Origin: Impatiens glandulifera | Lineage: Eukaryota; Streptophyta; Magnoliopsida; Ericales; Balsaminaceae | Direction of reading: 5' to 3' | DNA length: 64,000 nt | NCBI RefSeq assembly: GCF_907164915.1 | Contig: NC_061862.1 | Coordinates: 123,965,533-124,029,532, forward strand | Shown here: one piece after another, positions 1 to 64,000 of the stretch | How the letters are laid out: the number at the start of each line of letters is the position of its first letter | Position numbering within the stretch: the stretch's first letter is position 1 | Position numbers and translations under genes: made by a program | The notes under the pieces: generated by a model | Seen by the model: only the letters and a program-made list of their open reading frames with translations | What the model was told of the DNA's origin: nothing | Database searches by the model: none

Positions 1-589
1 TCGAATGACAATAACGTAAGAATAAGGAGACAATAAATGGCTGTCTATGCCTATTGGGCCACTAATTGAGACCAATGAATAGTACTGCACCTTCCTGCAA
101 ATTCATGAGATTATTTACTTCATTGAAATGTAATTTTAGTTTTTACATGCTTTATCCTATTAATTCATTGTTTTTATGCTTGTTGCTTTGTGGTGATTTT
201 TACCTGTGGAATATACATATCTTTTAGACCAGCAAAATATGTGATATCTGAAAAATGATTTGTGTAGTGAAATGCAATAACCTCTAAGTTTCAATTATAT
301 GTATAACTAAGTTAACATAATATTATCAAAATTTTAAGTGGAGGTGTAAGAAATTTTTAAATGGAGTTATTACAAAACATGTTGAGTGGTTCGGATTCCT
401 CTGTTTGTAATTGGAATGTATAATTAAATCTTCGTTATCGGTTTCAAAATAATCTCGTTCATTTTTTTTATTTATTGTTTAGTTTAATCGCGTTGATCAA
501 TTTTATCTATATTTTAAAAAATGGGATGTTAAATAATAAGAGTATACTTAAAATCGGGTTTAGAAGAAATAAAATTATCAGCAATAATA
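1..589. other. AT-rich intergenic sequence, no gene seen
   Basis: No reading frame with recognisable motifs, no RNA gene and no terminal repeats are visible. The short frame at 475-690 runs into the Mutator-like element that follows and looks like chance. Confidence 0.6.
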
Positions 590-816
590 ATAATAAGAGC
601 AAATTATATAAGTGGCCTTTTAATTACTCTAATCGCTCACTTTTAGTCTTAAATTATTTTTTTACAACAAATTGTCTCTTCAACTTTTAAAAAGGCCACC
701 AATGACGATTCTGTCAACTTTTTGATTAAATATAACGGCTTAAGCTTAAAATAGTTTTTTTTATATATATTACCATTAATCATTATTTTTTATATTTATA
801 TATATAATTATTAAAT

Positions 817-877
<61 letters not shown>

Positions 878-1043
878 CATTAATTTTTATATAATAATAT
901 AATTATTAAATCTCTTTTGTATATAGATAAAATATATATATATATATATATTATTTTTATTTTTATCTATATCTACATCTATATTTATATCTAAAAAAAG
1001 TTTAAAATAATTTATATATATTATTTTTAATCATTAATTTATA

Positions 1044-1076
<33 letters not shown>

Positions 1077-1266
1077 GATTCAAGATAATATATAAAAAAT
1101 AATATTTTAAGCTTAAACCGTTATGTTTAACCAAGAAGTTGACGAAAATGCATTAGTGACCTTTTTAAAAGTTGAATAGACGATTTGTTTTAAAAAATAA
1201 TTTGAAAACTAAAAGTGAGCGATCGGAGTAATTAAAGGACCGCCCAGAAAATTTGCCATAATAAGA
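590..1266. mobile_element. Mutator-like MITE with long TIRs and 9-bp TSD
   Basis: The element spans 599-1257 and is flanked by a perfect 9-bp duplication, ATAATAAGA, at 590-598 and 1258-1266. Its ends are long inverted repeats of about 150 bp: roughly 599-750 matches the reverse complement of about 1094-1257, sharing words such as CGCTCACTTTTAGT and CAACTTTTAAAAAGG. The ends read (G)GCAAATT. A 9-bp TSD with TIRs over 100 bp is the signature of Mutator-like elements. The interior is AT-rich and non-coding, including a long AT dinucleotide run, so the element is non-autonomous. Confidence 0.85.
820..872. repeat. (AT)n microsatellite
   Basis: An essentially pure AT dinucleotide run of about 50 bp lies in the loop region between the two arms of the Mutator-like element. 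Confidence 0.85.
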
Positions 1267-1484
1267 AAATTTAAAAATATTGATTCATTATTTATTATTA
1301 TTTTTTTAATTCCATGTTTTTTCTTGAAATGATGACAGAATTCAATTATTCAGATGGAAGGTCTAGAAATGGAATTAAATATCGAATTAAATGTGAATGA
1401 AATAAAACTTCTATTTTAAATACCGTCACTAAATATTAAAAACAGAGGATCATTCGATTTGATAATTTGTTCATATTATCTTAC

Positions 1485-1781
1485 CTCATCCCACTGACAA
1501 CCACTTTGCATACACATCTCCGCAATGGGATTGTACTTGCCTTTAAGATTTTTTATCTTTGATTCAATGTGAGGAGTAGCTTCTTTATTGAAATCAGGAA
1601 TCTTACGCATTATCATCTTACGTAGTTGACCCATGTAATTGTTCTTAAATCCAGAGTCTACTTTCCATAATGGATCACAAGCTAACTCTTGGAGGGCATC
1701 AATCAAAGCATCAACCTCATCCTCAGTCCAAAATTGTTTGTTTTTTCCACGTCCACGATAAACAGGTGTAGATGTAGACAT
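1485..1781 (-). pseudogene. Harbinger Myb/SANT-like protein, first exon only
   Basis: The ATG is at 1781. This exon encodes about 99 residues with the tryptophan-rich helix of Myb/SANT-like (Myb_DNA-bind_3) proteins: FWTEDEVDALIDAL near the start and HIESKIKNLKGKY further on. In PIF/Harbinger elements this second protein binds DNA and helps the transposase enter the nucleus. The exon ends in QWDE at a good splice donor, GATGAG|GTAAGA (GT at 1483-1484). The expected following exon, usually carrying the conserved FDEWV-type motif, is absent from the AT-rich sequence below 1485, so the gene is truncated. An in-frame non-ATG extension reaches 1820 and is probably not translated. Confidence 0.75.
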
Positions 1782-1984
1782 CCTACAAAAAAAACAATAA
1801 TAACAGAAAATTGAATACAATATATAATCTTTATTAAATATAAGTTATAATTACAAAATTTCTAAAATATATGAAAATCTAAAGCACAATAAATGAATTA
1901 TAGATATAAAAAACTATCAAGTACAAATCATTCAAGAATTAATTCAAATCACGTTGTTGTCATAATAAGCATAAGAAGCAAACA

Positions 1985-3400
1985 CTAATCAACATTATTG
2001 TCATTGGATCTAGTGGACCACATGTTATACATATTAGTAGCCATATTATTTCTAAATTCTAGCCACTCATTACTTGGATTAATTTGTGTGATATGTTCTA
2101 CTTCTTCGTCATCATCACTTTCCTCATCATTGTTCTCTTCTTCTTCTTCAATAATTGACTCTTGTGGATCGACACTCATATATTTGCGAATCAAGTTATG
2201 CAAAAGACAACATGCCATTATGATGCGAACTTGGATTTGAATGGTAAAGAATGAAGGGGATGCAAGAATCTTCCATCTTCCTTTTAACAACCCAAAACAT
2301 CTTTCTATAACATTTCTAGCTTTGGAATGCTTCATGTTGAAGTATTCCTCTGGGGTCTCTGGTCGATGTCCATCAAATTCTTTCAGATGATATCGTTGTC
2401 CTCGATAGGGAACAAGAAATCCTTTTGCATTGCAATATCCAGAGTCAGTCAAGTAATAACAACCTTCATTGTTGAACAATAAATACATATTGAGTAATAT
2501 GAAAAAATGAAAATACAATTTACATTGATGAATAAATATATCAATGCAAATTACCTAGAGGGACTCTTAAACCATTAGGTCTTGAAATTGCATCGCGAAG
2601 TACGCGACCATCATGTGCTGAACCCTCCCACCCAGGCAATACATATATAAATTGCATTTTTGGGCAACACACGCCTAATACGTTTGTTGAAATACAACCT
2701 TTTCTCGTGCGATACCGAGATTTATTCTCATTAGGTGGTGTAACTTTAATTAACGTTCCATCTAATGCTCCTAAACAACCCTAAAAATTGAAGGAGTTTA
2801 TGATTAGCCACAATAGTCAACCTTACATAAACTAATTATTTACTCTATTTTTTATGTATTATAATATTAAAATACCTGAAAACATTTCCATCTCTCATCG
2901 CGACAATCCTGAGAGATAGGTTCTGGCTTCTTCAATAAAATTGGATGTAATTTCAAAATTGCATGAAGAACTGAATGGAATTGTCGACTCACAGTTTCTG
3001 TACTACGGTAAAAAAGTAGAGAAATTGTTCTACTTTTTTTATGATGGGCCAAGATATATATAAACATTACTACAACTTCCTCTATTGATGTGTTTTTAGT
3101 CGGCATCAAACCTCCAATATCTCTTACCATATCACACAATACTATAAAGGTTGCCCTATCCATTCGAAGTTCACTAATGCATGCCGCATCACACTCTATT
3201 GTCAATCTAGCCATCCATATAGTTCGAGAGATTATTTTTTCTTCTTTTGTTTTAATATCACGAATCCTTTCTCGAATGTAGGAACACATGATTACATAAG
3301 ATTGAGCAAATAAAAAGATCAAGATATTGTTTGTTGTTTGTTGAACCAATAATAACTTCTTTAGTTTTCGTTGTTGTTCAGTAATAGGAGGGGGAGCCAT
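1985..3400 (-). CDS. PIF/Harbinger DDE transposase, three-exon model
   Basis: I propose exons 3400-2876, 2780-2555 and 2463-1985, joined at GT/AG borders (CAG|GTATTT...TTTTTAG|GGTTGT and CTAG|GTAATT...GAAG|GTTGTT). The joined frame is 1,230 nt, about 409 codons, with no internal stop. It belongs to the DDE_Tnp_4 superfamily, which cuts and pastes the element at TTA/TAA sites. Exon 1 carries the N-terminal region. Exon 2 starts GCLGALDGT, giving the first catalytic Asp. Exon 3 carries TDSGY, giving the second Asp, and [14 protein letters not shown], giving the catalytic Glu. An acidic tail with many Glu and Asp follows. The start is taken at ATG 3400 (MAPPP); an in-frame TTG at 3439 is less likely. 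All three catalytic residues survive, so the protein could still be active although the element has lost one end. Confidence 0.8.
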
Positions 3401-3560
3401 TTTCAGTAATAATGAAGATGAGCTGATGAGAAATAACAAAAATAATAATATTCAATGATGAGAATCACACAAAACCAATATATATAACAAAAACAACATA
3501 TATTAACCGGTAAAATACTCAAAATATATTAAATCACACATATAAAACATAATTTATATA

Positions 3561-3709
3561 TATCTACTCAAATAAAGGAAAATCAAATTATATTTACTCA
3601 AATAAAGGAAGATCAAATATATCTACTCAAATAAAGGAAGATCAAATATATCTACTCAAATAAAGAAAAATCAAATTATATCTACTCAATTAAAGAAAAA
3701 TCAAAATTA
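3561..3709. repeat. 30-bp minisatellite, five copies
   Basis: Five consecutive units of 29-31 bp, each beginning TAT(C/T)TACTCAA(A/T)TAAAG and ending in an ATCAAATTA-like tail, lie between the transposase start and the end of the Harbinger element. They may be subterminal repeats of the element. Confidence 0.8.
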
Positions 3710-4045
3710 TTTGTACTAACCCGGGAACTGAGAAGATGAGAAGCAGAACCTGTCAAAAAAACATGGAGAAGAGAAGAATAGAGAAGACGATAAAAGAGAA
3801 AACATAAAAATAATAATAATAAATAATAAATAATAATAATAATAATAATGGAGAAAGTGGACGTAGTAAAAGGGGGAGTGGAGAGAGATTGGAATGGGTT
3901 TCATTCCCCCAAATAGGGGATTGAATGATTCCCGTATACTCGGGAATAAATTTACTGTTCATCAATTAAAACCACGTACCAAACATCTATATTTATTCCG
4001 TTTCTCATTCCAGAGTACAAAAACCACGTACCAAGCACGTCCTTA

Positions 4046-4914
4046 GAGCTTGTTTGATATTGGATTTTTATGGATTTTATCCAAAAAAAAATATTTTTTC
4101 TCTTTCTCTTCATCTATTTTATAACTCATTTTATCCACCAAAATAATTTATATTATCTTCTCTCTCATATTTGTAAAAGATGAAAAATCATTAAACTTTA
4201 AAAAACTAATTTATAAAAAAAGTCAAATAATTTTTTTTTTACCAAAAACTTAAATAGAATAAAAAAACCATACATTAAAATTTTCTTCTTTCTTAGAATT
4301 TTTTTCATTTTTTCTCAATTTGAATCAAAAACTCATTTTAACCTCTCCTATTAAACAGTATTGATGCTTACTTCAGTAATTTTGTCCCTAATGTGCCTTG
4401 GGACTGTAAGTGGCTATCTTCTAACAACACCAATTTATTAATTACTCTTGTATCATGTCTAATGTTCTTTATATGAATCTAATTCTTGTAACACAAACAC
4501 ATACATCATATATACACACTTTTTGATTTCAAAATTGCTCTTATATAGTTCAACTCTTGCTCTCACAAATTTAATTACTATTCTCAAAATTCCCAATTTA
4601 TTGTAATATTTTTAAGAGATAACTTTTACATCAACATAATATAATTTCCTCAAAACTAGTTACATTTTACTCAATCAATATGTTTCATAACTTAACTAGA
4701 AAAAACTATGTCTAGTAGAAATCAGAGATCATCCGGGTTCTCAAAGGTTACAACTTCTTTGATTTTGTCTTCTGATTCTTAAGTGGTTGTTGACAACTTT
4801 AATGAGTTATTATGTTTACTAATTTGATTTTCACTAATTTGTTCACTTTGGTGATGATTTCAGTTTATATAAGTCGCTTCATCTAGTTAAAAACAAATAT
4901 GAAGTACTTAATTA
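4046..4914. other. AT-rich non-coding sequence
   Basis: No gene is seen. The stretch opens with GCTTGTTTGATATTGG, similar to the start of Tourist-like MITEs elsewhere in the window (9591 and, inverted, 21458), so a small MITE relic may lie at about 4046-4370. I could not pair its ends. Confidence 0.4.
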
Positions 4915-5894
4915 CAATCTTTACTAAATTTAAAGATTTTGTTTAATGATCAATATTAAAAACGAATGAGGGGAATAAAGTGTTATGTTCTCATAGAGCA
5001 AGTAGAATAATATTATTGAATGAAATTAGACAACTCACTCAAACCAGTTAATTTGACTCTCCTCACGCATATATTTCTTTGTCACAAGTCTAAAACTTTT
5101 TGAATTAGGACATATCTTATAAATCGGTTACCATTTTAAACTGGTGAGTGCATATTAATATTGTCACCTTTTTTTTGTTCCAATGATGAAAACTGTAGAC
5201 ATTAATTATTTTTCATTACTTGTGAATCATTTTTTATTATTTTTTTAATTGTGGGACAATTAATCTGTTTGAGATATGTACGACAAGTAATGCAAATTGT
5301 CGCAAAGATTAGTTGGTTGGTAGAAAAGGTTAATGGTATGCTTAAAATACCACAAAAACACTGAAAATCTTTTTTCAGAGATACAATATGTTATTGATGA
5401 TCTAAAATTTATTAAACATAAGATGACATTGTAGATAAGATTAATGAAAAACATTAGATGACATTATTGATAAGATTAATGAATAACATGTGACCGACAA
5501 AAAAAAAAAAAAATTCAACAGGAAAGAGTGGACAACAAATTATATAGCATGGTTAATTATGACCGTAAAGTTTTTTAACTGGATTTTATCATAAATTACT
5601 TTCTTAGGCAAAGAAAAAAACAATTTGAATTACTGATGTAACAATGGATTTTTGTGTGGGCAGAACATATTATGTGCCATTACATGAATTGGCCCAATAG
5701 AACATATTGGGCCTCTGAATTTGAATCTCTTAAAATTGTAGTAGATTGAACAATTAGTGGTTCAATAAACAAGATTAAATTGCATGACCAAGACTAAGTA
5801 TTAACATATTATTACTCAATTTGTATTATAGAAGTCATAGTCCATTTAAATTACCTGAAGTCAAGATTTATTTTGAAAATGTAGTGATGGTTGA

Positions 5895-6475
5895 TAGGGG
5901 TGATAAAATTATCGATATTATAGGTATATCGAAAATACTATACCGCAATATATCGAAAATATTGATTTTTAAGGTATATCGAAAAAAAGTAAAGTATGAT
6001 ACCGATACCGAAATTATTGTTACGATAAAGGTATGATATTTTTAAAATTTTGGTATATCGAGATATACCAAAATACCGAAATAGTATTTATAAATTAAAA
6101 TATATATAATACTTATAAAGAAATAATTAAATAAATTTTATATTAATTTAATTATAGAAATATAATTTTTGAATAATATCAAAATATAATTATACTGAAA
6201 TATTATTTAATATATGCAATCTCTACCTTACCGATAAGATTGATTTTTTTTAAGTTAATATGTTTTTTAGGTATCAAAGGTATTATACCGATACCGTATC
6301 GAAATTAAGGTATACCGAAATCAAAATAAGTTAAAGGTATGATTTTTTTATATCGAAATTAAGGTATACCGAAATTAAGGTAAGATAAAAATATGAATTT
6401 TGTGTATATCAAAATTTTCGGTAAGGTATAAGGTATAGATAAAATATTAAGGTATACCGTACCGATCCACCCATA
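5895..6475. mobile_element. hAT-like MITE with GGTATACC-rich interior
   Basis: An insertion of about 580 bp is present in copy 1 and absent at the matching place in copy 2. The ends read TAGGGGTG on the left and, inverted on the right, TATGGGTGGATCGG. The flanks TGGTTGAT and TTGTTGAT fit an eroded 7-8 bp duplication, as expected for hAT. The interior repeats words such as GGTATATCGA, GGTATACCG and TACCGATACCG in both orientations. It has no coding capacity. Confidence 0.65.
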
Positions 6476-6573
6476 GTTGTTGATATTGTAATCGAGGCAC
6501 CACTAATTTATCTTGTATTTAGATTTATGGGTTAAAGATATATGATATTTATTCTTATATAATTATGTTTTAA

Positions 6574-6673
<100 letters not shown>

Positions 6674-7915
6674 ATTTATTCTAAGATAAAGCATTTGTAG
6701 GATAGTGCTGAGTGAGTGAAAAAATTGTTAGTGGTATGTAACATGGTGTAGGCAATGATGTGAGCTACACCATAGTTTTTTTTGTAAATCTGTACTAAAT
6801 TTAAAGTCGTTTTTTACAGATCAATCAAAATCTTAAGAACTATTTATGAGGAATAAAGTTTCATTAGATTACTTATTGTCATGTTCTCATATGAGCAATG
6901 GAATAATATTATTGAAAGAAATTTGACAAACTCACTCAAACCAGTTTAACTCTCTTCACGCATATCTCATCATTACAAGTCCAAAACTTTTTGAATCAGA
7001 ACATATCTTATATTAATCTGACGTGGACATATTAAGAATGTCGACATATTTTGGTCTGACTAATGAAAAATGTAAACAATTAATAATATGTTTGAAATGT
7101 GTATAAAAAGTAATGAAAATTTCGCAATTGATTAGTTAGTTGGTAAAAAAGGTGAATTGTATGCATAAAAGACCACAAGAAACATTGAAAATCTCTTTTC
7201 CAGATACAATATGTTAATGATGATGTAAAATTTATTAAACATCATTTGACATAACAAATAAGATTGATGAAAAACATGAGAGCAACAAAAAAAAAAAAAT
7301 CAACTGATTTATGACCGCAAAGTTTTTGAAATGGATTTTATCATAAATTACTGTCTTAGGCAAAGAAAAAAACAATTTGAATTACTTATGTAACAATGGG
7401 TTTTTGTGTGGGCTGAACATATTATGGGCCTTACATGAATTGGCCCAATAAAATTATTCAAATTCTGAATTTGAATCTCTTTTAAAATTGTAGTAGGTTG
7501 ATTGAATAACTAGTGGTTCAATAAACAATATCAAATTGCATGACCAAGAGTCCAAGATTAAGTATAAACATATTATTACTCAATTTGTATTATTAGAAGT
7601 CATAGTCCCATTTAAATTATTAGAACTCCATATTTATATAAAGATGTTTTGAACTTAAGAAAGAAAATGAAAATGTAGTAGTTGTTGATCTTGTGAATGA
7701 GGTACCATTAATTTAACTTGTATTTAGATTTCTGGGTTCAAGATCTATGATATTTATTCTTCAATAATTGTGTTTTTTTTTAATAATAATATATATATTT
7801 ATGATATTTATTCTAAGATAAAGCATTGGTAGGATAGTGCTCAGTGAGTGAAAGATTTGTCAATGGTATGTAACATGGTGTGGGTGATGATGTGAGCTAC
7901 ACCCTAGTTTTTTTG

Positions 7916-9587
7916 TTTATGGAAAACTACAAATCTTAAAATTTAAATAATTTTGAGCCATAGATAGCCACCATTAACTTAGCATAACCAGAGCTTTCCA
8001 TTAATACTTCTTGATATTGTGGTAAGTAGGATTATCATCATGAGTTAAGTACGATCTCGCAAATCTTATTAACAACTTCTCAAAAATCGGTTGATCACAT
8101 CTTGTTTTTGAAAAAAAAACATAAATGTGACTATTCAAATAATTATCATACAAAATCCCTTTTTTATGAACTATAACCTTTAGACACAATATTTCGAATG
8201 ATGATGTACTTGCAGGCGTGACTCCAAATGTTGGATATATACGAGTTCTACACAATTTTTAATTTTTTTAACATATATTAAAAATATTATAGAGATATAT
8301 AATAGTTTAATGTTAAAATTAATAAAATTAATTTAACTTATTAGTTAGTTAGTTATCTTGTTTACACTTAACTATAGGTTTGAAGAATCCAAATCTTTGA
8401 AAAATCATATTTTTAATTTTGTTTTCAATAGGATGGTGCAAATGCTTGGGTTGCATTAACTTAGGACAAGAGACTCTTGTGAGGAGATGTTAGGGGAAAT
8501 TTGATCCAAACATACAAAATCCTTACCCTTAGAATATGGGTATAATGTCCAGTTGTGTTTGCGATGAGTATTGTTCTTGCCACGAAGTTGTTGTGTCATG
8601 TGTGCAACGTTTGGCCTTCATTGGAATGATGGTAAATGATAATACACATTTTTGAACAAATTTAAAGATCAATAGCTACGAGTATGGGTGCTTAATACCC
8701 GATGGATGGGACAGATCCTCAAAGTGTTGTCACGAAAACAGCCGACCAAACACTCCTTAGTGGGCGACATTCATTCCCTCACCTTCTCTTTCTCTTTCTC
8801 TGTTCCTTTCTTTTTCGATCTCTCTCTTACGCACACACAGAGATTGGCGTGACTTTGATATTAACAAGACCCACTTGTCTTCTTTTAGGTAGTAAAAAAG
8901 TATGGCAATTTCTAACTAGCATCATCATTCCCACTAAATTCATTTAAATAAGATATGAATCCTTCAACTTTAAGATCAGTTTAGCTTATGTTATTTTGAT
9001 GGTGAATTCGAGTTATTTAAGAATAAATGGTAAGATAGTCAATAGAGTTTAAGGTTTGAGTATCCTAAAAATGAAAAAAATTATCTTATTTTTCTTACAT
9101 AATATATTTTAAATCATATTAAATAAATATATATATTGTGGTATAAATCTTGTTTGTAATAAAAAAATTTAAATGACCTAATCCATCTCTATTATAAATT
9201 GGATTTGTTAGAAATTGAATATGAAATGCTTAGATGAAATTTACAATTGATCTTTATTGCTTCAATAACTCCAATTTGGTGGAGTATCGAGGGCCAAGTC
9301 AACATTATTTTCTCTGTTGTACTGTTTTTAAACCTCCGGAACATATTCAATTTTTTGGCTTATAATTTGTTTGGGGAATTGTAGGAGAGAAATGATTCAT
9401 CTTCCAATGAGCCATCTCTTCAAACTGTTTTGGATTAGAAGGTCTCCATCTAAAGTTGCATTTTTTTAAATTGAAAAAAGTTGAAGATACCCATAATAGG
9501 AGAAGAAATGAAGCTTCCCTTTGCCCAAAACGACATTATTTAGGATTGCGATCCGCGCAATAATAAGACGACCTCGTTTTTGGTCTC
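7916..9587. other. No gene recognised
   Basis: Two open frames of 81-84 codons (8001-8255 minus, 8702-8947 plus) show no motif I know and sit in AT-rich DNA. A CT-rich tract at about 8770-8830 resembles a plant 5' leader, but no gene follows. Confidence 0.4.
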
Positions 9588-10319
9588 TTAGGGCTTGTTT
9601 GAGGAAAGAGGTTTTTGGGTTTACTTTATTTTCTCCTAAAAACCTTTGTTTAATAAAAACTTAAAAAAACTGGTTTTTAAAATTTAAAAATTAATTTACC
9701 CTTAAAATTGAGAAAATGAGGTTTAGGTAAGAGAACGATGGCTTAGACCATCTCCAATCAAAAAACCCATTTTCAAACTCGTTTTGGTGTAAATGTCACC
9801 TCAAACAATAATTTTTCTCCTACCAAAAAACCATTCTCAAACTCAAAAGAATATTCTAATTCTTCCTTATATAAACTTTTATAACATTTTAATATCACTC
9901 CATATAGTTTTTTTAACATTATTATCAATTTTGAACATTATTATAAATTTATGTTATATAAAACTTATTATATAAATGAATTAAATTATATAAATAATTA
10001 AATAAATTTATTAAAATAATATTTATATAATTAAGTTTGACTAAATTAAGTTTAGGAGTTAAATTATAAATTTTTTTTTTTTTTTTGAGAATGTGAACTG
10101 TGCAAACGCAGTATTTGCAAGAGAGAGAAAATGGTGAAAACCTCATTTTGATTAGCGACGTTTGAGGGAAAATGGTGAAAAACCCATTTTAGGTTTGGGT
10201 ATATATGTGGCTCGGTTGGAGATTTTTTAGAAAGATGATAGGATGGTGGACCCATTTTATTTAATATATTTTTATTTAATATATATATATATATATTAAT
10301 ATTAAATTTAATTAGAGAG

Positions 10320-11360
10320 CACTAATTAACGAGCAAATATAGCGATTGGTCTAAAGGTCAATCGTCATTATCAAAGTAGTAGGAATTGGATTGAATTCCA
10401 CTCGTTACTACCTTGATAATAACGATTGATCTGATTGATCTAAAGGCCAATCACTACTACCTTGACATAATGGCGATTGGTTACAAAACCAATCGATATA
10501 AACCTAGTTAAAAACCGCGAAAAAAAGGCGCCATGTTTTACCGCGTTTTTGAGGAGTTAGTAGCGATTGGAAAATGAACTAATCGCTATTATTTTCTTAG
10601 TAGCTTGAGAACAAGTAATTGCCTAGAAAAGATTGAAATGAACAAGGAATTGCCTTAAAAATGTTTCAATTGACATTGGTATACTTATAATTACCAATAA
10701 TATTAATGAATTTGAGATTGACTTGATAAAAAATAAATTATTTCCCAAACTCATTGATTGGGAAGATATTAGATATTCTTCATAATAATAATAATAATAA
10801 TAACATATAGACCCATTAATTTTTGTTAATCAACGTGGTTTGGTTTTATAATTAATAATAACATTTAAACCCATCAATTTGGGTTAATTATTATGGTTTG
10901 GTTTTAGGGTTGTCTTGTTTTTATTGTATTTTTATTATTTTCTTACTAATCCATATTTAAAATTATTATTTAAAAAATAAATTCTCTTAAATTTGTTATT
11001 TGAGTTACCCAAATTATTACTTATTATTATAATGAGATTTTTTTCAACACTATTTATTTTGCCAAAAATTTACCTAAAAGTCTATTCCATAGAAAATTGT
11101 TACTAATTAATTTTTTTTTTCAACATCTTCACAAAAATTGATTCTTATAAAGTTTTATTGAAATGGTAAAAAAAAATTTAAATTAAGGCCCACCATGGGA
11201 CTCGAACCCATGACCACAAGGTTATAATAATATAACTTAAACATAAATTAGTGCATTGACCAATCGCAATTACCTTTATACTAGCTATTGGTACATTGAC
11301 CAATCGCTATTTACATAAGTCATACTAGCGATTGGTACCCACACCAATCGCTATTTCATA
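10320..11360. repeat. CACTA left subterminal repeat zone
   Basis: GCGATTGGT, ACCAATCGC and variants recur in both orientations at about 10340-10600 and again at 11255-11355, often as short inverted pairs around a 10-20 bp spacer. In CACTA elements such repeats bind the element's own TNPA-type protein. The stretch between (10610-11250) is AT-rich with no gene. A B-box-like GGGTTCGAGTCCC (minus, 11198-11210) sits inside it. Confidence 0.7.
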
Positions 11361-12074
11361 TTAAAACCATTTTCAGCCCAAAAGTCTCCCCTACTCCCCG
11401 CTTATCTCTTTCCGCTTATACTCCTTCACCGATTTTCTTCTCCTTTCCGCCGATTCATTGAAGATCCGTAGCAGCCGCCTATCGTTTAACCTCCGCCGCA
11501 TATCGCTTCCGGTTCGCCCACCGTTTGTTTAGCCTGTTGTTGTTGTTCGCGCGCCTTTCACCACCCCCTTTCGCCCTCGATTTCAAATAGGTAAATGGTC
11601 TTCATTTATAAATTTATAAGATTCATTAGATTCACCATAGATCTGATTTTCATCAATTACTTTGTGAATTCGTGGAGCTTTTACTTTCTTAGGTTTTGGA
11701 TAAATAATCTGTTAACCTAAGATTCTTGAGATTGTTTTAGGTTTTGGATAACTAACCTGTTAGCCTAACCTTCTTGAATTCTTGAGATTGTTTTAAGTTT
11801 TGGTTTCTTAGCCTAAAATTTTTGAAATTGTTTGAGGATTTTACAAAGAACATTTTCATTTTAAATTATAATACTTGCACACAATCTTCATTTTATTTGA
11901 TTTCCATAGTTTGATATTGTGATTAGACTCATAAATTAATGTATTCTACTTCATCTTATTTGAAAATTAATCAATGCAGATGATAATTTGTTTGATTTAT
12001 TTGTGAAGTTGTTTGATTTTTGATAGATTTAGGTTTTATTTGATCTATTTCCAAATAATGCTCACAAGGTGTTA
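11361..12074 (+). other. Probable CACTA leader exon and intron
   Basis: A CT-rich, comparatively GC-rich block (about 11380-11590) resembles a plant 5' leader and ends at a plausible splice donor, AATAG|GTAAATG. An AT-rich, intron-like stretch then runs into the tnp2 coding remnant. No promoter box can be assigned firmly. Confidence 0.35.
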
Positions 12075-12504
12075 CGTTACTTTGCAATAATATCCCCGAT
12101 ATCCCCGATATGTGTTCTAAAACTACTCCTTTAATGATGTGGCATAAAGATACAAGGGTTGATGATGAAGTCTTGTGACATCCAGTTGATTCTTTGGCAT
12201 GGAAATCATTCGATGAAGATTATCCAAATTTTGCAATTGAGACTCGTAATGTAAGACTTGGTCACGCAAGTGATGGATTTTAACCGTTTGCAAATGGAAA
12301 GAAATCATATAAAATTTGGCCAGTGATCCTCATTCCTTATAACGTTCCTCCGACACTTTGCTTGAAGTCTTCTAATTTTATACTATCCATGTTAATTCCG
12401 GGTCAAGTGAGTCTAGGCGATGCAATTGATGTATTTTTACAGCCATTAGTTGACGAATTAAGTTAGTTGTGGAGTACCGACGTAAAAACTTATGATGTCT
12501 TAAC
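12075..12504 (+). pseudogene. tnp2 CACTA transposase, upstream fragment
   Basis: The translated frame matches the conserved start of the tnp2 (Transposase_21) domain: MMWHKDTRVDDEV, then PVDSLAWKSFDEDYP, then NVRLGHASDGF, then a KSYKIWPVILIPYN segment. In-frame stops break it (a TGA after DDEVL and another after ASDGF). The N-terminal part expected in full-length tnp2 is not recognisable upstream. The fragment stops where the Copia element is inserted and continues at 17033. The family normally excises and reinserts CACTA elements; this copy cannot encode a working enzyme. Confidence 0.8.
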
Positions 12505-12733
12505 TGTTGAAATTAATGTTTTTAATTAAAATAAATATTTTTAATTAATTATGGTATTGATTAGGATAATATTGGGGGTTATAAGTTACAATATTTAATT
12601 CTAAGATAACGAAAAGATTTTTATTTTTATTATATATTTACCTTGTAATGGGATGATGGAGATCACAACAAAATAATAAAATTTCATTTTCCTTTTGTAA
12701 CTTTCGTTCCTTATTTTTCTCTTCAACCCAACA
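12505..12733 (+). repeat. Copia-1 5' LTR
   Basis: A 229-bp TG...CA-bounded repeat. It contains a TATA-like tract (TATATATTTA at 12631-12640) and an AATAAA-type polyadenylation signal near 12675, which fits a compact U3-R-U5 layout. Confidence 0.93.
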
Positions 12734-12736
12734 AAT

Positions 12737-12748
12737 TGGTATCAGAGC
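12737..12748 (+). promoter_or_regulatory. Copia-1 primer-binding site
   Basis: TGGTATCAGAGC is complementary to the 3' end of plant initiator methionine tRNA, the usual primer of plant Copia elements. It lies three bases inside the 5' LTR. Confidence 0.93.
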
Positions 12749-12762
12749 TTCAAGATCGATCC

Positions 12763-15700
12763 ATGGCGATGCTAGGAGATTCTTGGCCGATACGAGGAGC
12801 GCAACTCATTTTCGACGGAGAAGATTATGATTATTGGAGTGTTATGATGAAGACACTCCTAGTCTCACAAGATCTGTGGGATTTGGTGGAGAACGGACAC
12901 ATTGAAGATCAAGATGCCGCAGGATCATCAGATCGTTCATCCGATAAAAAGTTGAAGGAGAACAAAAAGAAAGATGCGAAGGCCTTATTTATTATTCAAC
13001 AAAGTATTTCTCGTAAGCTTTTTCCGAGAATAATAGGGGTTAATACATCGAAGGAAGCGTGGGATATATTGCAAAAGGAATTTGAAGGGAGCGATAAAAT
13101 GAAGACAGTGAAGCTCCTGACTCTCAAACGAGAGTTTCAAAATTTAAGGATGAAGGAGAAAGAAACTCTACAAGAGTACTTCTCAAGGGTGATCGAAGTT
13201 GTAAATCAAATCAAGTGTCTTGGCGATGACTTGACTGACAAAACGGTTTGTGAGAAGATCTTGATAAGTCTTTCTCCAAAGTATGACAATATGGTGGCCA
13301 TTATTGAAGAAATGAAAGACCTCTCGTCACTCAGTATTCACGATTTGATGGGTTCTCTTGAGATGCATGAACAACGGATGAAGCGACATACCGAAGCTTC
13401 CATCGAAAGTGCCTTTCAATCAAAAGTGAGTGTAAAAGAAGATTCTACTGAAAGCTCGAGTAAACGTCAATATTCTCGTGGCGGTGGAAGTTATGGAAGA
13501 GGTCGAGGGCGTGGCCGAGGGGGAGGTAGAAACTTCCATGATAACAAATTTTGTCATCATTGTAAAAGATCGGGTCACGTTGAAGAAGACTGTTATCATA
13601 AAGGTAAACCTCAATGTTTTAATTGCAAGAGGTTTGGTCATATGCAAAAGGATTGTCGAGATCAAAGAAGAGAGCAGGCCAATTATACCGAGGAGAAAAG
13701 GAATTGTGAAAGTGATGGAAGCACATTTTTTGCATGTCAAGCGGCTATTGGAAAAAATGATAACGAGTGGTATGTTGATAGTGGGTGCAGCAATCACATG
13801 ACCGGAGATGAGTCAATTTTTTGCAAAATTGACAAGAGTGACACAACTCGGATCACAATGGGTAATGGTGCTGTGGTGAAATCAAATGGAAGAGGTACGA
13901 TCGCAGTAGATTCAAAGAAAGGTAAATTGCTAATCCATGATGTGTTGTTTGTTCCGGATTTAGCTCAAAATTTGCTGAGTGTTGGGCAGCTTATGCAAAA
14001 TAATCATGCATTGTACTTCGATGATGATTATTGTAAAATTTTTGATAAGAAAAATAATAGAGAGTTGATTGCGGTTGTTAAGATGGAGAGGAATCGAAAT
14101 TTTCCTCTTAATCTTAAACCTGCAAGTTGTGCATCGATGAAGACCGATGTTGAAGATATGTCATGGTTGTGGCATAAACGGCTTGGGCATGTGAACTTTG
14201 AGAGCTTGAAATTGCTAAGCAAAAAAACTATGGTATATGGGTTGCCAAATATTGATGACAAGCATGATGTTTGCGAGGCATGTGCTCTTGGTAAAATCCA
14301 TCGAGAGACGTTTCCGAAAGAGAAAGCCTGGAGAGCAAAATCATTGTTGGAGCTCGTTCACACTGATATCTGTGGTCCGATGTCCAAAAACTCTCACGGA
14401 GGTAACATATATTTTATCACTTTTATCGACGATTTTACAAGAATGTGTTGGGTCTATTTTTTGAGGCAAAAATCAGAAGCACTTTCTGTTTTCAAGAAGT
14501 TTCAAAGAATGGCTGAGAGACAAAGTGGTAAAGTGATTAAAAGATTAAGAAGTGATAGAGGAGGAGAATACAACTCGAAGGAGTTCAAGAAATATTGTGA
14601 AGATATTGGTCTTGAAAGACAATTGACGACGAGTTATACGCCAGAACAAAATGGCGTTGCTGAGAGGAAGAATCGAACAATTGTCGAGATGGCAAGAACC
14701 ATGATGAATGCAAAGGGATTACCATTGACTTTTTGGGCCGAAGCAACCTATACAGCAGTTTATTTGTTGAATCGTTGTCCGACAAAGGCGGTTGAAAACA
14801 AGACACCATTCGAGGCATGGTCCGGGGGTAGAAAGCCGTCAGTCAATCACTTGAAAGTGTTCGGATCCATTTGCTATGCTCATATCCCGATGCAAATGAG
14901 AAATAAACTTGAAGATAAAGGTGAAAAATGTATATTCGTTGGCTATAGCACCAAGTCGAAGGGATATCGGCTTTTTCGCTTGAAGAAAAATAAGGTGATT
15001 GAAAGTCGGGATGTGATCTTTAATGAAAAAGAACAATGGGATTGGAAAGAGAAAGGTGTTGAGGATGTACAGATGCCGGTTTTTGAAGAAGATCGGAGGG
15101 AGTCATCTAGACAAGTCAATGAAAGTGGTTATGAAGAAAGTGAGCATCAACAATCTCCGACAACACAACCCGGGGCGAGTTCATCCATTCCGATCCGTAC
15201 TCCGGTAAAAATGAAAAATTTGAATGACATATATGCTCGATGTAGTTTCTGTGTTGTAGAACCTGAAAGCTTTGAACAAGCTATTCGAGAGGAGATTTGG
15301 GTTAAAGCAATGGAAGAAGAAATCAACATGATCGAAAAAAATGAAACTTGGGAGTTAGTAGAGAAGCCGAAAGAAAAAGATGTGATTGGGTTGAAATGGA
15401 TTTACAAGACGAAAATGAGTCCTGATGGTTCGGTTAAAAAATGCAAGGCAAGATTGGTGGCAAAAGGGTATTCTCAACAACCTGGAATCGACTATCATGA
15501 GACATTTGCACCGGTTGCGAGACACGAAACAATAAGGATGTTGATTGCATTAGCCGCTCACAAAGGATGGAAGCTTTATCAACTTGATGTGAAATCTGCA
15601 TTCTTGAATGGAGTATTGAAAGAAGAGGTATATGTGGTACAACCACAAGGCTTCAATGTTGAAGGAGAAGAAGAAAAAGTATACAAGTTGAAGAAAGCGT

Positions 15701-16809
15701 TGTACGGATTGAAGCAAGCACCTCGTGCTTGGTATGGAAATATCGATGAGTATTTCTCTAAAGGAGGATTTTTTAGGAGTCCTAGCGAGCCGACACTCTA
15801 CATCAAGCATGGTGAATCCGGTATGCTCATAGTCTCTCTTTATGTTGATGACTTGATTTTTACTGGAAATGATGAAAACATGATTAATGAGTTCAAAACT
15901 GATATGATGAAGAAATATGAGATGAATGATTTAGGTTTGTTACATTATTTCTTGGGTATTGAGATTGATCAAAATGATGGAGGTGTATTTATTTGTCAAA
16001 ATAAGTATGCCCAAAGCATTCATTCAAAATTTAAAATGGAGAATTGTAATCCCGTGATGACTCCATTGGTAGTAAATGAGAAGTTGGTGAAAGATGATGG
16101 TAGTGGTGATGCTGATGCGATACAATATAGAAGTCTGGTTGGGAGTTTGTTGTACCTTACGATTACAAGACCCGATATCATGTATGCTACGGGTTTATTA
16201 TCTCGGTTTATGCACCGACCAAGCAAAATTCATCTTGGAGTTGCAAAGAGAGTGTTGCGATACATTAAAGGGACTATGGAGTATGGTCTCATGTTTGAAA
16301 AAAATGATAGTGAAGATATTGAGTTGTTTGGGTTCTGTGATAGCGATTGGGCTGGAAGCATGGATGACATGAAGAGTACATCCGGGTATTGTTATTCACT
16401 AGGTTCAGGTATTTTTTCATGGGCCTCGAAAAAGCAAGAGAGAGTTGCACATTCCTCCGCCGAAGCCGAATACGTATCGGCAAACGAAGCAACCAAACAA
16501 GTGGTTTGGCTAAGGAAGATTTTAGAAGACATGGGGGAGAAACAAGATATGGCTACAGTTCTCTTTTGCGATAGCAAATCGGCAATTGCTATGTCGAAAA
16601 ATGCGGTATTTCATAGTCGAACAAAACACATCAACCTTAAACATCACTACATTCGTGAAGCAGTGGATGATGAAGAAGTAATGATCAAGCACGTAAAGAC
16701 TGGAGATCAACTTGCAGATATCTTCACTAAAGCACTTCCTTTAAACAAATTCGTCTACTTGCGAGATTTGTTAGGCATGACCAACAAAAACATTAAGGGG
16801 GAGTGTTGA
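12763..16809 (+). CDS. Copia-1 gag-pol polyprotein, 1,348 aa, intact
   Basis: One uninterrupted frame. The start is ATG 12763; the frame stays open upstream through the primer-binding site but has no earlier ATG. In order: UBN2-type gag (about residues 20-200), a Gly/Arg stretch, two CCHC knuckles ([14 protein letters not shown] and [14 protein letters not shown]), aspartic protease with [10 protein letters not shown] near residue 340, the GAG-pre-integrase zinc region, integrase with Asp in HTDICGP, Asp in RSDRGGEY and Glu in [10 protein letters not shown], reverse transcriptase with YVDD near residue 1030, and RNase H with CDSDWAGS and the SSAEAEY motif. All catalytic residues are present. 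The TGA stop lies inside the 3' LTR. Gag and pol share one frame, as is usual for plant Copia, so proteolysis must separate the products. Confidence 0.95.
16790..16803 (+). promoter_or_regulatory. Copia-1 polypurine tract
   Basis: A purine-rich run ending AAGGGGGAG lies directly against the 3' LTR, the expected plus-strand primer. It doubles as coding sequence for the end of the polyprotein. Confidence 0.8.
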
Positions 16810-17032
16810 AATTAATGTTTTTAATTAAAATAAATATTTTTAATTAATTATGGTATTGATTAGGATAATATTGGGGGTTATAAGTTACAATATTTAATTC
16901 TAAGATAACGAAAAGATTTTTATTTTTATTATATATTTACCTTGTAATGGGATGATGGAGATCACAACAAAATAATAAAATTTCATTTTCCTTTTGTAAC
17001 TTTCGTTCCTTATTTTTCTCTTCAACCCAACA
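16804..17032 (+). repeat. Copia-1 3' LTR
   Basis: 229 bp, apparently identical to the 5' LTR. Its first six bases contain the last codon and stop of the polyprotein. Confidence 0.93.
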
Positions 17033-18965
17033 TTAACTTCTTATAACTTTAAATTGCGTGTTAGTTTAATGTGGACGATAAACAACTTTCCTGTTTATGC
17101 AAAATTTTCTAGATGGAGTACGAAGGGAAAATTGGCATGCCCATCTTGTAATAAGAATACTTTTTCCATGAGATTGACAAATAGTAATAAAGAGTGTTAC
17201 ATGTGTCATTGACGATTTCTCGCACCAAATCATAAATTTCGTAGACAAAAGGAATTGTTCGATGACACTATCGAATCGAGAAGTGTGCCTCAATTATTAT
17301 CGGGACGTGAGATTCTTATACAAGTAAGTGATTTGAAAGATAGAGTTCTCATTCGAGATCCCACTAGAAAGGATATTATTAATTATCAAATCGGGATGAC
17401 AATTGGAATAAGATGAGTATTTTTTTTGAATTACCTTTTTGGAAAGATTTATTGCTGAGACATAATTTAGACGTGATACATATTGAAAAAATATATGTGA
17501 TAGTGTTTTTGGAACCATCATGGATCTAAAAGGAAAGACCAAAGATAATTTAAAAGCACGTCAATATTTGAAGCTCATGAATATATGTCATCATTTACAT
17601 GCAACAATTGATGTGAGGGGTGTTCTTCAATATCCAGCCGGCCTTTATATATTGTCTAATGAAAAAATTGAAGTTGTGCCAATTTGTAAAAGACATAAGA
17701 ATTCCAAAAGAATTTTGCTCGAACATTGGAGAATGTATAAATGTCAAGGATTTAAAGATTTCTGGATTAAAAAGTCAAGATTGCCATATTTTACTAGAGT
17801 ATCTTATTCCGCTAGCGAGACGTGGTTTACTTGAGGATGAGGTATATGAAGCTATTGTGGGCCTTTCAAAATTCTTTCAGAAGTTGTGATCAAAATCACT
17901 ATTGAAAGCTGACTTAGAACAACTTCACAATGATATTGTTGTAACACTGTGCAAGTTAGACAAAATATTTTTGCCCGGATTTTTTTGTCATTATGATATA
18001 TTTGCCTGTTCATTTAGCAATGGAGACTTTGATTGGAGGAACGGTTCAATATAGATGGATGTATCATATAGAACAATATATGAGAACTTTAAAATAATAT
18101 GTTCGAAATAAATATCATCTTGAAGTATCAATTAGTGAGAGTTATCTGGTAAATGAAAGTATCAACTTGTGTGCTACGTATTTTCAAGATTCCTCGATGC
18201 ACATGTCACCCCAACCACCGAGTTCTCTTGCCATATTATCATCTGTTGAAGAATTATCATCAGGGAGAACATACATTTACGAATCAGATAAATGAGAATT
18301 GGCTCATTCATATGTGTTAAAAAATTGTGAAGAAGCGGAGCCATTTATTGGTATGAATGTTCTCAAGTTTTTTTATATGTATGAATGTGATCAAAAAATT
18401 GATTATGTGTTTAATATGCAGCGAGTATATCCAAGAATACTCAAATGGTCGATGTGATGAATTATATAACACATGGTTCAAAAATAGAGTTCAACAACTT
18501 TCTGATAAAAGCGAAAGAAGTTTAGAACTACAAATGTTAGGAATCGGTCCCACACAATATGCGTCAACTTTTATTTGGTGTAAAGTAAATGGATATAAAT
18601 TCACCACTAGAAGACATGACCTTGGATTGAAGACTTAGAATAGTGGAATACTCGTGATTGGTTGTCATGGAACGGAAACACGAAATTATTATGGTGTACT
18701 TACAAATATAATTGAAATGCAATAACTTAGTGGTAAACGAATTGTTGTATTTAAGTGTATTTGGTATGATGTGCAATCCAGAACTACACGACTTCATATT
18801 GATAAATACTGATTTGTTAGCCTAAATTTTCAACGAAAGTCTCAATATAAAAAATGAGCCATTTATATTAGCAACTCAAGAAAAACAAATATATTATGCC
18901 CAAGACATTGGTAATAAACTGGGTTGGGATATTGTAACAAAGACAAATTTCAAACAATCAAATGT
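17033..18965 (+). pseudogene. tnp2 CACTA transposase, downstream part with DUF4218 and DUF4216 remnants
   Basis: This resumes the gene broken at 12504. Recognisable pieces are SLMWTINNFPVY, WSTKGKLACPSCN with conserved Cys, a broken zinc-like CYMCH, then the tnp2 tail (KSQDCHILLEYLIPLA near 17780). About 17890-18330 resembles DUF4218 (LPVHLAMETLIGG, then YRWMYHIEQYM). About 18570-18950 resembles DUF4216 (RNYYGVL, then VVFKCIWYDV). Several stops and frame changes separate these blocks and some breaks may be introns. Tnp2 followed by DUF4218/DUF4216 regions is the known layout of plant CACTA transposases. Confidence 0.75.
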
Positions 18966-19034
18966 ATGATATTACTATTGTTCACTTTTCTTCATTATTC
19001 TTCGCTATTGTTTAGATGTTGATGTTAAATATTT

Positions 19035-20660
19035 CTTTCAGGTATAAATGACACCTTCAAAGAGTTTTCAGTCTGGATTTTTGCAATAACAACTCAATTC
19101 CCTTAGAAAGAAAAAAGGAATTTCGGTGACTCTTCATCACATACTCGAGTGGAGGATATCCCTAAGGAGCAAAAACTTGTAGAGCCTACACGACCGTCCA
19201 TTGATGATGATGTGGAAAATCTAGATGAACCCACACAATTGACAGATGAAGAACACATACATAGTCTTCAAGTTCCCATAGAAGGTGAGGTAGCAACAAA
19301 ACTTTGAATTGGCCAAATTGACAGCTAATGGAGAAAAGGTGCATGTCACATTAGCCCAATTAAAAGAAAGTCGTGCTGCAAAAATAGGGGCATGTGGAGT
19401 CGGCATTTGGGGGCCATTGTTCGAGAGATTAATATTATTCCACATTGCACGGTCCATTGGCGCCACCTCACCCCCACCACCTTAGATACTCTATGGCAAT
19501 ATGTTATCGTAAGTTACTCGTTTTTAATACATTTCTATTTGAAATTAATCATTTTTTTAAAACGTTTTATTTTAGGATAAATTTGATTCAGATGATATTG
19601 AGAGTTATCAAGACGACGCCTTGAGACATATGAAGACGAGGTGAGAGGATTGTAGGTACGACATAAATCTCACTAAAATAAGGAAGCACAAAGGAAATGT
19701 GGAAGCAATCAGGGAGGATAAGCCTGATGAAATGACCTAACAAGATTGTGAGTGACTTCTTGAAAACCATTACCTTACCAATAAATTTCAGGTTCTTCTT
19801 TCATATTTTGAATTTAATATAACATTTAGAATATAACATTATATATTAATTGCATAAACGAAGTGCTACCATAGAAAACAAAAAAATCAAAATATGCACA
19901 TCGTTCTGGTAGCATATCTTTTACACAGCTGCAACGAGAAATGGTAAGACTTATTTTTTAACTTTGTTTTCAAATGAATTAAAATTTAACTTACATTCTC
20001 AGGAAGTTCAAGAAGGATAAATTCCAACCTATGAAGATTTCTTTTTGGCGACTAGGACCAAAAAGGATAAAACTATTGATCTGCACATACTGGAGAAAAT
20101 GGTAAATATATAAATTATGTTTACTTTATATTTTTTCTATTATTGGTATTAACATATTTTGTTGTAGAATGAATTAATATATTTGCGAGTTGAACGTCCC
20201 GACATTTCTGATGTCGATTTGGTTGAAGGATTTTTTGGTTCTCAAGACAAGGGAAATATTGTAGGAATGGGATATGTTTTAGCTTCCCTAGTTAGAGGGC
20301 CTGCAATGTCCAAAAAAGAATTACGTCGAGAGGATATGACATTGCAAAGAAGACTCGATGATATGGAAAATAGGGTTCAGACTCAAATGGAAGATATAAT
20401 AGAAGATAGATTGAGGATGGAGAAGGCTTAAATGAAAGCTAAAACGGAAGAGAATTTGAGGATGGAGAGAGCCGAGATGATGCGTTTTATGTCAAAGTTT
20501 ATGTCAAACGGTGCATCAATAGATCCTACATTATTTGCCTAGTTTACTAATATTGGCGGTCAATCATCGGGTCAAGGGTCATCAATAGCAATTCTACCCG
20601 TGCAATCCCAACAACAAGACGACGATAATTCTGGGGAAGACACGAATTATGTAAGAACTT
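19035..20660 (+). pseudogene. CACTA second gene, Ptta/En-Spm family
   Basis: Fragments in several frames fit the plant Ptta/En-Spm (Transposase_24) family that accompanies tnp2: a VHWRHLTPTTLDTLWQYV block at about 19455-19510, an NLTKIRKHKGN block near 19665-19695, and YEDFFLATRTKKD near 20025. The longest clean frame (20183-20431) reads ELIYLRVERPDISDVDL and continues into a charged, coiled-coil-like tail rich in Arg, Glu and Met. Multiple stops plus intron-like AT-rich gaps mean it is decayed. Members of this family bind the subterminal repeats of their own element. Confidence 0.65.
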
Positions 20661-20924
20661 TTGTTGTAATTTTGGTTAGATTTTAAATGTTGGTGTAATA
20701 CTACTTTGATTTTAAATGTTGGTGTTTGTGTTAAGAACTTCTTTTGTTATGATCTTGGTAATATTTTGGTTGTGTGTTTTTTTAATAACATTGGTTATGA
20801 TGATTTTGGTTCAATTGAGTATTTAGTCTTTATGATTTAATTATGGTTGTAGTTAAATTTTTTATTTTATAGGTATGGTAATATTATTAAATTTAATATT
20901 TTTATTTATATTAGCATGTAACGA
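20661..20924. other. CACTA 3' untranslated stretch
   Basis: T-rich, non-coding DNA between the second gene and the right subterminal repeats. Nothing else is recognisable. Confidence 0.5.
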
Positions 20925-21344
20925 TTGATTATTGGATCAATCACAGTTTCTATGTAGTCTATGGCGATTGGTTATTAAACCAATCACAGTTTTCTAATGA
21001 GTCTATAGCGATTAGTGTTTATACTAATCGTTATAGACTCATTAGGAAACTGCGATTGGTGTTTATACTAATCGTTATAGACTCATTAGGAAACTACGAT
21101 TGGTTTAATATAACCAATCGCCATAGACTACATGGAAACTACGATTAGTTTAATAACCAATCGCTATAAGTCTATAGCGATTGGTCATCTACCAATCGTC
21201 GTTGTCAATTAAGGCACCAATGAGAAGACTTTTTCCAATTGAAGGCGATTAGTTTATGACCAATCGTTATGGGCCTATAACGATTTGTTTGGAGGTTAAT
21301 AACGATTGATTTACCAATTGCTATAAGGTCTTTTTTTACTACTG
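20925..21344. repeat. CACTA right subterminal repeat zone
   Basis: Dense copies of GCGATTGGT, ACCAATCGC, GCGATTAGT and ACTAATCG in both orientations, several within repeated TATAGACTCATTAGGAAACT blocks at about 21000-21095. It ends with the terminal inverted repeat at 21344. Confidence 0.75.
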
Positions 21345-21461
21345 GGATAGTTTTGATATTTAAATAGATAAAATTATTTATTAGATGGTTGATATGATGT
21401 TTGAGTTTTGGAATAAAAACTAGGTTTTATCCTAATAACTCATTCATCAAACAAGCCCTTA

Positions 21462-24400
21462 GTGATCTCCTTGGACACGGACCGCTCCCACAGGGTGAGT
21501 TGGCGATTCGTGTGTGGTTGGGATTCGTGTGTGGTTGGCCGCTCCTCTGCGTTGATGCTCACTTGGCCTCCGTCTACGTTTGGCTCGCCCGATCGGCTCT
21601 CCGTTTCAGGCTCTCCACGATGATAGTCGTCAAATTTTCAACGGCATTTTTTTAATCCTGCAAATCAAATACAAAAATAATTATTTCCACAAGCATAATT
21701 CATCGTGTTTATTTATTTATAATCACTTTTGTTTATTTAACATTGTTCCACGTTTAATAATTAATTTGGAATCTCACTTATACGATGTGGATTCAAAATT
21801 AACTATTAACTTTAACTAGATGCAATTAGCCTTTGTAGAAATATTTTTTTTTAATTCAGGAGCAAGTACTTACACATTTAAATGAATTAGGTCTAAAGAG
21901 TTATGTATGTATATTTAAAAGTAGAAAATATAACTTATATAATCCATCATATTGACATGATCCAATACAAGAAATAATACTAGTACTTCAAATTGGTAGT
22001 TTAAAATTTGATATAATTAAATATGTATTCCTGTTAGAAAGATATTTTAATTAGTCGCGAATGTCAAATTTATATAAGAAAAAAACTTTCAACGAACATT
22101 TGTTTACGAGAACAAGTTGAAGACAAACTTTTAATAGGGTTAATACAATAAAGTCCGTTCTTAAGTAAGTTCTCGATAAGCATCTTCTTCGTATCCCAAT
22201 CTTTAATAAGACAAAATTCGAATGGAATTCAATCAAGATATTATTATAAGATGAAAATTTTGCAAGACTGATCATACTTTTACTAATATCTGAAATGTGT
22301 ACGCAGAGAGATTTTGGTTGATTTGAAACTTTAGTGGTGCTAATATTATAAATATTTAGAATCTTACTGTTTTAAATTTTAATAGTTTGAGTACTTAAAT
22401 AAAGAGTATATAAGTGATAATAATTAAAGTCAAAAGTGATATGGTTAGTAGCACCTAAATTAGGGCACCAAATTGTATATGCAATGGGGGTGTAATTCAT
22501 ATTTTAGTAAATTTATAAAAATATTATATAGAGTGCACTTGAGAACCATATGTGCTAATATACTACCCAGGTGAATTATAAAAACAATTTTTACAGTAAT
22601 GACTAATTTTCTAGAAAAAAAATACATTGCAGACAATTATTACATCATGAACCATTGATAGAATTGTTAGACTATAATAGGAAAATGGAAGAGGGGTGAA
22701 TTTATTGAAATGATTAATTATTGGTCCATCTTGTTAAACATCAAAAAATTTACTAGAATAACTAAACATAACAAAATTACTCGACTAAGAAGCAAATGTT
22801 GCTGAATTCATACAGTAAGAACGATTATCTCAATTCCTTTGATCAATATGTTAGTGTGTTTTTGATTTAAATTAATTTTTTTTATCATTTATTTTTTTTA
22901 AAAGAATTTGGAAGGAATTTTTAGATTTCCCTTTGCCTTTTCTTGAAAATCAAAACATCTCTGATAAGAATAAATTTTGATCTTTAGTAGTTTTGTCTAT
23001 TAAACTTTACGTTTTTCGTAATTGGTGACAATCACATTTATGATCCCCGCTTAAACTCAAAACGCTTTCAGATGTAATCGAATATTTGACATTTTGGTTT
23101 CTTAAGTTGACTCTTACCATTAATTACTTTGGTGAGATTAAAAATTATTAAAGAAATAATTTTTTTTTCGTTATTGTTTGTAGAGCTGATATTATACTTC
23201 CATAGAAAGATTTTTTTTAATAGTATTTTTACTTATCAAACTCTAATATCAAGTTTGATTTTAGTATTGATTGTAAAACATAAATAAGAATTATATGATG
23301 GAGTTTATTATGAGGAGGATTAAATTACTTTGATTTATTACACTGATAATATTTACAATGATTTTATAAAATAATTAATTAATAATTTCTAACTAATACG
23401 AGATTATATTATATTATTATTTTAGGACATTTTTAATAAAAAAAATTATGTCACTTTTTAAAAAAACAAAAATTAATATGAAATAATAAAATAAATTTAA
23501 ATTTAATAATTAAGGGGTTAAGTTTCTTAATTTTAATTTGGATTTGAATTGTGATAACGTTTTATCACTAGCCATGAGTCTAAACACAAATTTTAATTTT
23601 TATTGACTCTTTTAATATTTGATAGAAAATTTCCAACTCCTACGCTATAAGAAAATAAAGTTGGAATTGCATTAAGTTAAGTTGCAACTTAATTTGCATA
23701 AAAAAATTCGATTTCCATGTATCCCTTGTAACAAAATTTGTCAACTTTGTAGAAATTCAATTCAATTCCGAAGTTGTAAAATGTACCACACAAATTGAAA
23801 CATATTTTGCATTAACATTTACATCTAGAAATTAACCATTTCAAACATGAAATATTTTTTGAAAGCCAAAATCTATTTAATTTAAAATTTTGCAACTTTA
23901 TTTAGAATTTATAGTTTAAATTCTAAGTATTTAAATACTTCCAATTATTTTGTAATCCATTTGTGTATGGTTTCAAAATTTTTATTTTTTAAAAAAAAAG
24001 AAAAAGTTTTGAGTCTCATAATATAACGAAAAAATAATAAACATCTAAAATATAAAATTTATTTCAATTTATAACGACTCAACAATTAACCACCTAATTA
24101 ACATTTTTTCATCTTATTCCGCAACCTATATTATATCATGTAATTTATTTTTTCTAATGTTTTTTCAATACCTTGTTTATGTCTTACTTGAGACTTATAT
24201 TGTAACATATAAGACAATACCATTTTTTAAGTTTGCCACATTTTTTCAACAATTTGACCAGCATAGTTAACAATTGACAATTAGTTCCTTCTTTTTTATT
24301 TGCACTTGTAACCTCATGAAAAAAACCTCTTCAATTTCTATGATAAAGTTTGAAGTTCGAGTGTTTTAACATCGGTTTACATGTCAGAAGTATTTTTTTT

Positions 24401-24659
24401 AAATAAAATATTATTTTAAAAGATTTTAAAAAATACCAATTTTTTTAAAATTAATTAAAAATAATTAATTTAGATTCAAATTTTAATAATCCATGAATTT
24501 TAAGACAATGGATTTCTAAAAAAATCAAATTCTTAAAAACTCTAACTTTATCGGCCCTAGGTTTGAGAATTCTTGGTCGAGGTCGAGATTCCACAGCCAT
24601 AGGTTTGACCTCTCAGTCCTGGATGGATGTCATCGATCATAGATTCGGGAGTTCTCGGT
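21462..24659. other. AT-rich intergenic DNA, no gene seen
   Basis: Long AT-rich sequence without coding motifs or paired repeats. The 84-codon frame at 21401-21655 shows no recognisable domain; its more GC-rich part is at about 21470-21620. Confidence 0.55.
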
Positions 24660-24845
24660 CTTAGGTCTAAACTCTCGGTCGGATGTAAAAATTCTTCGTC
24701 GGACCTCTCGGTCCTAGTTAAAGAACATCGATCGGACCTCTCAGTCATCGATGAAGAACATCGGTCGGACCTATTGGTCTTGACTAACAAGCCTCGGTCG
24801 GACATATTGAGCTCAGGTTAAGTTTCTTAGTCGGACTTACCGGTC
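24660..24845. repeat. 33-bp minisatellite with CGGTCGGAC core
   Basis: About five units of 32-33 bp share CGGTCGGACCT followed by a CGGTC-like word and a more variable tail. The locus is clearly richer in GC than its surroundings. Because the period is a multiple of three, both strands stay open here and encode an 11-residue repeat (for example HRSDLSV plus four residues), but I see no sign that it is a gene. Confidence 0.7.
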
Positions 24846-25962
24846 CTCAAGAAAACTAAAATTGCAGGTTTTACAATTTTAATGAGGGTTTGGATTTTTC
24901 ATCCAAGGGCCTAAGTAGCTTCACAAAGCTCCTAGAAATATTTAGAACATCATTCTAATGTATCACTAGACATGTGTGATAATCAATTTGTTGAAAATAG
25001 TTTGTAGCTAAAAATCGAGTTTTGGTTTTAAAACTATTTTAAGATGAAAGAAGCAAGTCAATAGTTTCCTTATACCTCATATATTTGATTAGTACCAAAT
25101 CAAAAACATTGTCTATTTGTTTGGACCAATTCAAGCACTAAATATTTTCATTTATTTTGAGATTTTTTTTATTTTGATCAAACATGATCGGATGGATCAA
25201 ACATGATCCAAACAGTTTTTTCCAACATAATTAGTAATATGTTTGGATGATTTATGGGCACTGTTCTTGAGGATTAACTCAAGAACAATAAACCCGATTT
25301 TTGAATTTTTCAAATTCTAATTTGGGTTTTTCTATTTAAGGTTGATTATTGATTCTAACCTAAACAGAAATCTTGAAAATGATCTTAAGATCAATTTCCA
25401 ACACTAAAATCCAACAACTAAACATTATAAAACTTATGAAAACTGAAATATAAAAATTTCAATTTCAAACTAGTATGAATTAAAGATGATTGGAAGCATA
25501 CCAAGGATTAAAGAACACTTCATAGATCTTAGGGAAGCTTTTGGGATGCTTAGATCCAAGATTTAGAGATTTATGCAAAGATTTCAAAAAATCTGAAAGG
25601 TTGAAACTCATGGCAGATTTTTGAGTTTCTTTGATTTGAATATAGAGAGTGAATCTCTTAGCTTCGGTTGAGAGCTTCAAATGGATCGAATCAGCCAAAA
25701 GCTATTAATGGCATTTTGGTTATTCTTGTATCAACTTGGTGACATAGGCACTGATTATGCCTATAAATGTAGGGTAAATGATCACCAGTAGAGTGATCAT
25801 TTCGCCTTTTGAACAAAGTCAATCCGTCTAGAAACGACGAAATTCCATCTTTAAAAAATCAAATATTGTTGCGGATGGTTATCCATTTGGCGTCGCAGTA
25901 GAGAAGATGTTCGGTGAACAAAATGATGCCTAGATCCAAGATTTAGAGATTTATGCAAAGAA
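24846..25962. other. No gene recognised; holds a 36-bp direct repeat
   Basis: The stretch contains two near-identical 36-bp words (25545-25580 and 25925-25960, beginning GATGC and ending TTATGCAAAG) with one mismatch. The second abuts the broken 3' end of LINE-like copy A. A 72-codon minus frame at 25480-25698 has no motif I know. Confidence 0.5.
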
Positions 25963-28100
25963 ATTGATGAATACTCTCTATTCTCATTTTAATTTTATTC
26001 TTTATATGAACCCGTTCTGATTTGATAAAAATAATTATTCTTCAAGATTTTCGGGCTCTTCATCTTTTTGTTCTTAACTTGAATTTCTAGATCATTGTTT
26101 TCATTTTTTTCAGCTTCAACTTTGGAATCCTCAACAACTTTGGATTCCTTTATATCAATCTTAAAATTATCTGCTTCCTTTTGATTAGCCTGAATATCAT
26201 CTCTCTGTTTTCATCAGCAACCACTTCAACTTAATTTGATTATGATTCCTCAACTATCTCTTCAACATGAGTAGATTGAGGTTCCACCTCCTTCATCGTA
26301 CTAATTTTTTCTTTTACAAAATTGTCTTTATCTTCTGTTTCCTGTTCTTTAACCACATTTTCTCTTTACTTATTGGAACCTCTATTTAATTTTTATGCAT
26401 CTTTACGTCATGACCTTTATGAATTTTTTGATCTTCTTCCTTAGTTAAATCACATTTTGGGCTTACATGTTGGAATGTATTATAAAAAGAGAATTAATAT
26501 GACCTCCACTCATAAGTGATTTTCATGATAGTTGGTTTTTCTTTTTTGTCTACTACTGTCATACTTTTCGACAGTGTTTTTCTAGGATGCACCTTAATTT
26601 TAATTCCAACAAATGATAGATTCTCTCATTCTTCAATAATTGAGTCAATGTATAATGGTGTACCCAATAAAATTGTAAATTGACTAAGGGCTTCAGAAAT
26701 GTACATATGTGCAGGTGTATTCCAGAGCTTAAACTATATCTGTACAGTTTTCTTTGAATTACTTAATAAGTTCAAGTCTTCAGACCATTTTTTCAACTTT
26801 ATACAGTTGGATCAAATATATGTATGCCCATTTCCTAGATTTTCTTCCAGATTAGAACCTTTCTTGAATTTAAGAAAATATAGATAATGGACATTTGCTG
26901 AAATCTTCTCAAACCATTTTCCTTCCCATTGTTTTAATAGTGCCTCTTTATTAATTGTGAAGGATACTCTGTTTTTTCCTATGTATCTTCCCACAATTTC
27001 ATTTTCTCATTCCTTTATACAGTTTTCCTCTACTTTAGTAGATAATTTAAATTCAAATGAAGAATTAAGTACCTCCGCTTTTGTTTGTGTATTGCCCAAG
27101 TAGATTTTCCTTATGTGAGCATGATCTTCTATTTTGCAATTTTGTTTTCCAGACTATATTAGTTTTTCATGTCGAGTTTCTCTTGATAGTATATGACTTA
27201 GATTTGGGAGCCTTCATCAGCTCCTTAATTATATCAGCTAACCATTGAACAATTTTTTCATATTTTTCTTTTTTCAGTAGATTCCAGTCTTGAAGATAGT
27301 GGATGTTGAGTTAAATTATAATATGATGTGATTTCTCCTTATTAATGACAATTTCCCTCCTTTTGACATGCGTAAGAAGCTTTGTAATCCGATTTTGAGC
27401 CCAAACAAATTAGCTTTATCATTATAGCTTATCTTTTTAACTCTTTCATTATCCCCTATTTTGCTGCATTATTTCCTACATGAATTTTTTGAGCAGAAGT
27501 TGGAGTAAATTGCTTACTCGTATTATTATTTCGTTGTTCTTTGTTGACTTATTCAACAATTTTATCAATTTATCTGATTGCTGCTTCCTTAGTTCTTTCC
27601 AGGAAAAAGTCCTTAACTTTTTTATTACTTTTGTTTTTCCCTTTCCCATGATGGCATAATTAGAGTAATAAAACAGAGTAATTTTAGAAACTCTAAAAAA
27701 TGATAACAGATATATTTCAATAAAGGGCAAATTCCAGCGTCGCTTTAAAATGCACAAGAAACCCTAGACTAACAACACTTGATGGCTAACTTATGACACA
27801 CAACAATATCATACCTCTCGTGTCGATCGTGTTATGCCGTCTGTGTCGATCGTGCTTCCTTTTATCAATAGTGATTCTGGCGTCGATTTGATGACTAACG
27901 ACGCATGAAAATATCGTGTCTCCCGTGCCGTGCCACTTGTGCCTATCTTGTCGCTGTGCCGATCACGTTTCCTTTGATCTATGGTGATTTCGACGTCTGA
28001 TCTTTTGAGATTATTTCTATCTATAGCCGAAAGAGTTTTTATTGGTGATTTGTTTTTTTTATTGTTGGACTTTGTCGTTAGTAGGGCCAACCCTAAGGTA
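25963..28100 (-). mobile_element. LINE-ORF1-like retroposon copy A, 3' truncated
   Basis: On the minus strand it encodes, with many stops, a Lys-rich leader (MGKGKTKVIKKLR from 27658), a DUF4283-like region (YFLKFKKGSNL, then IWFKLWNTPAHM and a G.PLY.DS segment) and a charged acidic tail ending near QIRTGSYKE. The same order occurs in copies B and C on the plus strand. DUF4283 plus CCHC is the N-terminal ORF1 architecture of plant L1-type LINEs. No endonuclease or reverse transcriptase is present. The 5' region (27780-28090) has repeated GATCGACAC-like words shared with copy C. The 3' end is lost at about 25963. Confidence 0.6.
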
Positions 28101-28204
28101 AGCCTAAAAAGCCCATGGGATAGGGTAACCCACTCCCTAGGGTAACCCATTTAATAAAAAAAATATGATTTTTGTTAAATTTATTAGATTTTTAACATAA
28201 TAAG

Positions 28205-28900
28205 GTGAAGCTAGGGTGTTGAATCGACCGATTAACTAGTTAATCGATTATTCGGTTCAGATAAAGTACGAATTTACTTGTTATTTTACAAACCGGTTAA
28301 CCGACTAGTATTACTATTGATTTTATCAGTTCTGGTTTTACTAATTCCGATCGGTTAACTAGTTTAACTGTAATATCCATAATTCAATTCTTTAAAATTA
28401 AGTATTAAATTTATTAAATGATTTTTTTTTTAAATCTTTGTTGCACGGTAATATTGTGGTATTCTCCATTATTTTATTCTATGTTATTATATTATTGTTA
28501 TAATATAATATATTATAATAATATTTAAAAATATGTTATAATATAATATTATTATAAAAATATAATATATTTTAAAATTCTCCATTTGTAGTTATATAAG
28601 TTAGTTTTTTTTTTTAAATAATTCTACAAAAATTATTATTTAAAATTTCAAACTAACTAATAAATTATTAAATATTATTTATAATATATTTAATATTCAT
28701 AAAATAATTAATATAAATATATAATTAAATTATTACCGATTACTAGTTCAACCTCTACAAAATAGTTTAAACAAAACCGAACGGTTTAATCGGTAAAAAA
28801 CGGTTGACTAAAACCATTAGAACCGGTTAATTAACAAACCGGTAAAATGAAACCTGTAAACTATCGATTGACTTCGGTTATTGATTTTCCGGGTTTTTGG
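28205..28900. mobile_element. MITE-like repeat with AACCGGTTAAC motifs
   Basis: Both margins carry repeated, inverted words of the type ACCGGTTAAC, CGATTAACTAG and AACCGAAGTCAATCGAT around an AT-rich core with no coding capacity. The pattern resembles hAT-type non-autonomous elements with subterminal CCGGTT repeats. I could not identify exact termini or a TSD. Confidence 0.4.
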
Positions 28901-31900
28901 CATATCCCAAGTGTATCATAGTGGTTCAAGGTGAAAGGAAAAGAATTTATTTGTTTATGGGTTCAAATCTAACCAAAAACTCTTTTTTTAACCATTTTTA
29001 AAAATTAAATTAGGGCATCAAAAAAAATTCCACGTTTTTCTATGTGGGATAGGAAAGCTCAATTCTCAGGGTCGGCATTGGTCGTTAGAGTAGAGTTTTT
29101 GTTTTGTTGTACCCTATGAAATGAATTTCACGTTTGATTGTCGATTGCGGTTTATATCTAATTGTGGTGGTGGTTTCTCTTTTAAGACACTTTTGTTTTA
29201 ATAGTGGATGATTACATGTTTTTTTGTTAGGCACCTTACCTGAAAATTGTTGAACTAATGCTACATGCATAGTCCAATGACCTCATTAGTTTGACATCAT
29301 TTGACTTCAATACAAACATTACAACCCTTTCATATCTAAACATCCCAAATTTTTATGAATTTTCCTAGTTAGGGATTAATGTGACATAACCGAGCATACT
29401 AAACTCATATATAATATACAATGGGAAAATATAAAATCTACAATCATTAGAATTTAACATTAACTAACATGGACTAAGTACTCACCTGAATGTTTGATGA
29501 AGTTAACTTACATATCGTTAATCATACTTGGAGTCTTTGACGAAAATTAAAATAAGTAACCTCGACCCCCTTATGCAACAAACACCTATATCCTAAAATG
29601 TAAGACATTAAACCTATGTAACTAATCGATAATTATAAAAATGAAGCCGTTCTAAAATCTAGAGTAGGAAAGAAAAAAATCTTACCCTAGTTGAAAGTGG
29701 GATTACCCAACTATTGAAGGAGACAGGAGAATGGCACGGGAAATGAATCGTCTACCTAGGGAAGTAGCTATCGGAGGCTTCGTTACGACCGTTTATCATT
29801 TGGGGAAGAATGACGCCGAACGAATCTAGGGGAACCAATGACGGCACTTAATAATAAAATTATTTTGAAAAACCTGAGCAAAAACCTAAGAATTTTCTAG
29901 GCAAATTTAGCTCAATGAGAAGGAAAGCACGAAAAGCGATAATTCTTTTACTATTTAATTGGGTCTGATGCTTACATATTTTGGACCAAAAAAAAAACTA
30001 AGAGCCTTTTGTTGAGCTCAGGTTCAATGATTTATATAAAGTATAGCACCCTATAATTTTATAAAGGTTATAAATTTTTAATTTAATTTCACTTCTTACA
30101 TTAATAATACATGTTCCCTAAATCTTCTGTTTAGTCTTTATTGAAAAATCAATGGTTTAGATCAAACAAAATTAGCGGCTAGTATTGTGTTCCGTGCTAG
30201 TTCGCCTGGACATTAATAGGGCTCGACTTGTTTGGACTAGGTTCTTGGCTAAGACACTATTTGTTTTTTTAGTTTTTGTTATTTCTTTTCAAACATATTA
30301 AAGCAAAATGATTAATTTCTAACATTTTAATTAATCATGTTTATTTATTTATTTATGTAAAATAGGTTCGTATTTATTTATTTAAATTTGAACTCAGATT
30401 TATATGACATTGGACCCAAATTATCTTTATTTTTAATCACATTTAATGAGCCTTTTATTTGATTATTTTAAAAATAATTTATTGGTTCGAAATTATAAAA
30501 AATGAGTTTCTAAAACATCAAATTCTTATTTGTGTTTAACGAGAATTGATACTTTGAAAACTAGAGAAAAATGAACATTTAATTGATATTTATCTCGTCT
30601 CCCTTTAAAAGAAAACCTATTATAAGTTTGAAAAAGATTGTTTTCCATGGTTGATTCGATGAATTTTTTAAATTAGAGTGTATATCGTTTCTCTTCTCAC
30701 AACTTAAATTTAAATTAATTTTGTGTTTGATTTATTATGTCGTCTTGTTTAGTCGAATCGAATTTGTTGTCACAGTCTTTTCTCAAATTCATGTTTTTAA
30801 CATTCTTAGGAATTTATAGCATTTGTCTAATAAAGAATATTATAATCAACTTTTACAAATCAGAATAATTGATAGAATCTATTTTGACATCGTTTAATTG
30901 GATATTCTATTTGAGTTATGAATGGATTTTCTATATAAAAATTTGAATATGGATCTATATTTGAGTAGTGACTTTTGTAATTGAAAAAGATTTATAAATC
31001 TAAAAAACAAAATATATATTAACTACTATTATAGCTTTATAATAACATAATTTTGAAAATAACATAATTAAGTAAATCAATAATTAGAAACAAAATTCGA
31101 AGTCATAAGATAGTGTTTCTCCCCTTGTAGGTTATGATTCATAAATGCAAAATGGAACTAATATTCATGAAAATGAAAAACATTTAACAGGCATGGTTAT
31201 GAAAGTAACAGATGATTGAAAATAATATACAACTAATAATGCTTGCTGACTCCATATTATTTTCTCTTATGCTATTGTCTTGTCCTTTTCACAATATCTG
31301 ACACTTCATCCTTCTGTTAAGTCTAAATCAGTCAATATTATTTCTAAACAATTCCTTGTGCAAAGTTATCATAACATGGATATTTTCAAGTAGAAGGAAC
31401 AAATTAATCTTTAAAATTTTCTACTCATGTGTTATTTTAATAATTGTTTTATCTTAATTTGTCACTGGTATTTCCAATCATCAACAAAAGAGAACATTAA
31501 ATGAGATAACAATCAAGAACATTTTATCCATAGAGCTATATGGTTCTTTACCAATAATTTCAGTTTTAAGTTTGTACGCCTAAAAGTAGACCTCTCAAAA
31601 AATATTGACTCGATAGAATTATACATACCTTTCTTTCGAATCTCATGGACGAGATTATAAATTAAATTGGAATATAAAATTATAATTCATTACTAATTTG
31701 TATAGATTAAACTAATTTTGATTTTAAAAGTCGCTACTTAATTATTTTTTAAGATTTTAAGAAAGAAAAATGTTTTGCGTATTTAAACACGTCTAAAAGA
31801 TTCAAATCGATTTGGTTACAAATGAGAAAAAATCGACGATATATCCCACGTTCCCACCCAAATGAGTGGTCTCTACTACAATGTTTGTCCATTTATTAAA

Positions 31901-31936
31901 AATAGGATTTTTACATTAGATTTAAAGATTATAAAT
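28901..31936. other. AT-rich intergenic DNA, no gene seen
   Basis: No coding frame of note. A slightly GC-richer patch at about 29680-29850 could be a gene or transposon fragment, but no motif is recognisable. Confidence 0.5.
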
Positions 31937-31941
31937 ATATT

Positions 31942-33264
31942 TGTTAGGATCTAGGTCGCCGCTGGTGGACCGGGGGTTGAACCGGTTAGCGGTTCTCACT
32001 CGTAGGGTGGTGATTAATCCGGTTAGAGATTAACACCGGGGTTTCAATACTACACAACCTGTCACAAACCCTTGAACTAGGTTCAAGCGCGGAAGAGGTT
32101 TGCTTTCAAGTTGAAGCGGTACACGTGTATGATAGGCGAAGTCGGTTTCGGATGATGGAGATTTGAAGAATGGTGGGTCGGTTTCGGTTATCTGGATATT
32201 CGGTATGGTAAGTAGAGATTCGGTTTTGAGCGATGTTGTTAGGTTAGTCGGTTATGTAATGAAGCCAACAGAAAGTAAATAACACAACAGATTTTATGGA
32301 TGTTCGGAGATAAAACTCCTACGTCACCCCTTCCTCTCGAAACCGCGAGAAGGATATTCACTAAGGAATACAAATACAATCCGATCGAGACTTATTTTCT
32401 GCTCGATAACACTCTTACAATTCACACCGAAATTGTAGAACACACTTAGAATTTAGCACTTAGGCTTTCTTAGAATACCACACTGTTATCACTTGTAGTA
32501 AATGCTCTCAACGCTTCACTTGTCTGGCTTAATGTCTCTTAATGTCGCGCATTTACTCTTCTGCAACTGCCTCCTTTTATAGGTGAAATATGCCAACGGT
32601 CATATTTCACTTCCTTGAATCTGATTGGCTGGTCAGTGGTGCAGTGATTCAGTGTTTCAGACCTGCCGGTCTTCTCCTCAGACCTGACAGTCAATCTCAG
32701 ACCTGGCATCCTGTTCCAGACCTGCCGGTCTGTAAAAGCAAACCTGCTGGGTTTGTCTTTTTACTCAATGTAGGCACTGTCTGCTTGGACAGTTGTCTGT
32801 ACTTTGAAGATTTCCTTTCTGATTTATCCCGAAGTAGAAGGATCCGGTAGTACTGTCTTCTGCAGCCTACAGGCTTTCCTCAGACTTGCATGGATATGGA
32901 AGTATTCAGTCTGCTCCTTTGGTATCGTTCTCAACAGATACCCAAAGTGTCTTCTTGTGCAGGTCGGCCTCTTGACTTGGCCTAGGTTGGCCTCTTGACT
33001 TGGCCGAGTATCTTTTGATAGTGAAGTGACCGGACTTCTTCCGGTCTTGTGGATTGATCGGCTATTTGATGGATCTGGCTTTTAGGCTTTGGCCGATCCT
33101 TCCTCTGTTCAGTCATGTACCGAATGTGCTTGATCGGTTTGATAGCTTGACCGGTTCGGTTTCTTCACTTGGTTTTCTTTTATTCATCCGGTCCGGTTCC
33201 TTGTTCCTGCATAGGAAGTTTGTTTAAGTTAGGTTTATTTGAACCGGTATGAATTTATCTAACA
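31942..33264 (-). repeat. Copia-2 3' LTR
   Basis: 1,323 bp bounded by TGTTA...TAACA, apparently identical to the other LTR. The 86- and 64-codon plus-strand frames inside it are duplicated in the other LTR and are not genes. Confidence 0.95.
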
Positions 33265-33493
33265 ATTTCTCCCTTTTTGATTATTTTATTTAAAATTATC
33301 AAAATTATGTAAGTTTGCAACCGTAGGCCGGTTGTTTTGTTTGGTCGATTTTTGAAAAGGACTTAGAGAATTTTTCGAAAAAATTTTAAGGGAGGGTTTT
33401 TTTTTAAAAAAAAATCTCTGGTTTTGGAAGAATCTCTATAATTTATCTAACAATTTCTCCCTTTTTGATTATTTTATTTAAAATTATCAAAAT
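33252..33493 (-). repeat. Duplicated LTR-edge/polypurine segment
   Basis: A 54-bp segment covering the LTR's last 13 bases plus the purine tract (33252-33305) recurs at 33440-33493, apparently without change, and similarity (GTAATGCAAA..AGGCCGGT) continues weakly beyond. Two potential plus-strand priming sites therefore lie 188 bp apart. Confidence 0.85.
33265..33280 (-). promoter_or_regulatory. Copia-2 polypurine tract
   Basis: Read on the minus strand, AAAAAGGGAGAAAT directly abuts the 3' LTR and should prime plus-strand DNA synthesis. Confidence 0.85.
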
Positions 33494-33608
33494 CAAGTAG
33501 TAATGCAAAATAAGGCCGGTATTCAAAAATAACTTTATATATATTTATAGCGAACCGAAAAAGACAAAGCCTAAAAACTTAAGACAAATAAGAAAGGAAG
33601 GAGAGTCC

Positions 33609-36467
33609 CTATTCTGAGTCCGTGAATTCGTAGGCGCTCTTCTTTCTCTTCGGTGGTGGTGGCGGTTGCGGTTGAGAGGATTGTGGCCTTTTTGATCGAG
33701 ACCGCAACTGTTCTACAACCTCTTCCTCGATTAGGTCTTCTTGCTGCGAGGGGTCCGTTTCTGCCGGTTCAGAGATCGTGTTGAGCGTCTCGAGAATTCG
33801 AACTTTCTTACTAGCCGGCCTCTTTCTTTTCTTTGATGCCGAAGCTGAGGCTGCCGGTGCTGAAGCGGAAGTTGCTGGTGCTGAAGCGGAAGTTGCTGCC
33901 TTCTTCTTTTTCTCATTTTCTTTTGCAAAGCCCGCCAGCCGTCGCTGCTCCGTTTCTAATCGTTCGGCATCCGCTGCGACTTGTCTTGCTATTTGCTCAG
34001 CATACCCTGGATACATGCTCTCAGCCCTTCTTATTCTCTCGGCCTCTCTTTCATCTTCGGTCAGCTGAGGCGCGGTTAGCTGGGTCGCTTGCGGTGCTTC
34101 TTTGTCTCTGCCAACCTCGGCGTCCAGCCTTTCCTGAACTCTCTTAGCAACCAGAGCATCGGCCTCTATAGCCGCGGCATCCGCGGCTTCCTTAGCTTTC
34201 AGGATCTCGGCCATCTGTGCAGTAAGTGCCTTTACCTCGGCCTCGAGATCTTCGTTCTTCTTTTCCAGTGCCGAGACTCGTTCAATTGTTGGGTCGACCC
34301 GTTCGAAATCCTTCTTTAATTCCGAAGTGAGACCCTCCAGAGCTAAAATATGTTGAGCACAATTTGCTCGCTCACCGGATTCTTCCCATAGTCCGGTGGT
34401 AAGTTGCTCCAGGCGCTTTTGATGGTAATCCACAACGTCCTTTGTCACATCGGCGAACTGCTTGGCCGAATCGAATGCGTTCTCGCATCTGTCCTTGAGC
34501 GGTTGAAGCTTGGAGACGTTGTGGTCAAGTATTCGGTCATCAATCTTCTCTGATATTGAAGTGTCAAACTGCCGGAGTCGGTCCTCAATTCGCTTCGAAA
34601 CAACCACTTCAAATTTTTGAAATAGATCATCCATCCATTCCTTAGAAGGAACAAAGACGGTGGCTGCCGGCGGAGGAGTGGGAGCGGACTGCTCGGTCTG
34701 ATTAGGATCGGCTCTCTCAGCATCGGAGTCCAGTATTTCAACAACCTCAGTAGGTGCAGCTGATGTGACCGTCTCCTCCAAGGCCAGTGCCGCATTTTCT
34801 CGGATCGGTACCTCGATATCCTCTAAAGATTGTACCTCAACAGTCTTTGAAGTCGGTACCTCATCAGTTCTCGGGGTCGGTACCTCATCGGTTCTTGGAG
34901 ACGGTACCTCATCAGTTCTTGGTACCTCATCATCTGTCATTGGAGTCTCAAAGTCCCTTGGCGTCGCGGTGTCTTCCCTTGAAGTTGATGCCCAGTCCAT
35001 CTGAAAATCTTCGACGACCGGAGCGGTATACACTGGAACTTGTTTCTGAACGCAGATTGCTTCTAACCGCGCTATCTCTTGGTGTAACTCCAATTTGCCT
35101 TTTTCGAGCTTTTCTAATACTAGCGGTGCTACGGTAGACACCGATCCCTCCTCGGCATACTCTTCCTTAATCTTTCTGATACGCCTTCTTATCTGTCGAA
35201 GCTGGCTTCTCGGTATCAGCAGGCCAGTTCGGCATTGTACTTCATGAATGGTATTGGATTTTGTGAGGCTTAAGATATGGTCCTCCACTTCCTCCAATCT
35301 GTTGATGCACTTTACCGAATCGTAATCCTGTAGGATATCTTTATATTTAGAGTTGAACCGGTAATCGTGCCATTCCAAGTACAAACTGATAACGTCCACG
35401 TTTCTTTTGATAATGCCCTGAAAGATATTCTGGGCTAGTCTTTCGGCCTCGGCCTCATCGGCTTCTTCCCTGCTGAGGCCCTCATCATCGGCTCCCTCAT
35501 GATTCCCTTCCCCACCCTCGGTGGTCTCAGGATTGAAGCTTTGGTCGGCATCTGTTGGAGTCCGAGCCGAGAGATCGTCCTCATGGACCGTTTCATATTC
35601 GGTTCCCTCTGTTTCGGCTTCCTCATCAGCCCATTCCTCATCCTCGGTTTGTTGAGGTGGTTCTTCGAAGATTACCTTTTCCTTCCTCTTTCCTCCGGTG
35701 TTTTCTTTTGCCGGGGTCTTTTTCTTTGCGGCTTTCTTCTTTTGGCCACCTGAGGAACTAGAGGCCGACGGCTTTCGTGGAAGAAATTGCTTTGATCGAA
35801 TGATGCTGCTTTTTCGTATTCCAACACCGGGACCGACTTTGATCTTCAGATGTAAGAATATTTTACCGAGTTGTACAGCATACCCCCAAGACCTGTCCGA
35901 GCCCGGTCTTACCATTCCCATAAGGTTGCTGAACACCGCCCTTGCCCAGTTGATCTCCGTTCCATCCATCAGACGAAAAATCATCTTTATTTTGTCCCTG
36001 GTTAGATTACTGAAGTTTCCTCCCCTTGCCAGGATCGCCCTGGCAAAGACGTCACATGCCGGAATGAGCTCCGGTCTCAGCGTCTGTTTCTTTCCGGATG
36101 TGGTAAGCGGTTCGTTGGTTGCCGATAGAAGTTGGCAGGCTGTTCTATATGTATCCTCGTCCATCTCTGCCACAGCATCCATGCCGGTAGTTGGGAGACG
36201 CAAACTCTCGGCCACTACTGCCTCGGTAATTTCTACGTGAGAACCGCACACCGTTGCGAGGATCCTGTCATAGGAGACGGTTGCGGTTTTGAAGAACTCT
36301 TCTACCGCTTCCTTGTATATTATGTGAGGACCGTTAAGTAGATATTCCAAACCGGTCTCAATCAGCCGGTTAGCTACCTCTTTTGCCTCGGTCGTTCCAT
36401 ATTGCCGAATCTCCTCAAAATCTACTTGAGAATATAATTTGAACAATGCCGCATCACGACGACCCAT
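33609..36467 (-). CDS. Copia-2 accessory ORF 3, 952-aa nuclear-type coiled-coil protein
   Basis: Function unknown. The start ATG is at 36467. Residues about 1-215 align with the shorter accessory proteins 1 and 2: ETGLEYLLNG..IYKEAVEEFF, a LRLPTTG block and a TEINWARAVFSNL block. I think this is the domain called putative plant transposon protein, found in many plant retroelement ORFs. After it come a Lys-rich cluster (KKKAAKKKTPAK), an acidic Glu/Asp stretch, repeated TDEVP units (about residues 485-525), a long coiled coil (ALEKKNEDLEAEVKALTAQM), an Ala/Ser/Pro repeat, and further basic clusters (KKRKRPASKK and PPPPPKRKK). The basic clusters look like nuclear localisation signals. No signal peptide, membrane segment or catalytic motif is seen. 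Its own TATA box lies 106-113 bp upstream. It could be a chromatin or silencing-related factor, but that is conjecture. Confidence 0.85.
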   Translation of the reverse strand: MGRRDAALFKLYSQVDFEEIRQYGTTEAKEVANRLIETGLEYLLNGPHIIYKEAVEEFFKTATVSYDRILATVCGSHVEITEAVVAESLRLPTTGMDAVAEMDEDTYRTACQLLSATNEPLTTSGKKQTLRPELIPACDVFARAILARGGNFSNLTRDKIKMIFRLMDGTEINWARAVFSNLMGMVRPGSDRSWGYAVQLGKIFLHLKIKVGPGVGIRKSSIIRSKQFLPRKPSASSSSGGQKKKAAKKKTPAKENTGGKRKEKVIFEEPPQQTEDEEWADEEAETEGTEYETVHEDDLSARTPTDADQSFNPETTEGGEGNHEGADDEGLSREEADEAEAERLAQNIFQGIIKRNVDVISLYLEWHDYRFNSKYKDILQDYDSVKCINRLEEVEDHILSLTKSNTIHEVQCRTGLLIPRSQLRQIRRRIRKIKEEYAEEGSVSTVAPLVLEKLEKGKLELHQEIARLEAICVQKQVPVYTAPVVEDFQMDWASTSREDTATPRDFETPMTDDEVPRTDEVPSPRTDEVPTPRTDEVPTSKTVEVQSLEDIEVPIRENAALALEETVTSAAPTEVVEILDSDAERADPNQTEQSAPTPPPAATVFVPSKEWMDDLFQKFEVVVSKRIEDRLRQFDTSISEKIDDRILDHNVSKLQPLKDRCENAFDSAKQFADVTKDVVDYHQKRLEQLTTGLWEESGERANCAQHILALEGLTSELKKDFERVDPTIERVSALEKKNEDLEAEVKALTAQMAEILKAKEAADAAAIEADALVAKRVQERLDAEVGRDKEAPQATQLTAPQLTEDEREAERIRRAESMYPGYAEQIARQVAADAERLETEQRRLAGFAKENEKKKKAATSASAPATSASAPAASASASKKRKRPASKKVRILETLNTISEPAETDPSQQEDLIEEEVVEQLRSRSKRPQSSQPQPPPPPKRKKSAYEFTDSE

Positions 36468-36572
36468 GTTTTGAGGATTCTGAAAATGAAAGAAATCGGC
36501 TTCGAAGGATTTTAGAGGTGTAGAGAGAGAAAGTGAATTTGTGAGAATGAAGAGAAATATGACGAAGGCCCC

Positions 36573-36580
36573 CTTTTATA
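36573..36580 (-). promoter_or_regulatory. TATA box of accessory ORF 3
   Basis: On the minus strand CCTATAAAAGGGGGC lies about 110 bp before ATG 36467, followed by a CT-rich, ATG-free leader typical of plant mRNAs. The LTR promoter has the near-identical CCTATAAAAGGAGGC, so it may be a copy of the LTR core promoter. Confidence 0.7.
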
Positions 36581-36616
36581 GGCGCGGTTTGGAAGCCAAA
36601 CCGTCCCATCACGAAT

Positions 36617-36715
36617 GGGCGGGAAAATTTCCCTCCAAAATGAAATGTGTCAGTCTGAGCGGTTTCGTACGAAACGGTGGGCGGTTTTGTTAGGCGGGAG
36701 ATTTCCCTCCAAAAT
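36617..36715 (-). promoter_or_regulatory. Repeated E2F-like motif upstream of accessory ORF 3
   Basis: A near-identical 23-25 bp word occurs at 36617-36641 and 36692-36715. On the minus strand it reads ATTTTGGAGGGAAAT followed by TTTCCCGCC or CTCCCGCC. TTTCCCGCC matches the E2F consensus. The GGAGGGAAA part recurs, inverted, beside the TATA box of accessory ORF 2 (37778-37792). Regulation is inferred from motif and position only. Confidence 0.45.
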
Positions 36716-36967
36716 TTTGGCTATGTCATCGGTGACGCAATCTTTTCCTTGATACCGAATGACGGATCGGTTTCTAATAGTGTTTCGGCTATTTTGATTG
36801 CTCGGTGTTTAGCAGTTTTAAACATTTTATGAAACCGGATACGAACGATATGATGCCGGTTATGTTAGATAAATGCAAGAAGTAAAGAGAGGCGATCAAG
36901 ACTGAAACAGTATTTTATTATAATTGAAACCGATAGGATCGAAAGGAAGACATTTAAATAAGGATGT

Positions 36968-37675
36968 TTAACCAGTAAACACGAATTTGGAGTACTTTTC
37001 CACCACGGCATCTTTATCGAGAATGTTTGAGGGGGATGCCGGTGTGCCCGGTCCAAAATCTGGCCGGTACTTGAGGATGAACTTGCTGATGTGTGGTGCG
37101 AAGCCGAGACCTTTCTTGGTCCGCACCATTTTCCTCAAAGTTTGAAAAAGGACCGCTGCCCAATTGATGGGCGTGTGGTTGTAGATGTGGGTCATCATAT
37201 TATAGGTATTCTTTGAGAACCGCTGATTTACAGATTGGCACAGAATGGACCGAGTGACGATCTCAAGAAGTAGCTGAGTGCTTCGACCGAGGCGGGTTTT
37301 TAACCCATAGGTGTCCACCGTCTCGAAGGTTCCTAAGCAGCGGTACACATAGTAGTATTCATCAGTGCCCTCTAAGGCCGGAAAATCAGAAAACCCTTCT
37401 TTGGGCAGATTGAAGAGAGAGGCAAATTCGGCTTCATCAAGCCGGAAGGTATGATTCCTGACAGTGGTTACAATGCGGTCTCCCCAGTTGACTGCATTTC
37501 TGAAAAATTCCTTGACGTCCTCAGTCAGTATGGGACCGGATTCGCCAAGGAAGGCTTGAAGACCGGTAACAATGAGACTTTCAAACATGTGTTTCTTTGG
37601 GTGGTCGTAGTCCCATTCGGCCAAGCAGGAGCCGAAATCCACGCTTAGAAAGTTTCCCAGAGTGCGACTCGGCAT
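36968..37675 (-). CDS. Copia-2 accessory ORF 2, 235 aa
   Basis: Function unknown. The ATG is at 37675 (MPSRTLGNFL); an upstream in-frame TTG at 37717 is unlikely to be used. The whole protein is one copy of the domain also seen in accessory ORFs 1 and 3: VTGLQAFLG..EDVKEFFRNA, then FASLFNLPKEGFSD, then YNMMTHIYNHTPINWAAVLF. Length and block order match accessory ORF 1 closely (234 aa) although identity looks low, which points to an old duplication. No membrane segment, signal peptide or enzyme motif is seen. A TATA box lies about 90 bp upstream. It is an intact frame inside a very young element, so it is probably maintained. Confidence 0.85.
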   Translation of the reverse strand: MPSRTLGNFLSVDFGSCLAEWDYDHPKKHMFESLIVTGLQAFLGESGPILTEDVKEFFRNAVNWGDRIVTTVRNHTFRLDEAEFASLFNLPKEGFSDFPALEGTDEYYYVYRCLGTFETVDTYGLKTRLGRSTQLLLEIVTRSILCQSVNQRFSKNTYNMMTHIYNHTPINWAAVLFQTLRKMVRTKKGLGFAPHISKFILKYRPDFGPGTPASPSNILDKDAVVEKYSKFVFTG

Positions 37676-37761
37676 GATTGTGTTATAGAGAGAGAGGGAT
37701 TCAAGAGATGAATACAAGTGTTTTTCACTTTTGGATGTGATAAGATGAGGAGAGATTAGCT

Positions 37762-37771
37762 CTTTATATAG
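37762..37771 (-). promoter_or_regulatory. TATA box of accessory ORF 2
   Basis: On the minus strand CTATATAAAG lies about 90 bp before ATG 37675 with a CT-rich leader between. Immediately upstream is ATTTTCCCTCCAAAA (37778-37792), shared in inverted form with the accessory ORF 3 promoter. Confidence 0.7.
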
Positions 37772-37792
37772 AGTTGGTTTTGGAGGGAAAAT

Positions 37793-38204
37793 CTGTGCAT
37801 TGATTTTCAGTTTTGTCTTATTAAGAAAGAGAATCTTTTCCCTTTTAATGATACATGGGGAAGGAGCAAATCGCAGAACCCAAGGTAAGTATTGGTTGTA
37901 AAGTAACTGATTTGGTTGGATATTAAATATTCAGGTGGTTGGGGGTTAGCTCATTTAATTAGATTGTCTCATTAAGTGCATTTATCACATAAACAGCATT
38001 GATTAGATAGAAACCGAGAGTGGTGGAGATAAAGCCGAAATATGTTATACATAAATGATGGAGACTGAAAGTTGTAGAGATAACGCCGAAATATGAAAAA
38101 CATAGATAGAACCGAAATAGATAAAGCCGATATGATCGAATTCGAGTTGAGCAATAATGCATCCGGTGCGTGAAGCAAAATGACCGGATGCAAGAAGGAG
38201 TGAC
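37793..38204 (-). other. Spacer between accessory ORFs 1 and 2
   Basis: Non-coding. About 38010-38130 holds several degenerate copies of GCCGAAATATG and AGATAAAGCCGA words. The other short frames here are not convincing. It probably contains the 3' end of accessory gene 1 and the promoter of accessory gene 2. Confidence 0.5.
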
Positions 38205-38909
38205 TTAACGGTTCTCAACCCGATCGTAGAACGAGTCGATGATCTCCTTGGTAAACACCTGGGTGTGTTCCAAACCTTCGGGTGGACAGGTTGGGACCCC
38301 GAGTTCTTCAAGAAGCCGGCTGATCTGGGGAACGATCGCCACGGATCTGGTGCCGATTGTCCAAATTAGGACATCAAACAGCACCCTTGACCAGTTGACT
38401 GGCGTCCTCGTTATGATGGCCGCCATCATATTGAACGTTACCGTGCAATATGTGTAGGTGACATCCTTTCCGAGGATGCTCTTCCCTAATATGTCGTTGA
38501 GGAGCTGGTATTCAGCCCTCAAGGAACATTTGGAGCCATGGTCATCGACTGGCTCATCTGACCGGGAGAGTGAGAGAGAGACCTCAGCCTTGGTGTCGGC
38601 TGGAGGATGGAGGTCCGTGAGCCCTTGTTTGGGCAGATTGAAGCACCGAGCAAAGTCTTGCTCGGTGAAGTCGAAGAGTACACCCCCAACTTTTGACTGT
38701 ACGTGGGTGTTGAAGTAGGGTGTCCCCCGGTACACCCTGGCATTATTGAAGAATTCAATGACAGATCGGGGGTAGATGTGTTGGTTATCATCTAGAAAGT
38801 ACTGAAGGCCGGTGTCCTCCAGTTGTTTGATCATTCTGTACAGATCATAGTGATCTGTATCTGAGCATGATTCGAAGTTCACTTGGAGGATATTAGTGAA
38901 GGCAGACAT
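38205..38909 (-). CDS. Copia-2 accessory ORF 1, 234 aa
   Basis: Function unknown. ATG 38909 sits in a good plant context (CAACAATGTC). The protein is one copy of the shared accessory domain: NILQVNFESC at the start, then DTGLQYFLDD..SVIEFFNNA, then FARCFNLPKQGLTDL, then LLNDILGKSIL and FNMMAAIITRTPVNWSRVLF. These blocks line up one for one with accessory ORFs 2 and 3. From memory, similar N-termini occur in many hypothetical proteins annotated in asterid genomes. I see no catalytic motif, signal peptide or membrane segment. A TATA-like box lies about 103 bp upstream. It starts 558 bp after the pol stop, so translation from the pol message is unlikely without splicing or a separate promoter. 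Confidence 0.85.
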   Translation of the reverse strand: MSAFTNILQVNFESCSDTDHYDLYRMIKQLEDTGLQYFLDDNQHIYPRSVIEFFNNARVYRGTPYFNTHVQSKVGGVLFDFTEQDFARCFNLPKQGLTDLHPPADTKAEVSLSLSRSDEPVDDHGSKCSLRAEYQLLNDILGKSILGKDVTYTYCTVTFNMMAAIITRTPVNWSRVLFDVLIWTIGTRSVAIVPQISRLLEELGVPTCPPEGLEHTQVFTKEIIDSFYDRVENR

Positions 38910-39011
38910 TGTTGAGTTTCCTTTAGAAAAAGAGGATGCTCTTGTGAGATTCTTTGCCTTAGTGAGAGAAGGAGTGTATTGCTTTGTGAGTGGTTAAGTA
39001 AAGAGGTGCTT

Positions 39012-39021
39012 CCTTTAAATA
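39012..39021 (-). promoter_or_regulatory. TATA-like box of accessory ORF 1
   Basis: On the minus strand TATTTAAAGG lies about 103 bp before ATG 38909, followed by a CT-rich leader without upstream ATGs. The spacing matches the other two accessory genes (about 90 and 110 bp). Confidence 0.6.
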
Positions 39022-39467
39022 CTAGTATTGGGGCTATCCTATTGTCCAGGTATTGAGTGAGATGAGGCATAATAACTGCAGGGTAATAATCTTTTGCATA
39101 AAACAGGTAACTTTGCAGGCCTAGGTGTCGGTCATAGGCCTGGACTGTGAAAGATATCAAAAGATCTTCACGTCTTTTTAGGCACGACCATTTTTCTTTG
39201 AAAAAAGCAACATTTCAGAACAGATATCTATAAACATTGGTAGTTGTTCCATATCTGTGAAGTTCAAATAATCTGGGATGACCTGCTTCCGAACCGGTCA
39301 GTCATCAGTTGTTCATCCCGATGCGGTTAGTTGGTGTTTCCACCAAGTAGCCGGTCGGTTTACTCTGTCTGATGGGCTGGGCGGTTCTTCCATAGGCATC
39401 TTGAGAATTCAAAGATCAGCAGCTTAAGAAGAGCTACCTGTTTTATCTGTCGAAACCGGTTTTCCTT

Positions 39468-42400
39468 TTAAGTGTCCTTAGGAAGGATCTGACTGATGTC
39501 GGTTAAACCGAGAGTAAGTCTAAATTGAGAAAACTTAGCTTCCTGTAGAGGCTTTGTGAAGATATCGGCTACTTGTTGATCGGTGGGTACGTATTCCAGC
39601 CGGATATGCTTCAGCGTGACATGCTCTCGAATGAAATGATGCCTTATGTCGATGTGCTTGGTTCTGGAATGGAGAACCGGGTTGTATGTAATCGCAATGG
39701 CACTTGTGTTGTCACAGAAAATTGGGGACTCTTCGGCTGTGATGCCGAAATCCTTCAGTTGCTGTTGGATCCAGAGAAGTTGAGAACAGCAACTTCCGGC
39801 CGCCAAGTATTCGGCTTCTGCGGTTGATGTAGCCACGGATGTCTGCTTCTTGCTATGCCATGATACCAGTCGGTCACCAAGGAACTGACATGTTCCGCTG
39901 GTACTCTTTCTGTCAATCTTGCAGCCTGCATAGTCTGCGTCTGAGTAGCTCGTTAGATTGAATGATGAGTCCTTTGGGTACCACAGACCGACATCAGGTG
40001 TGCCCTTTAGATACTTCAGTATCCTCTTTGCGGCTGTGTAATGGGATTGCTTTGGATTTGCTTGAAATCTCCCACATACACCAACTGCAAACAGGATGTC
40101 CGGTCTACTTGCTGTCAGATATAGCAGGGAACCGATCATGCCCCGGTATGCAATCTGATCTACTGATTGCCCTTCATCATCTCTGTCCAATTTAATGGAT
40201 GAACTCATTGGAGTGGCCGCCGAGGAGCAGGTGTCCATACCGAATTTCTTTAGAAGCTCCTTGGTATATTTCGGTTGACTGATGAATGTTCCTTCCTTGA
40301 GTTGCTTAATCTGAAGACCTAGGAAGAAACTTAATTCTCCCATCATACTCATTTCAAATTTGTCAGTCATCATTTTCGAAAATTTGTCACAAAGCTTGGG
40401 GTCAGTGGAACCAAAAATGATATCATCTACATAGATTTGAACAAGTAGGATATGTTCCTTCTTTTCAAATTTGAACAAGGTCTTATCTACTGAACCGATG
40501 GTAAAATCATGCTCTAATAGGAATGCGGTTAGCGTATCATACCAGGCTCTTGGTGCTTGCTTTAGACCGTATAAAGCTTTGTTTAGTCGGTATACATGGT
40601 TTGGAAGTGCAGCGTTCTTGAAGCCGGGTGGCTGTTCAACATACACTTCCTCTCGTATATCACCGTTCAAAAATGCACTTTTAACATCCATTTGAAAAAC
40701 TTTGAAATTTTTGAAAGCAGCAAATGCAAGAAAGATCCTAATGGCTTCAATCCTGGCTACAGGAGCAAATGACTCTTCAAAGTCAATGCCTTCTTCCTGT
40801 TTGTAGCCTTGAGCCACTAATCTGGCTTTGTTCCTCGTGACCAAACCGTCCTCATTGAGTTTGTTTCTGAATACCCATCTTGTTCCTATGACCGATTTAT
40901 CTTTCGGTCTGGGAACTAAGTACCAGACCTTACTACTCTCGAACTGGTTTAGTTCTTCTTGCATTCCCAAGATCCAGTCCGGATCTGACAATGCTTCATC
41001 TATTCTTTTCGGTTCAATCTGGGATATAAAAGCAGAGTTAAAATATCCTTCCAGAAGTTGACTCCTAGTTCGAACAGGTTCTGAAGGGTCACCTATAATT
41101 TGCTCAGGAGGATGTTTACTGTTTCTTCTGAGATTCAGTTCAAGGGTGTCTACCAAGTTACCGTTTAATTGATCAAGGCTAGACATGTCGGTAGGCTGAC
41201 CAAGATTGTCAGACCGACCGGCTTCCTCGGGTTGGACCGAAGTGTCAGCTTCCTGCTGTGAAACAGCTTGATCCGGCAGGGTATCAATATTACCCATTAG
41301 GTCATGGACAAACCCCCTGAAGACCGGGGTCTCATCTTCGCTATCAGAATGAATATCGTTATTTTCCAGTCTGTTATGTAGATCGAAGCATGAGGCAGTG
41401 TTGCTTTCAACCGATTCATCGAAAACAACGTGAATTGTTTCCTCCATGGTTGCAGTTCTATTGTTATACACTCTATATGCTTTGCTTACTGAAGAGTATC
41501 CCAGCATAATGCCGGTATCGGTCTTTGCATCAAAAGCAGTAAGTTGGGTTTTACCATTATTATGAATATAACATTTACAACCGAAAATCCTGAGGTATTT
41601 AAGTTTAGGAACTCTGTTAAAATAAACCTCATACGGTGTTTTGTTGTGAAATCTGTTAATCAAAGACCGGTTTTGTGTATGACATGCAGTGTTGATAGCT
41701 TCAGCCCAATATTTCTGAGCAATGCCGGAGTCGGCTATCATGGACCGTGCGGCTTCCTTGAGAGTCCGGTTTCTTCTCTCGGCCAGGCCGTTTTGTTGAG
41801 GAGTCCTGGCACTAGACAACTCGTGTCTAATGCCGGATTCATCAAGATATGCAGTTAATGTGCTATTAGTAAATTCGGTACCTCTATCGCTTCGAATGCA
41901 GTTTATACGAGTTGATTTTTCATTTTGCAGACGCTTAAGGAGGTTAATTAGGTTTGATACCGTTTCACGTTTAGATGGTAAGAATATTACCCATGTATAT
42001 CTAGAGTAATCATCAATAACTACCATGGTGTAAAGCATACCTCCTAGACTAATGACCTGAATCGGTCCAAATAAATCCATGTGAAGAAGATCTAGGCATC
42101 GGCTAGATTGGAGATTTCCTTTGCTCTCAAATGATGACCTAGTTTGTTTACCCATCTGGCATGCTGAACAAACCTTATCCTGGTTAAATACTATATCTGG
42201 GATGCCTTCAACTAGTTTCTTACCACGAATGTAGTTTAAGGTTTTCATGTTTAGATGGTTTAATCTTTTGTGCCATAGCCAGGTTTGATCAGTTTTAGCT
42301 ATCATGCATATAGGGTGTTCTACTCTAGTTTTCCAGTCTACCTTGTAGATGTTACCTATCCTATTTCCGGTTAGTAGCACTATTCCTTGAGAGTTCTTAA

Positions 42401-42695
42401 CTAAGCATGCATGTTTAAGGAATTCTACTGTGTATCCGGCATCACACATCTGACTGATGCTAAGTAGATTAAAACGTAGGTTTTCAACTAGAAGTACATT
42501 ATCAATAGTTAGGTTACCATGGACAATCTTACCCTTGCCCACGGTTTTACCTTTAGAGTTGTCACCGAAGGTGATTGGAGCACCGGTTACTGATCTGATG
42601 TCGGTTAGCAGATTGCTATTTCCGGTCATGTGTCTGGAGCAACCGCTGTCCAAGAACCATTCAGAGTTTCCTAACCGTTTCTTTGGATCCTGCAA
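39468..42695 (-). CDS. Copia-2 pol polyprotein, about 1,075 aa, intact
   Basis: Open from about 42698. It has no ATG near its start (the first codons read TTT TTG CAG), so translation must be linked to gag by some recoding or RNA processing. Domains in order: protease with [10 protein letters not shown] at residues 17-26, the GAG-pre-integrase HHCC region ([12 protein letters not shown] to CSACQMGKQ), integrase with Asp in HMDLFGP, Asp in RSDRGTEF and Glu in [10 protein letters not shown], reverse transcriptase with YVDD near residue 752, and RNase H with YSDADYAGC and TSTAEAEY. All catalytic residues are present with no stop. Read with the gag ORF upstream, this is a complete Copia enzyme set. 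Confidence 0.93.
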
Positions 42696-42729
42696 AAATT
42701 ACATATTTACAACTATTTGGTACCCACAT

Positions 42730-44574
42730 TTACTTGGGTCCACATGCGATTAGTCCCTTAGGTACCCAAACCTTGATAAACCGAACGGTCTTCTTTGCTA
42801 AAGTTTCAACTGTTCTCCTTACACTTGGTCTGGTGTATTTCGGTTTCCCTACAGATGACCTAAATGATGATGGTCTTTGGTTTGATGATCTATAGGTTGA
42901 CCTACGTGGTTCAGGGAAGTCTTTCTTATATTTGAGGATTTCTGCTTTCCTTTTCTCAAGGTCAAGCCATGAATCGGTTGGGCCAACATAGTCGTACTTT
43001 GTCTTTTCTTCCCTATAATACGCGGTCTCCTCTTCTTCAGCTGTACAGGTGCTCTTTAGGAATTTTATAAAGGGGATGTTTCCTTTTGTAAGCTTTGCTT
43101 TCCATATGGTTTTTCGGTTTTTAGATCTGTTCTCTGTGTATCCTAGGCCATTCTTACAACGTGGATGCCTGTATTCTTTATTCAGGTTCTTTACTATATT
43201 GCTAGATCTCCTATAGGCGGCCATCGTGTATTCAAAGCGGGCATTCTCTCTTTCGGTTAGTTCTCTAGTCGGCTCACTAGGTTGTTCGATGTTAAGGTCT
43301 AATTCGGTTTCTAGGGTATGAGTATCATCAGGTTGTATAGCTTCCGGTTCGGTTATGATAGGTACCTCTGGTTCTACTGGGATCGGTCCTATGGGATCGG
43401 CTTTAAGGTTGATATGCTTAGGTAGCATGGTCAGTAGGTTCTTATATTCCTCTACCATGTCATTCAATGCTTCATATAGTTCATCTTTAGTAAATTCATC
43501 ACAGGGAGAGTCAAATACCTGTTCCTCATTTGCCATGAGACATGTGAGGTCATCGTCACTGTCACTGTGAGCCCATAGACTTCCTCCATCGTCGGCTATC
43601 AATGCTTTTGGTACTTCACTTCCTTCACCGGTTTGTTGATAGTTCCGATTATTTTGGTAGTCTGGTTTCTGGGTATCTCTCCTTGGTTTCCTGCACTCCC
43701 ACTTAAAATGTCCCATACAGTTACAGTTATAACATCTTATATTGGATTTGTCACCATAGTAGTTGTTTGTCGGTTGGCTCCTTTTCATGAACCTCCCAAA
43801 CTTCTGTGCAAGCATGGCCATGGCGTCCTCAGTAAACTGTTCGGCGGTTCTGATCGGTGCAGGTGCAGGAGTCGGTACCGGTGCAGATGTAGATATAGAA
43901 ACAGGAGCAGGTGCAGCCGGTTCCGTAGATGTGAACAGTGCTCTAGTTGACGTTGAGGCCGAGACTTCCTCTTCAGTTCTGGAGTTCATCTCGAACTCAT
44001 AAGCCTTGAGATCTTCGAATACATCGTATAATTTCATCTTACGTAGGCTCTTTGATTCTCTCATGACCATTGTCTTTATATCCCAGGCACTTGGAAGAGA
44101 CCTTAAAACCTTCATGATGACCTCTTTGTTGTCATACTTCTTACCCAGATTTGCTAACTCATCTAATACACCAGTGAACCGGTCACTGTATTCTTTCATA
44201 GTTTCCCCTGGTTTCATTTTGATGCTTTCAAACCTCTGTGTGGCCACCATTATCTTGTTCTCTTTGGTTCTTTCATTTCCCTCAAAAATCTGAATGACCG
44301 TGTTCCAAGTCTCCTTTGCAGTTTTGCAATCTCTGATCTTGCAGTATGTATTTCTGTCCACGCTGTTGGAGATCCGGTTTCTTGCATGGTTGTCCAGATT
44401 GTTCCTTCTCCTATCATCAGCTGTCCATTCTTTTCTGTCTTTATCAATGACTATCGGTCCTTCGGTTAGAACGGATTCCATTTCATCATCCAAGGTGACT
44501 AGATGCAGGTGCATGCGTGCCTTCCAGTTGGCAAAGTCATCACCTTCTAGCATTGGAGGCCTATCTTGATACAT
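42730..44574 (-). CDS. Copia-2 gag, 614 aa
   Basis: ATG 44574 lies just after the primer-binding site. Residues about 10-200 form the UBN2/Retrotran_gag capsid-like domain (GDDFANWKARMHLHL near the start, then MKEYSDRFTGVLDEL). An Ala/Pro/Thr-rich linker follows, then one CCHC knuckle, CYNCNCMGHFKWEC. A long acidic C-terminal extension precedes basic, Arg-rich and Ser-rich sequence ending VWVPKGLIACGPK. A long gag tail after the knuckle is common in Sirevirus-like Copia elements. The frame ends at TAA (42730-42732), one frame away from pol. Confidence 0.93.
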   Translation of the reverse strand: MYQDRPPMLEGDDFANWKARMHLHLVTLDDEMESVLTEGPIVIDKDRKEWTADDRRRNNLDNHARNRISNSVDRNTYCKIRDCKTAKETWNTVIQIFEGNERTKENKIMVATQRFESIKMKPGETMKEYSDRFTGVLDELANLGKKYDNKEVIMKVLRSLPSAWDIKTMVMRESKSLRKMKLYDVFEDLKAYEFEMNSRTEEEVSASTSTRALFTSTEPAAPAPVSISTSAPVPTPAPAPIRTAEQFTEDAMAMLAQKFGRFMKRSQPTNNYYGDKSNIRCYNCNCMGHFKWECRKPRRDTQKPDYQNNRNYQQTGEGSEVPKALIADDGGSLWAHSDSDDDLTCLMANEEQVFDSPCDEFTKDELYEALNDMVEEYKNLLTMLPKHINLKADPIGPIPVEPEVPIITEPEAIQPDDTHTLETELDLNIEQPSEPTRELTERENARFEYTMAAYRRSSNIVKNLNKEYRHPRCKNGLGYTENRSKNRKTIWKAKLTKGNIPFIKFLKSTCTAEEEETAYYREEKTKYDYVGPTDSWLDLEKRKAEILKYKKDFPEPRRSTYRSSNQRPSSFRSSVGKPKYTRPSVRRTVETLAKKTVRFIKVWVPKGLIACGPK

Positions 44575-44599
44575 GTCTGCTTGAGTATTGAAACTAACT

Positions 44600-44611
44600 G
44601 CTCTGATACCA
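44600..44611 (-). promoter_or_regulatory. Copia-2 primer-binding site
   Basis: The minus strand reads TGGTATCAGAGC, complementary to initiator methionine tRNA, two bases inside the 5' LTR. Confidence 0.93.
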
Positions 44612-45245
44612 ATTGTTAGGATCTAGGTCGCCGCTGGTGGACCGGGGGTTGAACCGGTTAGCGGTTCTCACTCGTAGGGTGGTGATTAATCCGGTTAGAG
44701 ATTAACACCGGGGTTTCAATACTACACAACCTGTCACAAACCCTTGAACTAGGTTCAAGCGCGGAAGAGGTTTGCTTTCAAGTTGAAGCGGTACACGTGT
44801 ATGATAGGCGAAGTCGGTTTCGGATGATGGAGATTTGAAGAATGGTGGGTCGGTTTCGGTTATCTGGATATTCGGTATGGTAAGTAGAGATTCGGTTTTG
44901 AGCGATGTTGTTAGGTTAGTCGGTTATGTAATGAAGCCAACAGAAAGTAAATAACACAACAGATTTTATGGATGTTCGGAGATAAAACTCCTACGTCACC
45001 CCTTCCTCTCGAAACCGCGAGAAGGATATTCACTAAGGAATACAAATACAATCCGATCGAGACTTATTTTCTGCTCGATAACACTCTTACAATTCACACC
45101 GAAATTGTAGAACACACTTAGAATTTAGCACTTAGGCTTTCTTAGAATACCACACTGTTATCACTTGTAGTAAATGCTCTCAACGCTTCACTTGTCTGGC
45201 TTAATGTCTCTTAATGTCGCGCATTTACTCTTCTGCAACTGCCTC

Positions 45246-45253
45246 CTTTTATA
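45246..45253 (-). promoter_or_regulatory. Copia-2 LTR core promoter
   Basis: TATAAAAG on the minus strand within CCTATAAAAGGAGGC. Transcription would start roughly 25-35 bp downstream, near 45215-45225, leaving about 600 bp of R-U5. Confidence 0.7.
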
Positions 45254-45329
45254 GGTGAAATATGCCAACGGTCATATTTCACTTCCTTGAATCTGATTGG
45301 CTGGTCAGTGGTGCAGTGATTCAGTGTTT

Positions 45330-45396
45330 CAGACCTGCCGGTCTTCTCCTCAGACCTGACAGTCAATCTCAGACCTGGCATCCTGTTCCAGACCTG
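45330..45396 (-). promoter_or_regulatory. Four phased CAGGTCTG repeats in U3
   Basis: CAGGTCTG (minus strand) recurs at 45330, 45351, 45370 and 45389, spacings of 21, 19 and 19 bp, beginning about 77 bp upstream of the TATA box. Three of the four are preceded by the same GGC or TG(C/T) context. Short direct repeats at this position act as enhancers in tobacco Tnt1. Here that role is inferred. Confidence 0.55.
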
Positions 45397-46140
45397 CCGG
45401 TCTGTAAAAGCAAACCTGCTGGGTTTGTCTTTTTACTCAATGTAGGCACTGTCTGCTTGGACAGTTGTCTGTACTTTGAAGATTTCCTTTCTGATTTATC
45501 CCGAAGTAGAAGGATCCGGTAGTACTGTCTTCTGCAGCCTACAGGCTTTCCTCAGACTTGCATGGATATGGAAGTATTCAGTCTGCTCCTTTGGTATCGT
45601 TCTCAACAGATACCCAAAGTGTCTTCTTGTGCAGGTCGGCCTCTTGACTTGGCCTAGGTTGGCCTCTTGACTTGGCCGAGTATCTTTTGATAGTGAAGTG
45701 ACCGGACTTCTTCCGGTCTTGTGGATTGATCGGCTATTTGATGGATCTGGCTTTTAGGCTTTGGCCGATCCTTCCTCTGTTCAGTCATGTACCGAATGTG
45801 CTTGATCGGTTTGATAGCTTGACCGGTTCGGTTTCTTCACTTGGTTTTCTTTTATTCATCCGGTCCGGTTCCTTGTTCCTGCATAGGAAGTTTGTTTAAG
45901 TTAGGTTTATTTGAACCGGTATGAATTTATCTAACAATATTCATAATTATGTGTCTAGGTTCGTCATTGTACGATACAGGAAAAACGTAAAATTTATGAA
46001 GTTCAAACACACTTGTAGATATGAGAATGGATCGAGAGGGTATTTAAAAAGATTTTATTGTGATTGGTGATGAATATGTTAATACATATTCCTAATCAAA
46101 TTAATGATAAGAAGATTAAATATTAATTCTTTGTTTAAGA

Positions 46141-46690
46141 TTTAATGTTGGAGAATAAAACTCAAAATAAAAGAGTTAATCTTGATGAGTGATTTTGATT
46201 TGAAAATGTAGTTCTCATATCATTAATCCAAGTATTGATCCATATAATGATCCATGTCTTGAAAATGACATCAACGGAGCTCCAGAGAAAGCACAACAAC
46301 TAAGAGAAAAATAAGAGAAGATAACAATGTAATTTGAATTCATATTTGCCTAATTAACCCAAGTAAGGTAATAATTGCATATCTCCTATTTGTCTTGTCC
46401 TAAAATTATAATTTTCTGAACTTTGGCTATTTAATAATTATAGGAACTTCAAAAGATTGAGCTTCAATCAGAAGTGTGTTGAGATATATTCATTTCTCAA
46501 GTGAGGTTGCCAAAAAGAACCTTTTATTTTTTTTTAGTTTTGAGTGTTTTTTCTAAATCTGTGTATCTTCTTGTAAGATCACTATTTGATCATAGTGAAT
46601 AGTCTACTTTGTCTAGGTAAGTGGATGTAGACATTTTTATTGGGATCTCTTCCTTGTCTACCCACCTTCCATTCATTTTTTTTTAATATA
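46141..46690 (+). mobile_element. Possible Copia LTR remnant
   Basis: The sequence begins TGTTGGAGAATAAAACTC and later contains CTTGTAAGATC, then ATAGTGAATAGTCTAC and GTGGATGTAGAC, which resemble R-U5 sequences of Tork/Tnt1-type LTRs. No partner LTR or clear end is seen nearby, so a solo or broken LTR is likely. The flank 45942-46140 shows nothing. Confidence 0.35.
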
Positions 46691-47344
46691 TCTACATTTC
46701 TATTTACTTTCTAAAAAATACATGCAATTCTCTCTAAACACAAAAATTAATCCATTAATTACACATATCCTACAATATAATATATATTTATATATTTATA
46801 TATATTAATATTAGTTTATAATATTTATTTAAATTATTTATTTTAGTATATTTAATTGTAATTATATATATTGTATTTATAAAATTAAATAAACATTAAA
46901 TATGTTAATATTTATGTAATATATTTGATTTTAATATTCATATAATTTGTTTTATCTTAATATTTATATAATATATTTCTCAGTATACCACATTATATTT
47001 TAATATTTATATAATATATTATATTTTAATATTCATATAATTTGTTTTTCAATATACTTACATTTCTATTCACTCTCCCAAAATACATACCTTCTCTCTA
47101 AACACATTAATTAATCCATTAATTACACAATTTTTATTATAAACTTAATGATTACCTAATTTTATAAATACAAAATATATATAATTAATATTACTTAATT
47201 CAATTAAAATAAATTTAAATATAATACATTAAAATAAAATATATTATATAAATATTAAAATAACACACGTATTTTATATTTACTTAATTTTATAAATATA
47301 TTTAATTAAAATTAAACATACAAAATTAAATAACTCAAATAAAT
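46691..47344. repeat. AT-rich repeat block
   Basis: Two copies of a word set (TCTCTCTAAACACA plus ATTAATCCATTAATTACA) at about 46715-46770 and 47085-47130 in very AT-rich DNA. A related sequence occurs inverted at about 55820-55950. No gene is visible. Confidence 0.45.
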
Positions 47345-48451
47345 ATATTGTCTTGCGTCGTAAGTCAACTATTAAGTGTCGCTAGTATAGGAATTTTTGT
47401 ACATTTGTAAGCGTCGCTAGAATTTTTCCTCGATTGCGATTTATCCGTGATAATCTTAGGATTTCTGTAATTACTCTGTTTATGCCATCATGGAAAAGAG
47501 AAGAACAAAAGTAATAAATTTAAAGTAGTTAGGGAGTTTGTGTTGGAAGGAATTAAGAAAGCAATATTTAATAAAATTGAAAGAATTGTTGAACAAGTCA
47601 ACAAAGAACATCAAAATAAAAACACAAGTAAGCAATCTGCTCCAACTACTACTAGGAAAATTCTTGTAGAAAATAATGCAAGAAAATAGGGGATAATGAA
47701 GGAACTTAGAAGATACACTATAATGAAAGAGCTAATCTGTTTAGGCTCAAAAATCATATTACAAAGCTCTTTATGCATATCAAAAGGGAAGAAATTATAA
47801 TTAATAAGGAGAAAACACAACATATTACAATTCAACTTAACATCCACTATCTTGAAGACTAGAATATGCTAAAAAAAGAAAAATATGAAACAATTTTTCA
47901 ATGATCAGTTTCTACAATAAAGGAGCTGATGAAGGCTCCCAAATCTAAGTCATATACTATTAGAAACAACTCGACATAAAAACTAATAAAGTCTAGAAAC
48001 AATACAAAAAAGGCAGAAGATCATGCTTATAAAGGGAATCTACTTGGACAATACACAGACAAAAGTGGAGGTATTGAATTCTCCATTTGAATTTAAACTG
48101 CCTACTGAAGTAGAGGAAAACTGTATAAAGGAATGAGAAAATGTAGTTGTGTGAAACTACATATGAAAAATATAGAGTATCCTTCCCAATTACTAAAGAG
48201 GCACTATTGAAGTAATGAGAAGGAAAAGGGTTAAAAAAGATTTTAGTAAATGTCCATGATCTATATTTCCTTAAATTCAAGAAGGGATCTAATCTGAAGG
48301 AAATTCTACGAAATGGGCATACATATATAGAATCTAACTATATGATGTTGGAAAAATGGTCTAAAGGCTTAAACCTATTGAGTAAGCCAAATAAAACTGT
48401 ATATATATGGTTCAAGCTTTGGAATATACATGCACATACCTACAATTCTAA

Positions 48452-49282
48452 AGCCCTTATAGGCATGGAAAATTTCCATATTTTGGGGGACCCGACCCGA
48501 ACCCGAACCGAACCGGGCCCGAAGTTGCCCCGACAAAATCAGATTCTCAAATTACATGAAATATCGGTTCGGAACCGATGGGTACCCACACCCGAACCAG
48601 ACCCGATTTTTAATTTTTTTAGTTATTTAACTCATTTTACCTTATTAAATATTTTTAATTTGTACCTATGTTTTAAACTTAATTTTGATCAAATTTAACA
48701 AAATTTTAATATTTTAAAATATTTTATATTATTCAATAATACAAAAAAATAAAAATAATTCAAGGGTATTAAGCTTTGAAAATTTATTTAATAAAAAATT
48801 ATAAAATATTATATAAAATAAAACAAATAATCATATATTATATAATATATAAATAAATAATATTTAAATATATATATATATATATTAAAAAAATGGGAAC
48901 CTAAGTTTCAAGTCTCATTCTCTCTGCTGTACCTTCTTCCTTCTTCCTTCTTCCTTCTTCCTTCTTCCTTCTTCCTTCTTCCTTCTTCCTTCTTCCTTCT
49001 TCCTTCTTCCTTCTTCCTCCTTCCTCCTTCCTCCTTCCTCCTTCCTCCTTCCTCCTTCCTCCTTCCTCCTTCCTCCTTCCTCCTTCCTCACAAACTGAAC
49101 ACTATTATTTTTAATTACTGAATTTGTTCGGGTACTCGGAATCTCGAAAACGAACCAAAATTAATTGGTTCTGACCTGAAATTATCCGGAACCGAAAATC
49201 AAATTAATTACCCAAACCGAATGGTTCGGTTCCTTCAGGTACCCAACCCGACGGGGGCAACATTGCCATGCCTAAGCCCTTA
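48452..49282. mobile_element. Non-autonomous hAT element, 815 bp
   Basis: The element covers 48460-49274 with ends TAGGCATGG at both termini in inverted orientation and a perfect 8-bp duplication AGCCCTTA (48452-48459 and 49275-49282). Ac-like ACCCGAACCCG and CGGTTCGG words cluster near both ends. The interior has no transposase. It sits inside the DUF4283 region of copy B. Confidence 0.9.
48934..49088. repeat. Heptamer array (TTCTTCC)n then (TTCCTCC)n
   Basis: About twelve tandem TTCTTCC units are followed without a break by about ten TTCCTCC units, changing near 49014. The whole tract is pure pyrimidine on this strand and lies inside the hAT element. Confidence 0.9.
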
Positions 49283-50187
49283 ATCATTTTGTAGGTTTAT
49301 TGAGTAGACTATTATACATGGACTCAATTACTAAAGGAGGAGAGAACCTATCATTTTCAAGAATTATCATTGAGGTGCATCCTAGAAGCACACTGCCAAA
49401 AATTACGACAGTAGTAGACAAAAAAGGAAAATCTACTATCATGTAAATCATTATGAGTGGATGCCATACAAATGCTCTTTCTGCAATACCTTCCAACATG
49501 CAAGAACAAAATGTGATTTGCTTAAGAAAGAAGATTAGAAAATTCATAAAGGCCAAAAACTAAAGATGTAGGAAAATAAAATAAAGATGTCTATAATCAA
49601 AAAGAAAAATGTGGTTAAAGAACAAAAAAAAATATAAGATAAAGAAAATTTGTACAAGAAAAAAGTAGTACGAAAAAGGAGGTAGAACCTCAACCTAATC
49701 ATGTTGAAGAGATAGTTGATGAATCGCAATAAAATCAAGTTAAAGTGGTTGCTGATGAAAACAGAGATGAAAATACTCAGGCTAATCAAGAAAATTAGAG
49801 AATTCCATGGTTGATATAGAGAAATATAAAGTTGTTGAGGATTCTAATGCTGAAGCTCAAGGAAATGAAGACAATGATCTAGAAATTTAAGTTGAGAACA
49901 ACAAGGTGAAGATCCTGAAAATCTAGAAGAATAATTATTTCTATCAAATCAAAACATATTCATATAAAGAATGAAATTAAAATGAGAATATGCAATATTC
50001 ATCAACCTATTCAGTTTATCTCCCTTTCACTGTAAGAGGAAGGGGAATGTGAAGAAATGACAAGGGGGAGAGAAAGACAACCTGTTGATACAATAGGTTG
50101 ATTAAGAAATAAAAATACTGATTGAGATAATTAGGATTTAATACAGTTTATAATCATTGTTTCTATGTTTGATTGTTACTAATTAGG

Positions 50188-50557
50188 TGTTAGGATTTGT
50201 ATCTCCCAAATCCGACCTTTTTGAAACAATCTGTAAAAAACGCAAGAAAAGAAGAACACAAGAAGACACATAATTATAGTGGTTCACTCAAATTGAATTG
50301 CGCCTACTTCAGACGCTACCAGATTTACTATGAAGAAGAAGAAGGAATACAAAGTTTTTTTTGCCTCACACTTTATCTCTCTAGAATTCTGTCTCATTTT
50401 TGTAAACCCTTAATAATTACATATTTATAGGATAAACATTTAGGTAATAAACCTAAATAACTCTTGGTCAGGTCCAAGCCCAAAACCAAATACAAACCCA
50501 ATAAACTCTAATTAACAATGTAGAGTTTATTATAAGTGTAGGCTTCATAACTCAACA
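50188..50557 (-). repeat. Copia-3 3' LTR
   Basis: 370 bp, TGTTAGG...CAACA. The adjacent AAGTGGGAGAT (minus strand, 50558-50570) is the polypurine tract. Confidence 0.9.
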
Positions 50558-50570
50558 ATCTCCCACTTGG

Positions 50571-53500
50571 AGACTAACTTCATCATCTCTCGATCGATAG
50601 CAGCTTTCCATCTAGTGTCTTAATGAAGAAGACCAACTGAAGTTGCACACAACTTCAGTTTCTCATTTATCACAACTTTCGCCAATATATCAGCTGGATT
50701 CTCACTCTCGAGAATCTTCTCAAGAGCTAATACTCCATCTTCTAAAACTGACCAGATGAAACGATAACAGACCTATATATGCTTCGTTCTGCCATGATAA
50801 ACATAATTCTTTGTCAAATGAATGACACTCTGACTGTCGCATCGCAACACACTCCCTCGTAGTCTTGACCCAATTTTCGTAAAAAGGGTTGTAACCACAT
50901 CATCTTCTTAGAAGCTTCTGTCACAACAACATACTCTATCTCATAACTAGAAAGAGCAATAATCTTCTGCAATTTTGAAACCCAACTGATTGCAGTACCT
51001 CCTAGAGTATAAATGTACCATGTTGTGCTCTTTCTACTATCAACATCACCACCATTGTCAGCATCAACATATTCTTACAAACCCATATTAGACTTTCGAA
51101 AACACAAAGCGAGACCCCTACTTCCTCTTAAGTATTGTAATATCCACTTTACTACTTCCTAATTTATCTACCCGGGTTTCTCATGAACCTGTTAACGACT
51201 CCCACTGTATGTGTTATGTCTGGTCTTGTGCAAACCATCGCATACATAATACAACCAATGGAAGAGGCATACGGAAAAGTGGTCATGTAATTTTTTTCCT
51301 CCTCTGTTGAAGGCGATTGATCTTTAGATAGTCTGAAGTGACTAGCTAAGGGGTTAATAATTGGTTTTGCATCATATAAGTTGAACCTGCTAAGAACTTT
51401 CTTTACATATTCTTCTTGTGAAAGCTTAGAACTTATTTATCCTTGAAAATTCTCATCCCAGGGATTTGTTTTGCAGCACCCAAATCCTTCATTGCAAAAT
51501 TTTTAGACAACTCTTTCTTGAGCTTGTTAATCTCATACAAACTTGCTCCAGCAATCAACATGTCATCAACGTAGAAGAGCAAAATAATGTACAATTTATC
51601 AAAACTCTTGATATAGCAGCAATGATCAACTTCACACCTCAGAAAATTGTTATTTTTCATGAAGCTATCGAACTTTTGTACCATTTCCTTGGAGCCTATT
51701 TAAAACCATACACACTCTTCTAAAGCTTACACACAAGCTCATATTTTCCTTTGATTTCAAATCCTTCTAGTTGTCGAATATAAATCTCTTCATCTAAATC
51801 ACCATGAAAAAAAACCAGTTTTGACATCTATTTGTTGAAGATGAAGGTCTTCTTTCACAACCAAACTCAAAATAGTTCTGATTATCATCAATTTAACTAC
51901 TAGATAGAAGATCTCATTGCAGTCAATACCTTCTTTCTATTGAAATCCTTTCACAACCAACCTTGCCTTGTACCTCATGATTTTATCAATTTCTTCTTTA
52001 ATCCTGAAGATCTATTTGTTGTGAAGTGCTTTCTTTCCCTTTGGTAGCTTAATGAGCTCCTAAGTATGATTCAACGTCAAAGAGTCCATCTCATCTTTTA
52101 TCGCAGACTCCCACTTAATCAATTCATCAAATTATATTTTTTCCTCATAGCATTCAGGTTCACCTCTATCTGTCAACAAGATATAGTTCAGAGATGGAGA
52201 CCACCTCTCAACTGGTTTTCGATTCCTTGGCGATCTTCTCAACTATATAACCGGTGTTTACTGATTTACTTCTGGGGCCACGTTCTCAACGATTTCATCT
52301 TCAACAACACATTGTTCTTCTTTGACAGTTAGTATAACTTTAGCTGAAAATTCTCTCAAATCGACTGTACCAGTCTCTTCCAACTTGGAATCACCATTTG
52401 ATGTCTTCCCAACACAATCTTTGTAGAGAACCTGTTCATTGAAGATGACATTTCTGCTACGAATGATCTTCCGATTTTGATTATCCCAGAAACAATAACC
52501 AAATTCAATATCACCATAACCAATGAAAAAACATTTATTAGACTTTGGATTAAGCTTGCTCCTATCGCATTCATTAATATGAACATATGATAAACAACCA
52601 AACACTTTCAAATAAGAAAGGTTTACCTTTTTATTGCTCCAGGATTCTTCAAGAATTCTGAATTCAAGAGGAACATATGGTCCCATATTTATCAAATAGG
52701 CAATAATATTGATAGCTTCTGCCCAGAAGGTTTTAGGCAACCCTACATGCAATCTCATGCTTCTAGCACGCTCGTTTAATGTTCGATTCATTCGTTCAGC
52801 TACTTCATTCTCTTGAGGCATTTGGGGAACATTCTTTACCATACTAATCCCATTCACAACACAATACTCTTTGAAATCTGAATTGATATATTCACCTCTG
52901 TTGTTGGATCTCAAGCACTTAACTTTCTGATTTATTTTATTTTCAACCAAAACCTTCCATTTCTTGAAAATAGAAAATACTTCAGACTGGTTCTTCATAA
53001 AATATACCCATACCTTTGTTGTCGAATCATCTATAAACGTTACGTAGTATTGTGATCTGCCAATAGAAGAAACAGGTGCAGGTGTCCACACATTAGTGTG
53101 TACCAACTTTAGCCTTTCTTTCTTGAGCTCCTTCCCAATTTTTAAGAAACACACCCGTTTCTATTTTCCAAGAATGAAGTTTTCACATAACTGATGTTCA
53201 ACAGACTTCAGTTTTGGAAATTTTCCATTCTTCAAAAGAATTTTCATCCCTTTTTCGCTCATATGGCCCAACCTACAATGCCACAGTTCACTATTTTTTG
53301 AGTCATCAACTACAGCAACAACTGTTTCTCTACAAGTTAAAGTCGTGTATAACATTCCAGTTTTATGACTTCGATCAACAACTATTGCTCATTTAGTCAC
53401 GTTCCATGCACCATTTCCACAACTGAAATTGTGACCTTCTCCATCAAGTTGTGTAACAGAAATCAAATTGCGCATTAAACCTGGAATGTGTCTCACCTTA

Positions 53501-54351
53501 TTAATCTTCCAAATAAAACCATTTTTCATCTTCAATTTGATGTCACCCATGCCAACAATATCCAGTGGCTCACCATCTACGAGATAAACTTTCCCACAGT
53601 TTCCAGCCACATAATTCTCCATTAATTCTTTGTGGGCAGTGGTGTGGAAAGACGCTCCAAAGTCCAAAACCCATGAATCTGTCGGGCTATCAATAGTTAG
53701 AAGTAACGCATCAGTGACATATTCTGTAACAACGTTTACTGCATCATTTTTATCACCACCGTTTCTCTACGGTGCTTTGTAGTCCCTCTTTAAATGACCA
53801 TGTTTACCACAATTCCAGCACTCAAATGTCCGCCCAAACTTAGACTGACTCCTCTTGCTCCTCGACATAGATCTTCTCTTACCTAGGTTAAAATTTCTAT
53901 CATTACCTTTTCCCCTGTTTTCTACATTTAGTGCAGAACCTTTGAACGTTTCACCAAAATTAATTTTACGAACCTCTTCAGCAAGAATATAATCTCTAAC
54001 TTCAACAAATATCAGTTTAGCATTTCCAACTGAATTATTAATTACTGCCCTCATAGGTTACCAACTATTTGATAGAGATGCTAACAAAATCAAGGCACTA
54101 ACTTAATCCCCAAAATCAATCTCAACATATAGCAATTGATTCACAATTATATTGAATTCATTCAAATGAGTAGTGACAGAAGTACCATCAACCATTCTTA
54201 AGTAAAAGAGTTTTTTCATTAAGTGTACCTTGTTGTTAGCAGATGGTTTCTCGTACATATCAGAAAGAGATTTCGTTAGACCCATGGTGGTCTTATCCTT
54301 TGCGACATTATGAGAAACCGTCTCGGCTAGCGTCAATTGGACAACTCCCAA
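50571..54351 (-). pseudogene. Copia-3 gag-pol, broken
   Basis: Pieces in transcription order: gag (54351-54103 and 54054-53767) with a knuckle-like CWNCGKHGHLKRD region near 53800; a protease where the active-site region reads DFGASFHTT instead of the usual DSGAS.H (53667-53389); GAG-pre-integrase with LWHCRLGHMSEKGM (53355-53161); integrase (53154-52258) where the Asp motif is altered to HTNVW and RSDRG to RSNNRG; reverse transcriptase with YVDDMLIAG near 51560; and RNase H remnants to about 50600. Frame breaks separate all parts and two integrase catalytic Asp positions read Asn, so no active product is possible. The HTN and RSN changes are the clearest sign of loss. Confidence 0.85.
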
Positions 54352-54558
54352 AACCTGTTTATCAAGGAGTTTCCATTTAGCTTCATCGATTCATCTTCTC
54401 TGGTTTCTCACTCAAAGGAACATGGAGCTTCTTTCTATAGAGATAATCTTCAATCTGTATTCTCTAGAAGGCATGATCTGTCCTATCGAATCTTCCAATC
54501 TCATGTCCTATATTGTTCTCACTTGTCATTGTTTCCAATGCTCAGATCTAGCCTAATT

Positions 54559-54570
54559 GCTCTAATACCA
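54559..54570 (-). promoter_or_regulatory. Copia-3 primer-binding site
   Basis: The minus strand reads TGGTATTAGAGC, the initiator-Met site with one C-to-T change, two bases from the 5' LTR. Confidence 0.85.
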
Positions 54571-54572
54571 GT

Positions 54573-54940
54573 TGTTATGATTTGTATTTTCCAAATCCGA
54601 CTTGCTTGAAACAATCTGTAAAAAACGCAAGAAAGAAGAATACAAGAAGACACAAATTTATAGTTGTTCACTCAAATTGAGCTACGTCCACTTCAGCCGC
54701 TACTAGATTTACTATGAAGAAGGAGAAGGAATATAGAGTTTTTTTTGCCTCACATTTTATCTTTCTAGAACTCTTTCTTATTTTTGTAAACCCGTAATAA
54801 TCACATATTTATAGGGTAAACATTCAGGTAATAAACCTAAATAACTCTTGGTCAGGCCCAAGACCAAAACCAAATACAAACCAATAAACTCTAATTAACA
54901 ATGTAGAGTTTATTATAAGTGTAGGCTCCATAACTCAACA
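54573..54940 (-). repeat. Copia-3 5' LTR
   Basis: 368 bp, TGTTATG...CAACA, diverged from its partner LTR by roughly 9 percent by eye count. Confidence 0.9.
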
Positions 54941-55078
54941 TTAGGTTCTTTAGGTGTATGTTGATTGTCATCATTTAATCATAGTTAGCGGTTGTCTAAT
55001 TTTGATTCTTGACCCTCCCACTTTTGGGAATTTAATAAAATGGTTTTAATTGTTTTCCCAAAAATAAATAAATAAATG

Positions 55079-55870
55079 TTAAAATAAAGTTGTATAAATA
55101 AAATTGAATTACGAAGATAAAATATGCATTTTATTTTAATGTTTATGTAATGTATTTTATTTTAGTTTATAATATTTATTTTAAAGTACATCTAGAATTT
55201 TTAATTTATTAATTGGTAATTGTAGGTTTAATTTTAATTATATATCTTATATTCGTAAAATTAAGTAAAGATAAAAATAAATAATTTAAATAAATATATA
55301 TCATATAAACATTAAAATAAAATATATAAAGATAAATGAAGTTGTATGAATAAAATTAAATTTCTTTCATACTCACCTAAAATTGGAATTCTTGTCTTAT
55401 AATAAAATTAAATATATTATATTTGTACAATTAAGTAATGATAAAAAATAATTCAAATAAATATATATTATATAAAATGTATAAAGATAAAATAAAATTG
55501 TATGAATAAAATAAAATGTATAAAGATATAAAGTTTTATTTAAGGTATATTTTAACTTGTATGTAATATATTTTATTTTAATGTTTTTTTGAAATTAAAT
55601 AAGAACCAATATTATACTCCACAACCATACATTGCTTAACACACTTTACCATATAATTAGGCGCAAAACTTGCTACCTGACGGGTTCGAACAGAAGACAT
55701 TTTTAGGAGGCTAGGGAAATCCAACTCTTGTTGTCGTTAGTCTAAAAGACGAGATTATTTAATTAAATATTATTAATTTTAATTATATATATTTATATTT
55801 ATAAAATGAAGTAATTATTAAGTTTAGAGAGAAAAATATGTAATTAGTGGGTTAATTAATGAGATTAGTG
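55079..55870. other. AT-rich DNA, no gene seen
   Basis: Repetitive AT-rich words (TAAAATAAA, TATAAAGATAAA) without coding motifs. A GGGTTCGAAC word near 55681 recalls a tRNA B box but has no supporting structure. Confidence 0.5.
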
Positions 55871-56118
55871 AGAGAATGTGGATATTTTGGGGAAATGAAT
55901 GAAAATATGGGTATATTTAGAAAAGGTGAATGAAAGTTCGGTAGACATGAAAGTGATTTCATTTGTCTGAACCACTATAAAAAAACCTTGTGTTGTTCTA
56001 TTATTATTATTTTTTATTGTTTTATTTCTTTTATTTTTAAAACATTATCTTTATGAAGAGATTGTGTGTGATTTAGTTGTTCAAGTGTAACAACCTACTG
56101 CACCTCTCCCTCAACAAG

Positions 56119-56130
56119 TGGTATTAGAGT
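56119..56130 (+). promoter_or_regulatory. Copia-4 primer-binding site
   Basis: TGGTATTAGAGT resembles the initiator-Met primer site with two changes and lies two bases after an LTR-type CAACA end. Confidence 0.7.
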
Positions 56131-56226
56131 CTTGTTTGCTTTTAGTCTTGTGAACGTTAGGATAAAAAAGTTGTTACATCGAGTTGGAAATTAGTAAAAT
56201 TATTTTAGTTTCCTGGTTGGTTTAAC

Positions 56227-56843
56227 ATGGATGGAAGTTTTGACATTGAAAAGTTTATTGGAACAAATGATTTTTAGACATAGAGGATGTAGATGCCCTA
56301 CTTGGAGAAAAACAGATGCCCAAAACTCTTCCAATTGACAAGAAGAAATATATTATTGTTAAAGCTCATTCCCTTATCATTTTGAGTTTAGGTGACAAGA
56401 TATTGAGAGAGGTTACAAAGGAGTTCACAATTGCATCTCTTTGGCTGAAGCTAGAATCTATTTATATGACTAAATCTCTTGTGAAAATATTATTTAGAAG
56501 CATAAGCTCTTTACATATAGGATGACCCGGAAAGACCGTGGTAGAAAATCATTTTAGATTTGGAGAATATTGAGGTAAATTTTAAAGAAAAATACCAAGC
56601 CCTCCTATTACTCTAAATCCTCCCAAAGTCCTATTCAAACCTAAATGACACAATGTTGTATGAAAAGGAGTTAATCACATTGGTGGAGGTCCACAATGCC
56701 TTATTGTCCAAAGAAATGTAAAAAATTGTCGATGTAGTTAAAAACTATGGAGTTGCATTGTATGTTCGAAGGAGGCCACCAAAGGACACATGAAAGAAGA
56801 AGAAATGATCTAGAGCTAGTAGATCAAAGTCAAAGAGAAAGTC
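56227..56843 (+). pseudogene. Copia-4 gag fragment
   Basis: From ATG 56227 the text reads like a Tnt1-type gag: DGSFDIEKFIGTNDF, then IILSLGDKILREVTKEF and LWLKLESIYMTKSLV (frame 56316-56525). Stop codons and frame changes follow. It ends in a Ser/Lys-rich stretch that forms the target site of LINE-like copy C, and continues at 59209. Confidence 0.75.
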
Positions 56844-59208
56844 AAGGAGCTAGTAGGTTTTGGCGAAAATTCCGGCAGTAAATTCTCTCATCACAAATAA
56901 CACGATTGGCACGAACGAAACGATCGACACAAACGGAACGATCAAAACGATTTCCACGGTATCAAGGTCGCGGTTCGCTTATTGTGATCACGTTGTTAGT
57001 TGCTCGGTGTTGCTTGTCGAACGTACGCACGATCAACATGATCAACACAATCAACACAATCGGCACGAACGACACAGTATCATTTCTAATTGCGAGGTCG
57101 GTCATTCATCTACAAAGTTTGGTTAGAAGATTAGGGTTCTTGGTTTACCATGTTCTATATAGATAGGGTTTCTGATGTACCCTATTATGTAATTGCATTT
57201 CTTTGTTACTTTGTTGTTTTGTTCTGTTTTTCATTAAAATTGGAAGAAAGAAAAGCAATATGTATAAGGCAATCAAACAATTTGTGATGATGGTTAAGGG
57301 AGGTAGATGAAAAGAAAATTGATAGGATTGTTGAAGAAATTATCTAGGAAAAAACGCAATGCAGCAAATGTAAGGAAACAATTGCTGTTAAAAATTCTGA
57401 AGAAAATGCAGTAGGAAAATAGGGTAAGAAATAAGGAATTTAGAAGGTTGGTTATAATGAAAAAGTCAACCTGTATGGTCTTAGAAACCAAATTACCAAA
57501 CTTCTAATGCATGCTAAGAGGAAGAAATCACAATCAGTAAAGTGAAATCTCAACAAATAACAGTCTAACTCAATATTCATTATCTTTAGGACTAGAATTT
57601 ACTGAAGAAAACAAAATATGAGGAGATAGTTAAATGATTAGTTGATGCAATGAAGGAGTTGGTGAAGGCTCCTAAAACCAAGACCTACACTATCAGGAGT
57701 AATTCAACATGGAAAATCAACGAGGTGTGAAAGAATAAAGTAGAAAAAAAATCTAAAGACGATGCCTATAAATGAAAAATCTACTTGGGGGATATCCAAA
57801 CAAAGATAGAGGTACTCAACTCTCCTTTTGAATTCAAACTGTCTTTAAAGTAAAGGAGAAATGTATTGAGGATTGAGAGTTTGTGGTGGTTGGAAACTTC
57901 ATTGGAAAAACAAAGTATGATTCTCAACTACCAAAGAGGCTCTAATTAAATAGTGGGGAGAAAAGGGGCATGAAAAGTTTTTGTAAACATACATGACCAC
58001 TACTTCCTGTAGTTCAAAAAGGGCTCTAATCTAAAAAAAATCTTGTAGAAAGGGAATACTTCCACAGGATCAAATTGCTTAAAAGCTGGAAAAGTGGTTA
58101 GAAGAGATGAATCTACAGAGCGGGTCAAAGGAAACTACCCAAATTTGGTTCAAGCTTTGGAACATTCTAGCCCACATGTACAATGCTGAAGTAATTAGTC
58201 ATTTTGCAGGTACAATTGGAAAACCATTATATATGGACCCAATAACTAAAGGAGGAGAGCACTTGCCTTTTCTAGAATTTGCATTGAAGTGCATCCTAGG
58301 AGTGTCTTGCCAATGAAAATGGCAGTTGATGATAAAAAATAAAAACACAATGTTATAGAGATCTCTTATGAATGGAAATCAAAAAAGTGTTCTTTTTGTA
58401 ACACTTTTCTAAACAATAAATGTGATAAAGCTAAAGAAGAAGAGTAGAAAAACCCAGAAGTAGACAAGAAAAAAAAGGAAATAGAGGAGGACAAACTCAA
58501 ATATCAAACATTTGTAGAAGAAAGCAAGAAGGATTCTGAGAAAAAGAAAAGCAACGAAAGAAAGAAATAAAGAGAATCAAGGCGAAGAGGAAAAAAAATT
58601 ATGTAATACAAAAGATTATGATGAAAATGGAAGATGAATCTCAAGTTGTTGTTGAGGAAACTCAAGAGGAAAACACCCAGAATTTCAAAGTTGAAACACA
58701 GAATTCTAAAGCCGATAAAGAAGATTCCAAAATCGATGTGGAGTTTGAAGCTGAAGCTGAAGATAAGGAAGATAAGAATACAGAAATTCAAGTTGAATAT
58801 AACAAAGGTAAACACCCTGAAACTCTCAGAAACAATTCTTTCTATCAAATCAAAACGCACTCGTACAAAGAGAGAATTCAAAATGAGAAACAACAATACT
58901 CATCATCCTCTTCAGTACAATCTCCTTTTATCGTTAGAGGAAGAGGAAAGGGAAGAAAACCTCTCAATGAAAATAGATGGCATGAGAAAATACCAGGTTG
59001 GGATGGTTAGGTTTGAACGTAGTCTTTTCTGTTTGTAATCTTTGTTTTTTATAATGTATGAATGCTACTAATCATTTTTTAGGGTCTTTTGATTGTCATC
59101 CTTAATCATAACTAGAGTTTGTCTAGCTTTGATTTTTGACCCTCCCACTTTTGGGATTTCAATGAAATGGTTTTAACCGTTTTCCAAAAAAAGGTCAAAG
59201 AGAAAGTC
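56829..59208 (+). mobile_element. LINE-ORF1-like retroposon copy C, complete ends
   Basis: The insertion 56844-59193 (2,350 bp) is flanked by a perfect 15-bp duplication GTCAAAGAGAAAGTC (56829-56843 and 59194-59208) and ends in a short A tract, as expected of target-primed reverse transcription. Its 5' region (56880-57100) is rich in short ACGATC(G/A)ACAC-like words. The body encodes a broken DUF4283-type protein: IWFKLWNILAHMYNAEV, then IGKPLYMDPITKGGEHL at about 58140-58260, a Cys-containing region near 58390, then an acidic tail (58618-58990) ending RGRGKGRKPLNENRW. No endonuclease or reverse transcriptase is present. Confidence 0.75.
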
Positions 59209-60029
59209 TATAATATGCTATGATGCCAAGAGGAAGTTCACTACAAGGTGAAAATAAAAATAAAGGTAGTGAATGAAAGAGTGTTAATATTGTCTTTGAT
59301 GAAGACACCTCCTATGTCTTAACTATTGAACCTAGTTTAGATGATAATGATTAGATCTTCAATATGGCATGCTCATTTCATATGACTCTTAACCGAATTT
59401 GAATCCAAGACTATGAGAAACTTGATGGTGGAAATGTGTTAATGGGTAACCATACATATTACAAGGTTATAGGTATTGACTCGGTTAGAATCAAGGTGAA
59501 GGATGGTACAACTTTGGAGCTTAAAGGAGTTAATCACATTCCAGACCTAAAGAATAACTTGATTGCTGATAGAACACTTGATGATCAATGATATGGTGTA
59601 AGTATAAGACAAGGTATCTTGAAGATAACAAAAGGAAATTTTATAGTCTTCAAAGGAAAGAAAAGGAAACATGCCTTTATAGATTGACTGGTGCACAAGA
59701 GATATGTCTTGCAATAAGTTATGTCAAAGGTTCTACAATGTTATGGCACTTGAGATTAAGTTATATGAGTTAAAGGTGCTTGGAGGAAATAAAGAGGCAA
59801 GGAGAACTTGGTTATCCAAAACTTAGCGAGCTAGAGTTTTATAAACATTGTGTGATGGGAAAATTCATAAGGGTAAGTTTTGATGCTTCCCAATCCAAGT
59901 CAAGTACAATCCTAGATTATATACATTTAGATGTATGGGTCTAGCTCAAAATATGACTTATGGTCATGCCAATTATTTTATTATAGTCATTGATAATTAC
60001 TCTAGGAGGTGTTGGGTGTTTCCTATAAA
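59209..60029 (+). pseudogene. Copia-4 protease to integrase fragment
   Basis: Continues the Copia-4 frame after copy C. Pieces are a protease-like MACSFHMTLN segment near 59365, a conserved VLMGN..YYKVIGIDSVRIK block near 59440, a GAG-pre-integrase MLWHLRLSYMS near 59740, and the integrase start (FIIVIDNYSR then RCWVFPI) ending at about 60029 where the tandem array begins. Stop codons are frequent. Confidence 0.75.
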
Positions 60030-61710
60030 CGTAAAAATGTGTTAAAAGTGTCAAAAACGTGAAAACGTGTTAAACGTGTCAAAAACGTAAAAAAACGTGT
60101 TAAATGTGTCAAAAATGTGAAAACGTGTTAAATGTGTCAAAACGTGTTAAATATGTGAAAAACTTGTTAAACGTACCAAAACGTGCAAAATATGCCAAAA
60201 AGTAAAAAACGTGTTAAACGTGTTAAACGTGTTAAAACATATTAAACATGTTAAAAACGTGAAAATCATGTTAAACGTGTCAAGAATATGTTAAACGTGT
60301 CAAGGACATGTTAAACGTGTCAAGGATGTAAAAAAGGTGTTAGATGTGTCAAAAATGTGTTAAACGTGTCAAGAACATGAAAAATGTGTGAAATGTGTCA
60401 AAACATGTTAAACGTGCCAAGAACGTGTTAAACGTGTTAAACGTGTCAAAAATGTGTTAAACGTGTTAAAAACATGAAAATCATGTTAAACGTCTCAAAA
60501 ACGTGTTAAGCATGTTAAGGACGTGTTAAATGTGTCAATGACGTGAAAAACGTGTTAAATGTGTCAAAAACGTGTTAAACATGTCAAGGACGAGAAAAAC
60601 GTGTCAAAAACATGTTAAACGTGCCAAAAACGTGTTAAACGTGTCAAAAACGTGTTAAACGTGTTAGAAACGTGAAAATCATGTTAAACGTGTCAAAACG
60701 TGTTAAACGTGTCAAGGACGTGTTAAATGTGTCAAGGACGTGAAAAACATGTTAAATGTGTTAAACGTGTCAAGGACGTGAAAAACGTGTTAAATGTGTC
60801 AAAACATGTCAAAAACGTGTTAAACGTGTTAGAAACGTGAAAATCATGTTAAACATGTCAAGGACGTGTTAAACGTGTCAAGGATGTGTTAAACGTGTCA
60901 AGGACGTGAAAAACGTGTTAAACGTGTCAAAAACTTATGAAACATGTCATGGACGTGAAAAACGTGTTAAATGTGTCAAAACATGTTAAATGTGTCAAAA
61001 ATGTGTTAAACGTACCAAAAACGTGTTAAAAACGTGTTAAATGTGTCAAAACATGTTAAATGTGTCAAAAACGTGTTAAACGTACCAAAAACGTGTTAAA
61101 AACGTGAAAATCATGTTAAACGTGTCAAAAACGTGTTAAACGTGTCAAGGACGTGAAAAACGTATTAAATGTGTCAAAAACATGTTAAACATGTCAAGGA
61201 TGTGAAAACGTGTTAAATGTGTCAAAACGTGTTACACGTGTCAAAAACGTGTTAAACGTGCCAAAAACGTATTAAACGTGTCAAAAACGTGTTAAACATG
61301 TTAAAAATGTGAAAATCATGTTAAACGTGTCAAGGACGTGTTAAACATGTAAAGGATGTAAAAAACGTGTTAAATGTGTCAAAAACGTGTTAAACGTGTC
61401 AAGGACGTGAAAAACAAGTCAATTGTGTCAAAACATGTTAAACGTGCCAAAAACGTGTTAAACGTGCCAAAAACGTGTTAAACGTGCCAAAAACGTGTTA
61501 AACGTGTCAAAAACGTGTTAAACGTGTTAAAAACGTGAAAATCATGTTAAATGTGTCAAAAACGTGTTAAACGTGTCAATGACGTAAAAAACGTGTTAAA
61601 TGTGTCAAAACGTGTTAAACGTGCCAAAATATGAAAATATGTTAAACGTGTTAAACGTGTTTAATGTTTGAAAACGTGTTAAACATATCAAAAACATGAA
61701 AAACGTGTTA
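60030..61710 (+). repeat. Short tandem array of ACGTGTTAA/ACGTGTCAA half-units
   Basis: Some 1.7 kb consists almost wholly of 9-12 bp half-units, typically ACGTGTTAA alternating with ACGTGTCAAAA or ACGTGTCAAGG, with variants ATGTG and CATG. A diagnostic variant GAAAATCATG recurs at about 60250, 60475, 60670, 60838, 61105, 61311 and 61529, intervals of roughly 165-265 bp, which indicates a higher-order repeat near 200 bp. The array interrupts the integrase of Copia-4. No coding capacity is expected. Confidence 0.93.
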
Positions 61711-61899
61711 TTTAGAATTACAATTCCGACCTAAAAAGATTGGAATTGAGACTTATCAAATTACACTATATTGAATTCCATTGGAATTCTAATTCCAATT
61801 CCAATTCTTAATATTAAAGTGTCTAACAAACATAAGAAATTGAATTGGACCCTCCAATTCCAATTCCAATGCCAATTCCAGGGTTATCAAACACACCCT
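61711..61899. mobile_element. AATTCC-rich flank of the tandem array, MITE-end-like
   Basis: A non-Copia segment with repeated CCAATTCCAATTCC words that ends TTATCAAACACACCCT just before Copia coding resumes. The inverted reading, AGGGTGTGTTTGATAACC, resembles the terminus of plant PIF- or hAT-type MITEs. It suggests that array and flank entered together as one insertion, but no matching left terminus is found. Confidence 0.4.
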
Positions 61900-62365
61900 A
61901 AAAGTTTAAGGATTTGAAGATCAAGAAGCTTAGAATCGATAACATACTTGAATTTGTGAATGAAGAGTTCAATGAACTATGTAAAGAGCATGTGATTGCA
62001 AGACATCTCATAGTTAGATACACTCCACATGAAAATAGAGTTGATGAAAGAATGAATCGAACATTACTTGAAAATGTTAGATGTATGCTTTCCTTTTCTA
62101 AATTATCTAAATGTTTTTGGGGCGAAGTATTTAATATTGCTTGTTACTTGGTAAATTGGTCCTTATATTAACTCTAGGTTTAAAGACTCTAATAGAGGTG
62201 AGGAGTGGAGTCAAGTCAAATTACAAGTTATTGAGAATCTTTGGATGTGAAGCTTACTATAATGTCAAGAAAGGAAAGTTAGATTATAGAACAAAGAAGG
62301 GGATTTTCCTTGGATATCAAGAAGACACAAAGAGATATAGATTATGGATAAGACAAAGGGTTGTA
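61900..62365 (+). pseudogene. Copia-4 integrase, second half
   Basis: Resumes with KFKDLKIKKLRIDN, equivalent to the second catalytic Asp region (Asp in RIDN), then DERMNRTLLENVRCM holding the Glu region, FWGEVFNIACYLVN, and in another frame FGCEAYYNVKKGKLD with KKGIFLGYQ. These are the central and C-terminal integrase blocks of Copia. One frame change lies near 62150. The similarity ends near 62365, where the element is truncated. Confidence 0.8.
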
Positions 62366-62497
62366 AAGGCGTTTATCTTCTACCATGGGCAAAATGGTCT
62401 CTCCTTTAATCCCTACATATGGCTACTTGACAAGTTCAAACGCTTACAACCAGTTCTGCCTGATGACATCATGTCTCCTTCTATCTAATATTGGAGA

Positions 62498-62827
62498 ATG
62501 ACGGTACCCTTGCCTGCACCTCTAGTACAGAGTATTGATGAAATCCAAGACATTCTCCTATGGTATCTTATGCAGAAAATTACTCTCATAATGGATGACC
62601 AACCTCTAATCATGCTTGTGGGTCTAGAATTGGTTACTTACTATTATACCCATAACATGTTCAAGCATTTCGGCTACAACTTTATTGAAGCTTCCTTCGT
62701 TGTGGATAGGTCGATCGACCACATGGCCTATGTAGGATATCAAAAAAATGGCATGACACGACGCTTTTCAAATGAATATCTTGTCAAAGCAAATGAAGTA
62801 CTTGAATCTCATCCTCCAATAATATGA
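62498..62827 (+). CDS. Unidentified 109-codon ORF
   Basis: The ORF begins with a GTG or ATG-poor stretch; the translated text includes DDQPLIMLVGLELV and GYQKNGMTRRFSNEYL. I do not recognise the family. It lies between the truncated Copia-4 integrase and a Ty3/Gypsy-like gag remnant, so it is probably part of a degraded retroelement rather than a host gene. The preceding 62370-62490 frame is similarly unplaced. Confidence 0.3.
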   Translation: MTVPLPAPLVQSIDEIQDILLWYLMQKITLIMDDQPLIMLVGLELVTYYYTHNMFKHFGYNFIEASFVVDRSIDHMAYVGYQKNGMTRRFSNEYLVKANEVLESHPPII

Positions 62828-63200
62828 GGAGGTTTAGGAAAACAAAGCGGAAGAAGATGCTAGTGTCGGAGCAGGCTATAGTTCGACTTAAAGCTTTTGA
62901 TCTCCGTTAGGGACTTTTTTCCTTTTAAACTCTCTGTAAAATATCAACAAGAGAGTCATGTCTATAACAAACTAAGCGAGTATATGAATACAACAACTCT
63001 ATCTTTGTTTAATCGAATCACAAAAAGAGATGCTCTTTCTCTATGATTCATTTTATATGCTTCTGCATTGCATTTGTACTTTGTTATATTTGCAAACTCT
63101 CACCTCTTTCTCTTCACAACAGTCCATGATTGGGACAAGATTACACGACCCCTAGAAAGAGAGATCCAAAAATCGGACATTTTATACGCCACCAGATGGC
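62828..63200. other. Possible Gypsy-type LTR/leader region
   Basis: Non-coding, moderately AT-rich. It precedes the gag-like remnant and contains a GATTGGGACAAGATTACACG word near 63128 that could be a leader. I see no certain LTR end or primer-binding site. Confidence 0.3.
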
Positions 63201-64000
63201 CGAAGAACCCTCCGTACCTGAATCGGTCTTAGTGGCTGAATTTAGATAAATGAAGGAAACTCTACAACATTTAACGGAGCAACTCGCGTTGATCACAACT
63301 TCTTTATCTAATATACAAATTCCGTCTATATTCTAGAACATACCTTCTTCTCCTCATTTTCCTAACCAGGCAATCCTGGTTATGTTCACTCCCATTAACC
63401 CCGTCCTACTAGTCAAAAATCTCAAGAAGAAGACTCTCTCTCTAAAGACTCAATGGAGGATATCGACCAAACTACACGGATACACCGTGAGGAAGTAATC
63501 AACCACTTGGGTTCACAAGAAAAACAAATTCCAGCGGCTGACCAACCACCACTAATAGAATATGAACGTAAGAAGGCTCAAGTTCAAGCCATGCAGGTAG
63601 AAATGCAAGTCCAACTAAACAAGTTAGCTAAGGGAAAAATCACTGAAGAACATCATGACTGAAAAGACTCTATGAAAATTGTTGAACGTGCAGTTATTCC
63701 AATAGGTGTCAAACTTCCAGCTCTCTCTAAGTACATAGGAAAAAGCAATATGTCTTACTTTTTTAAAATGTACGTGACCGCAATTACCCCACTACGACTC
63801 GGAGAACTAATTGTTCTCAACTTATTCCCCTAGTATCTTGATGCTCCTACTATACGTTGGTATCATCAGCAAAAGATAGTCTATCTACAGCACATAAGAA
63901 CTGGCTACATCGTTCAAAGAACGTTTTTCAAAGCATATCAACCTCGAACGACCAGAAAAGAGGTTGAAGAAAATCAAATAGGGGAATATGAGAAATTCTT
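63200..64000 (+). pseudogene. Ty3/Gypsy-like gag fragment, runs off the window
   Basis: Broken frames near 63200-63660 give a charged leader (a 69-codon open piece at 63453-63662 with many Gln and Glu). From about 63705 the text reads LPALSKYIGKSNMSYFFKMY, then LRLGELIVLNLFP, a stop, then PTIRWYHQQK and FFKAYQPRTTRKEVEENQ. This matches the Retrotrans_gag capsid domain (PF03732 type) of plant Ty3/Gypsy elements. At least one in-frame stop follows NLFP. The element continues beyond the window. Confidence 0.6.

Follow-up and report, generated by a model that had tools for sequence, protein, structure and literature searches.

Sireviruses (SIRE/Maximus) are Copia retrotransposons in which a single extra ORF, the env-like eORF-3'F, has been described, and their polypurine tracts number four per element in the published mean (PMC2829016). 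In Athila, a Ty3/gypsy element, an accessory ORF carries Transposase_32 (PF20167), which is related to Athila ORF1, PF03078 (PMC11728184). The maize Gypsy element Grande has an accessory gene, gene23, with its own promoter and a nuclear product (PMC7264820), and VANDAL transposons carry anti-silencing ORFs (PMC11728184). Plant elements may also have three extra 3' ORFs with env-like products (PMC11728184). A large survey doubted any function of the SIRE extra ORFs, because these have so little sequence in common (PMC6317226). The searched titles, abstract starts and passages of open-licence PMC literature mentioned neither a retrotransposon whose accessory ORFs are tandem paralogues nor a case of PF20167 in Copia.

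We describe a Sirevirus-like Copia retrotransposon in a 64,000-nucleotide stretch of the Impatiens glandulifera genome (the window). Downstream of gag and pol it carries three minus-strand ORFs (Table 1), whose positions and lengths agree with the preliminary description of this DNA. We put at roughly 60% the reading that these are three selected, modular accessory genes with putative promoters of their own. The element resembles Sireviruses in several ways: gag-pol is of Copia type, the 16-base LTR/PBS junction is exact, the LTRs measure ~1.3 kb, and the long 3' region holds sense ORFs and more than one polypurine tract. It differs in that it has three paralogous ORFs where a single extra ORF is described and lacks the polypurine octamer AGGGGGAG. 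With the Athila accessory ORF it shares the Pfam family and the position as a sense ORF after pol, although Athila belongs to the other superfamily and has one such ORF rather than three. Compared by description alone, Grande gene23 is likewise an accessory gene after pol with its own promoter (putative here) and a nuclear product (probable here for ORF3), but it is a single antisense gene, whereas the three genes here lie in sense orientation.

Structure, lineage and age of the element

Table 1. Features of the retrotransposon, in positions of the window.
Feature	Position	Strand	Basis or remark
Whole element	31942-45936	minus	LTRs; TSD ATATT on both sides
3' LTR	31942-33264	minus	1323 bp, identical to 5' LTR
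5' LTR	44614-45936	minus	1323 bp, identical to 3' LTR
5' LTR/PBS junction CA/ATTGG/TATCAGAGC, 16 bases	44600-44615	minus	Exact Sirevirus junction
gag ORF, 614 aa, Retrotran_gag_2	42730-44574	minus	ORF and Pfam
pol ORF, 1075 codons counted from first TTG	39468-42695	minus	Integrase before reverse transcriptase
Linker and ORF1 block, own history	38205-39467	minus	Assembly comparison
TATA-like word TATTTAA upstream of ORF1	39015-39021	minus	Putative function
Accessory ORF1, 234 aa, PF20167-related	38205-38909	minus	ORF, BLASTP and Pfam
TATA-like word TATATAA upstream of ORF2	37764-37770	minus	Putative function
Accessory ORF2, 235 aa from its ATG, PF20167-related	36968-37675	minus	ORF, BLASTP and Pfam
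E2F-like word TTTCCCGC upstream of ORF3	36619-36626	minus	Putative function
Candidate TATA box TATAAAA upstream of ORF3	36574-36580	minus	Putative function
Accessory ORF3, 952 aa	33609-36467	minus	PF20167-related N-terminal domain at 35748-36467, then tail
Terminal polypurine tract adjoining 3' LTR	33265-33276	minus	Second copy at 33453-33464

The element belongs to the Ty1/copia superfamily, with the Copia order of pol domains (Pfam rve at 202-299, then RVT_2 at 589-831) and a copia-type gag. The polypurine tract AAAGGGAGAAAT is present twice near the 3' LTR, 188 nt apart, and CCCCC lies near the LTR end; the polyC-rich integrase signal of Sireviruses is a published motif of 19 bases and was compared by its C-run alone. 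Since the octamer has 0 occurrences on the sense strand of the whole element, we call the element Sirevirus-like, judging by its sequence, and not a member of Sirevirus. The identical LTRs and the TSD at both ends bear out the earlier suggestion that the element is young. In a database of 5.8 billion proteins, the highest identity to pol among the best 120 relatives listed was 68%, and the named relatives among these included proteins from Cuscuta europaea (57%) and Centaurea solstitialis (51%).

Origin of the three accessory genes and selection on them

The ordered sequence blocks noticed earlier in the three ORFs reflect true homology. In pairwise BLASTP with single-comparison E values, all three pairs matched significantly: ORF1 and ORF2 at 33% identity (E 1e-28), ORF2 and ORF3N (ORF3 residues 1-240) at 30% (E 5e-21), and ORF1 and ORF3N at 25% (E 6e-19). 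Against PF20167, ORF1, ORF2 and ORF3 of the window scored 20.6, 28.6 and 20.4 bits (E 4.5e-4, 1.6e-6 and 5e-4), all below the Pfam cut-off of 45 bits. At the ORF3N place of other loci, scores lay above the cut-off in L035, L037 and L038 (53.0, 53.2 and 50.6 bits) and below it in L033 and L034 (42.7 and 42.2 bits); 9/11 domain sequences matched the family. By these comparisons, the three ORFs are paralogues related to Transposase_32. Protein searches of the same 5.8 billion proteins gave no match for ORF2 (160 candidates) or for an 11-row domain alignment (6436 candidates); as such searches demand shared 5-residue words and similar length, these missing matches are weak evidence. A search of solved structures reached a best E of 0.77, which is chance level, and an AlphaFold model of ORF2 from a three-row alignment had a mean pLDDT of 46.

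The order ORF1-ORF2-ORF3 is common to 27/27 elements, comprising the window and 26 loci that were each picked via an ORF hit, so that elements without the cassette would have stayed invisible. Relatives with only 31-61% ORF identity to the window keep this order. In the tree, each gene position clusters with its own kind across elements, and AU tests rejected a forced separate triplication in either of two distant subfamilies; ORF1 as a single group had weak tree support (59 and 35), with long branches involved. From the common order, the position-wise tree and the rejected separate triplications, we conclude that the triplication is ancestral and predates this element. The preliminary description thought it likeliest that one gene, captured or ancestral, was duplicated twice inside the element. 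The common origin holds in the BLASTP comparisons, but the placement of the duplications inside this element is contradicted by the order in 27/27 elements, including relatives at 31-36% identity, and by the AU tests. The further idea of a last copy extended by about 700 residues has no advantage over its reverse: the most distant subfamily already has an ORF3 of 947 aa (L033) or 950 aa (L034), and loss of a tail from the two short copies is just as possible. Broken versions of ORF3 occur in L030, L031 and L032, and a short one in L029. We propose that a gene of PF20167, a plant-retroelement family, was duplicated twice in the distant past to give the three accessory genes, and that the lineage has probably long carried them as a cassette placed after pol and before the 3' LTR.

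Purifying selection acts on each of the three genes. With NG86 and the window as reference, dN/dS across 21 close copies was 0.07-0.16 for ORF1, 0.02-0.21 for ORF2 (two values undefined, with dS of 0), 0.06-0.25 for ORF3N, 0.20-0.31 for the ORF3 tail and 0.01-0.05 for pol. The pair L033/L034, compared separately, gave 0.21, 0.14 and 0.06. These values fit the earlier proposal that the three open frames are useful to the element. One might instead regard the ORFs as passengers that are open merely through the element's youth, as the identical LTRs leave little decay time since insertion. This is extremely improbable, and we reject it: dN/dS is far below 1 even at synonymous divergence of 0.5-1.8, and ORF order and lengths are retained between subfamilies. 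Nor are the scored genomic copies mostly broken. Stop-free matches were found in 137/150 ORF1, 147/150 ORF2 and 146/150 ORF3N places, a sample biased toward intact copies because the 150 are the best-scoring of ~18,000 first-look candidates for each ORF.

Candidate promoters and mosaic histories

TATA-like words (TATAWAW or TATWWAA) occur at -130 to -60 of the start codon in 26/27 elements for ORF1, 25/27 for ORF2 and 27/27 for ORF3. Chance expectation in the 22 close copies is 0.33-1.04 for TATAWAW and 0.41-1.23 for TATWWAA; as close copies are near-replicates, this evidence rests on three lineages. None of the 22 close copies has the strict TATAWAW before ORF1, where TATTTAA stands; before ORF2 it is missing from 6/22 close and 3/3 middle copies, and TATA-like words are also found at -270 to -200 of ORF2 in 15/22. 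The E2F-like word TTTSSCGC precedes ORF3 in 15/22 close, 2/3 middle and 2/2 remaining copies (0.66, 0.13 and 0.08 expected) and is found before ORF1 and before ORF2 in 0/27 each. The degenerate E2F consensus WTTSSCSS precedes ORF3 in 16/22 close copies against 6.96 expected, only about twofold.

We infer that each gene may have its own internal core promoter, consisting of a TATA-like box and a pyrimidine patch. An unlikely alternative is expression from the LTR promoter via splicing, read-through or reinitiation, with the TATA-like words as part of an AT-rich leader. Env-like genes of other plant elements are described or predicted to be expressed in this way: the env genes of Bagy2 and Athila have predicted splice acceptors, and SIRE1 a predicted suppression of the stop (PMC2829016). 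By eye, an acceptor-like TTTTCAG lies before ORF3 in the window and in L013, and several elements have CTAAG in front of ORF1. Other elements, L023 and L025 among them, have lost the TTTTCAG, whereas the TATA-like words hold their distance to the start codon, which favors internal promoters.

Neighboring genes within one element have different histories, as comparison of their sequences has shown. In AU tests on 22 elements, none of five genes was compatible with the tree of any other (largest p-AU 1.7e-4), and dS between the same two copies jumps near gene borders, from 0.50 to 0 and from 0.047 to 1.84. Identity dips also occur within ORF3 and the linkers, so history borders are not confined to genes. 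For the linker and ORF1 block of the window, 40 of 2353 candidates elsewhere in the assembly were scored and none matched above 89%, although its flanks, pol and ORF2, share 96-100% identity with copies such as L013; on these identities, the parts of the window element are without one common history.

Promoter and gene would thus form a module, exchanged between co-existing lineages when reverse transcription switches templates. Mosaics could also come from gene conversion among integrated copies or from errors of assembly, and a single 654-Mb assembly of 1110 contigs is the sole source of these data. We consider both improbable: many elements show the pattern, which sets five genes apart, the ORF1 block of the window is without a close source for mis-joining among the scored candidates of the assembly, and Arabidopsis Onsen is reported to recombine at a high rate in transposition bursts (PMC5668417).

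Possible role of the accessory proteins

The ORF3 tail is acidic, coiled-coil-like and basic, with K/R clusters, and K/R runs of at least four residues were present in 7/7 ORF3 proteins with open frames, including two distant ones. The basic clusters, the acidic stretch and the upstream E2F-like words together suggest that ORF3 is probably a nuclear protein, produced chiefly in dividing cells. By custom, sense ORFs that follow pol in Sirevirus and Athila elements are named env-like (PMC7264820, PMC2829016), and the proteins could accordingly be membrane proteins for movement between cells. This is very improbable here, as the highest 19-residue mean among the accessory proteins tested is 1.55 on the crude Kyte-Doolittle scale, below the 1.64 of the non-membrane pol, and ORF3 is acidic with basic clusters. 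Rather than forming a membrane envelope, the three proteins may influence how the element itself is expressed or silenced. The proposal is weakest in its biochemical part, where anti-silencing or transcription control is somewhat doubtful; the anti-silencing ORFs of VANDAL, set beside it by description, offer a proposed analogy of role only, VANDAL being DNA transposons.

The cassette makes the role of extra ORFs in plant LTR retrotransposons a testable question. It offers three related genes whose order is preserved, measured purifying selection, natural single-gene exchanges, 150 or more scored places for each gene within a single genome, and candidate promoters whose positions are defined. 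Tentatively, and at somewhat short of even odds, we envisage a Copia retrotransposon that has its own multi-gene accessory locus, in which three diverged paralogues with private promoters, the one before ORF3 being linked to S phase via E2F, would reassort as promoter-plus-gene modules between co-existing lineages. If true, the locus would be a plant analogue of the accessory genes found in complex retroviruses, alike in function but not in descent, and arisen from one duplicated plant-retroelement family.

Three related accessory genes and the age of their triplication

The window element has gag and pol in Copia order, a PBS junction of Sirevirus type and three accessory genes, each preceded by a non-coding stretch of 500-558 nt.

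Features of the Copia retrotransposon (positions in the window)
Feature	Position	Strand	Length	Remarks
Whole element	31942-45936	minus		LTRs 1323 bp, identical; TSD ATATT on both sides
ORF1			234 aa	3' of pol
ORF2			235 aa	3' of ORF1
ORF3			952 aa	3' of ORF2

The gag frame stops at 42730 and pol lies in a different frame (region 42695-42733). The pol open stretch starts only past a stop near 42700, with no ATG nearby and TTG at 42695 as its first start-like codon, and recoding, splicing or some other as yet unexplained step is therefore required for its expression. The polypurine tract and first LTR bases (33252-33332) recur 188 nt upstream of the 3' LTR (33440-33520). ORF3, which varies slightly in length among copies, contains a tandem 24-nt repeat (34808-34922) encoding a repeated, VPxxRTDE-like 8-residue unit.

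The three ORFs are related to one another; the common origin proposed in the preliminary description was borne out by direct BLASTP among ORF1, ORF2 and the first 240 residues of ORF3 (ORF3N; E 1e-28, 5e-21 and 6e-19), and PF20167 was the best Pfam match of each window ORF, at a score under its cut-off. Domain sequences from five loci and the window, 11 in all, were compared with Pfam; nine matched PF20167 and no other family was better than E 0.04. In the genome search, PF20167 matches at the ORF3N place were above the cut-off in L035, L037 and L038 (the middle elements) and under it in L033 and L034 (the most distant).

The element and PF20167 point to a plant as the host. The 654-Mb assembly containing the window (1110 contigs) was searched, and 26 further loci were read: 20 by ORF1 match (L013-L032), L036 through the listings for ORF2 and ORF3, and the five middle and most distant loci by PF20167 match. 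The ORF1-ORF2-ORF3 order was identical in 27/27 elements (the window and 26 loci, each locus chosen via an ORF or PF20167 match), each place being matched best by the window ORF of the same position; none was picked by pol alone, so the set cannot give the number of cassette-free elements. ORF1 and ORF2 are open in all 22 close elements (the window, L013-L032 and L036). Of their ORF3 copies, 18 are open over at least 928 codons, that of L029 reaches 829, and those of L030, L031 and L032 are broken. Several of these copies have an interrupted pol. Single internal stops occur in the matched pieces of L035 ORF1, L035 ORF2, L038 ORF2 and each of ORF1, ORF2 and ORF3 in L037; L037 ORF1 is split as well. 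Over the part present, pol of the five distant elements is 83-89% identical to that of the window. Identities for ORF1, ORF2 and ORF3N are 53-61%, 45-46% and 44-48% in the middle elements, and 34%, 31-33% and 36% in the most distant.

Several structural oddities were seen among the matches. One ORF3N match (G000:C6:17286859-17287569) sits in a 3215-codon open frame, the usual length being ~950. Immediately before the pol fragment of L029 lies an incomplete ORF1 copy in inverted orientation (64-528), as if two copies had joined head to head. An extra open stretch of 158-164 codons, in another frame and probably due to chance, covers the ORF1 end and the ORF1-ORF2 spacer (spacer1) in L024, L025 and L026 (~3554-4045, sense).

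A tree was built from 39 domains, taken from 13 of the 27 elements, and in it each position formed one group (ultrafast bootstrap 59 for ORF1, 99 for ORF2 and 100 for ORF3N; 35, 100 and 100 with a second alignment and model). Constraining the three ORFs to a single clade was rejected both for L033 and L034 (p-AU 1.2e-10) and for L035, L037 and L038 (p-AU 1.5e-89). This rejection of separate triplications indicates that the triplication predates the split of the subfamilies, with the reservation that branches are long and the unity of ORF1 is poorly supported. Duplication within this particular element, as originally proposed, does not agree with these tests or with the gene order shared by all elements.

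Selection and mosaic history

The proposal that the ORFs are useful to the element was supported by dN/dS values all far below 1. For the 21 close copies each compared with the window (NG86; pairs share branches and are non-independent), these were 0.07-0.16 for ORF1, 0.02-0.21 for ORF2 (undefined in two copies with dS 0), 0.06-0.25 for ORF3N, 0.20-0.31 for the remainder of ORF3 (tail) and 0.01-0.05 for pol. The separate pair L033/L034 gave 0.21, 0.14 and 0.06 for ORF1, ORF2 and ORF3N. Between the window and distant elements, synonymous sites were saturated in most comparisons, including pol, and dN was 0.085-0.108 for pol and 0.30-0.68 for the accessory ORFs. The accessory proteins thus either diverge several times faster than pol or predate the pol with which they travel.

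Synonymous divergence of one element pair is expected to be similar along its length, which was not the case here. Against L013, dS for pol, ORF1, ORF2 and ORF3N was 0.088, 0.50, 0 and 0.075 in the window, 0.114, 0.047, 1.84 and 0.085 in L028, and 0.107, 1.52, 0.26 and 0.107 in L036. Sliding identity placed the main steps near gene borders, the divergent tract lying between the pol and ORF1 stops in the window, spanning spacer1, ORF2 and most of the ORF2-ORF3 spacer in L028, and reaching from the pol stop to the ORF2 start in L036; smaller dips lie in the L028 linker (pol to ORF1) and within ORF3. Among the 22 close elements, pol, ORF1, ORF2, ORF3N and ORF3 tail each rejected all four trees obtained from the others, with p-AU at most 1.7e-4. 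Such a pattern may also arise through gene conversion or assembly error. Template switching during reverse transcription is the likeliest mechanism of module exchange; members of the Arabidopsis Onsen family are reported to recombine at a high rate during bursts (PMC5668417).

The window element is very young, yet its linker and ORF1 block (38205-39467) is without a near relative: no match above 89% was found in the assembly among 40 scored of 2353 candidates, so its source is unrepresented at that sensitivity. Either the donor is missing or has died out, or it lies beyond the assembled sequence.

Candidate promoters

Each accessory gene may carry its own promoter, the candidate boxes being a TATA-like word and a pyrimidine patch, a common pairing in plant core promoters (PMC1832190). 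TATAWAW or TATWWAA occurs at -130 to -60 of the start codon in 26/27 elements for ORF1, 25/27 for ORF2 and 27/27 for ORF3 (start position estimated from the match for L037 ORF2 and L038 ORF3); shuffled upstream sequences of the 22 close copies gave expectations of 0.33-1.04 for TATAWAW and 0.41-1.23 for TATWWAA. Such words are rare in other distance bins, bar a few distant elements and -270 to -200 of ORF2 (15/22 close copies). CTCTC is found no more than 90 nt from the start codon of ORF1, ORF2 and ORF3 in 22/22, 21/22 and 22/22 close copies (expected 3.7, 7.0 and 3.8), in 1/3, 3/3 and 3/3 middle elements and in 2/2 most distant elements for each. Strict TATAWAW is found before ORF3 in 21/22 close, 3/3 middle and 2/2 most distant elements, before ORF2 in 16/22 close and 0/3 middle copies, and before ORF1 in 0/22 close copies, where the word is TATTTAA. 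Because the close copies almost replicate one another, the effective sample is three lineages; this and the strict-word gaps before ORF1 and ORF2 count against separate promoters.

TTTSSCGC and the looser WTTSSCSS are words that we take to be E2F-like. The former occurs at -300 to -100 of ORF3 in 15/22 close, 2/3 middle and 2/2 most distant elements (expected 0.66, 0.13 and 0.08) and in 0/27 before ORF1 or ORF2; the latter, less telling, precedes ORF3 in 16/22 close copies vs 6.96 expected. Upstream of ORF3, the likewise E2F-like GGAGGGAAA is present in 22/22 close, 2/3 middle and 2/2 most distant elements, and it is absent upstream of ORF1 and ORF2. The window LTR carries a TATA box of its own (CACCTATAAAAGG) and lacks the strict E2F word. 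An internal promoter for the Sirevirus env has been hypothesised and not conclusively identified, according to PMC2829016.

Possible role and relation to known elements

No clearly membrane-type stretch was found among the accessory proteins tested (highest 19-residue mean 1.55, on a scale that is crude because pol itself reaches 1.64), and K/R runs of at least four occur in 7/7 open ORF3 proteins tested, those of L033 and L034 among them. An envelope role is therefore less favoured than a nuclear, regulatory or anti-silencing one, on the basis of composition and of an evolutionary pattern in which architecture is kept, sequence changes fast and genes are exchanged as units. Grande gene23 is described as having its own promoter and a product located in the nucleus (PMC7264820). 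An accessory ORF of Athila is also reported to contain PF20167, the best match of the window ORFs (PMC11728184). Legume SIRE relatives, including that of bean, have a single env-like ORF each (PMC4093653). No Copia element with a trio of paralogous, exchanged accessory genes was encountered in the portions of the literature searched, with the caveat that PMC11728184 mentions three env-like ORFs.
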